A stretch of DNA of 50,765 nt from Anaerolineales bacterium (GTDB lineage: Bacteria; Chloroflexota; Anaerolineae; Anaerolineales; Villigracilaceae), in NCBI GenBank assembly GCA_023382575.1, contig JAHDWC010000007.1, positions 1 to 50,765 of the forward strand. Direction: 5' to 3'. Below the pieces are notes generated by a model. It had not been told where the DNA came from. It saw only the letters and a list, made by a program, of their open reading frames with translations, and made no database searches. This document shows positions 1 through 50,765 of the stretch, in pieces (position 1 is the first letter of the stretch; each line of letters begins with the position of its first letter). The position numbers and the translations under genes are program-made.

Positions 1-242
1 GATTCACCGCCACCGCTAACATCACCACCAATGGCGCCGGAACCGTGACCTATCGCTTCGTCCGCAGCGACGGCGCGACTGACACCAACACCTACCCGTC
101 GCTGGTATTTAGCTCCGCAGGAACGCAATCGGCAGTTCCATTCAGTTGGACGACCACCGCCTCAGGCACACACTGGATAGACATTTACATCATCACACCG
201 AATAATCAGCAATTTGGGCGTGCTTCATTCACCTGCCCATAA
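1..242 (+). CDS. C-terminal end of a lipoprotein-like protein (partial)
   Basis: The reading frame is open from base 3 to a TAA at 240-242, and the gene begins before the window. The visible 79 residues resemble the last domain of the complete lipoprotein at 331-1284: both carry an I-T-T-N-G segment followed by Y-R-x-x-x-S-D-G and both end in F-x-C-P. This is the beta-rich domain that follows the NBR1-like Ig domain in the neighbour, so the missing upstream part is probably a signal peptide, a Thr/Pro linker and an NBR1-like domain. The GTG at 45 is only an internal codon. Function is unknown; an extracytoplasmic location is inferred from the neighbour. Confidence 0.7.
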   Translation, partial: FTATANITTNGAGTVTYRFVRSDGATDTNTYPSLVFSSAGTQSAVPFSWTTTASGTHWIDIYIITPNNQQFGRASFTCP

Positions 243-264
243 AATAATAATCCTTTAATCTGAC

Positions 265-286
265 AACGCCCGTGCAAACGGGCGTT
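265..286 (+). terminator. Hairpin after first gene, weak terminator
   Basis: A perfect 9-bp stem (AACGCCCGT / ACGGGCGTT) with a GCAA tetraloop lies 22 bases after the stop of the partial gene. The sequence that follows (ATGATTTAAC) is not a strong T run, so it may be a weak terminator or an mRNA 3' end stabiliser. Confidence 0.5.
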
Positions 287-298
287 ATGATTTAACAG

Positions 299-304
299 TA
301 TAAT
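299..304 (+). promoter_or_regulatory. Candidate -10 element TATAAT
   Basis: An exact TATAAT lies 26 bases before the ATG at 331 and just after the hairpin at 265-286. No convincing -35 hexamer is visible at 16-18 bp upstream. It would give a short leader containing the AAAGGAAA ribosome site. Confidence 0.4.
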
Positions 305-330
305 CTTTTGCTGTATGTGAAAGGAAAAAA

Positions 331-1284
331 ATGACCAAATCGAAAATTTATTTGCTGTTTGCCACAACCATGATTGCAACCCTTCTCGTTTCGTCGTGTG
401 GAACGGGCGCGGATACGGAGGCTGCCGTGCAGACCTCCGTCGCAGAGACGGTTGCCGCGCAGACCCCTGTGGTCATCTCAGTTACAAACACGCCAGACCC
501 TTCCCTGCTTCCCACCAAGACCCCCTTTGCAGCACCCACCCTGAACACCCCAGCGATCTCTCCCACAGCGCCGGCTGCACCCAATTCCTCTAAGGCAGAG
601 TGTGCCAAAGCCAGCCTGCAAGATGAATCCGTAGTAGATGGCAAGCTCTTCAAACCCGGCGAACAATTCACCAAGACCTGGTACATCACCAACACCAGCA
701 CCTGCGTCTGGGATACCACCTACAAGATCGTCTTCTGGGATGGTGACATCCTCGGCGGCGGATATGTCTATCAACTGCCGCAGGTGACCGGACCCGGACA
801 AACTGTCCCCATCGCACTCGTCCTGACCGCCCCCACCGCTGATGGAACCTATCGCTCCGAGTGGAAATTACAAACCCCCGATAATATCAACTTCGGCGTG
901 GGTACGTATCAATCGGCTTTTTACACAGAGATCGAAGTCTCATCCGCGGCCACCCCTAACTACACAGTCACATCGGTAAACATGGTTATCGACCGTGAAC
1001 CTGATTATGGCTGCCAGCCTGCCAATATCGACTATTGGGCCATCGTCACCATCACCACCAATGGACCAATAGACATCAAATACCGCATCCTACACTCCGA
1101 CGGCGGACATGGAACTGCACAAACCTTGAGTTTCACCGAAGCCGGCAAGAAAGTCCTCAACGACCACCGCTGGCGAGTGGGGCGCGCCAACTCCCAGAAC
1201 GATAACCGCTGGATGCAGTTTGTCATCCTCGAACCGTTCTACAAAGAATACGCGCAAGTGGGGTTTGAATTCTTCTGTCCATAG
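331..1284 (+). CDS. Lipoprotein with NBR1-like Ig domain
   Basis: 317 residues. A signal peptide ends in a lipobox with the lipidated Cys at position 23 (V-S-S-C), so the mature protein should be anchored on the outer face of the membrane. A Thr/Pro/Ala-rich linker (about 45-88) leads to an NBR1-like Ig domain (about 90-205) with the signature F113-T-K-T-W117-Y-I-T-N...C124-V-W126. A second beta-rich domain (about 210-317) matches the partial gene before it. AAGGAAA precedes the ATG. It is one of a tandem set with the genes at 1383, 2712 and 3489. NBR1-like domains are known from the eukaryotic autophagy receptor NBR1 and from many bacterial surface proteins; the ligand here cannot be read from sequence. 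Confidence 0.85.
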   Translation: MTKSKIYLLFATTMIATLLVSSCGTGADTEAAVQTSVAETVAAQTPVVISVTNTPDPSLLPTKTPFAAPTLNTPAISPTAPAAPNSSKAECAKASLQDESVVDGKLFKPGEQFTKTWYITNTSTCVWDTTYKIVFWDGDILGGGYVYQLPQVTGPGQTVPIALVLTAPTADGTYRSEWKLQTPDNINFGVGTYQSAFYTEIEVSSAATPNYTVTSVNMVIDREPDYGCQPANIDYWAIVTITTNGPIDIKYRILHSDGGHGTAQTLSFTEAGKKVLNDHRWRVGRANSQNDNRWMQFVILEPFYKEYAQVGFEFFCP

Positions 1285-1292
1285 CCTGAAAC

Positions 1293-1324
1293 AAAAGAAG
1301 CCGGGAGCGTCCCGGCTTCTTTTT
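1293..1324 (+). terminator. Intrinsic terminator
   Basis: An 11-bp perfect stem (AGAAGCCGGGA / TCCCGGCTTCT, 1296-1320) with a GCG loop is extended by flanking A and T runs and ends in TTTTT. It lies 11 bases after the stop of the lipoprotein gene, so each lipoprotein may be its own transcription unit. Confidence 0.9.
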
Positions 1325-1382
1325 ATCGGGAACCACTTGCCCCTGCCCTTCGTCTTTAAGACTTGAACGAAACGGAGGAAGC

Positions 1383-2672
1383 ATGAACAAAAAATATTCG
1401 TCTTTTCTTGTCGCAGTCATCGTATTATGGATTGCTCAACTCGCCTGTAACCTGCCATCCGGCGCGGAGACTCCCGACACCTTTGCCACCCTCAATGGAC
1501 TCTACACCACCTCAGCCCAGACGCTCGAAGCGGCGGGAACCCAGTCGGGTTTGACCGCCACTCCGGGCTTGCCACTGCCCACTGTGACGGTGGCAGGTTC
1601 GCCGTCAGCGACGAACGCCCCTTCGACGCAGTTACCCGCTCCACAGTCCAAGTGTGATGCGGCACAATTCCTCGCCGATGTCACCTACCCAGATGGGAGT
1701 CTGCTGCCGCGTAGTACCACTTTTGTCAAAATCTGGCGCATCAAAAATATTGGCACCTGCACCTGGACGACATCGTATGCGCTGGTCTTTTCGGGCGGCG
1801 ATTCGCTGGGCAGTTCGTCTGTAATCGGTATGCCCGGAACGGTACTGCCGGGGCAGTATATTGAGCTGCCAGTGACGTTGACCTCCCCCAATAAGGATGG
1901 CAACTTTACAGGCTATTGGAAGTTGCGCAATGCATCTGGCGTCCCCTTTGGAATCGGCGCACAGGCAGATACTGCCTTTTGGGTGAAAATCCGCGTCACT
2001 GGACCCTCGTTTGTTGCCTATAACTTTGCGGATAATTACTGCAAAGCGGATTGGTCGAACGGAAATTCTGGGTTGCCCTGCCCGGGAAATGACGGCAACT
2101 CCAGCGGATATGCCATTCGGTTGAACAGCCCCAAGATGGAAAACGGTGTGACAGAGGACGAGCCTGGGCTGTTGACCGTCCCGCAGGATAAAAATAACGG
2201 ATTCATCAGCGGCGAGTTCCCAGCTTTTACAGTGCAGGCTGGTGACCGCTTCCGGACGATTGTCAACTGTCAGCATAATGCGACAAAATGTAACGTGGTC
2301 TTCAAACTGGATTACCGAAATAACGGTCAGGTGCGGACGTTCGCCAGTTGGGCAGAGGCATACGAGGGCAAATACTATCCGGTTGACCTTGACCTGAGCA
2401 GCCTTGCCGGGCAGACCTTGAAATTCATCCTCGTGGTCAGTGCCAATGGCGGCAATAACCAAGATTACGCCATCTGGCTCAATCCGCATATTGTGCGTCA
2501 GGGAAATGCGCCCACGGCAACGTTCACGCAGACGCCGACTCATACCTTCACTCCCACGGTCACATTTACGCCAACATTCACGTTAACACCGACAACAACC
2601 TTTACGCCGACCGAAACACCCACACCAACCGCGACGTTTACCGAAACGCCCACCAGCACAGCGACCCCTTAG
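1383..2672 (+). CDS. Lipoprotein, NBR1-like Ig plus Thr/Pro tail
   Basis: 429 residues, ATG with a GGAGG ribosome site nearby. Signal peptide with likely lipidated Cys22 (Q-L-A-C; the -3 residue is unusual for a lipobox). A Thr/Ala/Pro linker precedes the NBR1-like Ig domain (about 85-205; W118-R-I-K-N...C126-T-W128). Residues about 210-375 form a second beta-rich domain with several Cys and a jelly-roll look, similar in style to carbohydrate-binding modules, but I cannot assign a family. The last 50 residues are a run of T-F-T-P-T-type repeats that ends at the stop codon with no domain after it. Such stretches usually link domains, so the free tail is odd. Mature protein probably outside the cell; function unknown. 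Confidence 0.85.
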   Translation: MNKKYSSFLVAVIVLWIAQLACNLPSGAETPDTFATLNGLYTTSAQTLEAAGTQSGLTATPGLPLPTVTVAGSPSATNAPSTQLPAPQSKCDAAQFLADVTYPDGSLLPRSTTFVKIWRIKNIGTCTWTTSYALVFSGGDSLGSSSVIGMPGTVLPGQYIELPVTLTSPNKDGNFTGYWKLRNASGVPFGIGAQADTAFWVKIRVTGPSFVAYNFADNYCKADWSNGNSGLPCPGNDGNSSGYAIRLNSPKMENGVTEDEPGLLTVPQDKNNGFISGEFPAFTVQAGDRFRTIVNCQHNATKCNVVFKLDYRNNGQVRTFASWAEAYEGKYYPVDLDLSSLAGQTLKFILVVSANGGNNQDYAIWLNPHIVRQGNAPTATFTQTPTHTFTPTVTFTPTFTLTPTTTFTPTETPTPTATFTETPTSTATP

Positions 2673-2678
2673 GTGCGT

Positions 2679-2684
2679 TATAAT
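2679..2684 (+). promoter_or_regulatory. Candidate -10 element TATAAT
   Basis: An exact TATAAT lies 7 bases after the stop of the preceding lipoprotein and 27 bases before the ATG at 2712, the same spacing as the -10 candidate at 299-304. No clear -35 element is visible. Confidence 0.4.
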
Positions 2685-2711
2685 AAGTTAACCACTTTTG
2701 GAGGTTCAATC

Positions 2712-3455
2712 ATGAAATTTCGCAAGTCAATCTGGCTGGTAGTGGTGGTCCTCGCTGCCATGCTTCTGAGTTCCTGTAATATCGGAGCTACTCCCGCCCC
2801 CACCCAAGACCTAGGAGCTGTCCAAACGCAGGCGTTTGGGATCGTGCTCACAGAAGCTGCCAATCAACAAACACAGACTGCGGCGGCTATTCCGCCTACG
2901 CCGTTTCCAACCAACACTCTTGCTCCGACCGTTACACTGGCGATTGCCACTTCGGGAACCATCCCGACCTCTGCGCTTGGAGTCACCAATACTCCCTTTG
3001 GTTTCAACACACAACAACCGGGGCTGACCCCGCAATTGCTGGTCACACCAACGGTAGGCACCATCAATACAGTCACCACCTTGAACGGCTGCAATGATGG
3101 CCGGTACGAAGGCGAGACCGGTCCGGCGGATAAGAGTTCCATTGAACGTGGCAAGGAATTTTCCAAGGGCTGGTCGATTTTCAATACTGGCGATTGCACT
3201 TGGGATGAGGGCTACGTTTTCGACTATCTTCAGGATTACTTTCCTGATGTTGGTATTAATCAACTTCAAGGATATGACATCCCCTTGAAAAAGAATACCC
3301 CCGAGGAATACACAAAATCTGGGTACGGACAGACCTTCATTGTAAAGCTCAAAGCGCCCACCACCCCCGGCGAGTATAAGGCGTACTGGAAACTTAAGGA
3401 CGACGCTGGAAATTACTTCGGACCGCTCGTCTATGTATGGATTGTTGTCCCCTAG
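2712..3455 (+). CDS. Lipoprotein with NBR1-like Ig domain
   Basis: 247 residues from the ATG at 2712, chosen because GGAGG lies 7 bases upstream and a proper signal peptide starts there; a GTG at 2673 would only add 13 unrelated residues. The lipobox ends in L-S-S-C with Cys22. A Thr/Pro/Ala linker rich in T-N-T-P (about 25-120) precedes one NBR1-like Ig domain (about 125-247; W154-S-I-F-N-T-G-D-C162-T-W164) that ends in V-W-I-V-V-P. Unlike the first two paralogues it has no domain after the Ig fold. Predicted extracytoplasmic; ligand unknown. Confidence 0.85.
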   Translation: MKFRKSIWLVVVVLAAMLLSSCNIGATPAPTQDLGAVQTQAFGIVLTEAANQQTQTAAAIPPTPFPTNTLAPTVTLAIATSGTIPTSALGVTNTPFGFNTQQPGLTPQLLVTPTVGTINTVTTLNGCNDGRYEGETGPADKSSIERGKEFSKGWSIFNTGDCTWDEGYVFDYLQDYFPDVGINQLQGYDIPLKKNTPEEYTKSGYGQTFIVKLKAPTTPGEYKAYWKLKDDAGNYFGPLVYVWIVVP

Positions 3456-3488
3456 CGCTGGAACAAGACTGCACACTGGAGGAATATC

Positions 3489-4127
3489 ATGAAACCCAAA
3501 TCGTTCTTCAGCCTTCTGGCAGCCGTTTTGATCCTTGCCGCCTGCGCCCCTGCCACGCCGGTTGAACCCACACCAGACGTGAGCGCAGTCCGCACTTCGG
3601 CAGCGAACACGGTAGTGGCAGAATTCACTCTCACGGCGGCAGTCTTCACACCGACCACCCAGCCGCCTACAGAGACGCCTACAGTCGCTGCCTCACCGAC
3701 AGCAACCTCTACCGCCGTGCTGGCACTTGACCCGACGCAAGTGGCGCTTGGTACACCAGCTGCCCTATGTGACGACTACGACTTCGATCTCACCACGCTG
3801 GATGTCACCATCCCCGATGGCACGCCCATGACCCCGGGACAGGAATTCACAAAGACCTGGAAGATCAAGAATACTGGCATCTGTACATGGGACACGGAGT
3901 ACCAGGCCATTTTCTCCTACAGTTCCCCGCCCAACCAGCGGATGAACGGACAGCCCGTCCCGCTCACAGCGTTGGTCGCCCCCGGACAGGAAGTGGAAGT
4001 CTCCGTGCAATTCACGGCTCCCACCATACCCGGTGAATACACTGGCTTCTGGCAAATGGTCAACTCGGCTGGTATCCCCTTCGGCAGAGCTGGCAAACAA
4101 CTTATCGTAAAGATCGTTGTCCAATAA
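3489..4127 (+). CDS. Lipoprotein with NBR1-like Ig domain
   Basis: 212 residues with a textbook lipobox (I-L-A-A-C, Cys19) and a GGAGG-type ribosome site. The linker (about 20-90) is rich in Thr, Pro and Ala, and the NBR1-like Ig domain fills the C-terminal half (F-T-K-T-W124-K-I-K-N-T-G-I-C132-T-W134, ending in I-V-V-Q). It is the smallest and cleanest member of the tandem set. The next gene starts inside its last codons (4117), so the two are probably translated from one mRNA even though their functions look unrelated. Confidence 0.87.
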   Translation: MKPKSFFSLLAAVLILAACAPATPVEPTPDVSAVRTSAANTVVAEFTLTAAVFTPTTQPPTETPTVAASPTATSTAVLALDPTQVALGTPAALCDDYDFDLTTLDVTIPDGTPMTPGQEFTKTWKIKNTGICTWDTEYQAIFSYSSPPNQRMNGQPVPLTALVAPGQEVEVSVQFTAPTIPGEYTGFWQMVNSAGIPFGRAGKQLIVKIVVQ

Positions 4128-5181
4128 TCCGAATCAACTAAAGCAAGCCATAAAAGACAAAGCGCGCCAGCTGGGATTCATCCTGGCTGGCGTTACTTCT
4201 TGTGACTCACCGACGCATTTCAACATCTTCGAAGACTGGCTGGACAAAAACCATCACGGCACAATGGACTATCTCGCCTCAGAACGCAGCCGTCAGCGCC
4301 GCGCCGACCCGCAGCAGATTCTCCCCGAATGTAAATCCATCCTTGTTCTAGCCTTGCCCTATACCCCAGTCGCCCAAAATACGCAACCATCGACGGTCAA
4401 TATCGCCGCCTACGCCCTCGGTGCAGACTATCACGACGTCATCCCACCGCGTCTGCAAGAAATCGTCGAATTCATCGAGGCACAAATCGGTCATCCCATT
4501 CCCAACCGTTATTACACCGACACAGGTCCCATCCTCGAGCGTGAATTGGCTCAACGTGCCGGGCTTGGTTGGGTCGGCAAAAACTCCATGCTCATCAACC
4601 CGCAAGCCGGCTCCACCTTTCTACTTGCGGAGATTCTGCTCGGCATCGAACTCGAACCCGATGACCCCTTTCCCACCGATCATTGCGGCACCTGCACACG
4701 CTGTCTCAACGCCTGCCCCACGCAATGCATCCTCCCCAATCGCACGCTCGACGCCCGCCGCTGCATCTCTTTCCTCACCATCGAAAACAAAGGGGAAATC
4801 CCTGAAGACCTGCGCGAACTGATGGGACGATGGGCTTTTGGATGCGACATCTGCCAGCAAGTCTGCCCGTGGAATCGTTTCGCGCCGCCAGCCGACCCAT
4901 CCCTCCAGCCCGCCATCCCGCTTCCCATCCTGACCGAAGACCTGTTACTGTCATCCTCCGAGTTTAACCAACGCTTCAAGCGCTCGCCCATCCAGCGCGC
5001 CAGACGACGCGGCTATTTGCGAAACCTCGCCGTCACCATAGGAAATACTGGCACAGAAACTGATCTGCTTGTTTTGCAAAAAGCTGCCCAAGACGAAGAA
5101 TTCCTGATTAAAAATCATGTAGAATGGGCAATCCAAAAAATCAAAAAGGAATCTGCTACGGGAAACCCTCCCCCGCAGTGA
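4117..5181 (+). CDS. queG: Epoxyqueuosine reductase QueG
   Basis: 354 residues. QueG reduces epoxyqueuosine to queuosine in the wobble position of tRNAs with GUN anticodons; it is a cytosolic cobalamin and iron-sulfur enzyme. Two ferredoxin-like clusters are visible: C190-x2-C193-x2-C196-x3-C200-P with C204, and C243-x2-C246-x3-C250-P. The N-terminal region with Y-x-x-D-T-G-P-x-L-E-R-E and G-W-x-G-K-N is typical of the family, and the C-terminus looks like a HEAT-type repeat. Length is normal. The start is a TTG at 4117 overlapping the lipoprotein by 11 bases; no ATG is available early enough, so the exact start is uncertain. rdgB follows after 8 bases. Confidence 0.93.
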   Translation: MSNNPNQLKQAIKDKARQLGFILAGVTSCDSPTHFNIFEDWLDKNHHGTMDYLASERSRQRRADPQQILPECKSILVLALPYTPVAQNTQPSTVNIAAYALGADYHDVIPPRLQEIVEFIEAQIGHPIPNRYYTDTGPILERELAQRAGLGWVGKNSMLINPQAGSTFLLAEILLGIELEPDDPFPTDHCGTCTRCLNACPTQCILPNRTLDARRCISFLTIENKGEIPEDLRELMGRWAFGCDICQQVCPWNRFAPPADPSLQPAIPLPILTEDLLLSSSEFNQRFKRSPIQRARRRGYLRNLAVTIGNTGTETDLLVLQKAAQDEEFLIKNHVEWAIQKIKKESATGNPPPQ

Positions 5182-5189
5182 CATAGATT

Positions 5190-5789
5190 ATGAACAAACT
5201 TCTCATCGCCACCAACAACAACGGCAAAGTGCTCGAATTACAGGATCTGCTCAAAGGCAGTGGCATTGAATTCATCACCCCAGCACAGTTCAACCTCGAG
5301 ATGGACGTAGAAGAAGATGGCACGACCTACGCCGAAAATGCCAGCAAGAAAGCCATTGCCTTTGCCAAAGCCAGCGGGTTGATCTCCCTTGCCGATGATT
5401 CCGGGCTGGAAGTGGAGGCACTCGACGGCGCACCCGGACTCTATTCCGCGCGGTATTCTCCCAAGCCCGGCGCTAAAGACGCTGACCGACGCGCTTTCCT
5501 TTTGGAAAATCTCAAAGACAAGCCGCGTCCGTGGAAGGCGCACTTCCATGCAACCATCGCGATTGCCACACCTGAAGGCCAAGTTCAATTGGCAGAAGGA
5601 AATTGCTACGGCGAGATCATCCCAGAGGAACGCGGCACAGGCGGCTTTGGTTATGACCCTATTTTCTTTATGCCAGAGTTGGGCAAGACCATGGCCGAGT
5701 TGGACATGGATGAGAAGAATCGTCTCAGCCACCGCGCGCGCGGCGTGACGAATGCCATGCCTATCTTGAAAACGCTTTTTGGGAAGTAA
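5190..5789 (+). CDS. rdgB: XTP/dITP diphosphohydrolase (RdgB/HAM1)
   Basis: 199 residues, full length for the family. The enzyme hydrolyses non-canonical purine triphosphates (dITP, XTP, ITP) to monophosphate and pyrophosphate, keeping them out of DNA and RNA. Visible signatures: L-I-A-T-N-N-N-G-K near the N-terminus (substrate loop), L-A-D-D-S-G-L with the catalytic Asp pair around residue 70, F-G-Y-D-P-I-F, and S-H-R-A-R-A near the C-terminus. The ATG lies 8 bases after queG; no strong ribosome site is visible, so translational coupling with queG is likely. The gene on the other side is convergent and only 28 bases away, with no obvious terminator. Confidence 0.95.
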   Translation: MNKLLIATNNNGKVLELQDLLKGSGIEFITPAQFNLEMDVEEDGTTYAENASKKAIAFAKASGLISLADDSGLEVEALDGAPGLYSARYSPKPGAKDADRRAFLLENLKDKPRPWKAHFHATIAIATPEGQVQLAEGNCYGEIIPEERGTGGFGYDPIFFMPELGKTMAELDMDEKNRLSHRARGVTNAMPILKTLFGK

Positions 5790-5817
5790 AAACTAAATGG
5801 GTTGACTCAGCTAACGG

Positions 5818-6588
5818 TCAGGGAAGCGGCGCGACCTTCTCGATGAAACGAGTCAACAGGTTGGCGACCCTTTCCGGTTGTTCAAGCGTGACCATGTGCC
5901 CGGTCTTTTCCAAAATGTGCAATTCTGAATTGGGGATCTGCTGGTTGAGGAATTGTGAAAGTTTTGGGGGTGTCATCTTGTCGTCCGCGCCGCAGATGAT
6001 GAGGGTGGGGATTTGGATGCGCCTCAATTCGTCGCTGACATCAAATTGATCGCAGGCGCGGAAATCTGCTGCAAGATTCGCCGGACTCATGTTGAGCATG
6101 TTCTGCCTGGAAAGTTGAACCAGCTCTTGTGGGGCGTAGTCGCTGAAGCAATTGGTATTGATCGTTTCCACGGCGGAGGGGAAGGTTGCCGGGTTTTCTG
6201 TCATCTCAAGGGTGGCTTTTGCTACACGAAGCTTGGCACCGCCTCCCAACACAGACAAGCCTTTGAACATATGGGGGTATTTGAGCACCAGCGTGAGTGC
6301 AATGCCGCTTCCCATCGAAAGCCCGGTGAGGATGCCTGTTTTAAGCCCCAAAGCCTGCATGAAGGCAAAAATGTCATCGGCATAGGTTTCAATAGATGCC
6401 CGGCTTTCCCCTTGCGATTTACCGTGACCGGGCAGGTCCAGAGCATAGACGTTTACATCGGCAAGCCGCCGAAGATATGGATGCCAGGATAAAAGACTAC
6501 CGCCCGCTCCATGAATAAGAATGAGAGGCGGACGGCTGTTGTCAACTGGACGATGGGTTGTGTAATGGATGCCTGATGCAAATGGCAT
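5818..6588 (-). CDS. Alpha/beta hydrolase
   Basis: 256 residues from the ATG at 6588. I prefer this start to the ATG at 6609 because AGGAGA lies just upstream of it, within the end of the kinase gene. Alpha/beta fold with an oxyanion region L-I-H-G-A-G-G (22-30), nucleophile elbow G-L-S91-M-G, likely acid D203 in G-A-D-D-K and H231 in T-G-H-M, so the triad is complete. It resembles small esterases and lactonases of the 3-oxoadipate enol-lactonase/BioH type; the substrate cannot be told. Its start follows the stop of the histidine kinase gene by 1 base, so the two form one unit. Confidence 0.85.
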   Translation of the reverse strand: MPFASGIHYTTHRPVDNSRPPLILIHGAGGSLLSWHPYLRRLADVNVYALDLPGHGKSQGESRASIETYADDIFAFMQALGLKTGILTGLSMGSGIALTLVLKYPHMFKGLSVLGGGAKLRVAKATLEMTENPATFPSAVETINTNCFSDYAPQELVQLSRQNMLNMSPANLAADFRACDQFDVSDELRRIQIPTLIICGADDKMTPPKLSQFLNQQIPNSELHILEKTGHMVTLEQPERVANLLTRFIEKVAPLP

Positions 6589-6589
6589 G

Positions 6590-8347
6590 TCATCTCCTGC
6601 GACGGGCATGATGCAACCGGTCAGCGGCTTCTTCGGTCAGCGGGATGTAGACTTGAACCTTGGTGCCTTTACCCGGTTTTGAGTCGATCTGCAAAAGTCC
6701 GTTGACCAACTCGGAGCGTTCGCGCAAATTGACCATACCCAAACTGCTGCTCGAGCGTTTGTCGTAGGCTTCCGACACGGCTTTGACGTCGAAACCAAGT
6801 CCATTGTCCGCGATCTCCAGCAGGAGGACACCCAGCTCAAATTGCTGCAGGCGCACAAAAATGGATTCGGCGGCTGCATGTTTACGGGCGTTATTCACCG
6901 CTTCATCGATGATGTAGAAGATAACGCCTTGTTTGCCCATTTCCAATTGTTGAGTCGCATTTTCGTCGATATCCACGACCACCTTCTGCGAGAAGGTCTC
7001 CATCATTTTATCTGCCATGGCTTGGATGGCAGCTTTCAACCCTTGCGATTCAAGGATGAGCGGACGCAAGGTAAAGAGCATGTGACGGATCTCTTTCGTC
7101 GTGCGATGCGCCAATTCCTCGAGTTTGACGATCTCATCCGTGGCCGCTTTGACATCTTTCGACAACATGCGTCTGGTGATGTTCAATCGCATCGCCATCG
7201 CGGCGACAGATTGAGTGGGACCATCGTGCAAGTCGCGTGCCAGTTTTTTACGGGCTTCTTCGTACACTTCCGCCATGCGTTCTTTTTCTTCCACCAGATC
7301 CTGATAGAGGCGTGCGTTTTGGATCGCAATGATGGATTGCCGTCCGATGATATCCAACAACTTGATACGTTCGGATGTGAAATAGTTAGGCTCGGGATGT
7401 GCAAACAACAAAATACCGTACACGTTGAATCCGCTGCGCAAAGGGAAACAATAACCGCTGGTACAACTCCGCAAAGCAATGACACGTCCCAATTCGGGGT
7501 CGTAGCCAATATCTTTTAGCAAGACCGGCTCGCCATCATCCAAAGCGCGTTTGAGGACGCCTTCCGCCCCATCAAAGGTGACACGCATATCGGCGCTGGT
7601 GAAGCGTCGTGCCGAGCCGATGCGTAATTTTCCGCCGTGGAACAACATCACCACACCCACCAGCGGATCACTCGTGGTCGATTCTTCCACCTCGGGATTC
7701 AGCGCCGCCGCACTCATGTCGAGAGCGGAATCCAGGACCCGTTTGTAGCTCAATGTGGAAGACAGCGTGGATGTCAGTTCATAAATGGCACGCATGCGTT
7801 CGTTTTGAATGGCGCGTTTCTTTTCTTCGGCATCGATCCACAAGGCGCGATTCTTGCGCATGTGCGCCATCAGGCTACGCCCCAAATAGCCGAAGATCAC
7901 CCCAAGCCCGATCAAGATGGATGCGATCACCACAGTCAGAGAAAAGTTTTCCTCAAGCTGCGATCCAGAATAAAAGACAAGTACGGCAAATAGAATGGAT
8001 GAAAACAATGCCCCTGCAAGTTCAAAATAGATCGAGCTGGTCAGGATGGGCATCAACCCCGCCCAGAATGCCGGTCCGCGGACGCCGCCCTGCCCCCAGA
8101 AAAACGCTCCCGCCAGAATCAGATCCACTACGACATTGAGGCGGCGATGATAAGTGGTGCGCAGGTTCAACCCCGCCATGGCGGTCATGCCCAAATTCCA
8201 GGCGATCATCAATCCCAACGGCCACGTCAGAGCCACCTCCAGCCGTTGACTCAGCCCAAGTGAAATAAATAAACCCACCACCATGATCCACCGGAGTGAA
8301 ATGGCGAACCAGTCTGCCATGTAGGGGGTTTCAAATCGTTTCATCAT
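6590..8347 (-). CDS. Membrane sensor histidine kinase, NarL class
   Basis: 585 residues. Order: about six hydrophobic membrane segments (about 13-160), a GAF-like region (about 195-350), a short coiled coil, then a HisKA_3 dimerisation domain with the phosphoacceptor in A-R-D-L-H374-D-G-P-T-Q-S, and a HATPase domain with N-box D-E-A-V-N-N-A-R-K-H (N486 region), D-N-G-L-G-F-D and L-G-M-V-N-L-R-E-R. All catalytic elements look intact. Such kinases normally pair with a LuxR-type response regulator, but none is in the window, so this one is an orphan. The signal is unknown; GAF domains bind small molecules or pigments. Two consecutive ATGs (8347, 8344) compete as start. Confidence 0.92.
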   Translation of the reverse strand: MMKRFETPYMADWFAISLRWIMVVGLFISLGLSQRLEVALTWPLGLMIAWNLGMTAMAGLNLRTTYHRRLNVVVDLILAGAFFWGQGGVRGPAFWAGLMPILTSSIYFELAGALFSSILFAVLVFYSGSQLEENFSLTVVIASILIGLGVIFGYLGRSLMAHMRKNRALWIDAEEKKRAIQNERMRAIYELTSTLSSTLSYKRVLDSALDMSAAALNPEVEESTTSDPLVGVVMLFHGGKLRIGSARRFTSADMRVTFDGAEGVLKRALDDGEPVLLKDIGYDPELGRVIALRSCTSGYCFPLRSGFNVYGILLFAHPEPNYFTSERIKLLDIIGRQSIIAIQNARLYQDLVEEKERMAEVYEEARKKLARDLHDGPTQSVAAMAMRLNITRRMLSKDVKAATDEIVKLEELAHRTTKEIRHMLFTLRPLILESQGLKAAIQAMADKMMETFSQKVVVDIDENATQQLEMGKQGVIFYIIDEAVNNARKHAAAESIFVRLQQFELGVLLLEIADNGLGFDVKAVSEAYDKRSSSSLGMVNLRERSELVNGLLQIDSKPGKGTKVQVYIPLTEEAADRLHHARRRR

Positions 8348-8357
8348 TGTCTGTCAC

Positions 8358-8363
8358 ATCATA
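8358..8363 (-). promoter_or_regulatory. Candidate -10 (TATGAT) of the kinase gene
   Basis: On the - strand TATGAT is followed by 10 bases and the ATG at 8347, with no ribosome site between. This fits a very short or absent 5' leader, as at several other starts in this window. Confidence 0.35.
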
Positions 8364-8417
8364 ACGAAAAAAGAGGATAGCGACAACTTCTTCGACATTA
8401 CAGTCAAATTACACCTG

Positions 8418-9146
8418 TCACTTTTCGTACCCCATGCGTTCCAAATACCGGCTTAATTTCTCTGTCAGGATCGCTTTTTGCCCATCCGTATAGGATTCGC
8501 GGAATCTGCCGATCTTGCCCTTGTAGAAATGGAGTCCCTGCTGACTGTCGTTCGCGCCGGGGCGGTATCGCTCGATCACTGCGCGGACCTCGGGCTTGGT
8601 GCTGTCCAGTTTAAGGTAATTTACCAGTTTGGCTGATTCGACATCATAGTTTGTGAGCAGGTCTTCGTAGCGGGCGATGAGCACATTCTTTTCGCCCATC
8701 CAACGCTCCCAGATGTGGACATATTCCAAAATGAAATCCAGACTCTTCTCAAAGTCTGAAAGATGCGAAAAAGCATTGGGACGTCCCTTGGCAAGCGCGC
8801 GCTGACCATAGTCAAAGGCGGAGAGCATCGCATCACGCGGGTCACGATAGATGTAGGTGATACGCAACAAGCCGAAATTAGTCAACAGGCGCGAGGTGCT
8901 TGTCGGCCCGGCGTGAGCTTTGATGACAAACGTATTCCCCATCAACGCAGGCAGGGTCACCATCGCCAACCGGCGCGGAGACAGGACACCGATATTGCAA
9001 TTCACTTCGGTGAGTATTTTTTGCAGTCGATATTTTTCACGAATGTCACGCGCATCGGCACAGCCCGTGGTTTTCATCAGGTCGTGGATGAGGTTATAGT
9101 GCCAGCCCGACCCGGCGCGCGGCATCCCAACAGAGAGAACGATCAT
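8418..9146 (-). CDS. Sulfotransferase
   Basis: 242 residues. The PAPS 5'-phosphosulfate loop G7-M-P-R-A-G-S-G-W-H-Y-N and the 3'-phosphate motif Y100-R-D-P-R-D105 are present, with K76-A-H-A-G-P between them, so this should move sulfate from PAPS to an acceptor hydroxyl. It is shorter than the other four sulfotransferases and more divergent, but ends in the same G-Y-E-K style. Its ATG overlaps the stop of the Wzy-like gene by four bases (ATGA), so the sulfotransferase is co-translated with polymer assembly functions. Acceptor unknown; a sugar of the polysaccharide made here is the natural candidate. Confidence 0.85.
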   Translation of the reverse strand: MIVLSVGMPRAGSGWHYNLIHDLMKTTGCADARDIREKYRLQKILTEVNCNIGVLSPRRLAMVTLPALMGNTFVIKAHAGPTSTSRLLTNFGLLRITYIYRDPRDAMLSAFDYGQRALAKGRPNAFSHLSDFEKSLDFILEYVHIWERWMGEKNVLIARYEDLLTNYDVESAKLVNYLKLDSTKPEVRAVIERYRPGANDSQQGLHFYKGKIGRFRESYTDGQKAILTEKLSRYLERMGYEK

Positions 9147-10603
9147 GAAATTTCCTTGTTTTCGTGGAGTGCAAAGTCCCCAGACTTTGCCGAAAGCCCT
9201 ACGAGAATCCCCGAAATCAACCAGATATTCGGAGTTGTAAACGAGTCCTGGGTGAAATTATACAGGGCGACTGCCACCCACGCAAATACTCCCGCAATTG
9301 CGGCAAAGCGCGCCCAATGCTCCTGACGCTTGAACAGGGAAAGCGTTTCGCCCAGCAGGTTAAATTGGAATGCGATAAATAACACAAAGCCAATCAGTCC
9401 CGTCTCAGCCAGCAAACGCGCATACAGATTCTTCGGGTTTGGATACAACCGGCTCTCAGGACTCAACTGCCTGGCAATTTCTGGAACGGTGGTGAGTGAC
9501 CAATCTGGCAAGTTTTGATAGATGTAAAACCCGCTTCCGCCCAACCCGACACCTGTAAGTGGATACTCCTCAAAAGCTCCCATCGCTGCAAGAGAGTACG
9601 CTCCGCGCGCACCCGCGTTGATATCCACAAGGTATTCACTCAGCGTATCCGCATTAGACTCCCACATGTTTCGGAAGAATTCTTTTTGCCCAAGGAAAAT
9701 AAACGTCCCAGCAATTACACCGACCAAAATCACCAGAATCCCAATCCGCAGGGAGAGAGAAGCAAAACGTCCATCACGAAATCCGTTGATAAACCACGTC
9801 CACATGGAATGCAATACATCACGTCCGAAGAGCAGCAGCATCAAGCCGGAAGTGCCAACCGTGATGAACAGTCCGCCGCGCGAGTAGGTGGCGAGCAACA
9901 CAAGGGTGGATAAAATCAATAAAGCAGGTTCCAGCCATCGCAGCGGTGTGACGCGGTACTTCGTCAAAACAGCAGCAAAAAGGAAGGGAAAAAATGTAGT
10001 CGCGATTTGTCCGGCAAGCCATGCTGGTTCATACGCCAAACCGGAGATGCGATTCGTGCGGACGAGTTCGCGCATCGAAAATGCCAGTTGCCAATGCGTG
10101 ACCATTTCTTTGTCGAGCAAACCCGTGTAAAACGTGACGGCTTGCAAACCACTCCATGCCAGGTCAAGGCATAGACCGGCGAAAATCCATCGGGCGGTGA
10201 AGCGTAGATCAGCTTCGTTTTTGTTCATCCAGACCGCGCTGACAAAAAACGCAATGCCGATGAAAAGCGTCACCAAGGCGCGGATGGCGCGTCCGTCGTA
10301 GGTTTGTCCGCGCATGGGAACCGGATCGATAAGTGAACCAGCGCTGGCGGAGAAAACCGTGAACAATACGAACGCACCCAAGGCGACAAATGCGCCCGCC
10401 CAGTGAAGCGAAATCTTTTTCCGCCAAGCCTGCACGAGCAGCAATGGCAGCAAAAATGCCAGCGGATACAGCGCCAGCGGGCGGACGAGCGTGCTTTCGC
10501 CCAACCCCGGAAACCAGCGAAAACTGGTCACGGGCAGGGTAAGTAACGCTAGTCCCCACAAGAGGCGGGGAAGATTTTCGACGGAGAAGAATGATTTGTT
10601 CAT
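9143..10603 (-). CDS. O-antigen ligase/polymerase-like membrane protein
   Basis: 486 residues with about 11-12 membrane segments and a large periplasmic-type loop before the last helices, the layout of Wzy polymerases and WaaL ligases. The loop ends in E-Y-P-L-T-G-V-G-L-G-G-S, matching the P-x-x-G-x-G region of the Wzy_C family. Such proteins join repeat units or ligate glycans outside the membrane. A Wzz-like gene lies 17 bases upstream and a sulfotransferase overlaps downstream. Whether it polymerises or ligates cannot be told from sequence. Confidence 0.82.
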   Translation of the reverse strand: MNKSFFSVENLPRLLWGLALLTLPVTSFRWFPGLGESTLVRPLALYPLAFLLPLLLVQAWRKKISLHWAGAFVALGAFVLFTVFSASAGSLIDPVPMRGQTYDGRAIRALVTLFIGIAFFVSAVWMNKNEADLRFTARWIFAGLCLDLAWSGLQAVTFYTGLLDKEMVTHWQLAFSMRELVRTNRISGLAYEPAWLAGQIATTFFPFLFAAVLTKYRVTPLRWLEPALLILSTLVLLATYSRGGLFITVGTSGLMLLLFGRDVLHSMWTWFINGFRDGRFASLSLRIGILVILVGVIAGTFIFLGQKEFFRNMWESNADTLSEYLVDINAGARGAYSLAAMGAFEEYPLTGVGLGGSGFYIYQNLPDWSLTTVPEIARQLSPESRLYPNPKNLYARLLAETGLIGFVLFIAFQFNLLGETLSLFKRQEHWARFAAIAGVFAWVAVALYNFTQDSFTTPNIWLISGILVGLSAKSGDFALHENKEIS

Positions 10604-10620
10604 TCAGAAGATTCGATCTG

Positions 10621-11229
10621 TTACTGTCCCATTCGCTTCGGCTTGACGAACAAGACGACAAACACAGCCAGCAGCAAAAATCCGCTCACGCCGGTGAACA
10701 AATAATTAGCAGGAGGAATACTGCGCTCTTTGGGCAAATCTGCGGACTGGGTCACTTCAAGTTTGACGAACTCATTGATATTGCCCGCGGCAATATCCGC
10801 TTGGACAGCTTCGACAAAAGCATTCGCCCAGGCTGAAGCCAATTCTTCCGCTTGGTTTGGGTCATGGTCATCAGCGAAGAAATGCCAACCCGCTTCAGCC
10901 GGTTGCGAGAGATTCAACCTTCCGGCACGGAGTTCTTCAATGGGCGCATCCAATTGTCCCATCACTTCATCTGACCAGGCAATCTCGACGATTTTGCGAA
11001 CTTCACGCTCCAGATAATAGAACTGCTGACGGTCAGTTTCCTGCGGCCAGGCTTGCTCAAGATTGAAATCCACGTTGACGACGGCGCGGGCACGATACGG
11101 CGGCGGCGCAACAAAATAGACTGCCGCGCCAAGCAATGCACCGATCAATGCACCGAGCACCCAAAAGCGCCATGCCTTGAGCAGGCGGATGAGGTCTTCG
11201 AGAGAGGGGGAGGAAAAGAGATAATTCAT
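10621..11229 (-). CDS. Short Wzz-like chain-length protein
   Basis: 202 residues with two membrane helices (about 22-42 and 172-193) enclosing a periplasmic-type region, plus a Pro-rich stretch S-A-D-L-P-K-E-R-S-I-P-P just before the second helix, as in the Wzz family that sets polysaccharide chain length. The periplasmic part is about 130 residues, clearly shorter than in typical Wzz, and no kinase domain follows the second helix. It sits directly upstream of the Wzy-like gene, the expected partner. Confidence 0.75.
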   Translation of the reverse strand: MNYLFSSPSLEDLIRLLKAWRFWVLGALIGALLGAAVYFVAPPPYRARAVVNVDFNLEQAWPQETDRQQFYYLEREVRKIVEIAWSDEVMGQLDAPIEELRAGRLNLSQPAEAGWHFFADDHDPNQAEELASAWANAFVEAVQADIAAGNINEFVKLEVTQSADLPKERSIPPANYLFTGVSGFLLLAVFVVLFVKPKRMGQ

Positions 11230-11258
11230 TTTAGGTCTACAAACTTACCGATCACCAT

Positions 11259-12068
11259 TTATTTCTTTATCCGCCATTTCCACAGCGGACCAATAATCTT
11301 CCTTAAGTAATATTTTGCCACGATTGGCGCAAAAAAACTTCCACCATCGCGATAATGAACACGCAGCATTTCTTTCCAGCCACGCTCATCATTGACATTG
11401 GTTTTGCTCGAAGTATGAATCCGAAAATTTGCCCACGTTTTACCGGGCAGATATTTGATAGGCGCATATTTGGCGATCCGCACCCACAGGTCATAGTCCA
11501 TCGCAAAATAAAAAGATGGATCAAGCGGTCCGAGTTCCTTCCAATATTTTGCGCGAAAGAACATCGTCTGCTGTGGGATGTGGACATACCCGCTTCGCAA
11601 TTTCTGATAATCCGTCTGACGCGAAGCGAACTCGCCAATCACCCGCCCCTGCTCGTCGATGAAATCACAATCCGCGTACACCATCGCCACATCAGGATTT
11701 TCCATCAGGAACAGAACTGCTTCTCCCACAGCTTTGGGATGATAGGTATCATCCGAGTTCAACCATGCAAGGATGTCACCATTGGCGCGCGCAAAGCCCT
11801 TATTGATCGCATCGGTCTGACCCTTGTCCGATTCGCTGACCCACGAGTGGATACGATGCCGATAGTTCCCCGACGACAAACTGTCTGACGCTAAAGTATA
11901 TTTCTTGATAATGTCCACGCTGCCATCGGTCGAACCACCGTCGATAACGATGTATTCGATGTTGGGGTAATCCTGTCGCAGCACAGATTGGATCGTCGCC
12001 TCGAGATACTCAGCCTGATTGAACGATGGCGTGATAATGGAAACAAGGGGCAAGGCGGGCGGCTTCAT
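11259..12068 (-). CDS. Glycosyltransferase family 2
   Basis: 269 residues, GT-A fold. The N-terminal L-V-S-I-I-T-P-S-F-N-Q, D-G-G-S-T-D-G-S, and the metal-binding region A-W-L-N-S-D-D are all intact. It transfers a sugar from a nucleotide donor to a lipid-linked acceptor in the cytoplasm. It is strongly similar over the first 150 residues to the GT2 at 17300-18229, so the two are paralogues. No membrane segment is evident. Donor and acceptor are unknown. Confidence 0.92.
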   Translation of the reverse strand: MKPPALPLVSIITPSFNQAEYLEATIQSVLRQDYPNIEYIVIDGGSTDGSVDIIKKYTLASDSLSSGNYRHRIHSWVSESDKGQTDAINKGFARANGDILAWLNSDDTYHPKAVGEAVLFLMENPDVAMVYADCDFIDEQGRVIGEFASRQTDYQKLRSGYVHIPQQTMFFRAKYWKELGPLDPSFYFAMDYDLWVRIAKYAPIKYLPGKTWANFRIHTSSKTNVNDERGWKEMLRVHYRDGGSFFAPIVAKYYLRKIIGPLWKWRIKK

Positions 12069-12094
12069 AAAGTTTGCTCAATCGTGAGCAGAAG

Positions 12095-13036
12095 TTACTT
12101 CCATTCTTCATCCGAATAAAATGACTCAGACACGCCTTCCGTCAACTTGCGGACGCGGGAAATCTCTTCAGGAGCGAGGATTTTCTTCCAGTTATCAAGG
12201 TTGGCGCGGCTGTCAAGTTTGACAGAATGGGTCTTGTTCTTTGCCAGTTTAGTAGGATTCTCGGAACTGCTCGAGTTTTGGATAATGTCCTTGACGTGCT
12301 CAGTAAAACTCAAGCCTAGGTTTTTATACAAAGCCCGATACCCGCCCATGGGGTCAAGGGAAAGGTCTTCGTGGCGCACCACCTGAAATTGCGGAAAAGA
12401 CTCCTTCGTCGAATGAACGAAGCGATAGATGATCTTCCACAGCAACGCCGCCTGCCCAATGATGTCATCTTTCGGCATGGACTCCATTGCAACGCGGTCA
12501 GCTTCCAAATGATCGCGCATGAAAAGCGGCTGGTTTAGGAAATTATCAAAATCGAAATTCCAACCAAGGCGTTTAAGGCTGCCGACAAATCCGCCGGGGT
12601 GTCGGGCTGTGATAACAACTTGGCAATTGAGTCTCTTTGCAAACCAGGGTGTGGAGAAAACTGCAAATGGGTCTTTGATTAGCGCACGTTGACCATGCAT
12701 GCTGCCATTGAAAAAAATACGGAAGTCACGCCCCATACGCAAAAAGTCTTTGACCGAGCGAAGCGATTTGATCTCCAACAGGAGATGATATTGAAAGTCC
12801 AATAATTCATGAAAAGCTGGCAGATATTCTGCTTCGTTCTCTTCGGTGATGTAGGTGTACCAATGTTTGACGGGCACGCGATACACGCCGGGGCGATGAA
12901 GTACATTGAGCGGCTCACTGATATAGGCAGTATCTGCGTCAGCAGCAAGCATTCTGCCAACCCAGGTGGTGCCACTACGGTGTGAACCAGTGACGAGAAT
13001 GGGGGTTAGTTCATTCGCTGAAGTAATAGAGGACAT
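12095..13036 (-). CDS. Sulfotransferase
   Basis: 313 residues. The PAPS loop is I-L-V-T-G-S-H-R-S-G-T-T-W (13-25), and A-R-H-P-G-G in the middle takes the place of the R-D-P-R-D motif. Ends in F-Y-S-D-E-E-W. It is a different subfamily from the FPKSGTH-type enzymes at 29.3 and 34.4 kb. The ATG is preceded by GAAGAAG and lies 26 bases inside the end of the upstream membrane protein gene, so they overlap in different frames. Expected to sulfate a glycan; acceptor unknown. Confidence 0.83.
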   Translation of the reverse strand: MSSITSANELTPILVTGSHRSGTTWVGRMLAADADTAYISEPLNVLHRPGVYRVPVKHWYTYITEENEAEYLPAFHELLDFQYHLLLEIKSLRSVKDFLRMGRDFRIFFNGSMHGQRALIKDPFAVFSTPWFAKRLNCQVVITARHPGGFVGSLKRLGWNFDFDNFLNQPLFMRDHLEADRVAMESMPKDDIIGQAALLWKIIYRFVHSTKESFPQFQVVRHEDLSLDPMGGYRALYKNLGLSFTEHVKDIIQNSSSSENPTKLAKNKTHSVKLDSRANLDNWKKILAPEEISRVRKLTEGVSESFYSDEEWK

Positions 13037-14456
13037 CTTCTTCTTCCACGGAGATTGCGGTTATCGAATGGACATCGTAGTATTGTGCCGCACATTGGTT
13101 AACCCAGAAATATGAGCGCACATCCAATTCTTTTGTGCCTTCATAACCATCCAGTGCGGGGATGACAAGATCAGTTTCACCTTCGGCTTTGAAGTTGTAG
13201 ATCATGACTTCGCGCTCATCCCAACGCAGGGCGAACAAACGACGGAACTCATGGGTAGCCAAGGGCTGACGCACCATCCAGAAGGGATAAAGCAATACAA
13301 TGGCAGACGTCAGGGCAACTACATAACGAACAAATCTTGGGAACTTCACATAGGATAGCACATATCCGCCACAGATTCCGAGGGCAGATAGGGCAATCGT
13401 CAAAATGAAATGTGCGGGAAAGCGGACGCGTTCCACCGGATAAGACTGTCCATAGGCGCTGGGAGCAAAGGAGGCGAAAATCAGCGCATACGCAAGGATG
13501 GGTATGAGCAGAAAAAGCCAGGCAACACGCGGATTAAAATCGCCTTTTTCACACTCAATAAAAAACAGGAATGAGAGTAAGGTGGAAATTCCGGTTAGTA
13601 CAATGATTGGAAGGGGCAATGTGGTTACAGCAATTCGCAAGAATAACAGGGCATATTCCAATGCGCGGGCGAGAACTCCAATGGGGGTAGGAACTGCCCT
13701 CTCAGGGTTGATGCGGATCGCATTAGCCGGCGAAAATAACATGGCAATCAAAGCAATCAATGCGCCAATGAGCAGGGCGATCATCAATGTCAATGCAGGC
13801 TTGCGGCGCGGGGATTTATCAAAAAGAAAAACCGCTGCAATTGCAACAGAGAGAATGGCAATATGCAGAGCCCCCAACGTTTCGGAAAGTCCGCCAATGA
13901 AGAATGCAAGAAAGGTAAAAAGGACAACCACTGGAGGAGTCGCTTTCCGTTCGTGGACAATATTTACCAGCCAAGCAAAAAGCAGTGTAAAGAAAACAAC
14001 TGGCGTGAGATAGGTGACTTGTCCGGGACGCCAATAGAGAACCTGGAATATATTGGGAGTGGTAAAGAAAGAGAAAAGGACGATAATTTCAGCGGTGAAA
14101 AATAAAATGAGGCGATCAAGTTTCAGGTCGAAAAGCTTATTCAACTCATTAAACAGCCAGTATAGTCCTCCCACCCATACGATGGCATGCAGGGCAGGGA
14201 CGAAGGCGATGTTATCCGGAAAAAGTTCCCAGAATCCCAGCACAAACAGATTGGAAAAACGATTGGACCCAGTTAGGTATTTATCCCAACTGGATGTGAA
14301 GACATCATTGAATTTCAAGTCCACCAACAAACAATAATCATCTGCCATGTAACGGGAAAATATACCCAGGTAAGCATAAACGGCAAGGGTGGTCGTTGTG
14401 GCAAGAATACCAAGCCAGACAAGGTAGGTTAAGATTTTTTTAGAGGGAAAAGACAT
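13011..14456 (-). CDS. Multi-membrane protein, GT-C-like
   Basis: 481 residues from the ATG at 14456; a TTG five codons upstream is the only alternative. About ten to twelve membrane helices with an early acidic motif Y-M-A-D-D-Y in the first external loop, the position where GT-C glycosyltransferases have their catalytic acid pair. It resembles DUF6056-type membrane proteins, which are found in polysaccharide loci but not characterised as far as I know. Likely uses a polyprenyl-phosphate sugar outside the membrane. Its end overlaps the sulfotransferase start. Confidence 0.65.
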   Translation of the reverse strand: MSFPSKKILTYLVWLGILATTTTLAVYAYLGIFSRYMADDYCLLVDLKFNDVFTSSWDKYLTGSNRFSNLFVLGFWELFPDNIAFVPALHAIVWVGGLYWLFNELNKLFDLKLDRLILFFTAEIIVLFSFFTTPNIFQVLYWRPGQVTYLTPVVFFTLLFAWLVNIVHERKATPPVVVLFTFLAFFIGGLSETLGALHIAILSVAIAAVFLFDKSPRRKPALTLMIALLIGALIALIAMLFSPANAIRINPERAVPTPIGVLARALEYALLFLRIAVTTLPLPIIVLTGISTLLSFLFFIECEKGDFNPRVAWLFLLIPILAYALIFASFAPSAYGQSYPVERVRFPAHFILTIALSALGICGGYVLSYVKFPRFVRYVVALTSAIVLLYPFWMVRQPLATHEFRRLFALRWDEREVMIYNFKAEGETDLVIPALDGYEGTKELDVRSYFWVNQCAAQYYDVHSITAISVEEEDVLYYFSE

Positions 14457-14488
14457 TTTATGTTTTATCAATCATCCGTGAAACACGG

Positions 14489-15985
14489 TTAATCTTGCAT
14501 CAAGTTGTAAACCACATACCCATCTCCATCTGCAAAGATGGGATAGGATTCCAACTTTGCTTTGAGAAGGGGTTGGCGGGCGAGGTCGTTGAAGTCGGTG
14601 ACGAGGAAGAGGTCTTTCTTTGCGGTAATCTCTGCGAATTGTTCTTCAAGGTCGCGAGACCCGCCGCGCTCAGTGCTATATAACAGGTCACCGTACGCGG
14701 GCCAAGAAGTAATAGTACGCCAGCCAAAATAGGCGACACGCGCGCCATAATCCTGCGTGAGACCGGCCAAATTATACCCGTCTGTGACGTGACTGATTTC
14801 TGCCCACATGGCGGCTTCGGGACGATAATCGACGGCATTAAGCTGATTGCGCGTGTTCCAAATGACAGCAATGAGACCAAATCCCAAAAATAAGAAAGCG
14901 GAGAAACGCAAGAGTTTTGTGGATGTAAGTTCGGCAAGTTTCGCAAAGAAAAATTCGGCAAGCGGAGCAAGAGACAGCGCCGCAATTGGAATCAACGGCA
15001 GCGAGTAATAGTCATGGGTGGAGATGTGATAGTTAAAGTAAAGCCCAAAGGTGGCGTACCCAATCCAAAGTCCAAGAAGGAAGCGACGCTTTTTCTCATC
15101 AAAGAACAGGAATCCAAGCAAAGCCAGCATCAAGACCAATCCGCCCATGACCAGGTTGAGCATATTCATCCAACCGAGATAATATGAGGGACTCAAAAAT
15201 AGCGTTGGAATAAAACGTCCACTGAATTGCTGACCAAGATACCCGGCAATGAAGATGCCATAGATGAGATACGCCGCGCCGGGCAGGATTCCCAGAAGCG
15301 CCATGACATAGACCTGCGGATTCTTGAGCGCCTCTTTGATGGACCCGCGGCTGAGTACCGCTCCCAAGCCTCCGCCAACAATGAAGAAAACCGCTGGAAA
15401 TTTGATGAAGATGGCAAACCCGCCAAAGAGACCGGCGAGGATCACAAAGATCCATCTCGAGTTATGAGACCATTCCCAGATCGCCCACAGAAATATGATG
15501 ATAAGCATCGTCATGAGCGGATCAGGTTGGAAGCTGCGACTGGCGATGATGGCGTATGGCAGGAAGAGATACACAGCTGTAGTGGCAATAGCTCCATCGT
15601 CTGAGGTGAGGCGACGTGCCAACAAATAGAGAAAGACTCCCCCGATGATCCAAAACGCGAACGAGTAAATGCGTGCGATCCAAACCTGCTCGCCAGTGAA
15701 TTGATACGTCCACGCAACAAGGCGTTCGAAGAATTCCGGCTCGACCGAGGCGCGAAACTTCCATTGCTGGATGGCAAAGGCGCGTTCTTCAGAAGAGACA
15801 TCAGTACGGGTCTCGTAGTACATGCCGCGCGCTTTGAGCGCCGAAAGCAATTGACGAGTGGAATGGAATTCCAGCGGCAGGTCGGTCAGATCGTACAGAC
15901 GGATGGCGATTCCGAGGGCAAAAATGACAAAAAGTGCGATGTTTCGGGCTATTTTTGTGGAGAAAAGGGAGGTCTGTTCCTGCAT
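14489..15985 (-). CDS. GT-C glycosyltransferase (PMT/ArnT-like)
   Basis: 498 residues from the ATG at 15985; a TTG at 16051 would add 22 residues that look non-membrane and unlike the paralogue. About 11 membrane helices. The first loop has D-L-T-D-L-P-L-E-F-H-S-T-R-Q and the second S-R-S-F-Q-P-D-P-L-M, both shared nearly word for word with the protein at 18253-19767. The acidic residues in the first loop fit the GT39/GT83 type that takes a sugar from a polyprenyl-phosphate carrier. The gene is divergent from the peptidase gene at 16057. Confidence 0.83.
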   Translation of the reverse strand: MQEQTSLFSTKIARNIALFVIFALGIAIRLYDLTDLPLEFHSTRQLLSALKARGMYYETRTDVSSEERAFAIQQWKFRASVEPEFFERLVAWTYQFTGEQVWIARIYSFAFWIIGGVFLYLLARRLTSDDGAIATTAVYLFLPYAIIASRSFQPDPLMTMLIIIFLWAIWEWSHNSRWIFVILAGLFGGFAIFIKFPAVFFIVGGGLGAVLSRGSIKEALKNPQVYVMALLGILPGAAYLIYGIFIAGYLGQQFSGRFIPTLFLSPSYYLGWMNMLNLVMGGLVLMLALLGFLFFDEKKRRFLLGLWIGYATFGLYFNYHISTHDYYSLPLIPIAALSLAPLAEFFFAKLAELTSTKLLRFSAFLFLGFGLIAVIWNTRNQLNAVDYRPEAAMWAEISHVTDGYNLAGLTQDYGARVAYFGWRTITSWPAYGDLLYSTERGGSRDLEEQFAEITAKKDLFLVTDFNDLARQPLLKAKLESYPIFADGDGYVVYNLMQD

Positions 15986-15997
15986 AAGGCGGGGGTA

Positions 15998-16003
15998 ATT
16001 GTA
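15998..16003 (-). promoter_or_regulatory. Candidate -10 (TACAAT), near-leaderless
   Basis: On the - strand TACAAT stands 12 bases before the ATG at 15985, with no ribosome site between them. It mirrors the + strand TATAAT at 16039-16044, which also stands 12 bases before its ATG. Confidence 0.4.
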
Positions 16004-16038
16004 ACGTAGTTTTATGAGGGGAAAATTGGGAGCGCGGG

Positions 16039-16044
16039 TATAAT
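16039..16044 (+). promoter_or_regulatory. Candidate -10 (TATAAT), near-leaderless
   Basis: An exact TATAAT is followed by 12 bases of AT-rich sequence and the ATG at 16057. No purine-rich ribosome site fits between, so the mRNA leader would be only about 5-6 bases. Confidence 0.45.
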
Positions 16045-16056
16045 TTTTCAAATTTG

Positions 16057-17004
16057 ATGAAATCCCTCACCCAATCCGCGGAACAGTTCCATGCACTGAC
16101 AGAAGGGCAATGCCGCCCGCAGAATGCGGCGCTGACTTTCATGGTCAGTCAAGATATTCGCGCGTTGGATCAATACTTCCCCATCGTCAACATGCTTTCC
16201 GAGTCACAAACCGAAGCGTTTCACCAACTCATTCGGCAGGTTGCAGAACATCCTCACTTCGACCTGAGACTCATCGGCAAAAACAAAACCGACCTCACCC
16301 ATCAAACACCAAATGTTGTGCGGTATCTCATCGCCGGACATCTCGCGGAAGTTTTCTTCTTTCGACAAAACCTGCTGGCGCGTTTCCTGCACACCCCGCG
16401 TCACTTTCAAATTTACGTCACACCCGAAGCTTTTCAACTGGATGGCGGCGTGAGCGGCGGCTGTTACAGTCCATCACGTCAAAGCATTCAACTCGTCATG
16501 TCGCGCCTGTTCGAAGGCTTCAACGGCACCAAGCCGGGTGTGTGTCCGTTTCTGCACGAGCTGGGGCACATGCTCGATCACTTCGATGCAGGCTCTGGGT
16601 CGATGGGAAGAAGCGAGGGGTTATATCCGGGATTAAGTCCACGCGATGGCGAATGGTTCAATCCGCGCGCGAGAGAACTCTTCATCGCAGGCAAGCGCAT
16701 CGAACTGGACCGATACCGGATGCGACAAACCGGAGATGTCTCTCACCCGATGCCGATTGGGCATCCATATGTGTTTCAAAATGACGGCGAATTCTTAGCC
16801 GGGTATTTGGAGATGTTCTTCCGCAATCCGCATTATTTCGCCGCACAGAACCCTGACCTGTATGCGGCGTACTGTGAACTTTTCGGGTATGATCCACGCA
16901 ACGCCTGGACGGAAGACTTCCCCCACTACGTCAACGCAAACCGGAGCTTTTACCTAAGCGGACAGACGCCATCAAAAACGAGGCTGACGATCCCAAAACT
17001 TTAA
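16057..17004 (+). CDS. M90/MtfA-like zinc metallopeptidase
   Basis: 315 residues from the ATG at 16057. The zincin motif H167-E168-L-G-H171 is followed 74 residues later by E245 in N-D-G-E-F-L-A-G-Y-L-E-M-F-F, a pattern seen in the MtfA family (peptidase M90), where the downstream acid completes zinc binding. The following F-R-N-P-x(7)-N-P-D-L-Y-A-A-Y and Y-D-P also match MtfA. E. coli MtfA is a cytosolic peptidase linked to glucose transport control. This protein has a longer N-terminal region and a larger gap between zinc ligands. No signal peptide or membrane helix, so cytosolic. It is one of few + strand genes in the glycan locus. Confidence 0.75.
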   Translation: MKSLTQSAEQFHALTEGQCRPQNAALTFMVSQDIRALDQYFPIVNMLSESQTEAFHQLIRQVAEHPHFDLRLIGKNKTDLTHQTPNVVRYLIAGHLAEVFFFRQNLLARFLHTPRHFQIYVTPEAFQLDGGVSGGCYSPSRQSIQLVMSRLFEGFNGTKPGVCPFLHELGHMLDHFDAGSGSMGRSEGLYPGLSPRDGEWFNPRARELFIAGKRIELDRYRMRQTGDVSHPMPIGHPYVFQNDGEFLAGYLEMFFRNPHYFAAQNPDLYAAYCELFGYDPRNAWTEDFPHYVNANRSFYLSGQTPSKTRLTIPKL

Positions 17005-17017
17005 ACCGGAGCGGCTT

Positions 17018-17311
17018 ATGAAACAGGATGAGTTCGTGATATTTGCCGAGTTGGACAGGGAGAAATTCGAAGACATCCTCGAAAGGCTGATGAAGTTCTT
17101 TCAGATGGTTCAGTTTGGCAGGCAGGGCGATGACTGGATCTGGGTACACTTCCCCGATGGTAAGATCGACATCGACACCTTCACTTCAGAGCATTTGCAG
17201 GTCAAGGGCAAAAAGACCCAGCAAAAATCTGCCAAGGAAATCCTGGATTATTTGGAAAGGGATTGGATTTTGAAAAAGTTCAATCCGCCGCAGGCAGACT
17301 TAACTCGATAA
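17018..17311 (+). CDS. Small protein of unknown function
   Basis: 97 residues; I do not recognise a family. It is highly charged and probably a compact alpha/beta protein: a strand with V-I-F-A-E-L, a helix rich in E, R and K (12-30), two strands around W-I-W-V-H-F, then a Lys-rich loop and a C-terminal helix with L-D-Y-L-E-R-D-W. The ATG at 17018 is 13 bases after the peptidase stop, and CCGGAGCGG upstream can serve as ribosome site, so it belongs to the same transcription unit. Its end overlaps the convergent GT2 gene by 12 bases. Confidence 0.65.
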   Translation: MKQDEFVIFAELDREKFEDILERLMKFFQMVQFGRQGDDWIWVHFPDGKIDIDTFTSEHLQVKGKKTQQKSAKEILDYLERDWILKKFNPPQADLTR

Positions 17312-18229
17312 ATTCTTTTTTCGCCGCTGCAAGATCGCTGCTCGCAATTTCCCCAAACCAAGCAAACTCAATACAGCCGAAACAAAAATGTTCATGCGCT
17401 TCAAGGCAACTGGCGGATAAATGACCAATGCGCGGAACCACGCCTGCAAAGCCTTGTCGGGCAAGCCGCCATCGAGCAGATAACGCGCATCCACGCGATA
17501 AGCAGAGGCGTGAGCGCGCCGGTCGATTCTCAACAGGGTGGCAGCCAGGTCTTTATCCTGCGCGATGGTTTCTAAAATACGAAAGGCTTCGCGTCCAAAC
17601 TCGGCCGCTTTGGCAACGTTCTTGGCTTCGGCATGGTACCGCGCCGCGGACCAGGTCTGGTCCACATGCAAAATTTTGCCCTGCTTGGCAATTTGAATCC
17701 ATAAGAGGTGGTCAAGCAGAAAATGAAACGTGGGGTCGAGTCCCTTTGTTTTTTGCAAAGCAGAACGCCGCATAAAAACTGCCGGCTGACCGATGATATG
17801 AAAACACAGCAAATCTTCAAAAGTCAACGGACGATAGGTCAACGTGTTGAAGGTCGCACCATTCTCGTCCACGGCAAGCATGTTCCCATAGATCAGTACA
17901 ACGTCCGGGTTTTCCTCAAACACTTGCACCGCTTTGCTGATGATTCCAGGCAGATAATAATCATCCGAGTTGAGCCAGGCAACAATATCCCCTGTCGCAC
18001 GCGCAAAACCTTTGTTGATGGCATCGGCTTGACCCAGATCCTGTTGCGATTCCCAATACGTCAATTGACCCGCATACTTCTTGATAATCTCCACACTCCC
18101 ATCGCTGGAAGCACCATCCATAACGATGTATTCGATGCGCGGATAATCCTGCCGCAAAACCGATTGAATCGTCTGCTCGAGGTATTTGGCTTGGTTATAT
18201 GAAGGGGTAATAATCGAAACAAGAGTCAT
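17300..18229 (-). CDS. Glycosyltransferase family 2
   Basis: 309 residues from the ATG at 18229; a GTG at 18244 adds five residues absent from the paralogue. Starts L-V-S-I-I-T-P-S-Y-N-Q, then D-G-A-S-S-D-G-S and A-W-L-N-S-D-D, all GT2 hallmarks. It is a close paralogue of the GT2 at 11259-12068 over the catalytic half; the C-terminal 120 residues, with a hydrophobic segment rich in V, A and L, differ, suggesting another acceptor. It follows the GT-C gene at 18253 by 23 bases. Confidence 0.9.
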   Translation of the reverse strand: MTLVSIITPSYNQAKYLEQTIQSVLRQDYPRIEYIVMDGASSDGSVEIIKKYAGQLTYWESQQDLGQADAINKGFARATGDIVAWLNSDDYYLPGIISKAVQVFEENPDVVLIYGNMLAVDENGATFNTLTYRPLTFEDLLCFHIIGQPAVFMRRSALQKTKGLDPTFHFLLDHLLWIQIAKQGKILHVDQTWSAARYHAEAKNVAKAAEFGREAFRILETIAQDKDLAATLLRIDRRAHASAYRVDARYLLDGGLPDKALQAWFRALVIYPPVALKRMNIFVSAVLSLLGLGKLRAAILQRRKKNLSS

Positions 18230-18252
18230 GGAATGTATGTACACGCCTACGA

Positions 18253-19767
18253 TTATCGAAGGTCATACAACACATATCCCTCACCTTCAAGGGCAATCGG
18301 ATATGTATCGAGAATCTTCTTCAGGTCTGGCTGTCTGTCCAACTGCCCAAACGCAGTTACAAGGAAATAGTCTTTACCCGCAGTCAACTCGACGAAATTG
18401 TCGGCATTATTTTTATCTGGGTTGCGGGTCTCGCTCAAGCCCGTGGCGAGGGGCCACAAATCCACCTGACGCCAGCCATACATCATCAAGCGATAACCAT
18501 AATCCTGCGTCAATGCAATGACCTTCGCATCCGCAGGAAAGGCTTCGCCTACTCCGTTCCAAAAAGCAGGTTCATGCCGAAAACTTTCCGCAATGAGAAC
18601 GGACCGCGCCGCATACGCCTGATACCCGATGACAGAAACCATCAAGGCGATGAAACCAACGCGTCCGACTCCGCCGATAGTGGAGACATACTCCACAAGC
18701 GGATTCAACGCCACAGCCAGTCCCAGCGCAATCAGCGGGATCAGTTGAATGTGATAGTAACTATGCGTATACATCTGGAACGGAAGCGTAAGACCATACA
18801 GCAGATACCCGATCCACAAGCTGACCAACAGCCAGCGCATCCGTGCAGGAGCGATCAATGCCCCGGCAATGCCCAGGAAAACGATTGTCAAGCCGAATAA
18901 CACCCCCAGAAACGCCAGCCACTTGGTATAGAAATCTGTGCTGGTGATGAGCTTCATCAGCGCCACAGTCCATGAGAAGAAATACTCAGTGGAACGTCCC
19001 TGATTGAGAAAGACATAGAACAGCAACGCTGGAACGATCATAAGGGCAGCCATAACCCACACCTGCCGGGATTTCCAGAAATCTTTTCCAAGCGTGAACA
19101 GCACTATTGCAATGGCGGCAGCTCCCACCATAAAAGCGATGACAATCTTCACAAAGGTGGCCAACCCAAGAAAAACACCCGCAAGGAGCGCCCACTTCCA
19201 AGTCAGTTTGTCGCCCAGCTTCTCTCCGGCAAGGAGCGGGGAATGATCTTCACTCCAACGATAGAGAAAATATACCCCGATGACAAATGATGAGGTCATC
19301 AACGGGTCCGGTTGAAAGGAGCGGCTGGATTGGACGGAGAAAGGCAAAACGAAATAGTAGGCTAACGCGATCAATGCCGCCCACGGGGAAGCGACGCGCC
19401 GCATCAAGTCGAATAAAGCGATGCCAGCCGCCAGCCAGAAAATCGTCACCCAAATGCGCGCCACAGCGATATTCTCTCCATCCGTCAGGAAATAGCTATA
19501 CCCAACGATGGTCTCGATGACGGGCGGTTCATATTTGCCTACTGAGCTGGCAAAAGAAGTCGCAAGTTGACGTTGTTCCTCCGTTGCAGAGGGCAAGGCG
19601 TTGTAATAGATCTCACGCGCCACAAGCGAGTTGCGAAGTTGGCGTGAAGAGTGAAAGTCAAGGGGTGGGTCGGTCAGGTCGATCAAGCGGAGGAGTCCGC
19701 CCAAGGCGAGGAGCAGCACAAGGACGACAGACCAGGTTTGAGGTCGGGGTTGAAGCGAGGGTTTCAT
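18253..19767 (-). CDS. GT-C glycosyltransferase (PMT/ArnT-like)
   Basis: 504 residues with about 11 membrane helices. First loop D-L-T-D-P-P-L-D-F-H-S-S-R-Q and second loop S-R-S-F-Q-P-D-P-L-M are shared with 14489-15985, and both end in G-[ED]-G-Y-V-x-Y-[DN]-L, so they are clear paralogues, each close to a GT2 gene. Expected to transfer a sugar from a polyprenyl-phosphate carrier on the outer side of the membrane. It lies 7 bases after the DUF115-type gene. Confidence 0.83.
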   Translation of the reverse strand: MKPSLQPRPQTWSVVLVLLLALGGLLRLIDLTDPPLDFHSSRQLRNSLVAREIYYNALPSATEEQRQLATSFASSVGKYEPPVIETIVGYSYFLTDGENIAVARIWVTIFWLAAGIALFDLMRRVASPWAALIALAYYFVLPFSVQSSRSFQPDPLMTSSFVIGVYFLYRWSEDHSPLLAGEKLGDKLTWKWALLAGVFLGLATFVKIVIAFMVGAAAIAIVLFTLGKDFWKSRQVWVMAALMIVPALLFYVFLNQGRSTEYFFSWTVALMKLITSTDFYTKWLAFLGVLFGLTIVFLGIAGALIAPARMRWLLVSLWIGYLLYGLTLPFQMYTHSYYHIQLIPLIALGLAVALNPLVEYVSTIGGVGRVGFIALMVSVIGYQAYAARSVLIAESFRHEPAFWNGVGEAFPADAKVIALTQDYGYRLMMYGWRQVDLWPLATGLSETRNPDKNNADNFVELTAGKDYFLVTAFGQLDRQPDLKKILDTYPIALEGEGYVLYDLR

Positions 19768-19774
19768 CGAGGAA

Positions 19775-20587
19775 TCAGAAGAGCGAATTGTAGTCCACTT
19801 TTGGGAAGACGGTCAGCTTGCCGCCCACGGTCGCATCGATGACTTCACGCCCGGCATTGCGATAGGCTTCGCGCGCCATGATGTACCCAATTTCGGATGT
19901 GTCAAGATCAGGCAGTTGCCATTTGACGCCCTTGCCAAAATAATTGGGCATGAAGTGATTGGGATCATCGCCTTCGGATGTGACGGTTTTGTTCGCATCC
20001 CCCTTGGACGCGAAGTTGTGATCGACACCGATGAGGATGACTTGCTGGAAGCCCATGTGAAATGCGATCTGCAAAGCAAAGTTTGTGACGGTCGCACCTT
20101 CCCAAACGCGCCCGGTGACATCGCTCGAAAATTTCGGACCGGTGTAACTGGTGTAGATAAAGTTGGTGGTCTCGTTGTAAGTCTTCTCGTTGAAGAAGCG
20201 ATGCGAACGCCAGGCAAGGAACTTGGGCATGGTCAAAGCGGAGATATCTTCGACGAATTGTTCGATAACGAGGTTGTTGATGGAAGCAAAATAGGTGGTT
20301 TGGAAACCAAGCTCAGGAAACGCCACATAAAAACGGTTCATCCCAAACGTGAATTCATTCTTGAGTTTGGAAAGATCGGTCTGTTTCAGTGAAGGTCCAT
20401 TGCCGATGATGAAGGCGCGCTTTCCCGCGTGAATATTCTTGAACTGCGCGAGTCGCTTTATGCTCTCTCGCCGCCAGGGATGCAGATAGGCATTCGGCAC
20501 CTCGGGCAGACGCCGAATGGCGTCAACGGTATAACGCGCAGAATTCCAGATTCCCGGCGGGATGATACGTTTGAGAGTTTGTTTCAT
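19775..20587 (-). CDS. DUF115/MAF-like protein
   Basis: 270 residues, no signal peptide. The segment A-F-I-I-G-N-G-P-S-L (about 57-66) followed by F-T-F-G-M-N-R-F, and the later V-I-L-I-G-V-D-H-N-F, fit the DUF115 family (MptE/Maf-like fold, related in part to motility-accessory factors and to some sialyltransferase-like proteins). Members often sit in surface glycan loci and act on nonulosonate-bearing glycans; for this one it is inference. Start overlaps the stop of the next small membrane protein by four bases. Confidence 0.7.
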   Translation of the reverse strand: MKQTLKRIIPPGIWNSARYTVDAIRRLPEVPNAYLHPWRRESIKRLAQFKNIHAGKRAFIIGNGPSLKQTDLSKLKNEFTFGMNRFYVAFPELGFQTTYFASINNLVIEQFVEDISALTMPKFLAWRSHRFFNEKTYNETTNFIYTSYTGPKFSSDVTGRVWEGATVTNFALQIAFHMGFQQVILIGVDHNFASKGDANKTVTSEGDDPNHFMPNYFGKGVKWQLPDLDTSEIGYIMAREAYRNAGREVIDATVGGKLTVFPKVDYNSLF

Positions 20588-20967
20588 GCTTCCTTGTAAT
20601 AAAACGATTTGAGGGGAATAAGATTGGCAAAGATGATGAGGTTGATGATCAGAGAAATGGCGTCAAAAACATCGGGCACACCCAACGCCAGCATCAATGT
20701 ACTCACTCCCGCAATGATCAATGTGGTGGCATAAACCCAACGCTGACGGTCATCGATGATGCGGGCCGCGACGATCAACGCCAAAATGTTGACGAAAAAG
20801 AAAAAACCAACCATTGCGGCAGTGACCGTGTTCGAGTCAGCAACCATTTTGTAGATGAAGATGCCGCCATTGACCAGCCACACCAACGCGTTCAAATAAA
20901 ACAGGAGGCGCACGGTCTGTCTGCGTCTGTCCTGAATGAGTTGAGAGCGTTTTCGCTGGATCTTCAT
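20584..20967 (-). CDS. Small four-helix membrane protein, unknown
   Basis: 127 residues; I do not recognise a family. A basic N-terminus (about 1-20; K-I-Q-R-K-R-S) is followed by four hydrophobic segments (about 22-42, 48-67, 77-95 and 100-118), so it is an integral membrane protein with little outside the bilayer. ATGA overlaps on both sides (with the SDR and the DUF115-type gene) make it a tightly coupled member of the unit, possibly a partner of one of the membrane glycosyltransferases. Confidence 0.65.
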   Translation of the reverse strand: MKIQRKRSQLIQDRRRQTVRLLFYLNALVWLVNGGIFIYKMVADSNTVTAAMVGFFFFVNILALIVAARIIDDRQRWVYATTLIIAGVSTLMLALGVPDVFDAISLIINLIIFANLIPLKSFYYKEA

Positions 20968-21719
20968 TCGGTGCTCAACCTTGCCGTCGCGCCGCCGTCT
21001 ACGATCATGGCTTGACCTGTCATGAAGGAAGATTGTTCGTTATCGGCGAGAAAGCAGATCGCATGGGCGATCTCTTCCGGTTTGCCCACACGCCCGTTGA
21101 CCGTTTTGCGGGCAAGGTTATCCAACCGGTCCTGCACATCCCCCAGACCAACATGTCCGCGATTGAAGCCAGCGCGCAGCATGGGCGTATCCACTGCGCC
21201 GGGCAGCACGGCATTGACGCGAATATTATCCGGCGCAAACTCAATCGCCATCGCGCGCGTGAGGGCTAGCAATCCGCCTTTGGAAGCGGCATAGGCGGCA
21301 ATGTTGACAGACGTCTGCACAGCATGCACGGAGGAAACATTCACAATCGCGCCGCCATTTCCCGCCTTGAGAAGCGGATGCGCGAGCTTGACGCCCAAAA
21401 ACACCGAACGCAGATTCGCCGCCATGACCGCATCCCATTCCTCGACGGTGGTTTGGACCAGCGGCTTGGAAACTTGCAACGCTGCATTGTTAACGAGCGC
21501 ATCAAGCGTCTGACTGAAAGCTTTGGTCTGCTCGAAGATGGATTCCATCGCTTCAGGGCGGGAGATGTCTGAACGGATGAAGAGTCCGCTCTGCGGGAAG
21601 GATTCACCAAACTCATTGCGGTCCACGCCGATGACGCGCCAGCCTTGTTGAGAGAAGAGCGCGACGGTGGCGCGTCCAATGCCGCCCGCCGCACCGGTGA
21701 TCAGGATTGTTTTAGTCAT
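20964..21719 (-). CDS. SDR family oxidoreductase
   Basis: 251 residues, classical short-chain dehydrogenase. The nucleotide motif T-G-A-A-G-G-I-G (8-15), N-N-A-A-L (about 89), S-S-V, and the catalytic Y-A-A-S-K are present, and the C-terminus M-I-V-D-G-G matches 3-oxoacyl-ACP-reductase-like members. It probably oxidises or reduces a sugar or small alcohol with NAD(P). The gene is in a unit with surface-glycan genes, but the substrate is not known. Confidence 0.9.
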   Translation of the reverse strand: MTKTILITGAAGGIGRATVALFSQQGWRVIGVDRNEFGESFPQSGLFIRSDISRPEAMESIFEQTKAFSQTLDALVNNAALQVSKPLVQTTVEEWDAVMAANLRSVFLGVKLAHPLLKAGNGGAIVNVSSVHAVQTSVNIAAYAASKGGLLALTRAMAIEFAPDNIRVNAVLPGAVDTPMLRAGFNRGHVGLGDVQDRLDNLARKTVNGRVGKPEEIAHAICFLADNEQSSFMTGQAMIVDGGATARLSTE

Positions 21720-21725
21720 GGGGTA

Positions 21726-21731
21726 ATTTTA
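21726..21731 (-). promoter_or_regulatory. Candidate -10 (TAAAAT) six bases before ATG
   Basis: On the - strand TAAAAT is followed by six bases (TACCCC without the first T counted in the hexamer) and the ATG at 21719. A start site 7 bases after the hexamer would be the A of the ATG, hence a leaderless mRNA. Confidence 0.35.
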
Positions 21732-21759
21732 CGTCGAAATTCAGGTTTGTGTCTGGAGT

Positions 21760-23325
21760 TCAGTTCTGGTTCCATCGGAAAATCAAACAGCCATCAATGG
21801 TATTTTCAAGCTGGTAATTTGCTTCCACAAACTCGAAGATCGTATCCATGCCCGGCTGGATGTACATCTTACGCTTCACACCGGGAGTGGCATATTGTTC
21901 TTCGCGGGTCGCTGGATCAAGCGAAGGGATCGCATCCACGGAGCGCGAACAATCAAGAATCAATTCAGGCGGATTCGTCGTCAGGTCTTCGATGTAACGG
22001 GTTTCGATTTCTTCGGTCAAGGACCCTTCCAGGAAGAGCGGATAATATAAATATTTCACAGGCGAGGCGCGATCTGCCATAAAGTTAACTCCCATTTCGG
22101 GATACCACGTCAACATAAGATCGTCCTCGTTGGTGTTATCACGGATATACGCCGAGACCGGGTCCACGTATTCGCCGCCACCTGCTCGAAGCGTTTCAAT
22201 ATAACGAGACCATGACGATGGGGAGATCACGAATAGAAAGACGATCAATGAGGCATAGGCGATTGCACCCAACCCGTCACTCCAACCTTCTGAGGCGGGA
22301 ATCTTAAAGGTCAATTGCCAGAACTCTGCAAAGAGAAACGCGGAATAAACCGCCACAGCCAATGCCCAACTGATGTAATAGTGTGTGAAATTCCTGCCTG
22401 AAAGATTGCTCAACACAATCTCAATCGGGAACCAGACCAACAGAAAGACTTCAAAGACGGTCACCTTACGCTGTACGAAACTGAGCAAAAAGCGCAAGAT
22501 CAACACAAACCACGCCGCCAGGGTGAACCAACCATACCAGTCCATGCCGTAACGACCGAAGCCACCAAAAATGTCGAGCCACTCACGATCCTTCGCCGCA
22601 GAATACGAAAAATTGAAGAGGATCGAGGCATAGAACATTTCACCCGCGCTGCCAAGCACAGCAAAGTAAATCGTCCACAAAAGAAGCGGAAGGGCGAAGC
22701 CCGCCAACGTCACGAAGATGATCCGCAAGGCCTCCGCATACTTCCGCTTGAAAACATAAAACAAAAAGACTGCGCCCAAAATGGCAAACAGCCCGCCGAT
22801 GTTATTAGCACGGAAGGTAAAGCTCAGCCCAAAGAGCGCGCCGATCCAAAGATATTTCCAGTAATTTCGTTCGACATCCACCATCGAGAGGAAGAGCGCC
22901 AACCCTGCTGCATTGAAAAGCAGGGCATATTCTTCAGTGTAATTGCCATACCCCAACACGACCCGCAGCCCCAACCCGGCAAGCATCACGCCAAACAAAC
23001 CCGCGCCTACCCCCCAGCGTTTCGACAGCCTATTATATAAAAAAGTCAGCGCACCAAAGATACAAACAAATTCAACAAACCAAACACCCCAACGTGAACC
23101 AGCACCCAACAAAAGCCCAAGCGCGTTGACGTAAAAAATGCCCGGTCCTTTTGAATCCCAAAAATCCCGGTAAGGCAAACTACCATCCACAATTTGTTGC
23201 CCGGCATAAAGGAAAAAACCGCCATCTCTGGCGGGTTTATCGAAAAACGGATTGGCAAGATCGAGCACCAGTGCCGTCAGCAAAAACAAAAACACATAAG
23301 GCAATACAAGACGAAGTCGTTTCAT
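21760..23325 (-). CDS. Multi-membrane GT-C-like glycosyltransferase
   Basis: 521 residues, about ten to eleven membrane helices. The first outer loop has A-R-D-G-G-F-F-L-Y-A-G-Q and Y-R-D-F-W-D-S-K-G-P-G, as in the Pfam glycosyltransferase-39-like group from Bacteria, where the Asp is catalytic. The last 130 residues form a soluble outer domain. It should use a polyprenyl-phosphate sugar. Its ATG shares one base with the TAA of the dehydrogenase gene upstream (TAATG), so the pair is coupled. Confidence 0.78.
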   Translation of the reverse strand: MKRLRLVLPYVFLFLLTALVLDLANPFFDKPARDGGFFLYAGQQIVDGSLPYRDFWDSKGPGIFYVNALGLLLGAGSRWGVWFVEFVCIFGALTFLYNRLSKRWGVGAGLFGVMLAGLGLRVVLGYGNYTEEYALLFNAAGLALFLSMVDVERNYWKYLWIGALFGLSFTFRANNIGGLFAILGAVFLFYVFKRKYAEALRIIFVTLAGFALPLLLWTIYFAVLGSAGEMFYASILFNFSYSAAKDREWLDIFGGFGRYGMDWYGWFTLAAWFVLILRFLLSFVQRKVTVFEVFLLVWFPIEIVLSNLSGRNFTHYYISWALAVAVYSAFLFAEFWQLTFKIPASEGWSDGLGAIAYASLIVFLFVISPSSWSRYIETLRAGGGEYVDPVSAYIRDNTNEDDLMLTWYPEMGVNFMADRASPVKYLYYPLFLEGSLTEEIETRYIEDLTTNPPELILDCSRSVDAIPSLDPATREEQYATPGVKRKMYIQPGMDTIFEFVEANYQLENTIDGCLIFRWNQN

Positions 23326-24272
23326 TATTTCCTCACTTGCATACCGAGACCTTCAACCAAGTTCTTGATCGTGCTCCAATGTATCCGCTCCCACGCCGTG
23401 GGGCTCGAGTTGGAATTATGCGGCGCCAACATGACGTTGTCCATTTTCAGCAAGGGACTATCCAATGGCAGCGGCTCGAACTCAAAGACATCCAGCGCCG
23501 CGCCTCCTACTTGACCTGAGCTGAGTGCCGCGACCAAAGCTTTTTCATCCACGATAGGGCCACGCGCTGTATTGATCAGCACCGCAGTGGATTTCATTTT
23601 CGATAGTGTATTCGCATTGATAAGATGACGCGACGTGGGATTGAGATCACAATTAACAGACACAAAATCCGCATTTGCAAGCAATGTATCAAGATCTGTC
23701 ATTTCAATTCCAGACTCGCTAACAAAGACATGGTCAATATCAATAATGTCTGTCCCATAAACTTTCATGCCAAAGGCTTTGGCGCGGCGCGTCACTGCCT
23801 TGCCGATATTGCCCACGCCGATCACGCCGAGCACACATTCGCTCAATGCTTTGCCAGAAATCTTCTCCCATCTACCGTTTTTCATCTCCCTATCCATCCA
23901 CGGACCGCGTCTTGCGAAGGCGAGTATGTAGCCCAGCACCGTATCCGCGACGGGGGTGGTGAAAGCATTCGGCGTTCGCCCAAGCTTCACCCCAAAACGG
24001 GAACAAGCCTCGGCGTCGATTGAATCGACTCCCGTTCCCCATTTCGAGATGACCTTCAAGCGCGGCAAACAGGCTTCGATCACACGCGCCGTATAACGGT
24101 CATCTCCGCAAATCGTTCCATCGAATTGACCGGCATATTTCAAAATATCTTCTTCTTCCATGCGTTCTTTCACATCAGGGACAATGAGTTCAATTCCATA
24201 TTCCGCAAGCACCGGGCGGAAGCGGTCCAAAAATGGAATCATATACGGGGCGGTCATCAAAACAGTTGGCAT
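23325..24272 (-). CDS. D-2-hydroxyacid dehydrogenase (SerA-like)
   Basis: 315 residues from the ATG at 24272, two bases after the upstream stop. NAD-binding G-V-I-G-V-G-N-I-G-K (about 145), I-N-T-A-R-G-P-I-V-D-E with the catalytic Arg region, and A-P-H-N-S-N-S with the catalytic His near the end fit the D-isomer-specific 2-hydroxyacid dehydrogenase family, phosphoglycerate-dehydrogenase-like. It lacks the regulatory ACT domain of many SerA proteins, so it may act on another hydroxy acid, perhaps for a glycan substituent. Confidence 0.9.
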   Translation of the reverse strand: MPTVLMTAPYMIPFLDRFRPVLAEYGIELIVPDVKERMEEEDILKYAGQFDGTICGDDRYTARVIEACLPRLKVISKWGTGVDSIDAEACSRFGVKLGRTPNAFTTPVADTVLGYILAFARRGPWMDREMKNGRWEKISGKALSECVLGVIGVGNIGKAVTRRAKAFGMKVYGTDIIDIDHVFVSESGIEMTDLDTLLANADFVSVNCDLNPTSRHLINANTLSKMKSTAVLINTARGPIVDEKALVAALSSGQVGGAALDVFEFEPLPLDSPLLKMDNVMLAPHNSNSSPTAWERIHWSTIKNLVEGLGMQVRK

Positions 24273-24274
24273 TT

Positions 24275-26302
24275 TTACTCGCAAATTCTTTTTGTAATGA
24301 AGTCATTCACTTCGCTCGAAAGCGTTTCATTTTCGGCCAGATATTTCATGTTATTACAAACCTGCAATCGCAGGTAACGATCCAGAACGACCAGCTTGGT
24401 CATCTCGCGGATTTCTTCCACATTACCTTGCATGGCATACGCCTGCATAAATGGAATCCATTCGAGCGGGTCATTGGGATAATACCCTTTATCTAAAGCT
24501 TCATTCAGCAAAGCGGGGATCTTATCCCACTCTCCGCGCTGACGGGCAAGGTCTGCCTGCTGATAATAAAAACACCATCCACGCTCAGGCTCGCTTCCAA
24601 ACACATGCTCTGGCACAGTGGGAATCTCACCGTCAGTTGCAACCGCTTCCAATCGAGAATGAGGCGCGACCATCACAATGCGCCCGTCATCGTATGAATT
24701 CAATTCCGGCGAAGCGCCATTGATAAATCGCACACAGCTATTCTCGCTCGACTGCACCATCACCAGCACATTGCCAAAATCGCGTTCCAAATAATTTCCG
24801 CGCCGTAGTGGAGTTTCAACACCGCCATTGGTCGTCACTTGCGTAACGGTGTTTCCATCCAACACCGCCGCGGGCAATTTCACCGTCACTGGGTTATTGC
24901 TTTGCTTTTCCGGGTAATAGATCATGTTCGCCGGACCCCAAATAAAATAATCCTCCGCCAGCGGGCTGCCCGGATACATGGCCAGCAACGTTACACCCTC
25001 TTCGATCTTCGGCGCGCGCCACGCCACCTGCCACCAAAAATTGCGCGTCGCCTCAGTCTCGTACGCATAACGGATCGTGTTTCCATAATGCGTCATCACC
25101 GCGATGGAAACCAGCACACCCAACACCGTCACTTGCGTGCCGCGCTTCGCAATACTCTCAACCAGCAACGCCAGCAGCATCACCGCGCCAATCGAAGCGA
25201 TCAAGGTATAACGCGAATAATCCGGCAAAGTGACATGGCGATTGACCAGAATGACCGGGAGCAATCCGCCAGCGATGCTCAGGAAACTGACGAACAAGGT
25301 TTCACGTATCACACGCGGACTTGAGCCTGACTCAGTTTCTTGAGCTTTTTCTCCCATCCAACGGATTCCATACAGCAGAGCCGCCACCGCCAGTGACGCC
25401 CACGCAATCCCTGTTGCCATATCTTTCAGCCGCATCGAAAACGCAAGTTGATAGACCGGTAAATTCCACGCTACCAACGTGACCGTGAAAAAATCTTGAA
25501 TCAGATAATTCAGCCACCACAAAGCGATCAACGGATCGGTGAAAATTTGCGTCACCTGCAAACTCACGTCCGTCGCCTTGCGCTCAGACTCGAAGAAGAA
25601 CAAGCGCCAGATCAAAAATCCCGCCGCGATGAGCAAAAACGGCAAGCTGGTTTTTACAATCTTCGTTGCCTTCACGCGGAAGGATTCGCCTTGCCCGCGC
25701 CACAGCAAGACCATGATAAGCGCAAAACGTAGGGCTTCAATGCCGAGGAAATATTCCATCTGGCTGAGATACGCCCACCCCGTCAGAATAGAAACTGCGA
25801 TTAACATAACTTTCTGAGTGCGATCCGCCGCCAATATGGATTTGATCGTCAACGCCACTGAAAGCGTCGCAAGGAACAAGCCGAGGATGTGCGATTGATA
25901 GTCAATGGCGTTGGGCATGGAAAGAAAACCGGGATAGATCGCAAACAGCAACCCGGTCACTAATGCGAAGAGATTGCGTTCCTTCCAGATCATGCGCATC
26001 GTCCAGAAGACAAAGACGCCGCCAAAAGCTCGGAAGACAAACGCGCTCAAGTGATACCAAAGCGGATTGAACCCGAACAACGAGAACAGTGGAATCATCG
26101 CCAGTGCGCGCCCGGGACGGTCAATGCCGAAGATCTCATGGAAGAAGCTGGGGGCTTTGACGAACATGTCGTACATCAAATACCAGTCATCGTTAAGATA
26201 ACCGAGGCGACTCACCAAAGGCAAATAAGCAATGCCTGCAATGATAAAGATCAGCAGGCTGCCGAACCAGAATGAACCAAGTTTTTCTCTGACGTTTTGC
26301 AT
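24275..26302 (-). CDS. Large multi-membrane protein, GT-C-like
   Basis: 675 residues: about eleven membrane helices in the first 440 residues and a soluble, outward C-terminal part of about 230. An early loop carries Y-L-N-D-D-W-Y, the acid pair seen in GT-C glycosyltransferases, and R-P-G-R-A as in related membrane proteins. The C-terminal part ends with helices that look like a short tetratricopeptide-style repeat (L-L-N-E-A-L-D-K-G-Y-Y-P-N-D). Family not assigned more exactly. It is followed by the dehydrogenase after two bases. Confidence 0.7.
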   Translation of the reverse strand: MQNVREKLGSFWFGSLLIFIIAGIAYLPLVSRLGYLNDDWYLMYDMFVKAPSFFHEIFGIDRPGRALAMIPLFSLFGFNPLWYHLSAFVFRAFGGVFVFWTMRMIWKERNLFALVTGLLFAIYPGFLSMPNAIDYQSHILGLFLATLSVALTIKSILAADRTQKVMLIAVSILTGWAYLSQMEYFLGIEALRFALIMVLLWRGQGESFRVKATKIVKTSLPFLLIAAGFLIWRLFFFESERKATDVSLQVTQIFTDPLIALWWLNYLIQDFFTVTLVAWNLPVYQLAFSMRLKDMATGIAWASLAVAALLYGIRWMGEKAQETESGSSPRVIRETLFVSFLSIAGGLLPVILVNRHVTLPDYSRYTLIASIGAVMLLALLVESIAKRGTQVTVLGVLVSIAVMTHYGNTIRYAYETEATRNFWWQVAWRAPKIEEGVTLLAMYPGSPLAEDYFIWGPANMIYYPEKQSNNPVTVKLPAAVLDGNTVTQVTTNGGVETPLRRGNYLERDFGNVLVMVQSSENSCVRFINGASPELNSYDDGRIVMVAPHSRLEAVATDGEIPTVPEHVFGSEPERGWCFYYQQADLARQRGEWDKIPALLNEALDKGYYPNDPLEWIPFMQAYAMQGNVEEIREMTKLVVLDRYLRLQVCNNMKYLAENETLSSEVNDFITKRICE

Positions 26303-26306
26303 GGAG

Positions 26307-26969
26307 CTATTTTCTTTTCCGCATCAAAAAATCAGCGATCTCGAAATCCAACTCTTCGTCGATATCCCAGGCTTCATCTGCGTCGATCTCGAACATCAGC
26401 GGATGATCTCCGATGCGATGTTTCTTGCGCTCCAAATTCTCGCGCGTGAAAAGATAAACGCACGAGTTTTCCTCGTACACAGGCGGCAGGTCTTGGGTTT
26501 GAATCAATTCCAAAGGATTGTGATTGATGGCGCGTCCATCCTGCCAATACAGGCGGGTTTGCAAACGCGTGACCGAAAATAATGAATCATATTTCGGGTA
26601 TTCTGCTGTGAATTTTTGAATGGCATTTGAGATGGTTTCTGCTCTCAACAGCGGATTGGTCGAATGAGTTTGCAGATAAAAATCTGCTTGGAATTGCGCG
26701 GTATCGTACAACAAAATATCGTTCATGGGGACATCGTCAGCGCGAAGATGCTCGGGGCGTTGAATCAGCTTCACGTCAGGGAAGAGGCGGCGCACACCAT
26801 CCATCACCGGCTCGGAGTCCGTATCCACAATCACCGTATCAATTTCAGGCACGGCACCTAGCGTTTCCAAAATATGTTGAAAGAGGGGTTTGCCCGCAAG
26901 TGGGCGATAATTTTTTCCAGGCACACGCTGGCTGTGATGGCGCATGGGGACAAGGGCGGCAATTTTCAT
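26307..26969 (-). CDS. CMP-sugar-type cytidylyltransferase
   Basis: 220 residues. The N-terminal A-L-V-P-M-R-H-H-S-Q-R-V-P-G-K-N and the L-Q-T-H-S-T-N-P-L-L segment match acylneuraminate/KDO-type cytidylyltransferases, which activate a sugar acid with CTP to give a CMP-sugar. R-x-x-S-x-R-x-P-x-K-N is the CTP-binding signature, and V-D-T-D-S near 50 is a plausible metal site. It is distinct from the longer NeuA-HAD fusion at 36151. The gene lies five bases from the next membrane protein. The sugar it activates is not known. Confidence 0.83.
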   Translation of the reverse strand: MKIAALVPMRHHSQRVPGKNYRPLAGKPLFQHILETLGAVPEIDTVIVDTDSEPVMDGVRRLFPDVKLIQRPEHLRADDVPMNDILLYDTAQFQADFYLQTHSTNPLLRAETISNAIQKFTAEYPKYDSLFSVTRLQTRLYWQDGRAINHNPLELIQTQDLPPVYEENSCVYLFTRENLERKKHRIGDHPLMFEIDADEAWDIDEELDFEIADFLMRKRK

Positions 26970-26975
26970 GCCTTT

Positions 26976-26981
26976 ATTTTA
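26976..26981 (-). promoter_or_regulatory. Candidate -10 (TAAAAT) six bases before ATG
   Basis: On the - strand TAAAAT is followed by AAAGGC and the ATG at 26969. The AAAGG is too close to the ATG to be a good ribosome site, so a leaderless start is possible. Confidence 0.35.
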
Positions 26982-26988
26982 CTTTGTC

Positions 26989-27813
26989 TTATAATGCGCG
27001 GGACATTTGCCACTGCGAAAGTGACTCGCGTTCCATGCCGACATGCTCGAAGATGAAACCCATTTCTTCGGGATAGATGGGCGAGACGTGCCAGACTTTG
27101 CCGGGGAATTTTGCGAAGAGTGCGCGCATCAGGACCGCGCTCAAGCCTGCTCCACGTGAGCGGGCTTTGACCAACACGGACGAAATTGCCACATCCGTGG
27201 CTTCGGGATTGGTGATGAGACAATACGCGTCGTTGAGACGGAAGGCGCGTGACGGCGGCGTATGCTGCATAATGGACGTGCCCGATAACTGCCACGGCAG
27301 GTCTTTCATGCCATGATACGTGACTTGGCGTGCCACTTCACGGATGTCGATCTCTTCGATTTCCACATCTGATTCAACTGGTGGATTTTCAAGTTTGTAG
27401 CCCACCAGCCTGCGGATTTTTTTGAAGCCGATCTTTTCATACAACTTCACGCCCGCCGTGTTTTGCTCAATAACTTCAAGATACATTTCCTTCTCGCCGC
27501 GAGCTTTGGCTTCTTCGATGAGTTGTCCCATCGCCCATGTGCCCACGCCGCCACTGCGCGCATTGGACGTGATGCCCATCGCCGCAAGCCGACTCGTCCA
27601 ACCACGGCGGGCGATCATCGCCAAGCCAATGACCTCGTCATCGCGCATGAGCACGCGGCTGGCGGTCAAGTCAATGCCATCGCGGCGGATCATGGTGTGC
27701 ATGACCGCTTCGGTGATGTGAATAGGGACAAGATAGCCTTCAAAACTGCGGGTCATCAAGTCCGCGAGGAAGGGGATAGGGTGTTCGTGTGCAGATTTAA
27801 GGGTGAGATTCAT
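26989..27813 (-). CDS. GNAT family N-acetyltransferase
   Basis: 274 residues with two GNAT-like halves. The first (about 1-150) has A-R-S-G-G-V-G-T-W-A-M as the acetyl-CoA pyrophosphate loop and E-Q-N-T-A-G-V-K-L-Y-E-K-I-G-F, the standard GNAT C-terminal motif. The second (about 170-270) has S-R-G-A-G-L-S-A-V-L-M and ends in I-F-E-H-V-G-M. Tandem GNAT proteins often retain only one active half; the first looks the more canonical. It could acetylate an amino sugar, but sequence does not say so. Confidence 0.87.
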   Translation of the reverse strand: MNLTLKSAHEHPIPFLADLMTRSFEGYLVPIHITEAVMHTMIRRDGIDLTASRVLMRDDEVIGLAMIARRGWTSRLAAMGITSNARSGGVGTWAMGQLIEEAKARGEKEMYLEVIEQNTAGVKLYEKIGFKKIRRLVGYKLENPPVESDVEIEEIDIREVARQVTYHGMKDLPWQLSGTSIMQHTPPSRAFRLNDAYCLITNPEATDVAISSVLVKARSRGAGLSAVLMRALFAKFPGKVWHVSPIYPEEMGFIFEHVGMERESLSQWQMSRAL

Positions 27814-27825
27814 GAGGAAATAGGG

Positions 27826-27837
27826 AATGGTGAATAG
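27826..27837 (-). repeat. 12-mer repeat copy (inverted)
   Basis: AATGGTGAATAG at 27826-27837 is the reverse complement of two copies at 28338-28349 and 28352-28363. The three copies bracket the four-helix-bundle gene. Confidence 0.7.
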
Positions 27838-27851
27838 AGAATAGGGTGAGA

Positions 27852-28328
27852 TTAGGTATCTTCGGGTGAAATATGATTTGTGATATCTTCAGCAAAATAC
27901 TCTGTTGGTTCTTCTCGGACAGTGTAATTGGCTCCGGGTTCTTTTTCGCCACGCTTGGAACGTTTTAAGTAAGCGATATAGCCATTGATTATACGGATAA
28001 GTTCCTCGATCTGTATTTTCAGACGACTGAATAATTCGTCTGAAATGTAGTTTAAGTCATAGGCAAGCAAAAGATGAGTATAGGTTTCGGTCAAAGAACC
28101 CCGAGCAATATAACAAAAATGGACATTATCTTGATAATAAAAACGACCATGTCCTTCAGCAAGATTCGCAGGGACGCTTTGGGCTGAGCGTCGAACTTGT
28201 TGACTCAAATGCCATTTCTCATCCGCGGGCAATAGCGGCAGGACTTCTTTATAAACAACAAGGACGAAAGCCCTTGCTTTTTTCCAAGCCTCTAATGTCT
28301 CCAACCCTTGAATGTTGTCGCTGCTCAC
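27852..28328 (-). CDS. Four-helix bundle protein (S23/IVP family)
   Basis: 158 residues. L-E-A-W-K-K-A-R, L-S-Q-Q-V-R-R-S-A-Q-S-V-P-A-N-L-A-E-G and the A-R-G-S-L-T-E segment are hallmarks of the 23S rRNA intervening-sequence/S23 four-helix bundle family; many free-standing members exist away from rRNA, with unknown roles. A GTG start is used, with GGAG a few bases before; there is no ATG at this end. Short 12-mer repeats flank the gene on both sides, which suggests it arrived as a cassette. No sign of an rRNA gene, reverse transcriptase or variable-repeat pair near it. Confidence 0.88.
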   Translation of the reverse strand: MSSDNIQGLETLEAWKKARAFVLVVYKEVLPLLPADEKWHLSQQVRRSAQSVPANLAEGHGRFYYQDNVHFCYIARGSLTETYTHLLLAYDLNYISDELFSRLKIQIEELIRIINGYIAYLKRSKRGEKEPGANYTVREEPTEYFAEDITNHISPEDT

Positions 28329-28337
28329 CTCGAACTC

Positions 28338-28363
28338 CTATTCACCATTAACTATTCACCATT
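28338..28363 (+). repeat. Tandem 12-mer repeat at gene junction
   Basis: CTATTCACCATT occurs at 28338-28349 and again at 28352-28363 (period 14). The second copy contains the TAG stop of the adjacent - strand GT2 gene, so it encodes its last residues N-G-E. An inverted third copy is at 27826-27837. Confidence 0.75.
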
Positions 28364-29296
28364 TCCTGAATTATACCGAATCGGCTCCACATCCCGTTTT
28401 TTTTCTTCTTTCTTCCTTCGTTCCCTCGCGTAATAAAACGTCTCCCTCAATTGCGGCGTGACCAGACTCGTCTCACGATGTCCGATCCTTGTGCCATGAA
28501 ACTGCATAAAACGGAACCAGAAAATGGATGCAAAACTTTTCAGCAAAACTCGTTCACGGGCGGCGTGCCAAAGGTCACTCAAAATATTCGTGATCGTCAG
28601 ACGAAAGAAATCATACAAATTGAAATGCGCTTCGGGATAAATCCGCCGCAACGCCATCGCTTCGCGGCGGTAGCGATTGTAGACTCCACGCGGCGTTTCG
28701 TTGTGAATGTGGACGATCTCCGCCTCGGCGATGTAGGCGATCTTATGTCCCTGTGCTTTTGCCCATTTGCCCCATTCGAGGTCTTCGAGGCCGGTCAATG
28801 TTTCGTCGTAGGGATGTTGCTCCCATAAACTTTTGCGAATAGCAGAATTGGCATTGTTACAAAACGCCGTCACCTGATCGAGATTGCTCGCATCGGGATA
28901 CCACTGATGAAAAATCTGATGCTCGGAATATTTCGAGCCTTCGTATCCACGCTGTTTGCCGTAAGTGAGTGCAACTTGCTGATTTTGAAATGGACGCAGT
29001 AACGTTTCCAGCCAGTCGGGATAAACCGGATAGACATGTGCGCTAGCGATGACGACCAATTCGCCTCTCGCTTCGCGGACCCCGAAGTTGAGCGACCGCC
29101 CAAACGTAAACTCCGCTGACGGGATGTGGACGACCTTCGCGCCATAAGATTCGGCGATGGCAACAGTCGAATCAGTGGAGCCTGAGTCCACAAGGATGAC
29201 TTCAACATCTTTGACAGTCTGCTGTTTGATTCCCTCCAGCAGACGTCCAATATATTTCTCTTCGTTATACGCGCGGATGATGATGGAGCAATTCAT
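28352..29296 (-). CDS. Glycosyltransferase family 2
   Basis: 314 residues from the ATG at 29296; a TTG at 29335 would add unrelated residues. S-I-I-I-R-A-Y-N-E-E, D-S-G-S-T-D-S-T and S-A-H-V-Y-P (in place of the D-x-D) are typical of the rhamnosyl/galactofuranosyl-like GT2 subgroup, followed by T-G-L-E-D-L-E-W-G-K-W. The tail R-E-R-R-K-K-E-E-K-K-R is encoded by a purine run with eight A in a row (28397-28404), so it could slip. The last three codons and the stop lie in a repeat. Confidence 0.9.
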   Translation of the reverse strand: MNCSIIIRAYNEEKYIGRLLEGIKQQTVKDVEVILVDSGSTDSTVAIAESYGAKVVHIPSAEFTFGRSLNFGVREARGELVVIASAHVYPVYPDWLETLLRPFQNQQVALTYGKQRGYEGSKYSEHQIFHQWYPDASNLDQVTAFCNNANSAIRKSLWEQHPYDETLTGLEDLEWGKWAKAQGHKIAYIAEAEIVHIHNETPRGVYNRYRREAMALRRIYPEAHFNLYDFFRLTITNILSDLWHAARERVLLKSFASIFWFRFMQFHGTRIGHRETSLVTPQLRETFYYARERRKKEEKKRDVEPIRYNSGNGE

Positions 29297-29302
29297 GATT
29301 TC

Positions 29303-29308
29303 ATTGTA
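29303..29308 (-). promoter_or_regulatory. Candidate -10 (TACAAT) six bases before ATG
   Basis: On the - strand TACAAT is followed by GAAATC and the ATG at 29296. The predicted transcription start would be at the initiation codon. No ribosome site is seen. Confidence 0.4.
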
Positions 29309-29328
29309 AGAGCGAGGTGACCTCACAC

Positions 29329-30174
29329 CTACCAATTATTATCCTTTTCATAGCCCAGTTTCACCAGCAAATCACCAGCTACTTCTTTGAAGATTCTCTT
29401 ATGCTCGTTGGTGAAGTGTTTCTTCCACTCGCCGGTTTTGCCAGAGCGGAAGGTCGGGGATTTTTTCGGGTTGATGGAAGCTTCGAGGGAATCCAGGATC
29501 AACTGTCGGGGAGCTTGAAGCGTGACCCGGCTGAGGAGGTGATCCATAATAGAGGTGAGAGTCGCTTCGCGGTGGTGGATCAAGTCTTCGAAGTGAATTG
29601 TCAACACTTCTTTATGGTCAAGCCAGCCAAGATAAGGCGCAAAACGTTCGGCAATATTCGGGAACTCGATATTCGTGTCTGTGCGCCCAAGGATGCTGAC
29701 CTTTAATCGCGCGTCGAAATCAGGCAGAGACTTGTAATATTCGTGATGGACATGACGCGCTTCCATGTCGGTGACGTAGAAGACGTGCGAGACAACCACA
29801 TCGCGCGGGTCGCGGAAGATGAAATACGGCGCGAATTTTTCCGAGCACACGCGAGCGACAGATTCGGGTCTGGCAAAGAGATGCGCCGAAGCAATATCGC
29901 GCGGGCGAAGTGAGTCGAGCCAATTCAAAGCCTGTTGTGGATCGCGCTTTTTTCCGCTTTCGCCTTCGTATTCGGCGTAGAACGAATGCACCCGTCTGGC
30001 ATACGGCGCGACGTTGGCAAAGCCGAGCAAAATCTGGTCGAGCAGGTGCGTGCCACTTTTGGGGAAAGAAATTCCGAGCAGGGCAGGCAGATTTGCAGAT
30101 TGCGAAATGAACCGCAGGCGTTGCATTCCTTTTTCGGCGTGATACACTGTAGAACGTAGGAACGATTTCAGCAT
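29329..30174 (-). CDS. Sulfotransferase
   Basis: 281 residues from the ATG at 30174 (a TTG six codons earlier is weaker). All three PAPS features are classic: I-S-F-P-K-S-G-T-H (35-43), F-I-F-R-D-P-R-D in the middle, and T-F-R-S-G-K-T-G-E-W near the C-terminus, matching the R-K-G-x-x-G-D-W motif of cytosolic sulfotransferases. It ends L-V-K-L-G-Y-E-K-D-N-N-W, nearly identical to the ends of the enzymes at 34369 and 42809. Closest in this window to 34369-35223. Acceptor unknown. Confidence 0.9.
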   Translation of the reverse strand: MLKSFLRSTVYHAEKGMQRLRFISQSANLPALLGISFPKSGTHLLDQILLGFANVAPYARRVHSFYAEYEGESGKKRDPQQALNWLDSLRPRDIASAHLFARPESVARVCSEKFAPYFIFRDPRDVVVSHVFYVTDMEARHVHHEYYKSLPDFDARLKVSILGRTDTNIEFPNIAERFAPYLGWLDHKEVLTIHFEDLIHHREATLTSIMDHLLSRVTLQAPRQLILDSLEASINPKKSPTFRSGKTGEWKKHFTNEHKRIFKEVAGDLLVKLGYEKDNNW

Positions 30175-30247
30175 GGAGGTATTTAACCACAAATTCCACG
30201 CGAGACCCGCGCGCGATTTCAGGGTTTAATACCGTGAGGAAAACCCA

Positions 30248-30841
30248 TTGAAACTGACCATTTTCAACACCCCCATTATCAGTCCGCTGCTGCGGCTTAT
30301 CAGCAACATTTTGATGTGGATCGCAGGCTGGCGCGTGGAAGGGAAATTGCCCGACCTGCCAAAATATCTCATCGTCGGCGCGCCTCACACCTCGAACTGG
30401 GATTTTCTCCTGTTTCTGGGAGTCATCTTTCGCCTGAAAGCAAATGTCAAATACATGGGCAAAGCGGAGCTGTTCCGCAGTCCGCTCGGCTGGTTCTTTT
30501 ACTGGTGCGGCGGCATTCCAGTGGACAGGAAAAAGTCCACGGGGTTGGTGGAGCAAATGGTCGAGGCGTGCAACAAATCTGAGAGGTTCATCCTCACCAT
30601 CGCCCCCGAAGGGACGCGTCACGGCGTGAAGGAATGGAAGCGCGGCTTTTATCACATTGCCAAAGGTGCGGGGATTCCCATCGTCATGGCCAAAGTTGAC
30701 AGCAAAAAGAAAGCCATGCATGTGGGTGATATTTTCTATTTGACCGACGATATGGAAGCGGATATGAAAGCCATTCAGAATCGCTTCACCGGTATGGTGG
30801 GCATCAATCCGCGCAAGAAGTACATCACGCTGGAAAGTTGA
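30248..30841 (+). CDS. PlsC-like acyltransferase
   Basis: 197 residues. The acyltransferase motif H47-T-S-N-W-D52 (H-x4-D), F-Y-W-C-G-G-I-P-V-D-R (motif II) and A-P-E121-G-T-R (motif III) are complete, so it is probably an active lysophosphatidate-type or related acyltransferase at the membrane face. The start is a TTG with GAGGAAAA 6 bases upstream; no ATG fits. Together with 30914 it forms a + strand island. It could acylate a phospholipid or a lipid-linked glycan; sequence alone does not decide. Confidence 0.9.
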   Translation: MKLTIFNTPIISPLLRLISNILMWIAGWRVEGKLPDLPKYLIVGAPHTSNWDFLLFLGVIFRLKANVKYMGKAELFRSPLGWFFYWCGGIPVDRKKSTGLVEQMVEACNKSERFILTIAPEGTRHGVKEWKRGFYHIAKGAGIPIVMAKVDSKKKAMHVGDIFYLTDDMEADMKAIQNRFTGMVGINPRKKYITLES

Positions 30842-30849
30842 CCAAACAA

Positions 30850-30878
30850 TTGCGCCGCTTTCACGTTGATGCTATACT
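30850..30878 (+). promoter_or_regulatory. Candidate promoter of the diguanylate cyclase
   Basis: TTGCGC (30850-30855), a 17-bp spacer and TATACT (30873-30878) lie in the 72-bp gap before the ATG at 30914. The -10 is good, the -35 partial. Confidence 0.45.
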
Positions 30879-30913
30879 TTAAATACACGCTTCGATAGAG
30901 CCGTTCTTTAAAG

Positions 30914-32650
30914 ATGAATTCGCTTCATCCTGAAAAGAAACTTGAAAGTGGGGAGGGCTATGAGTTCTATCGCCAAATTTATGAAAACAGCATGGATGCC
31001 ATTCTCCTGACAGCACCAGACGGCAGGATTCTCGCCGCCAACCCTGCCGCTTGCGCAATGTTCGGACAGTGCGAGGACGATATAAAGAAGGTTGGGCGAG
31101 CCGGAGTTGTGGATGTTACCGATCCGCAACTCCGTGAGCTTTTAAAAAAGCGGGATGCCTCCGGGCATGTCAAGGGAGAGTTGATCGGCATACGAAAAGA
31201 TGGGACAAGGTTTCCCATTGAATTTTCATCATCCATCTTCAAAGATCAGCACGGAGAATCGCGAACAAGCATGATCATCCGCGATATTTCCGAGCGCAAG
31301 CGCATGGAGTCTCATCTTGAGCAGACCAATGAACGTCTGCAAGCCCTGATCGAAAACCTACCCGATGCGATCTATACATTTGACTTAAAAGAACGCAAAA
31401 CCACCAACTTCAACCGAACTTCCTTTTTAGGGTACAGCTACGAAGAACTGAATGAACCCGGTTATTTATTGACAAGAATCCATCCTGACGATGTGGAAGA
31501 AGTGTCTGCCTATTGGCAGAGGGTCATGCGCGGAGAAGCCTCTGAAAGCTTCGAATATCGCCTGCAAAATAAGGATGAGCAATGGGAGTGGATAGACAGT
31601 TGCAGCATCCCCATTGCCAGCAATCCAGATGGAACGCCCAAAGAGATCATGGTCATCCTGCGGGTGATCACAGGCAGGATGATGACAGAGGAGCAGCTCT
31701 CTTATCACGCCAGGATTTTGGAAAATGTGAACGATGTGATCATCGGCACCGACGAGAACTTTGTCATCCGATATTGGAATTTTGCAGCAGAGCATGCTTT
31801 TGGCTGGAAGGCAGAAGAAGTCATCGGGAAGATCGTAGGTGAGGTATTGCGAACCGTTTACAGCGAGGGCGGACGCGAAGAATCCATACGCCAGATCAAT
31901 GAAACCGGCATGTGGAAAGGAGAAGTCATCCAATTCACAAAGGATGAACGCCCCCTTAACATCGACGCAAATATCATGATGATCCGTAACAGTGCGGGAA
32001 AAGTGGTTGGTTTCGTGTCGGCAAATCGCGATATTACCCGGCGTAAACAGGCCGAAGAAAAATTACAGCAAGCCAAGGATGCCGTCGAAGCAACCAACGC
32101 GGAACTTCAACAGGCATTGACGCGCGAACAATTGCTGGCGCGCACAGACGGATTGACCGGCTTGTTCAACCGCCGCCATTTCTTTTCGCTGGCCGAGCAG
32201 GTATTCGCCGTTTCAACTCGTTATCGAACGCCGATCTCCATCATCATTTTCGACATCGATCACTTCAAACTGGTTAACGACCGTTGGGGACATCATATGG
32301 GAGATAATATTCTGAAACACATTGCCCGTATTTCACTTGAACAGGTCCGCGAGGCAGATGTGCTTGCCCGATACGGCGGAGAAGAGTTCATCGTCCTGTT
32401 GCCAAACAGCAACGCCGATGAAGCCTTTAGCGTCGCGGAACGCATCCGCAAGAATGTGATGTCCTATCGTATCGACCCTAAAAAAACGCAGGCGGGCATC
32501 ACCGTCAGCGCAGGCATTGCCGAAAAAAGCATGAAGATGACAACTCTCGATCACCTCATCCGCTGTGCCGACCAGGCGCTGTACACCGCCAAGGAGTCCG
32601 GGCGGAACTGCGTGAAAATCTACCGTGGAGTCAGTTGGGGATTGGGATAG
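30914..32650 (+). CDS. Triple-PAS diguanylate cyclase (GGDEF)
   Basis: 578 residues, no membrane helix. Three PAS/PAC units (about 20-130, 138-260, 267-385), each closing with a P-A-C-like strand such as I-I-R-D-I-S-E-R-K-R, then a short coiled coil and a GGDEF domain (about 410-575). The active site reads G488-G-E-E-F492, an active variant, and the inhibitory I-site R479-E-A-D482 stands five residues upstream, so the enzyme should make c-di-GMP and be feedback-inhibited. No EAL domain. c-di-GMP commonly governs exopolysaccharide output; its place inside a glycan locus fits that, as inference. Confidence 0.94.
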   Translation: MNSLHPEKKLESGEGYEFYRQIYENSMDAILLTAPDGRILAANPAACAMFGQCEDDIKKVGRAGVVDVTDPQLRELLKKRDASGHVKGELIGIRKDGTRFPIEFSSSIFKDQHGESRTSMIIRDISERKRMESHLEQTNERLQALIENLPDAIYTFDLKERKTTNFNRTSFLGYSYEELNEPGYLLTRIHPDDVEEVSAYWQRVMRGEASESFEYRLQNKDEQWEWIDSCSIPIASNPDGTPKEIMVILRVITGRMMTEEQLSYHARILENVNDVIIGTDENFVIRYWNFAAEHAFGWKAEEVIGKIVGEVLRTVYSEGGREESIRQINETGMWKGEVIQFTKDERPLNIDANIMMIRNSAGKVVGFVSANRDITRRKQAEEKLQQAKDAVEATNAELQQALTREQLLARTDGLTGLFNRRHFFSLAEQVFAVSTRYRTPISIIIFDIDHFKLVNDRWGHHMGDNILKHIARISLEQVREADVLARYGGEEFIVLLPNSNADEAFSVAERIRKNVMSYRIDPKKTQAGITVSAGIAEKSMKMTTLDHLIRCADQALYTAKESGRNCVKIYRGVSWGLG

Positions 32651-32684
32651 CAGCCGCTTGCGCTTCTTTCCGTAAGTGGAGTTT

Positions 32685-34301
32685 CTATTCTTCCAGTAAG
32701 AAATCGCCAGCCTTGAGCAAACCATCCAGGATCACCTGCATAGACTTGGACTTAAGCAAATCATCCAAGTCAAACGTCTTCAACCTAGTCTGCGTCACAC
32801 GCACAGATGGCTCAAGAAAATCGCCCAACGGCAGGGATGTGCGATACAACTGATAATATAAAAATCGTCTCGCGTTGCGCTTGAACTCGGCAGGTACATC
32901 GATCGTCTCAGCCGTCAAAAATTCCTTCATCCTGGCTCGTACCTCATCCACCGTCTGCGGGAAGAATACAGTGGGATATTGCGTGAAGCGTGCCTTGCCT
33001 GCGCATAAGACCGCCGCGCCCATAATGGACGCTTCCAATCCAATGGTTGAGTTGTAAACCATCACGAACTTGGATTTCGCGATCAAATCATATGAACTTA
33101 GTGTTTCATTTGGCGGGATAAAAATAACATTCGGCAAACGCGTGACGTTATTCGCATCCACCCACCCACCGACAGTTTCGCGGCTAGCCTTGCGGACACG
33201 CAACTCGTCCGGGTGCGCACGGATGACGAATAAGGTTTCTGGATGTTCCCTGATAACGTCAAGCGCCAGATCCAGCCAATCGAACATATCCTCAAAAACA
33301 GTGTTGGCATGCGGCTGACTGGTATCAAAAATGACGTTGGTAAAGATGGGCACGATCTGTTTGAACCCAGCCGCCTTTTTCAAAAACTCTTCATCCAGTC
33401 CCTTCATGTCCGCCCAGAATTTGATGCCCGCCATTGTGAAATCACCCTGGAAGCGTTTGGCGAGATAGGCATCCAGCTTGGCGTTTTGCGCCTCATTCAT
33501 CTCAAATGAAGCTGGCACATGGATCGGGGAAGCGGTCGCTTCGCCTTCGGTGAAGAACACTGTCGCGGGTTGAAACCCTACTTCGTGAGTCAAGACGCGC
33601 AATCCGCGCTTTTTAGCGAGATAACGAGCAGTCGCTTCGGGGTAGAACTGTCCGTTGAAAACCACCACCAAACGCGGATTTGTCTCATCGAGAAATTTTG
33701 AGAACTCCTGCGCCACATTCCACGTGGACAAAATATATTCGCGCAAAAGATAACGCGTATTTTCATCGTCATTCAAGTGATGGATACGCAGAATCCAACG
33801 CAAGGCAGGCAGACAAAGCGGACCAAGGGGAACCTCTTGAAAGTGGAAAGCGGAAAGTTCTGGAACAGAAAGCGACGAGATCTGCGAAGCAAGCTCAAGG
33901 TCGCGCTGAAAGTTAAACCAATGAACCTGCGACTTTTGGCCTTCCACCTGTGACGGCACTCCCGCATACAATGCCTTCGATTGCATCAAACATGATTTGC
34001 ATGGCATCTCTTTATGTGGGTTGTCGCGATTCGTGCCAAGCACACATTTGCTCATGCCGGAATTGCAGGCAAAATACGCCACAGGGATACCCTGCAAGCG
34101 CAATGCCCAGGTGGTTAAAAGATGAAAACCGCTGTTCCACGAAAGATCGTCGATGCCCGTAGAGGCTTTGAAGAAAACAACTGGCGCACCATTTGGCTGA
34201 GGTTCTTTGCGAGCCACCTCACGCGCAACCGATGCGATTTTGAGATTATTGAGTCTGCGGACCAGTCCGCGTTTGATGCGTTGGGTGAAAAATTCTTTCA
34301 T
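32685..34301 (-). CDS. GT-B-like polysaccharide protein, Cys cluster
   Basis: 538 residues, no membrane helix. The C-terminal half has F-V-I-R-A-H-P-D-E and N-E-T-L-S-S-Y-D-L-I-A-K-S-K-F-V-M-V-Y-N-S-T-I-G-L-E-A, as in KpsC/KpsS-type and other capsule polysaccharide biosynthesis GT-B proteins; this supports a cytosolic glycosyltransferase. The N-terminal half is unusual in carrying C-N-S-G-M-S-K-C and, after about 15 residues, P-C-K-S-C, four to five Cys that could bind a metal. Its promoter seems to lie right after a terminator (34335-34363), so it starts a new unit. Confidence 0.72.
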   Translation of the reverse strand: MKEFFTQRIKRGLVRRLNNLKIASVAREVARKEPQPNGAPVVFFKASTGIDDLSWNSGFHLLTTWALRLQGIPVAYFACNSGMSKCVLGTNRDNPHKEMPCKSCLMQSKALYAGVPSQVEGQKSQVHWFNFQRDLELASQISSLSVPELSAFHFQEVPLGPLCLPALRWILRIHHLNDDENTRYLLREYILSTWNVAQEFSKFLDETNPRLVVVFNGQFYPEATARYLAKKRGLRVLTHEVGFQPATVFFTEGEATASPIHVPASFEMNEAQNAKLDAYLAKRFQGDFTMAGIKFWADMKGLDEEFLKKAAGFKQIVPIFTNVIFDTSQPHANTVFEDMFDWLDLALDVIREHPETLFVIRAHPDELRVRKASRETVGGWVDANNVTRLPNVIFIPPNETLSSYDLIAKSKFVMVYNSTIGLEASIMGAAVLCAGKARFTQYPTVFFPQTVDEVRARMKEFLTAETIDVPAEFKRNARRFLYYQLYRTSLPLGDFLEPSVRVTQTRLKTFDLDDLLKSKSMQVILDGLLKAGDFLLEE

Positions 34302-34310
34302 GTTGAGTAA

Positions 34311-34319
34311 ATTGTATCA
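34311..34319 (-). promoter_or_regulatory. Candidate extended -10 (TGATACAAT)
   Basis: On the - strand TGATACAAT ends at 34311, nine bases before the ATG at 34301, and follows a terminator. This fits a promoter with an almost absent leader. Confidence 0.45.
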
Positions 34320-34334
34320 GAGAGATTCAGAGAT

Positions 34335-34363
34335 AAAAATGGGACTGTTTTGCTCAGTCCCAT
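34335..34363 (-). terminator. Intrinsic terminator
   Basis: Read on the - strand: a perfect 9-bp stem ATGGGACTG / CAGTCCCAT, 7-base loop, then TTTTT-like run (TTTTTATC with the last stem base). It starts 6 bases after the stop of the sulfotransferase gene at 34369. Confidence 0.85.
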
Positions 34364-34368
34364 GATGT

Positions 34369-35223
34369 TTACCAATCGTTGTTCTTTTCGTAGCCCAGCC
34401 TCACCAACAAATCTCCCGCCACATCTTTGAAAAGCTTTTTGTGCTCTTCGGTGAAATGCTGTGTCCAGCCGCCGGTTTTGCCCGAGCGGAAGGTGTGACT
34501 CTTCTTTGGCTGAATGGCTTCCACCAAAATGGACAATGCTTTTTCTCGCAGAGTTGGAATTTTGTAACCGGTCTTTTCCACTTCATCAAGCATGGCAAGC
34601 AACGTCACATCGCGGTTGTTGATCAGGTCTTCGAAGCGCAGGCACATCACATGTTTTTGTTCCAGCCATTGAAAGACGCCTTCATATCTCTGCCTGACGC
34701 TGACCATCTTTAGTCCATCTTTTTCAATACCAGCGATGGCTACTTTCAGCCTCGCGCCAAAATCGGGCAGGGAATTATAGTACGCGTGCATTCCATGTTC
34801 TTCGTGCATGTCAGTAGCAAAGAAGACTTGCGAAACCAACATATCCCGTGGGTCGCGATAGATAAAATAATTGACGCGATTGGGCTGACACAACACCGCC
34901 ACATTCTCCGGCGACGCTTCCACATAGCCCCAGCCGATAACACCTTGAGGAACCTTCTTCAAGTCTGTGGCAATATCTTTGGCATCACGCCGCCCGCCTT
35001 CGTATTTGACCGTTCGTATCGGGTCGGCATCCACATACTTGTACGGCATGATCTGTGTAAAGCCATTGAGAATTTGAAGCAGCAAATGGGATCCGCTCTT
35101 AGGCTTGGAGTTGCCAAAGATGGGCGGCGCATCATGGAAAGACAGGCGCTTCCATCTTGCCATGGCTTGAGCGGTTTTCCCATAAGGGCGGAGCGTACGA
35201 CGAAGGTTTTGTTTAATTCCCAT
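34369..35223 (-). CDS. Sulfotransferase
   Basis: 284 residues from the ATG at 35223, two codons after a TTG. PAPS motifs: N-S-K-P-K-S-G-S-H, Y-F-I-Y-R-D-P-R-D and T-F-R-S-G-K-T-G-G-W. C-terminus L-V-R-L-G-Y-E-K-N-N-D-W. It is the closest relative in the window of 29329-30174 and shares the K-K-S-x-T-F-R segment. A 28-bp palindrome lies between its start and the end of neuB. Its terminator is at 34335-34363, so the neuB-containing unit probably ends here. Confidence 0.9.
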   Translation of the reverse strand: MGIKQNLRRTLRPYGKTAQAMARWKRLSFHDAPPIFGNSKPKSGSHLLLQILNGFTQIMPYKYVDADPIRTVKYEGGRRDAKDIATDLKKVPQGVIGWGYVEASPENVAVLCQPNRVNYFIYRDPRDMLVSQVFFATDMHEEHGMHAYYNSLPDFGARLKVAIAGIEKDGLKMVSVRQRYEGVFQWLEQKHVMCLRFEDLINNRDVTLLAMLDEVEKTGYKIPTLREKALSILVEAIQPKKSHTFRSGKTGGWTQHFTEEHKKLFKDVAGDLLVRLGYEKNNDW

Positions 35224-35233
35224 GTTCAAACCT

Positions 35234-35261
35234 GTAGGGGCGACTCGCGAGTCGCCCCTAC
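35234..35261. repeat. 28-bp perfect palindrome
   Basis: The left half GTAGGGGCGACTCG at 35234-35247 is followed directly by its exact reverse complement (35248-35261). A related 28-bp palindrome with the same GTAGGG...CTAC edges is at 42777-42804. It is intergenic between the neuB gene and a sulfotransferase. This looks like a dispersed REP-type element rather than a terminator, as no T run follows. Confidence 0.85.
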
Positions 35262-35268
35262 TAAAACT

Positions 35269-36150
35269 TTATTCATTCACCACGCGGCGAAGTTTCTTCA
35301 TCGAACCCTTTTCGGATTCGTAGACTTTCTTCACGCCATCGCCCAAGCCCGCTTCTGTCACGCGGATGTATTTCACGAGACGCTCAAACCCACCCGGTTC
35401 AACGGATGCTGCCTGGTCACTGCCCCACATGGCGCGATCCAATGTGATGTGACGTTCCACCGAGCAAGCGCCCAATGCCACCGCCACCGCCGAAGGGACG
35501 AGACCCACTTCATGACCGGAATACCCGATGGGATTCTTGGGAAATTCATTGCGCAGGGTTTCGATCATCTTGAGATTCAACTCTTCCGGCTCACACGGAT
35601 ACGTACTGGTACAGTGCATGATGATGAGGTTATCTTCACCCACAGCATTCACACCTTGATGGATCTGCTCCATGGTAGACATGCCCGTGGAAATGATCAC
35701 CGGCTTGCCCGTCTGCCGGACATACTTCAACAAAGTATGGTCGGTCAACGAGGCGGAAGGAACTTTATAAGCGGGCGTCTCAAACTTTTCCATGAAATCC
35801 ACCGAAGGCTCATCCCAGACCGAGACCATCCAGTCGATTCCTTTTTCCTTACAGTAGCGGTCGATCTCGCGGTACTGCTCTTCATTGAATTCGACCTTAT
35901 AGCGATAATCCAAATAGGTGATATATCCCCACGGGGTTTCACGCATCTGCTTCTGTTGGTCGGGAGGCGTACATACTTCGGGCGTGCGCTTCTGGAACTT
36001 GACCGCATCCGCGCCAGCATGTACGGCCGCATCGATGATTTTCTTTGCAATATCAAGGTCACCGTTATGGTTGATGCCGATCTCCGCGATCACATACGCA
36101 GGATGACCGTCGCCCACCATTCGTTTTCCCATTTTGATTTCACGAGCCAT
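35269..36150 (-). CDS. neuB: NeuB-type nonulosonate synthase, no SAF domain
   Basis: 293 residues. It should condense phosphoenolpyruvate with a hexosamine-derived sugar (ManNAc-like or a dideoxy sugar) to a nine-carbon acid such as neuraminate, legionaminate or pseudaminate. V-I-A-E-I-G-I-N-H-N-G-D (20-31), V-K-F-Q-K-R (50-55), S-T-G-M-S and G-Y-S-G-H-E-V-G (about 215) are the barrel's hallmarks. The C-terminal SAF/antifreeze-like domain of standard NeuB (total about 340-350) is missing: the protein ends after the barrel with V-V-N-E. TAA of the upstream neuA gene touches its ATG, so the two are coupled. Confidence 0.88.
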   Translation of the reverse strand: MAREIKMGKRMVGDGHPAYVIAEIGINHNGDLDIAKKIIDAAVHAGADAVKFQKRTPEVCTPPDQQKQMRETPWGYITYLDYRYKVEFNEEQYREIDRYCKEKGIDWMVSVWDEPSVDFMEKFETPAYKVPSASLTDHTLLKYVRQTGKPVIISTGMSTMEQIHQGVNAVGEDNLIIMHCTSTYPCEPEELNLKMIETLRNEFPKNPIGYSGHEVGLVPSAVAVALGACSVERHITLDRAMWGSDQAASVEPGGFERLVKYIRVTEAGLGDGVKKVYESEKGSMKKLRRVVNE

Positions 36151-37383
36151 TTAATTCTCCTTTAGAGCCAAATGTTTCAAAACCAATTCACACAACTCGC
36201 GGATAGCCCCCCGCCCACCCGGTTTGGTCAATACATAATCTGCGGCGCGGATGACTTCAGGATACGCATCTGCCACAGCCACCGACCAGCCCGCAATCTC
36301 AAAACAAGGCAGGTCATTGAGGTCATTGCCGATATAGATGACATCCTCCGCTCGAACCTTCTTCTGCTCGAGGACTTCGCGCATCACTCTACCCTTATCC
36401 TGCATCCCGACCCCATGAATTGCCTCCACCCCCATCTTTTTCGCCCGCGCCTTGACGACTGGATTCGGCTCCGACGAGAGGATCATCACCTCCACGCCTT
36501 TTTCGCGCAGGGTTTTGATGTGCATACTGTCGCTGCGTGAAGCGCTGACCGTTTCCTTTCCGTTCTCATCGGTCAACACGAGGTTATCCGTCACCACGCC
36601 ATCGAAGTCGCTGATGATCATCTTCACATTCTCAGGCATGGGGCGATGACCACGTCCCGGTGAGATGGCTTCCAGCCCACCATAAACGACGGCTTCATAC
36701 TTCGCCCAATCTGCCAGCGTGTCAATATCCACTGTATATTTCGGGTCGATCAATAACGGATAGATGACATCACCCGTCAACGAATTCTTGTTGGCAATCG
36801 TCGAAACGCGGATGACGTCAATATGTCCCGTTTGCCAGAAAACCGGCGGCAGGATCTGACGTGGCGCATTATAAGGTTCGGGAATGCCGGGCACATCCAG
36901 CAAGGGACGTAGAGGCTTATCGTCCCCATCGAAGCGCCACATCTTGAACGGATTTTGTCCAGCCGGAACCACGCCGCGCACACAGTCCGCATCATCATGA
37001 TGTAACAAAATGCGGATGGCATCATCCACCATGGTCTTCGGACGGATAGGCGAAGTGGGACGCAATTGCACCACCAGATCGGGATGATAGCCTTCCACAT
37101 CTTCAAACCATTTGAGCGCATGCTCAAAGACTGGCAGGTCTGTGGTCTTGTCCTGTGCCAATTCAGCCGGGCGGACAAACGGCGTTTCGGCTCCCCATTC
37201 GCGAGCGACAGCGGCGATCTCTTCATCATCCGTCGAAACGATGACGCGCGTCACCAACTCGGACTGTTTCGCCGCAGCAATGCTCCACGCGATCAGCGGA
37301 TACCCCGCAAACGAGCGGATGTTCTTGCGCGGAATACCTTTCGAGCCGCCGCGCGCAGGGATGAGAGCGAGGATTTCTGTCAT
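36151..37383 (-). CDS. neuA: CMP-nonulosonate synthetase fused to HAD phosphatase
   Basis: 410 residues from the ATG at 37383. The N-terminal part (1-225) has A-L-I-P-A-R-G-G-S-K-G-I-P-R-K-N, the CTP signature of acylneuraminate cytidylyltransferases, and L-R-P-T-S-P-I-R. The C-terminal part (about 255-410) is a KdsC/NANP-like HAD domain with D259-F-D261-G-V, S-S-E-P-N, and G-N-D-L-N-D near the end, so it may dephosphorylate the 9-phosphate made by the synthase. The same fusion occurs in animal CMAS and in several bacteria. Next to neuB it forms the core of the nonulosonate pathway. Confidence 0.9.
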   Translation of the reverse strand: MTEILALIPARGGSKGIPRKNIRSFAGYPLIAWSIAAAKQSELVTRVIVSTDDEEIAAVAREWGAETPFVRPAELAQDKTTDLPVFEHALKWFEDVEGYHPDLVVQLRPTSPIRPKTMVDDAIRILLHHDDADCVRGVVPAGQNPFKMWRFDGDDKPLRPLLDVPGIPEPYNAPRQILPPVFWQTGHIDVIRVSTIANKNSLTGDVIYPLLIDPKYTVDIDTLADWAKYEAVVYGGLEAISPGRGHRPMPENVKMIISDFDGVVTDNLVLTDENGKETVSASRSDSMHIKTLREKGVEVMILSSEPNPVVKARAKKMGVEAIHGVGMQDKGRVMREVLEQKKVRAEDVIYIGNDLNDLPCFEIAGWSVAVADAYPEVIRAADYVLTKPGGRGAIRELCELVLKHLALKEN

Positions 37384-37404
37384 ACGCAACTATCAGCTAT
37401 CGCT

Positions 37405-38232
37405 TTACCAAGCTGTCCAACCGCCATCTACAATGACATTATTTCCCGTCATGTAAGAAGAGGCTTCTGAAGCGAGGAATAATAAGGCACCGTTCATTTC
37501 GTCCTTCTTCGCCATGCGACCAAGAATGGTCTTGGCAGAGTAGTTCTTGACGAAATATTCTTCATGGTTGTTGTACACGCCGCCGGGCGTGAGTGCGTTG
37601 ACGCGAATTTCTGTCTCAGCATAATACGCGGCAAGATATTTGGTGAATCCCATCACACCGGCTTTGGTCGTTGTGTAATACACAGGTTTGAACGCCACAC
37701 GTTTGCCGTCTTTGATGTAGATGCGTTGGTCGGGTCCGTTCAAGCCATAGGTCGAGCAGATGTTGATGATGCTGCCCTTTTTGCCTTGTGCGATCATCTG
37801 TTTGACGCAAGCTTGGGTGGTGAGGAACATGCCGGTCAAGTTGACGTTGAGGGCAGCTTGCCAGTCCGCGAGAGGATAATCTTCAAAGGCGCCGGGGGCG
37901 ATGCCTTTGGTCGCGGCGTCGGGATCGAACTTCGGGTCAAGCGCCGCAGAGTTGACGAGAATGTCGAGGCGGCCAAACTGCTTGACGGTTTCAGCGACCA
38001 GCTCGCGGGTCGATTCGATGCGGGTCACATCGAGGGGAAACGCCATCGCCTCATAACCGGACTCCTTGAGTCGTGTCGCAGTCTTGGAAGCAAAATCCAT
38101 ATTCAAATCTGCGGCAACGACGGCGGCTCCGGCTTCGACGAGGGTTTTGCAAAATTCAAATCCCAATTGTCCGCCGCCGCCTGTAACGACAGCCACGCGG
38201 TCTTTCAAATTAAATTTATCGAAAATGGTCAT
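37405..38232 (-). CDS. SDR family oxidoreductase (PtmA-like)
   Basis: 275 residues from the ATG at 38232, chosen because AGAGGACC precedes it and a long upstream extension (to 38466) overlaps the previous gene and is not SDR-like. V-V-T-G-G-G-G-Q-L-G is the dinucleotide motif, N-S-A-A-L-D and Y-T-T-T-K the active site, and N-V-I-V-D-G-G-W the C-terminus. In Campylobacter the SDR PtmA and the Gfo/Idh enzyme PtmF act in the legionaminate route; here an SDR lies next to neuA and neuB, so a PtmA-like role is a reasonable inference. Confidence 0.87.
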   Translation of the reverse strand: MTIFDKFNLKDRVAVVTGGGGQLGFEFCKTLVEAGAAVVAADLNMDFASKTATRLKESGYEAMAFPLDVTRIESTRELVAETVKQFGRLDILVNSAALDPKFDPDAATKGIAPGAFEDYPLADWQAALNVNLTGMFLTTQACVKQMIAQGKKGSIINICSTYGLNGPDQRIYIKDGKRVAFKPVYYTTTKAGVMGFTKYLAAYYAETEIRVNALTPGGVYNNHEEYFVKNYSAKTILGRMAKKDEMNGALLFLASEASSYMTGNNVIVDGGWTAW

Positions 38233-38239
38233 AGGTCCT

Positions 38240-39790
38240 CTATGGAAATGCAGTGTAGATTTTATCGCCTTGTCCGTTGAATGCGAGATACAACCCATCG
38301 GCGAGAATTTGATAAACCGATTGTACTTCTTCGTCATGCGAATCGACATCGAACAACGCCAAGGCAGCATTCTCTGAAAGCACATCGGCTTGTAGTTCGG
38401 CAACGCCCTCATCGAAACGTCCGCGCGGCAAGCCAGTGACCGGGTCAATGAGGTCGGGCAAAACATAGCCTGGACGATTCGTGTAAAGATAAACAGCCGC
38501 TGTCTCGTTGGAGTAAATGCGTGTGCCTTCGGGAAGCTTATCGAGAAATTTCATCGCTTCGGAGTCAAACCATTGGAAAGATGCGTATCCCTGCCCGCCC
38601 CTGCGAAGTTGAATCAATTCGTTTGAGAAGCCATAAGCTGAAAGTAAAAAAATAATTAAAGAAAGTATGACTGTGATTGTTTTTTGTTTTTGCCAAAGCC
38701 AGCAGCCGAGATAAACCAGCATAATAAGCAAACTGACATAAATCGGCGCGACGATGCGGAGCTGAAATTTGGTACTGGCATCAAAGAAAGTCATCGAAGA
38801 AATGATGGAAGCCAGATAGCCAAAGATGTAAAGTGTGCTGATGAAGGATAAAACTTCGGGTGTTTCCGTTTCAGGTTTGAAGAATCTTTTCAAGCCTTTG
38901 GAAAGAACCCAAATGAGCAAAGTAAGAACAATAATGCCAAGAACAATTGAAAATAAGTTAGGAATCTTGATAAGTTCGCGCCGCCACACTTCAATGGGAA
39001 GAAGGAAGGTTGAGAAATTCGAAATTCCCAATTGGATGTTCTCTGTTGTGATGGGATGATAAACGAGTGTTCGGTTGGTGGCATTGTCCGCGAGCAAACG
39101 GTTGCGGATGCTCCATGCAAGGGCGAAGGGAATGAATCCCGCGAGAAAGATACCTGCACTGGTCAGACGCTGCTTCCAAGTGGGGTGAAGAATAAAAAGT
39201 GAGACGAGAAATGTAGCGAGGAGGGCAAGACCAGCATAGCGGGTCAGGTAGGCGAAGGCGGTGAGAACCGAGGCAAGCAATAAGAACTTTATGGAGTTCT
39301 TTTCTTCACTTGCAAAATATTGTGAAAATGCCAAAAACGCTGCGAGCGTAAAAAAGATGTACAGCGGCTCGCTCATGGCGGTGGTATGGACTCGGAAGAG
39401 TTGTCCGTTTAACAGAATCAGAAGCGCGAGCAAAAATCCCGACGTTTTAGATTTGGTCATGCGCCAGCCGATGAGTCCGAGCATGAACACGTTCGCGCCA
39501 AAAATCAAGGCATTGATAAAACGTGTACCTCGCAATGGATCAAGTCCGCTGATGCCGACGAGAGCGAGAACCGATGAAAACCCAGGCGGAAAATGCGTGA
39601 CTGGTTGATTCGAGGCGAGCCATGCTTCACGATAACCTTGTCCTGCCAAGATGCTTCTTGCGCCAGCGATGTAGGCAATGGAATCATCGAAGAGTCCCAT
39701 GCCTTGCGGAGTCGCATAAAGGATGAGAAAGGTCCCTGAAAGAGCAAGCAGACCGAGGATTAAGAATGAAGCGAGCGGGGATTTGGTCAT
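38240..39790 (-). CDS. GT-C glycosyltransferase, multi-membrane
   Basis: 516 residues, about 11-12 membrane helices and an outer C-terminal domain of about 110 residues. Early loop G-L-F-D-D-S-I-A-Y-I-A-G-A-R has the acid pair of GT39-like enzymes, followed by F-P-P-G-F. A polyprenyl-phosphate sugar is the expected donor. It sits 7 bases upstream of the SDR gene and after the PAPS synthase gene, separated from that by a 48-bp stretch with a hairpin. Confidence 0.8.
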   Translation of the reverse strand: MTKSPLASFLILGLLALSGTFLILYATPQGMGLFDDSIAYIAGARSILAGQGYREAWLASNQPVTHFPPGFSSVLALVGISGLDPLRGTRFINALIFGANVFMLGLIGWRMTKSKTSGFLLALLILLNGQLFRVHTTAMSEPLYIFFTLAAFLAFSQYFASEEKNSIKFLLLASVLTAFAYLTRYAGLALLATFLVSLFILHPTWKQRLTSAGIFLAGFIPFALAWSIRNRLLADNATNRTLVYHPITTENIQLGISNFSTFLLPIEVWRRELIKIPNLFSIVLGIIVLTLLIWVLSKGLKRFFKPETETPEVLSFISTLYIFGYLASIISSMTFFDASTKFQLRIVAPIYVSLLIMLVYLGCWLWQKQKTITVILSLIIFLLSAYGFSNELIQLRRGGQGYASFQWFDSEAMKFLDKLPEGTRIYSNETAAVYLYTNRPGYVLPDLIDPVTGLPRGRFDEGVAELQADVLSENAALALFDVDSHDEEVQSVYQILADGLYLAFNGQGDKIYTAFP

Positions 39791-39795
39791 ACAAG

Positions 39796-39829
39796 GAGGT
39801 GACAGTCACCTCAACGGCAACTGTCACCT
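39796..39829. repeat. Nested inverted repeats (hairpin region)
   Basis: AGGTGACAGT at 39797-39806 pairs with ACTGTCACCT at 39820-39829 (10 bp, 13-base loop); inside, GAGGTGAC and GTCACCTC (39796-39812) pair around one base. These are mutually exclusive hairpins in the gap between the PAPS synthase and the next gene. No T run, so not a classical terminator; it may be a REP-type element or an mRNA end structure. Confidence 0.6.
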
Positions 39830-39838
39830 TGATAACAT

Positions 39839-41566
39839 TTACTTCACCGGAAGCAGGAAACCCTGTTCTTCCAGATACTTGATGATGATGCGGGCATTAT
39901 CTTCAGGCGTGGAGTCGTAGCCTTTGAGGGCAATCTCCGGATTGATGGGCGGCTCATACGGATCATCGACGCCGGTGAAGCCCATCGGCTTGCCATCTGC
40001 CATGGCTTGACGTGCCTTGGCATACAAACCTTTCACGTCGCGCTGTTCGCAGACTTCGACGGGCGTGTCCATGTAAACTTCGATGAAGTTTTCACCGACC
40101 ATCTTGCGAGCTTCTTCACGGGTGGCGCGGTAAGGGCTGATGGCCGCGCAGATGACGATGCCGCCGGCATGAACAATTTCGCCTGCCACGAAGCCGATGC
40201 GCAAGATATTGGTATCGCGGTCTTCTTTGCTGAAGCCGAGACCTTTGGAAAGGTGCGTGCGGACCACATCGCCGTCGAGGATGGCGGTCTCGCGTCCGCG
40301 TTCGAGCAGCAAGGTGGTGAGGACTTGTGTGGTGGCAGATTTGCCGGAACCGCTCAAGCCGGTGAACCAGATACCAAAGCCCTGCTTGTGGCGCGGAGGA
40401 TACATCTCGCGCAGAATTTCTGCGGTTTCAGGGCGGGTGAACCATTCGGGAAGCAACTTGCCCTTGGCGAGATACTCGTCACGCACCTGTGTGCCGGAGA
40501 TATTGGCGGTCTTGGCGCCCTTCGGCACATCCTTTTCTTCCACGTAGCGATCTTCGTCGGGGAGATAGACAAGCATTTCGAACGGAACCATCTTGACGCC
40601 GATCTCATGCTCGTACTGCTTCATCAATTCCTGCGCATCATATGGACCATAGAACGGTTTGCCCGTGGAATCATTTCCGGGTCCAGCATGATCGCGACCA
40701 ACGATAAAGTGATTCGCGCCATGATTGCGGCGGATGATGGCATGCAGAATCGCTTCCTTCGGTCCTGCCATGCGCATCGCCAGCGGAAGCAGGCTCAGCA
40801 TGGTGCTTTTCTTATCGTAGTGATTATCGACCAACGCTTTATACGTGCGAACGCGGGTGTAGTGATCCACGTCGCCGGGTTTGGTCATACCGACCACGGG
40901 ATGAACAATCAATGAACCGTTCACCTGAGCGGCAGCGCGCTTGGTCAATTCTTCATGAATACGATGCAGAGGATTGCGCGTCTGGAACGCGACGACATTG
41001 TCATTGCCCATCTTTTCGAGGCGCTCACGCACCTGAGCCGGGGTAAGGCGCAGATCAACAAAGTCATAATATTTGGGAAGGTTCACCACCTTCATCGGAC
41101 CGGAAATACAGACCTTGTTCCAGCGTCCCATTTCGGAGACCATTGGGTGCTTGGTATCGGTCGAGCCGTATGCCAGCGCGGCTTCGGTCTCGGCATCCCA
41201 GTGATAGACTTCGTCGAGACGCATCACAGCGATCAAGTCAAAGTTGGCGGAGCGAAGCGCCAATTCCTCACCGACAGTTGGCAGTTCTTTCGGATCAGCC
41301 GTCAGCGTGATCGGAAGCGGGAAAAGCGTTCCATCCGCAAGGCGCATTTCGCGCAGCACACGTTCATAATCTGCCTTGCCCATGAACGTCGTCAGCGGAG
41401 AAAAACCGCCAGTGGCGATCAGTTCCAGGTCACACAGGTTGCGCATGGTGATCTTGATCGAAGGCAGGTGACCCGCACGCGCGATCAACTCGTCACGCTC
41501 GGCGCCTTTCACAACCAAGTCCACCAATTTTCCACCGTAGGGGGTAATAAGATTTGCTTTAGCCAT
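39839..41566 (-). CDS. PAPS synthase: ATP sulfurylase-APS kinase fusion
   Basis: 575 residues. The first two thirds are ATP sulfurylase (makes APS from ATP and sulfate): Q195-T-R-N-P-L-H-R-I-H204 and G290-R-D-H-A-G-P-G-N-D are the active-site motifs. The rest is APS kinase (makes PAPS): P-loop G403-L-S-G-S-G-K-S410, S-P-Y-R-A-T-R-E, and F-T-G-V-D-D-P-Y-E. Both halves look complete. PAPS is the donor for the five sulfotransferases here. No cysD/N, cysH or sulfate transporter is in the window, so the gene seems dedicated to supply of PAPS for sulfation, as inference. GGAG lies 7 bases before the ATG, with a 50-60 base leader. Confidence 0.95.
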   Translation of the reverse strand: MAKANLITPYGGKLVDLVVKGAERDELIARAGHLPSIKITMRNLCDLELIATGGFSPLTTFMGKADYERVLREMRLADGTLFPLPITLTADPKELPTVGEELALRSANFDLIAVMRLDEVYHWDAETEAALAYGSTDTKHPMVSEMGRWNKVCISGPMKVVNLPKYYDFVDLRLTPAQVRERLEKMGNDNVVAFQTRNPLHRIHEELTKRAAAQVNGSLIVHPVVGMTKPGDVDHYTRVRTYKALVDNHYDKKSTMLSLLPLAMRMAGPKEAILHAIIRRNHGANHFIVGRDHAGPGNDSTGKPFYGPYDAQELMKQYEHEIGVKMVPFEMLVYLPDEDRYVEEKDVPKGAKTANISGTQVRDEYLAKGKLLPEWFTRPETAEILREMYPPRHKQGFGIWFTGLSGSGKSATTQVLTTLLLERGRETAILDGDVVRTHLSKGLGFSKEDRDTNILRIGFVAGEIVHAGGIVICAAISPYRATREEARKMVGENFIEVYMDTPVEVCEQRDVKGLYAKARQAMADGKPMGFTGVDDPYEPPINPEIALKGYDSTPEDNARIIIKYLEEQGFLLPVK

Positions 41567-41626
41567 TGTTACTCCATTGAATTAGAAACCCTGCAAGCAG
41601 GATTTGGGTTGTCATACAAGCGCTGA

Positions 41627-41660
41627 TTATACTCCAAAATTCAGCAAATGAATTTTGGAA
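41627..41660 (-). promoter_or_regulatory. Promoter with palindromic operator of PAPS synthase
   Basis: On the - strand an 11-bp perfect inverted repeat (TCCAAAATTCA / TGAATTTTGGA, spacer GCAAA; 41634-41660) is followed after one base by TATAAT (41632-41627), about 60 bases before the ATG at 41566. The distal arm covers the -35 region, which has no recognisable hexamer, so the palindrome is a likely binding site for an activator or repressor. Confidence 0.6.
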
Positions 41661-41730
41661 GTTTCCACCTCACCCTCCCCTAAACCTGTTCCCCGCCATC
41701 GACATTTCACTACCCTGAAAATTAAACCAA

Positions 41731-41757
41731 CAAAAAAGCGGCGGGATTTCCGCCGCT
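41731..41757 (-). terminator. Intrinsic terminator
   Basis: Read on the - strand: AGCGGCGG / CCGCCGCT stem, five-base loop, then TTTTTT. It follows the stop of the Gfo/Idh/MocA gene at 41763 by 6 bases and separates it from the PAPS synthase unit. Confidence 0.9.
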
Positions 41758-41762
41758 CCATT

Positions 41763-42755
41763 TCATAGCTTGATAAGTTTTCCCGTCTTCTGCGATTCAT
41801 GCACCGACGAGATGATCTTTTGTACCTGAACTCCATCTTCGAGCGTACAGGACGGTTCCACCTTGCCATGCACTACATCAATGAAATGCTGCGTCTGCTG
41901 TTGGAACATAACATTGCGCTCCCAGCCTTCGGGCAATGGGAAGACATCCCAATCTTTTTTCTCGGTTCGGTAAATCCGTGCCGCCCCATCAGCAAGATTC
42001 CACTTGATTGTGCCATTTGTGCCGATGATTCGAAATTCATGTTCTGGCGGTTGCTGGTTGTAATCAAGATGAAGACTGCCCAATGCGCCACCTTCAAACC
42101 GCAAGCCGATCTTGGACGTATCATCCGCGGTCACTTCGAGGTCGCTGAGTTTGTCAGCAAAGCCCCAAACCGCTTCGACCTTCTTCCCCACCAACCATGG
42201 CAGATAATCCAACGAGTGACATTGAGTCGCCACCACACCGCCGCCCATATCAGACCGCGCAGCATATCCCTGACGATAATCCTCCCACGGATGCCAGGCT
42301 GGCAAATACTCACCAAAGTGAACACTTGCCGAAACGACACGTCCGATCTCGCCGTTCTCGATTAATTCACGGGTCCTAACCATACCGGGATGAAAACGGA
42401 ACTGGAACGCCACCAACACCTTTGAGCCCCTTTTCTGTACAGTTTTTTGCAATACATCCACGCGCTCCATCGAAGCGGCAATGGGTTTTTCCAAAAGAAT
42501 CGCACAGCCCGCTTCCGCGGCAGGGATGGCAACGTCCAAATGCAGCGAAGTGGGGTTTGAAACAATGACCGCATCTGGCTTGTATTTTTTCAAGGCTTCT
42601 ATCAGATCCGTTTCAACGGGGTAGCCCGCCAATTCATCGTCAGGCAATGTCGCTTTGTGCGTGCGATAGAGGATAATATCTGTTTCACCCAGTGCGACCA
42701 GATTGCGCATGTGACGTCGTCCCACAGAGCCGAGACCAGCGATTAGATATTTCAT
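41763..42755 (-). CDS. Gfo/Idh/MocA oxidoreductase (PtmF-like)
   Basis: 330 residues. The N-terminal A-G-L-G-S-V-G-R-R-H (6-15) is the NAD(P) motif and E-K-P-I-A (about 93) carries the key Lys of the family; the C-terminal half is the substrate/oligomer domain. It oxidises or reduces a nucleotide-sugar or sugar hydroxyl. With a PtmA-like SDR, neuB and neuA in the same locus it may correspond to PtmF of the legionaminate pathway, as inference. AGGATGG lies upstream of the ATG, and a terminator ends the unit. Confidence 0.9.
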   Translation of the reverse strand: MKYLIAGLGSVGRRHMRNLVALGETDIILYRTHKATLPDDELAGYPVETDLIEALKKYKPDAVIVSNPTSLHLDVAIPAAEAGCAILLEKPIAASMERVDVLQKTVQKRGSKVLVAFQFRFHPGMVRTRELIENGEIGRVVSASVHFGEYLPAWHPWEDYRQGYAARSDMGGGVVATQCHSLDYLPWLVGKKVEAVWGFADKLSDLEVTADDTSKIGLRFEGGALGSLHLDYNQQPPEHEFRIIGTNGTIKWNLADGAARIYRTEKKDWDVFPLPEGWERNVMFQQQTQHFIDVVHGKVEPSCTLEDGVQVQKIISSVHESQKTGKLIKL

Positions 42756-42776
42756 AATTCCATCCTTTTACATCAT

Positions 42777-42804
42777 GTAGGGACGCGATATATCGCGTCT
42801 CTAC
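42777..42804. repeat. 28-bp near-perfect palindrome
   Basis: Left half GTAGGGACGCGATA (42777-42790) and right half TATCGCGTCTCTAC pair at 13 of 14 positions, the other being G-T. Same length and edges as the palindrome at 35234-35261, differing in the core. It fills the gap between a Gfo/Idh/MocA gene and the end of a sulfotransferase gene. Confidence 0.85.
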
Positions 42805-42808
42805 GAAT

Positions 42809-43843
42809 CTACCAATTATTATCTTTCTCATATCCCCACTTGACCAAAACATCACCTGCAACTTCCTTGAATAATGTCTTATCCTTTTCCGTGAACAGCC
42901 GCCGCCAATTACCCGCCTGTCCCTTAGGGAGGAAGGAGGCAATGCCTTCATTACGCTGCGCCTGCCATTCCTCATCCGGATTGGAGGACATTTCCGCGAG
43001 CAATTGTTTCTCCAGCGTTTTGCCGATCTCTTTCACGGCGAGGAACTTCCACAGGCGGGAGATTTCAGCAAATGGTTGGGCAAGCATATCCTCATAACGT
43101 AGCGAGATGTAATTTTCGCCATACAAACGCTTGCTTTCAGAATCGATCTCGTTAAGGTCATCTGACCAGCGTTTGGCAATATTGCGAATGGACGTTTCGG
43201 TAAAGATCGAGCGGCGTCCATCGCTGAATGGAGTTGGATCAGTTTTGAGGTCCGATATGATGCGTTTGTCTTCGGATGTCAAAAATTTGGATTCTTCCAC
43301 AAAATTGCGGAAGCGTTCTGAGACCAAAACATCGCGCCCATCGCGGACGATATAGATGAGTTTCGCATCAGGATAGAGAAGATGCGTGTCGCGCACAACC
43401 TGACCGTGAATCGTAGAAGACGGGCTTTTATCGCCGACAATAAATTTACCTTCACGAACAGCGTCACGCTCCATGATGAAATCCGCGGCGGCACGCAGAA
43501 CAAGCGGAGAAAGATCGCGTCCATGATTCCATCTATTGGATTTGCGCGTCAACCATTCTTCAGCTTCGGGCGAATCCACCAGCGACTTGAGCATGGGCTT
43601 GCGCGTAAAAAAATGCGCCTGATAGTTGCAATGGACTTTGCCATGCAAACGCAGGAGGCGCATGAGCAATGTTGTGCCAGAGCGGGCATGGCCCATCACA
43701 AAAAATTTTTCGCGCGGGAAAAATTGCTTGATCTCTGCCAATTCCTCAGGTGTAATGGCGGGAATGGGATTACGCGTTTTCTTTTTTTGTTCGCCCTTGA
43801 GCAAAATGCGGGCAGATTTCTTAAGACGGTCAAGCAACTCCAT
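42809..43843 (-). CDS. Sulfotransferase
   Basis: 344 residues, the largest sulfotransferase here. PAPS loop F-V-M-G-H-A-R-S-G-T-T-L (about 48-60), Y-I-V-R-D-G-R-D in the middle and Q-A-G-N-W near the C-terminus in place of the R-K-G-x-x-G-D-W motif; it ends in L-V-K-W-G-Y-E-K-D-N-N-W. An N-terminal basic stretch (K-K-S-A-R-I-L-L-K-G-E-Q-K-K-K) precedes the domain. The TAA of the upstream gene touches its ATG. It belongs to a different subfamily from 29329/34369, but has the same end. Confidence 0.9.
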   Translation of the reverse strand: MELLDRLKKSARILLKGEQKKKTRNPIPAITPEELAEIKQFFPREKFFVMGHARSGTTLLMRLLRLHGKVHCNYQAHFFTRKPMLKSLVDSPEAEEWLTRKSNRWNHGRDLSPLVLRAAADFIMERDAVREGKFIVGDKSPSSTIHGQVVRDTHLLYPDAKLIYIVRDGRDVLVSERFRNFVEESKFLTSEDKRIISDLKTDPTPFSDGRRSIFTETSIRNIAKRWSDDLNEIDSESKRLYGENYISLRYEDMLAQPFAEISRLWKFLAVKEIGKTLEKQLLAEMSSNPDEEWQAQRNEGIASFLPKGQAGNWRRLFTEKDKTLFKEVAGDVLVKWGYEKDNNW

Positions 43844-44203
43844 TTATGTGTACTCTCCAATCACTTCAATCAAACCAACGATATTATCATTGAGTTTTTC
43901 TAAATCCTCAGCAGGAATCCACCATTCAGTATGATGTGCACTTCCAACCTTTTGAATCGGGTAGCGATCCATGAAAGTTTTCCTGACTAAAAATTTTGTC
44001 ACATAACCGACACCGTCTGCACGAACATTCCAATTCATTGTTATTTCTTTTGCATATTCTTCGTTTGTAACTGGATAAAAGATTGGTTGTTCAGGTAGCC
44101 GTGGCGGCCAATGGCGGTATCCACTAGCAACAACAAGTTCTAGTTCTCTCCGCCCGGTTGGTCGATAAAGGGTAACTGTCTCTTCAGAGATTGAATTTCC
44201 CAT
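43844..44203 (-). CDS. Small conserved protein, function unknown
   Basis: 119 residues, soluble. V-T-L-Y-R-P-T-G, W-P-P-R-L-P-E-Q-P-I-F-Y-P-V, N-E-E-Y-A and E-W-W-I-P-A-E-D-L-E look like a small family that databases often label ADP-ribosylation/crystallin J1, a name that comes from sequence transfer rather than shown activity. No Asp/Glu pattern of a full ADP-ribosylglycohydrolase is present. It abuts genes on both sides (TAA touching the next ATG), so is co-translated with a sulfotransferase and a small transporter-like protein. Confidence 0.65.
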   Translation of the reverse strand: MGNSISEETVTLYRPTGRRELELVVASGYRHWPPRLPEQPIFYPVTNEEYAKEITMNWNVRADGVGYVTKFLVRKTFMDRYPIQKVGSAHHTEWWIPAEDLEKLNDNIVGLIEVIGEYT

Positions 44204-44650
44204 CTACTTCTTCCAATTCAACATTACCAATCCAACAAGACAAACGAAAATCCCAGCGATATTGATCCAGGAGATTTTATCTTTGAACACAAGAATCGCT
44301 ACGGGGACCAGAATAAGCGAAGCGACAACATTGACCAACACAGCGGCTATTCCCAAGTTCCAACCCGAGCGATAAACGAGCAAAAAGCCGAACTCGATAC
44401 CCACAACCGCAATTGCCAGCCCAATGCTCGCCCAGTTCAGTTGTTTCAGTTCTGCCAATACATCTTTTGTTGGAAAAGCAAAGAAAGTAAAAAGGGTGAC
44501 AACAAACGCGACAGCATACGTCACCAGGAGTGACACTGTAAAGTTGACGTTGGCCGGCGTACTTTTGGCAACAAAGTGATACAACGCACTGGAAGCAATG
44601 GCAAGCGTAATCGAGAAATAAAATAGGAACATCGAACCAGCTTTGTTCAT
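44204..44650 (-). CDS. Half-size EamA/DMT-type membrane protein
   Basis: 148 residues, five membrane helices (about 7-25, 38-60, 75-92, 100-118 and 125-143). The C-terminal W-I-N-I-A-G-I-F-V-C-L-V-G-L-V matches the EamA/DMT end motif (N-x-x-G). Full EamA proteins have ten helices and arise from two such halves; this single half would act as a dimer, as in small multidrug-resistance-like or ArnE/F-type proteins, which flip lipid-linked sugars. A flippase-like role in this locus is possible but not shown. It lies directly before the small protein gene. Confidence 0.7.
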   Translation of the reverse strand: MNKAGSMFLFYFSITLAIASSALYHFVAKSTPANVNFTVSLLVTYAVAFVVTLFTFFAFPTKDVLAELKQLNWASIGLAIAVVGIEFGFLLVYRSGWNLGIAAVLVNVVASLILVPVAILVFKDKISWINIAGIFVCLVGLVMLNWKK

Positions 44651-44657
44651 GAATGAA

Positions 44658-45260
44658 CTACTTGAAATCGACTCTTTCAGAAGTGATCAAAACCTTGTAA
44701 ATGGTATTGGCATCTGTCAGACATAAGATTCTGTCACCCGAGCGGGCAACCGAAGGCTCGGCTCCATTAATCCAGGCATAGCCCCAATAGCAGCCCGCCA
44801 ACACCTTGGTGGGAAATATATCGTTGTTGCCAAGTGTGTACGTGTAGGTATAACATTCTCCCTTGTCATTGGACGTATTCATCCCAAAGGAAAAGTTCGC
44901 ACTGCCACCCGACTCATTAAAGAATTCGACATTTACTAAAGTCCCTTTGGGCTCAGGCTGAGGAATCTGATTACATTCCGACGTCGGGGTGGCGACTACA
45001 GCTACCGTGGGAAGCGGAAGCGTAGGCAGAATCTCAATAGGAGCAGTCGTATTTGTGGGCTGAATCGTAGCTGTAGGCGGAACAGGCGTGAACGTAGACG
45101 TAGGCAACGCCGCTTGCGTCTGGGTTATGATCAGCCAGGCTTCAGCGACAGCAGTATTGGCAATGTCATCTACGCTAAGAGTTGGTGTCGCATCCCCTCC
45201 ACAAGCAGATAGGGCGAGAATCGCCAGAATGGATATGATAATCAGGAATTTCTGTTTCAT
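44658..45260 (-). CDS. Lipoprotein with Thr/Pro linker
   Basis: 200 residues from the ATG at 45260, chosen because GGAGAA precedes it and a signal peptide begins there. The lipobox is A-L-S-A-C with Cys20. The linker A-V-A-E-A-W followed by T-Q-T-Q, then P/T/A-rich (about 45-90), has the same style as the left-arm lipoproteins, including a D-x-A-x-T-A-V-A-E motif after the lipid anchor. The C-terminal domain (about 95-200) is beta-rich with four Cys, but shows no NBR1 signature. Exposed on the outside of the membrane; function unknown. Confidence 0.8.
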   Translation of the reverse strand: MKQKFLIIISILAILALSACGGDATPTLSVDDIANTAVAEAWLIITQTQAALPTSTFTPVPPTATIQPTNTTAPIEILPTLPLPTVAVVATPTSECNQIPQPEPKGTLVNVEFFNESGGSANFSFGMNTSNDKGECYTYTYTLGNNDIFPTKVLAGCYWGYAWINGAEPSVARSGDRILCLTDANTIYKVLITSERVDFK

Positions 45261-45322
45261 TGGTTCTCCGAGACCCATTTTTACCATGAAACAGATTTCT
45301 CGATGTACGCCAGATCGTCAAA

Positions 45323-46774
45323 TTATTTTTGAGAATTCAAAACCTTCAAAATGAACTCCGCCGTCCGTTTACCGGATGACGCATCCGTAAAGGTGATCTC
45401 ATTCTCGACGAATTTTTTCCGTTCGACGGAATCCACGCTTCGGTCTTGCAGATAGAGGTTCAGCGCTTCGAGCAGTTGTTTTTCATCCGCAGCGACCCTA
45501 CCCGCCTTCGCCTCACGGAAGCGTTTGTGTGTTGGCCAATCGCCAATTTCTTTTAGAGAGAGTGAAAACTTATTTGGTTTGTTCCACCCGCCCGGCACGT
45601 CAATCGTCGCTGCAATCATCGGCGTGTCGTGGACTGCCGTCTCTACCAACATGGTTGAGTAGACGGTTACCAGCACATCCGAATACGCCATCATGGACGA
45701 TTTCTCGTCCATGTCTTCGCCACCGTAGTAACCGAGCGAGCCGCCAAGTGCCACAGGTTGAACCACATGCACATGCGGATATTTCTTTTCCAAGTCAAAC
45801 ACGCGTTGACGTTCTTCGGCAAAGATCTTCGGCTTGTCCTGAAAATGGCTCGGGTGCAAACGAATCAACAACTGCGAAGGCTCTGCCAAAGCATCCGATG
45901 AAACCAACTTTGCCAAGGCTTCGATATTCGGGAAGTTCGGCGCAAAGTGGACGAAACTGCTGGCGTACGAAATCAACTTGCGTTCGAGGTCGAGGTTGTG
46001 CAGTTTGAAATACTCATCCCGCGGCATGAGCCATTGTTTTCGAAAATATCCATCATACGAAGGGATGCCGCCAATGTTGACATGCTCCGGGTTCCAGTCT
46101 GAGCCGTAGACCAGTTCATCTTTTTGCAACTGAGACCAGCAGGTTGCCCAACCCACATCAGCGCCGCTAACGTTATATGACGATGAATTGTCCCAACCGA
46201 CTATGACAGTCATATTCGGGATTCTACGGCGGGCAGACTCACGCAGGAGGTAGCGGTCCATACGCCAGCCGGGGGTGGAGGCGATGACCATGTCGGGTTG
46301 GTATTTGTCGAATAGGTCGGTATAAATTCCCGGCCTGGGGGTGAAGCGGTTTTGCATCTTCACTAAAAGTTTTCGCGCCCAGGCAAAATTCCTCAGGAAG
46401 AAAAGCATGATGGCGGAGGGAATCCAAATGCCGAGGCGGAACTTCCAGCCGTTTTCGCCCCACACTTCCCACACGTGGCTGTCCATGGCTTCGGTGTTGA
46501 TGCGGCGCGAGCCGCCTACGCGGCGCAGGTAGATGAGCAGGGATTGGAGACGCGGATTAACTTTTTTTGCGTAGTCGTTGGCTTGCTTTAATCGCAAGCC
46601 TTCGAAGGTAAGCCCCGGCTTTGCAAAGCGCTGCGAGATTTTGTCTTTAGTGTCGTCATCGGTGAGGACGACGACTTCCACGCCCGCCTCGAGCAGCGTT
46701 GAAACGACATCGCTTTGAAGAAAATATATGATTGCCATGCCATGGTCGGCAGAGATGAAGATTCTTTTTGTCAT
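45323..46774 (-). CDS. GT-B-like glycosyltransferase
   Basis: 483 residues from the ATG at 46774, with AAAGG before it. A long open frame continues upstream through a repeat element and is not part of the protein. The N-terminus F-I-S-A-D-H-G-M-A-I-I-Y-F-L and the C-terminal I-R-L-H-P-S-H-F ... D-V-L-V-T-V-Y-S-T-M-L-V-E-T-A resemble CDP-glycerol glycerophosphotransferase/GT-B-like proteins of surface polysaccharides. One possible amphipathic or membrane-associating helix lies near 115-140. Donor unknown. Confidence 0.72.
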   Translation of the reverse strand: MTKRIFISADHGMAIIYFLQSDVVSTLLEAGVEVVVLTDDDTKDKISQRFAKPGLTFEGLRLKQANDYAKKVNPRLQSLLIYLRRVGGSRRINTEAMDSHVWEVWGENGWKFRLGIWIPSAIMLFFLRNFAWARKLLVKMQNRFTPRPGIYTDLFDKYQPDMVIASTPGWRMDRYLLRESARRRIPNMTVIVGWDNSSSYNVSGADVGWATCWSQLQKDELVYGSDWNPEHVNIGGIPSYDGYFRKQWLMPRDEYFKLHNLDLERKLISYASSFVHFAPNFPNIEALAKLVSSDALAEPSQLLIRLHPSHFQDKPKIFAEERQRVFDLEKKYPHVHVVQPVALGGSLGYYGGEDMDEKSSMMAYSDVLVTVYSTMLVETAVHDTPMIAATIDVPGGWNKPNKFSLSLKEIGDWPTHKRFREAKAGRVAADEKQLLEALNLYLQDRSVDSVERKKFVENEITFTDASSGKRTAEFILKVLNSQK

Positions 46775-46787
46775 GAAACCTTTTGGA

Positions 46788-46845
46788 CCGCCAAGCACGC
46801 CAAGAGCGCCAAGTTTTTTCTTCGCGTCCTTTGCGCTCTTGGCGG
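46788..46845. repeat. Imperfect palindromic intergenic repeat
   Basis: CCGCCAAG at 46788-46795 pairs with CTTGGCGG at 46838-46845, and GCCAAGAGCGC (46799-46809) pairs with GCGCTCTTGGC (46833-46843). The CCAAG unit recurs three times on the left. It fills the gap between the GT2 and GT-B genes and has the look of a dispersed repeat. Confidence 0.75.
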
Positions 46846-46853
46846 TTAATGAT

Positions 46854-47804
46854 CTACGAATAATACCAACTGAAGATCTTGTTATAGACCGCCAGCAACA
46901 TCTTCTTGATCGGCGACAATTCCAAAACCCGTTTTCCAACCCCTATTTTCTTCTTTCTTCTTTCTTCTTTCTTTAGTTCCCCGCGCAAATACCCCAGCGT
47001 ATTAGACATATTCATTGCCAGCGGATCGGAAACCATCAGCCGCAACAAGCCCGCATCGTTCATACGTTTATCGAGTTGACGGACTTGCCCCATGGGCTTG
47101 TCCATGTCGAAAGGCAGGAATTGTTGCAAGGTGGATTTATACGCTGTGAACTGCCAGTGACTTGCGCCTGCCAGCGCCGTCACGCCTTTGTATTGAATAC
47201 GCCAATCGCTCGTCTCGGCATAGACCTTTACGTTCTCTTCTTCGGTCTGCCCAAGCGAGAGATTGAATTCCAAAAAAGTTTCCCACGGAATGAATTGACC
47301 TTCATCCAAAGTCGCGTTCTTCTTCGCCCACTCCAACGTGGACGAGTACAACTCCGGCGAAGTGCGGTACGGACGCGCCGTCACCATGCCAACATTCGGG
47401 AAGTTTTCAAGCAATTCCACCGAGCGTGAGAGCCAATTGGGTGAAAACAACACATCGCTATCGGTGTAAGCGATGATCTCACCCGGCGCGCCTGCCAGCA
47501 TCACATTCCATGCGCCGCCCTTGCCCATATTTTTTTCAGAGAAAATCAAGTATTGAATTCGTCCCTCTTCTTTTTCCTGAATCAAAAAGTCACGCACCTC
47601 TGCACAGGAACCATTGTCGAAGATCATCAGGTCAAATGGCAGTCCCGCATCCTTGCGCATGGACTCTAAACTGACTTTCAGCACATCCAATGTCTCGGCA
47701 TAGAATCCGCTCAGAAAGGGGATGTAGTTCAACAGCGCCACCGTAATTCTTTCAGGGTGGGCAACGTCTTTGACAAACTTGGCAGGGTTTTGACCTTTTC
47801 GCAT
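46854..47804 (-). CDS. Glycosyltransferase family 2
   Basis: 316 residues from the ATG at 47804 (a TTG two codons earlier is also possible). V-A-L-L-N-Y-I-P-F-L-S-G, D-N-G-S-C-A-E-V and the metal site A-Y-T-D-S-D-V-L-F-S are GT2-like. The C-terminal tail K-K-E-E-R-R-K-K-K is encoded by three exact copies of a heptamer (46951-46971), so loss or gain of a copy would shift the frame of the last about 35 residues. Confidence 0.87.
   Translation of the reverse strand: MRKGQNPAKFVKDVAHPERITVALLNYIPFLSGFYAETLDVLKVSLESMRKDAGLPFDLMIFDNGSCAEVRDFLIQEKEEGRIQYLIFSEKNMGKGGAWNVMLAGAPGEIIAYTDSDVLFSPNWLSRSVELLENFPNVGMVTARPYRTSPELYSSTLEWAKKNATLDEGQFIPWETFLEFNLSLGQTEEENVKVYAETSDWRIQYKGVTALAGASHWQFTAYKSTLQQFLPFDMDKPMGQVRQLDKRMNDAGLLRLMVSDPLAMNMSNTLGYLRGELKKEERRKKKIGVGKRVLELSPIKKMLLAVYNKIFSWYYS
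46951..46971. repeat. Three tandem heptamers inside a GT2 gene
   Basis: TTCTTTC occurs three times in a row on the + strand (21 bp, 7 codons). It is in the coding region of the GT2 and reads K-K-E-E-R-R-K from the - strand. A change in copy number would shift the frame. Confidence 0.85.
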
Positions 47805-47816
47805 TTTCAATTTCCA

Positions 47817-47837
47817 ATTTACGATTTACGATTTACG
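47817..47837. repeat. Three tandem heptamers at gene junction
   Basis: ATTTACG occurs three times in a row (47817-47837). The first copy carries the TAA stop of the - strand gene at 47819, so the copies encode its last residues I-V-N-R-K-S. Confidence 0.85.
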
Positions 47838-48733
47838 ATTTTTTGAATCCGTTTTTGCCATCGCTTCGGGCGGGCGATGTTCTCGATCACATTTTCGGGA
47901 AGGAAAAAGAACAGGGTACGCAGGAATAGCTCCAATTTACGTGTGAAGCGCAACGACGTCATCTTCGGGCGGGCAAGTGTACCATCCACGAGTTGATGGG
48001 TCGCATCCAAAATCGTGTAGCGCACATTCGCCTGTCCGCCAGCGAGCCGAATATTCTCATTCGTTTCAGGATGCTCGTAATGAGGCTTGCCACCCGGCAG
48101 GTGAGCATAATCGTGATTTTGATGCACGATCATCACCGAGGGCGTGCAATCGATGACCGCCCAGTTTTCTTTGCGGGCTTTGTAGATCATCCAATTATCC
48201 CAGCCTGCACGCCCAATAATGAAATTGGGAATATTGGTGTAACAGTTTTTGGGGAAGAGGAAAAAATCGCTTCCGGCGGGACGATGAAGCTGGTTCTGTT
48301 TTCTGACATCTTCTCTCAGCCGAGACTGCCACCCCTCAGCAAAGTCGATTGGTGACGTGATGTCATAATCCCAGCGTTGACTAAGCAGCACATATTTGTC
48401 ACGCAATGTGCGTGACCTACGAGCAACTTCAACAAAATCAGGCATCAAGACCATATCAGCGTTGATGATGCAAAGCAATTCACTGTTTGAGTTTTCGCGC
48501 GCCAACTTGAACATGGACGAGATCAGCGGCACGCCGTTGGGGTTGCATTCTACACTGGCAATGTGCTTCACACCCAATTCTTTGGCGGCTTCGGCGAGAC
48601 CTTGCTCTTCGCCCAATAAAATGACTTCGACATCCGGCAACAACGTCCACGATTTGATGGCGTTTCGCTGGATCATAGCAATGTGCGGATCGGTGAAAGG
48701 CTTGGGGGCGGAAAATAAAGTAATCAGTGACAC
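47819..48733 (-). CDS. GT-A-like glycosyltransferase
   Basis: 304 residues, soluble with a hydrophobic end. The N-terminal L-F-S-A-P-K-P-F and the metal region I-I-N-A-D-M-V-L (around 94), and the later S-D-F-F-L-F-P and H-Q-N-H-D-Y look like a GT-A glycosyltransferase-like group often found beside SpsF genes; specificity unknown. It starts with a GTG at 48733 located between two copies of a 10-mer, 5 bases from the previous stop. There is no ATG alternative near the start. Confidence 0.72.
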   Translation of the reverse strand: MSLITLFSAPKPFTDPHIAMIQRNAIKSWTLLPDVEVILLGEEQGLAEAAKELGVKHIASVECNPNGVPLISSMFKLARENSNSELLCIINADMVLMPDFVEVARRSRTLRDKYVLLSQRWDYDITSPIDFAEGWQSRLREDVRKQNQLHRPAGSDFFLFPKNCYTNIPNFIIGRAGWDNWMIYKARKENWAVIDCTPSVMIVHQNHDYAHLPGGKPHYEHPETNENIRLAGGQANVRYTILDATHQLVDGTLARPKMTSLRFTRKLELFLRTLFFFLPENVIENIARPKRWQKRIQKIVNRKS

Positions 48734-48743
48734 AGTAATCAGT
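48719..48743. repeat. Direct 10-mer repeat over stop and start codons
   Basis: AGTAATCAGT occurs at 48719-48728 and 48734-48743 (period 15). The second copy contains the TGA of the SpsF-like gene; the GTG start of the next gene lies between the copies. Confidence 0.7.
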
Positions 48744-49554
48744 TACCAGTGGCTCGTTCGTCGAGGTCTTTCAATGTTTTATGTTGGACGTTCGCATTGA
48801 TTTTTGCAAGTTCAGGATTGTCGTGAACCAAATCCAGGACTTCTTTCCAGGTGAAATCATCGCGTCCATCGAAGCGGGCATAGACTTGGCGCATAAATTC
48901 AAGATCTTCAGGTGTATCCACCGTCCAGCGGTAATCGCCAAAGTCAGTGGTGTGGTGCAGGAGGGCGATATTATATCCGCGAGGGGAAATGCCGGTTTGT
49001 AGTTGGCGATTGACGTTTGTCAGCTGCACACCTTCGTAAAAATATGGCATGGCGTGTTCACGGTGCTGGGGTTCTTTGGCTTCTTTCCATGCTTTTTTCA
49101 AGACCTTGAATGTGCAGGCTTCCACATCCAAGCCGATGGGGTAAGTTCTCGTCCACGGCGGCGGGAGGCGGTTGCAGACAAAGTCGTATTCATCTTCAAG
49201 CAGGGTGTTAACCACGTTATCGATCAACTCCGGGTCGATGACCGGGCAATCGGCTGTGATGCGGACGACCACATCCGCTTTGGCTTCTTTGGCGGCTTGA
49301 TAGTATCGGTCTAGCACATCGAACAGACTGCCGCGGGCGAAGGGAATACCCGAGAAATCACAGTACTCCGCTACGGGGTCGTCAGAGGCGTCTGTCGTCG
49401 TGGCGAAGATAACCTCATCAAGAGTCTTCGCTCTGGCTGTGCGGATATACACACGACTCAACATCGGCTGCCCGCCGATATCGGCAAGAATTTTCCCCGG
49501 CAAACGGGAGGAGGACATACGTCCTTGAATGATGGCGACTACTTTTTTTGACAT
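48739..49554 (-). CDS. SpsF-like cytidylyltransferase
   Basis: 271 residues from the ATG at 49554, which gives the usual short lead into V-V-A-I-I-Q-G-R-M-S-S-S-R-L-P-G-K; another ATG at 49572 would add six residues. The Q-x-R-M-x-S-x-R-L-P-G-K region is the CTP-binding signature of the SpsF/NeuA group; V-R-I-T-A-D-C-P (about 100) carries the metal-binding Asp. It likely activates a sugar acid or related sugar with CTP. It is the third cytidylyltransferase of the locus. Followed by a GT-A-like gene. Confidence 0.88.
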   Translation of the reverse strand: MSKKVVAIIQGRMSSSRLPGKILADIGGQPMLSRVYIRTARAKTLDEVIFATTTDASDDPVAEYCDFSGIPFARGSLFDVLDRYYQAAKEAKADVVVRITADCPVIDPELIDNVVNTLLEDEYDFVCNRLPPPWTRTYPIGLDVEACTFKVLKKAWKEAKEPQHREHAMPYFYEGVQLTNVNRQLQTGISPRGYNIALLHHTTDFGDYRWTVDTPEDLEFMRQVYARFDGRDDFTWKEVLDLVHDNPELAKINANVQHKTLKDLDERATGN

Positions 49555-49583
49555 GTCCACAGAATTTACCATAAATATTAAGA

Positions 49584-50558
49584 CTATGGGTTTGGTTGGC
49601 TTTTATTGATAATTCTCTTTGTCTCTAAATCATATTCAAACACTACTCGCTCTGCCTCGCTCTCAATGTACAACAGATCGTTATCCCACTTCTCAACAGA
49701 GTAACAATCATTTGAAGCTTCAAGTAGAATTTGTTCTTGCCCTGTTAGACTATCAACTAATCTAACAGATGTCGCATATATACTGTTTTCATAGTCGCTA
49801 ATTATTGTTGAGTAAACATATTGCAAACCATCACTCGACCATACTACTCCTCCACCCTCATCAAAGTCCTTTGCTTTATTAACCCTAATAGGATTACGAT
49901 TCGTCATATCAAGAATATAAAAATCTTTTCCTTGTACCCCATATACAAGCCGTTTGTCCGTTGGGGAGAAAGAAAAGTCATACCACCAATACGTGGTATT
50001 GGGAGGCAAAATAGTGTTCACAGCGCCATTTTTCAAATTAAGTTGGAATAACCCAACTCCACTATCCCAACCCTTCACATAACAATAATGGCCATCTCCA
50101 CCTAAGCTAGAGAAGAAATAGGCATAATTTCCATCATTTGACCAATGTACAACTGCCATATATCCGTCAGGGAAAAAGTCAAGCTCTGGCAGATAATCAT
50201 GATAAAGCATCTCCCATAAGATCCCAGTTTCTTTGTTAGATATTGTTAAAATCAAATCTTGATCTTCCTTGCTATAACACATCTCTTCGAGCCATAATCC
50301 ATCTGGGGAATATCGACTGGGGCTGTAGTTATCACAAATCCTAGGGAAATACGATGCTTGTGTTTGCATTGCAGATGTAGTAGCAATCAACGCATCATAG
50401 TTTCCAACCCAAGTTGGAGTTACTATGACAGTAGGCGCAACTGATGGATGAATAATAGGAGTTTCAGGTAGGGTTTGATCAGGAATGACTGTTTCCTGGA
50501 TTGGAGACAGAGAACAAGCGCTTAGAATAAAGATAATTAACAAGTTTATCTTCTTCAT
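49584..50558 (-). CDS. Lipoprotein with beta-propeller-like domain
   Basis: 324 residues from the ATG at 50558 with GGAG upstream. A short signal peptide ends in L-S-A-C (Cys15), then a Thr/Pro linker. From about 70 to the end come repeats of the type S-x-D-G-x-x-x-x-Y and F-S-P-T-D-K-R-L-V-Y, as in TolB/WD40-like propellers. The gene is visibly more AT-rich than its neighbours and uses different codons (for example many AAT, ATA, TTA), which suggests recent acquisition. Role unknown; exposed on the membrane surface. Confidence 0.75.
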   Translation of the reverse strand: MKKINLLIIFILSACSLSPIQETVIPDQTLPETPIIHPSVAPTVIVTPTWVGNYDALIATTSAMQTQASYFPRICDNYSPSRYSPDGLWLEEMCYSKEDQDLILTISNKETGILWEMLYHDYLPELDFFPDGYMAVVHWSNDGNYAYFFSSLGGDGHYCYVKGWDSGVGLFQLNLKNGAVNTILPPNTTYWWYDFSFSPTDKRLVYGVQGKDFYILDMTNRNPIRVNKAKDFDEGGGVVWSSDGLQYVYSTIISDYENSIYATSVRLVDSLTGQEQILLEASNDCYSVEKWDNDLLYIESEAERVVFEYDLETKRIINKSQPNP

Positions 50559-50642
50559 ATCAATCTCCAAATTTAAAACATCTTAACCAAATAGGTATTC
50601 CGAATCTATGTCCAGTGAATTTCTATGATTATTCTGCGGCTC

Positions 50643-50765
50643 TTATTGGGTCTGTCCCTCAAACGGAATCGGCAGCGGATTCACAAAGCCCTTCGCGCGG
50701 AATTTTTCCACATAATCGCGGACCGTCCAATAATCTAAACCAACCTGTTCGGCAATGTCAAAAAT
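50643..50765 (-). CDS. C-terminal end of a winged-helix protein (partial)
   Basis: The last 40 residues of a gene that continues past the right edge. I-F-D-I-A-E-Q-V-G-L-D-Y-W-T-V-R-D-Y-V-E followed by K-F-R-A-K-G-F-V is a helix-turn-helix with a winged end. It resembles the small C-terminal helix-turn-helix of DUF4910/DUF2172 aminopeptidase-like proteins often found in polysaccharide loci, but the remainder is outside the window, so the family is a guess. Confidence 0.55.
   Translation of the reverse strand: MFDIAEQVGLDYWTVRDYVEKFRAKGFVNPLPIPFEGQTQ

Follow-up and report, generated by a model that had tools for sequence, protein, structure and literature searches.

A conserved row of predicted lipoproteins with NBR1-like FW domains in Anaerolineales

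What did the FW (four-tryptophan) domain do before autophagy? The function of this domain in the human autophagy receptor NBR1 is still thinly known, and a row of genes at the start of an Anaerolineales contig (JAHDWC010000007.1; the window analysed here is its whole stretch of 50,765 nucleotides) offers a way to ask. Between positions 331 and 4127 the window encodes four complete lipoprotein ORFs, and the window genes described here all lie on the forward strand. The row begins with a class A gene that is cut by the contig end, so that only the 3′ part coding for the C-terminal domain is present (P0005; 3–242). It continues with class B (P0001, 317 aa, 331–1284; lipobox VSSC, linker, FW domain and C-terminal beta domain), class C (P0002, 429 aa, 1383–2672; lipobox QLAC, linker, FW domain, a beta sandwich resembling CBM and MAM domains, and a Thr/Pro tail), class D (P0003; lipobox LSSC, linker and terminal FW domain) and class E (P0004, 212 aa, 3489–4127; lipobox LAAC, linker and terminal FW domain). 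For class D, a start at the ATG of position 2712 agrees better with the lipobox than does the GTG listed at 2673; the protein is then 247 aa long (2712–3455). The end of the class E ORF is overlapped by queG (epoxyqueuosine reductase, 4117–5181; PF08331 and PF13484 above cut-off), which is followed by an rdgB/Ham1-like pyrophosphatase gene (5190–5789; PF01725, 197 bits).

A motif resembling a lipobox occurs in all four complete proteins, as does a linker rich in Thr, Pro and Ser, as an earlier note on this DNA had described; by motif they are predicted lipoproteins. Under a permissive pattern, which accommodates class C only if Q is admitted at position −3, the motif was found in 118 of 121 array proteins; the Q of P0002 recurs at that position throughout the intact class C proteins (24/24, P0002 included). 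Linkers of the array proteins are 59–122 aa long, with 32–52% Thr, Pro and Ser. The C-termini do differ, as had also been noted: 114 aa follow the FW domain in P0001, 224 aa including the Thr/Pro tail in P0002, and 1 aa in both P0003 and P0004.

The Ig domain itself had been called NBR1-like in the earlier note, which proposed a domain search and named a poor score with a fit to another Ig family as grounds for refutation. That search gave 57.3–84.9 bits against PF16158 (N_BRCA1_IG, the FW domain of NBR1/ILRUN), whose curated Pfam cut-off is 28 bits: 69.8 bits for P0001 (aa 101–189), 79.0 for P0002 (aa 101–205), 57.3 for P0003 (aa 140–246) and 84.9 for P0004 (aa 107–211). Chance similarity or membership of another Ig family is thereby ruled out in 4/4 proteins. 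With phmmer, P0004 matched the FW domain of human NBR1 (4ole) at E 4.5e-12, and profiles A1 and A2 searched against PDB sequences found FW proteins; DrrA rows for A1 (E 0.46–1.8 over positions 25–114) were taken as chance. PF16158 was the only family above cut-off in the four proteins, with no PB1 or ZZ domain detected by Pfam, and an NCBIfam scan returned nothing above cut-off. Matches of PKD to P0004 (17.1 bits) and of CARDB to one protein of locus L085 were below their own cut-offs and were rejected.

The fold was compared for classes B and C, where both modelled FW domains match solved ones. The FW part of the P0001 model (mean pLDDT 83.7) superposed on 6vhi, 4ole and 7vqo with Z 15.8, 15.4 and 14.1. 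That of P0002 gave Z 13.7 (6vhi), 13.4 (7vqo) and 11.8 (4ole), in a model of mean pLDDT 66.3 whose residues 1–16 and 18–26, holding strand 1, are below 50. The rmsd was 1.5–2.5 Å for both models against these structures. Other rows for P0001, such as RbmA and transglutaminase, were discarded as either spanning both domains at an rmsd of ~8–13 Å or ordinary sandwich matches. The first three FW tryptophans are widely kept (P0002 numbering: W118 in 131/139 domains, W128 in 139/139, W179 in 129/139). The fourth, W200, is Trp in 24/24 class C domains, Tyr in 22/23 of class A and 22/24 of class B, and mixed in classes D and E.

The window proteins are thus members of the FW family, sharing with NBR1/ILRUN the Pfam family, the fold (classes B and C) and the tryptophans at W118, W128, W179 and, in class C, W200; orthology to NBR1 is not claimed. 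They differ from NBR1/ILRUN in their lipoprotein motif, in the lack of a PB1/ZZ match, in a last Trp that is mostly Tyr in classes A and B, and in a conserved pair of cysteines. Both cysteines (Cys91 and Cys126 of P0002) were present in 136 of 139 FW domains examined; the two FW domains of locus L085 and one of locus L073 lack one or both of them. The Cys126 position is Glu in ILRUN and Val in NBR1 and CtNbr1; that of Cys91 is Val in ILRUN, the only one of the three with this position covered. Bacterial XRE-FW proteins (PMC3357945; actinobacterial L090 and L091) belong to the same family (PF16158, 55.5 and 51.2 bits), but these two carry a helix-turn-helix domain (PF13560 above cut-off) and no cysteine pair, whereas the window proteins combine lipobox, stalk and cysteines. 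FW regions from Gordonia, Rhodococcus and Nonomuraea have neither cysteine, and a Leptolinea lipoprotein has both. As a structural marker, the pair sets nearly all examined FW domains apart from the compared eukaryotic and XRE-type ones. Against the reading proposed below for the block, the Nonomuraea FW region follows what by eye appears to be a membrane segment, yet is without the cysteines; the exceptions at L085 and L073 also count against it.

The earlier note counted a fifth, partial lipoprotein with the same Ig domain. Its membership of the array stands by its C-terminal domain: the piece at 3–239 is 48–73% identical over 79–82 aa to the C-terminal portion encoded by the gene that precedes class B at 13 loci, and the C-terminal domain of P0005 clusters with those of classes A and B. 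An Ig domain was not found in this piece, which has no PF16158 match in Pfam. A class A-type ORF bearing an FW domain runs off the end of another contig of the same assembly (C134, 11514–12185) and groups phylogenetically with class A, at a weak support of 71. No exact overlap of at least 15 bases joins the two contig ends. We infer from the sequences that the piece and this ORF may be parts of one gene.

The row had further been described as a duplicating display family. Five paralogues in tandem could suggest active duplication or recombination, as could an FW copy number of 1–24 places per genome across the order, the lack of B, C or D–E at some loci, and the two unrelated C-terminal domains of class A, one in common with class B (15 loci) and the other of ~167–179 aa (8 loci). 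A phylogeny of the Ig domains, the check proposed in the earlier note, contradicts this. Classes B (n=24), C (n=24), D (n=25) and E (n=26) each formed one clade with SH-aLRT 99, in a tree that has few columns for the rows with the class A C-terminal swap and carries a long-branch warning. Orthologues clustered by array position and not by genome, and the order A-B-C-D-E was unchanged across 30 loci. Window proteins scored 54–96 bits to one another's classes against 200–870 bits to their own. The dN/dS of sampled array genes was 0.06–0.22, like that of queG and rdgB, with class E among the most constrained (0.059 and 0.104). Position-wise clades, fixed order and dN/dS rule out a recent duplication of the block, and ongoing diversification by duplication or recombination is very improbable. 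We conclude that these paralogues form an old, stable block under purifying selection.

We consider it somewhat probable that this block encodes five stalked extracytoplasmic lipoproteins with a putative protein-binding FW head. Each would be anchored by a lipidated Cys, from which a stalk of ~60–120 residues, rich in Thr, Pro and Ser, leads to an FW beta-sandwich head; a second domain beyond the head is predicted for classes A, B and C alone. Once the protein is exported and lipidated, its stalk would raise the head above the membrane. In P0002, a putative disulfide between Cys91 and Cys126 would fasten the beginning of strand 1 to the Cys-x-Trp loop. The head would serve to bind proteins or peptides, with the greatest likelihood in classes A and C, which retain the pocket positions of fungal Nbr1.

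In the available text of PMC9233695, the FW domain of fungal Nbr1 (CtNbr1) reads the N-terminal di-glycine of Ams1 (7vqo) through F651, D654, D658, W672, L762 and W763. These positions map onto F96, D99, D104, W118, F199 and W200 of P0002, the last two by MAFFT with a gapless last strand assumed. Class C keeps them as F (24/24), D (24), D (24), W (24), F (22, with one I and one V) and W (24), and class A as F (23/23), D (23), D (23), W (23), F (23) and Y (22, with one F); even in these two classes the L762 position is thus Phe, and in class A that of W763 is Tyr. The pocket is altered in class B (Ser at the D654 position in 15/24 and Asp in 9/24; no aligned F651), class D (Glu at D654 in 24/25, Trp or Phe at W672, Val at L762) and class E (an aromatic residue at W763 in only 12/26). 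The strand-1 stretch is the most conserved part of class C, with 13/16 residues invariant at 12–27 of A1 against 29/99 at 28–126, a count over a stretch picked after inspection. Conservation of the pocket may be partly structural: the core may require W672, and a turn D658. Likeness to CtNbr1–Ams1 (7vqo, PMC9233695, as far as its available text describes the pocket) is thus one of pocket residues in classes A and C; there is no Ams1 or autophagy here, and the strand 1–2 loop has one extra residue. That the class A and C heads might be surface readers of the N-termini of exported, signal-peptidase-cut proteins is a doubtful proposal by analogy. If true, N-terminal recognition by the FW family would predate autophagy and be done extracellularly by disulfide-locked versions.

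Binding could instead lie in the C-terminal domains. Ig-like sandwiches are common spacers, and the FW domains might be mere rigid ones that hold out the domains following them in classes A, B and C, or the PG_binding_1 and CAP domains that accompany FW elsewhere in this genome. The class D and E proteins compared, however, end 1–5 aa after the FW domain with nothing left to hold out, class E is as constrained as given above, and the pocket is kept in A and C; we regard the spacer role as rather unlikely. Attachment to polysaccharide through the second domain of class C is less probable still. The earlier note saw a carbohydrate-binding-like domain in P0002, and a fold resemblance weakly supports it: in a low-confidence model, the C-terminal domain aligns with CBM51, MAM, CBM22, CBM29, CBM27 and CBM4 chains (Z 8.9–10.8, 3–5 Å rmsd). 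MAM domains (meprin, neuropilin-1) score equally well, however, fold likeness proves no function, and Pfam gave no CBM or other match above cut-off over the C-terminal domains of the window proteins and two long class A proteins. Glycan binding would also leave classes D and E unexplained. We favour a binding FW head to which the C-terminal domains may add a second grip, on glycan or protein. Since FW is also combined with peptidoglycan-binding or CAP domains in this genome, the head looks like a common adaptor of an envelope toolkit.

The earlier note had called such domains poorly known in bacteria. This is fair for their function, as no tested role for any bacterial FW member was found in the available parts of PMC3357945, PMC9233695 and PMC9582228; the domains themselves, including those of Chloroflexi, were described in 2012 (PMC3357945). 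Literature searches for NBR1-like domains in Chloroflexi/Chloroflexota lipoproteins and for Anaerolineae Ig-like lipoproteins returned no papers. New here are the order-wide presence of FW domains, the cysteine pair, the conservation of the pocket in classes A and C, and the adjacency of FW genes and queG. FW domains occurred in 151/151 sampled genomes of the order, and PF16158 at 16 places in this one. An order with FW domains in every sampled genome, and a pocket kept or altered by paralogue, is a natural test set. Among 72,556 plasmid records five had an FW match; at E 0.01, none of the 50,697 phage records searched had one, and a phage origin was rejected.

A possible intrinsic terminator between the class B and class C genes was seen in the sequence at 1288–1324 on the forward strand; the terminator scan lists 1303–1320 among its 7 sites, but chance alone would give 7.5, which makes it weak. 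Downstream of the row, queG adjoins class E in 22 of the 26 loci with class E, the window included, and an rdgB/Ham1-like gene is present in 21 of them. At 10 of 30 queG loci, across six families, an FW gene lies directly 5′ of queG.

Four complete ORFs lie within positions 331-4127 (+) of the window, itself the entire contig C7 of an assembly with 346 contigs and 4.37 Mb. They encode lipoproteins of classes B, C, D and E (P0001-P0004), and PF16158, the FW domain of NBR1, was detected over the Pfam cut-off in all four. In phmmer searches with full-length P0001, P0002 and P0004, E was 1.7e-14 to 9.5e-7 against the human proteins NBR1 (4ole) and ILRUN (6vhi), and 7.7e-4, 0.035 and 0.093 against fungal Nbr1 (7vqo). 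The AlphaFold model of class B (mean pLDDT 83.7) gave Z 14.1-15.8 against 4ole, 6vhi and 7vqo, with the next rows at 9.6; that of class C (mean pLDDT 66.3) gave Z 11.8-13.7, with the next rows at 10.8. In these predicted folds the FW chains stand well clear of the next rows for class B and modestly so for class C. Profile matches of all four and the folds of B and C bear out the NBR1-like Ig domain that the earlier note had read in the four complete lipoproteins.

The note had counted five lipoproteins with this domain, but a Pfam profile search found no FW match in the partial fifth piece (positions 3-239). This piece matches the C-terminal part of the gene before B in 13 loci and was assigned to class A. 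The FW-bearing start of a class A-type gene is cut by the end of contig C134 in the same assembly and groups with the 23 class A rows in the tree, with weak support (SH-aLRT 71). No exact overlap is shared between the ends of the window contig and C134. The two pieces are likely to be one gene.

After removal of six duplicate loci (L060, L061, L066, L067, L069 and L071), 34 loci with FW matches remained, of which 30 carry array genes (the window plus 29 relatives) and four come from other families. Genes were assigned to classes B to E according to the window protein that they matched best, and class A is the remaining gene upstream, so that its position is partly given by definition. The block A-B-C-D-E was intact and in order in 15 of the 30 loci, three (L040, L041 and L045) had the same order with broken genes, and the remaining 12 had fewer genes, for which a contig end was no explanation in five. 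L062 and L065 have A-B-C without D-E, L055 is without B, L057 has B, D and E only, and L056 D and E only. Gene order was altered in none of the 30 loci. The class B, C or D genes of L040, L041 and L045 are broken or split between frames, which could reflect assembly errors or decay.

A phylogeny of the Ig domains, proposed in the earlier note, resolved B (24 FW domains), C (24), D (25) and E (26) as one clade each (SH-aLRT 99). This tree of 139 rows, from which eight broken or cut fragments were excluded, was made by a quick method, and the program flagged a small number of columns and long branches, including a junction of the B clade with long outgroup rows. When some fragments were included in FastTree, B and E formed clean clades, D did so except for its own broken L045 copy, and two broken C copies joined C at support 0.52. 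Since each of B to E forms a single clade, the paralogues are older than the divergence of these genomes. Clustering by class and the fixed order in 30 loci therefore speak against the "duplicating display family" proposed before. By the Nei-Gojobori method, dN/dS of the window against L037 and L038 was 0.136 and 0.218 for class B, 0.067 and 0.095 for class C, not computable and 0.194 for class D, and 0.059 and 0.104 for class E; the neighbours queG (epoxyqueuosine reductase) and rdgB (Ham1-like pyrophosphatase) gave 0.170 and 0.181, and 0.093 and 0.050, all of these values being rough because most dS exceeded 1. Against L039, synonymous sites were saturated in all except queG (0.109).

Counting the window, queG adjoins E in 22 of the 26 loci with E; L041, L047 and L049 have <700 bases beyond E, and L053 has ~6 kb with no queG match. 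A wider survey of the window's order, Anaerolineales, found a queG-like match in 50 of 61 genomes. Among the best 30 queG loci (window counted), 10 have an FW ORF immediately before queG and in the same orientation, and these pairs span six families (f1, f6, f7, f9, f13 and f14). No such FW ORF immediately precedes queG in the other 20, three of which have short upstream DNA (L095, ~100; L112, ~660; L121, ~920 bases); in others, G041 of the same genus and with a complete contig being one example, it is truly missing at that place. The FW gene before queG is class C-like in both domains in f7 (three genomes; C-terminal part 30-34% identity) and another FW protein in f6, f9, f13 and f14. We infer that the block began as a single FW gene next to queG and later expanded to five genes. 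As a tRNA-modification enzyme, queG offers no hint of the block's function. Further kept neighbours lie at 6593-9146 (-): a GAF/HisKA_3 histidine kinase (19/26 loci with class E) and a sulfotransferase-domain protein (17/26).

Of 121 array proteins tested, a set without the 5'-cut L037 B, 118 fit a permissive lipobox pattern (A 21/23, B 23/23, C 24/24, D 24/25, E 26/26). The pattern had been widened to admit Q at -3, which all 24 class C proteins carry and which departs from the textbook lipobox. Linkers are 59-122 residues long, with 32-52% Thr, Pro and Ser. Of 139 FW domains, 136 contain both Cys91 and Cys126 (P0002 numbering), which may form a disulfide; the exceptions are L073 (7113) and both FW domains at L085. 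The Cys126 position is E, V and V in ILRUN, NBR1 and CtNbr1, and the Cys91 position is covered in ILRUN only (V). A Leptolinea lipoprotein has both cysteines; neither occurs in one actinobacterial FW protein each of Gordonia and Rhodococcus, both with a helix-turn-helix domain, or in one of Nonomuraea. The last argues against a simple cysteine rule because its cysteine-free FW region follows an apparent membrane segment. On the Gordonia (L090) and Rhodococcus (L091) plasmids, the helix-turn-helix FW protein is divergent from a DUF2690 gene. L085 (G000:C98, 2707-3983 (-)) holds two adjacent divergent FW proteins without one or both cysteines.

In CtNbr1, according to one study (PMC9233695), alanine at F651, D654, D658 or W763 each abolishes Ams1 binding, and the Ams1 N-terminal di-glycine occupies a pocket whose floor is lined by L762 and W672. 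By alignment, F651, D654, D658, W672, L762 and W763 correspond to F96, D99, D104, W118, F199 and W200 of P0002, the first four backed by HMMER alignments to 7vqo and the last two mapped by MAFFT and the ends of VIA ranges, assumed gapless. Class A and C heads keep like residues, whereas B, D and E are altered. In class C, F651, D654, D658, W672 and W763 are matched by identical residues in 24/24 and L762 by F in 22/24; in class A, F651, D654, D658 and W672 are identical and L762 is matched by F in 23/23, with Tyr (22) or Phe (1) at the W763 position. In class B, F651 is unaligned and Ser stands at D654 in 15/24; in class D, D654 is replaced by Glu in 24/25, W672 by Phe in 7 and L762 by Val; in class E, W763 is matched by an aromatic residue in only 12/26. 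A strand-1 stretch of class C, chosen post hoc, has 13 of 16 positions invariant versus 29 of 99 elsewhere in the domain (16 sequences). These pocket residues of A and C and the largely invariant strand-1 stretch are compatible with, and no proof of, ligand binding.

We lean slightly towards lipid-anchored, stalked envelope proteins in which the FW head would be a protein binder on its stalk, some members adding a second binding domain beyond it. The chief rival, that the FW domain is a spacer, appears rather unlikely; classes D and E end with the FW domain, which speaks against such a role.

PF16158 was over cut-off in all 151 genomes sampled across the order, at 1 to 24 places per genome; 14 well-known genomes used as controls had no such match. 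In a phylum sample of 151 genomes, 49 had matches at E 0.001, 39 of them over cut-off. The order accounts for 13 of these 49, leaving 36 of 138 outside it. Marchbank et al. 2012 (PMC3357945) list Chloroflexi among the bacteria that have FW domains, in varied architectures and mostly near the C-terminus, and a 2022 review (PMC9582228) notes such domains in some bacterial proteins. Our search found no description of these FW lipoproteins and was narrow, so prior description is possible. Features that seem new are the fixed five-gene block, the FW domains in all genomes sampled from one order, the two FW cysteines and the differing pocket states of the paralogues.

The C-terminal domain of class B recurs in the window's partial gene and in 15 of 23 class A proteins; the remaining eight class A proteins have an unrelated C-terminal domain of 167-179 aa. 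That of class C also occurs in four proteins of other families and the own-genome L078 protein, and its fold, in a weak model, resembles CBM51, MAM, CBM22, CBM29 and CBM4 chains at close Z. Domain scans covered the full set of twelve FW places that the genome has beyond the window (eleven proteins), and nine of the eleven had no further family over cut-off. L077 (G000:C163, 2528-3580 (-)) has peptidoglycan-binding domains (120 bits) and L083 (G000:C192, 2770-3780 (-)) a CAP domain (73 bits). The L078 protein (G000:C169, 3576-5738; 720 aa) combines two FW domains with a second domain like that of class C, and ORFs of ~700 aa resembling it occur in many genomes of the genus.
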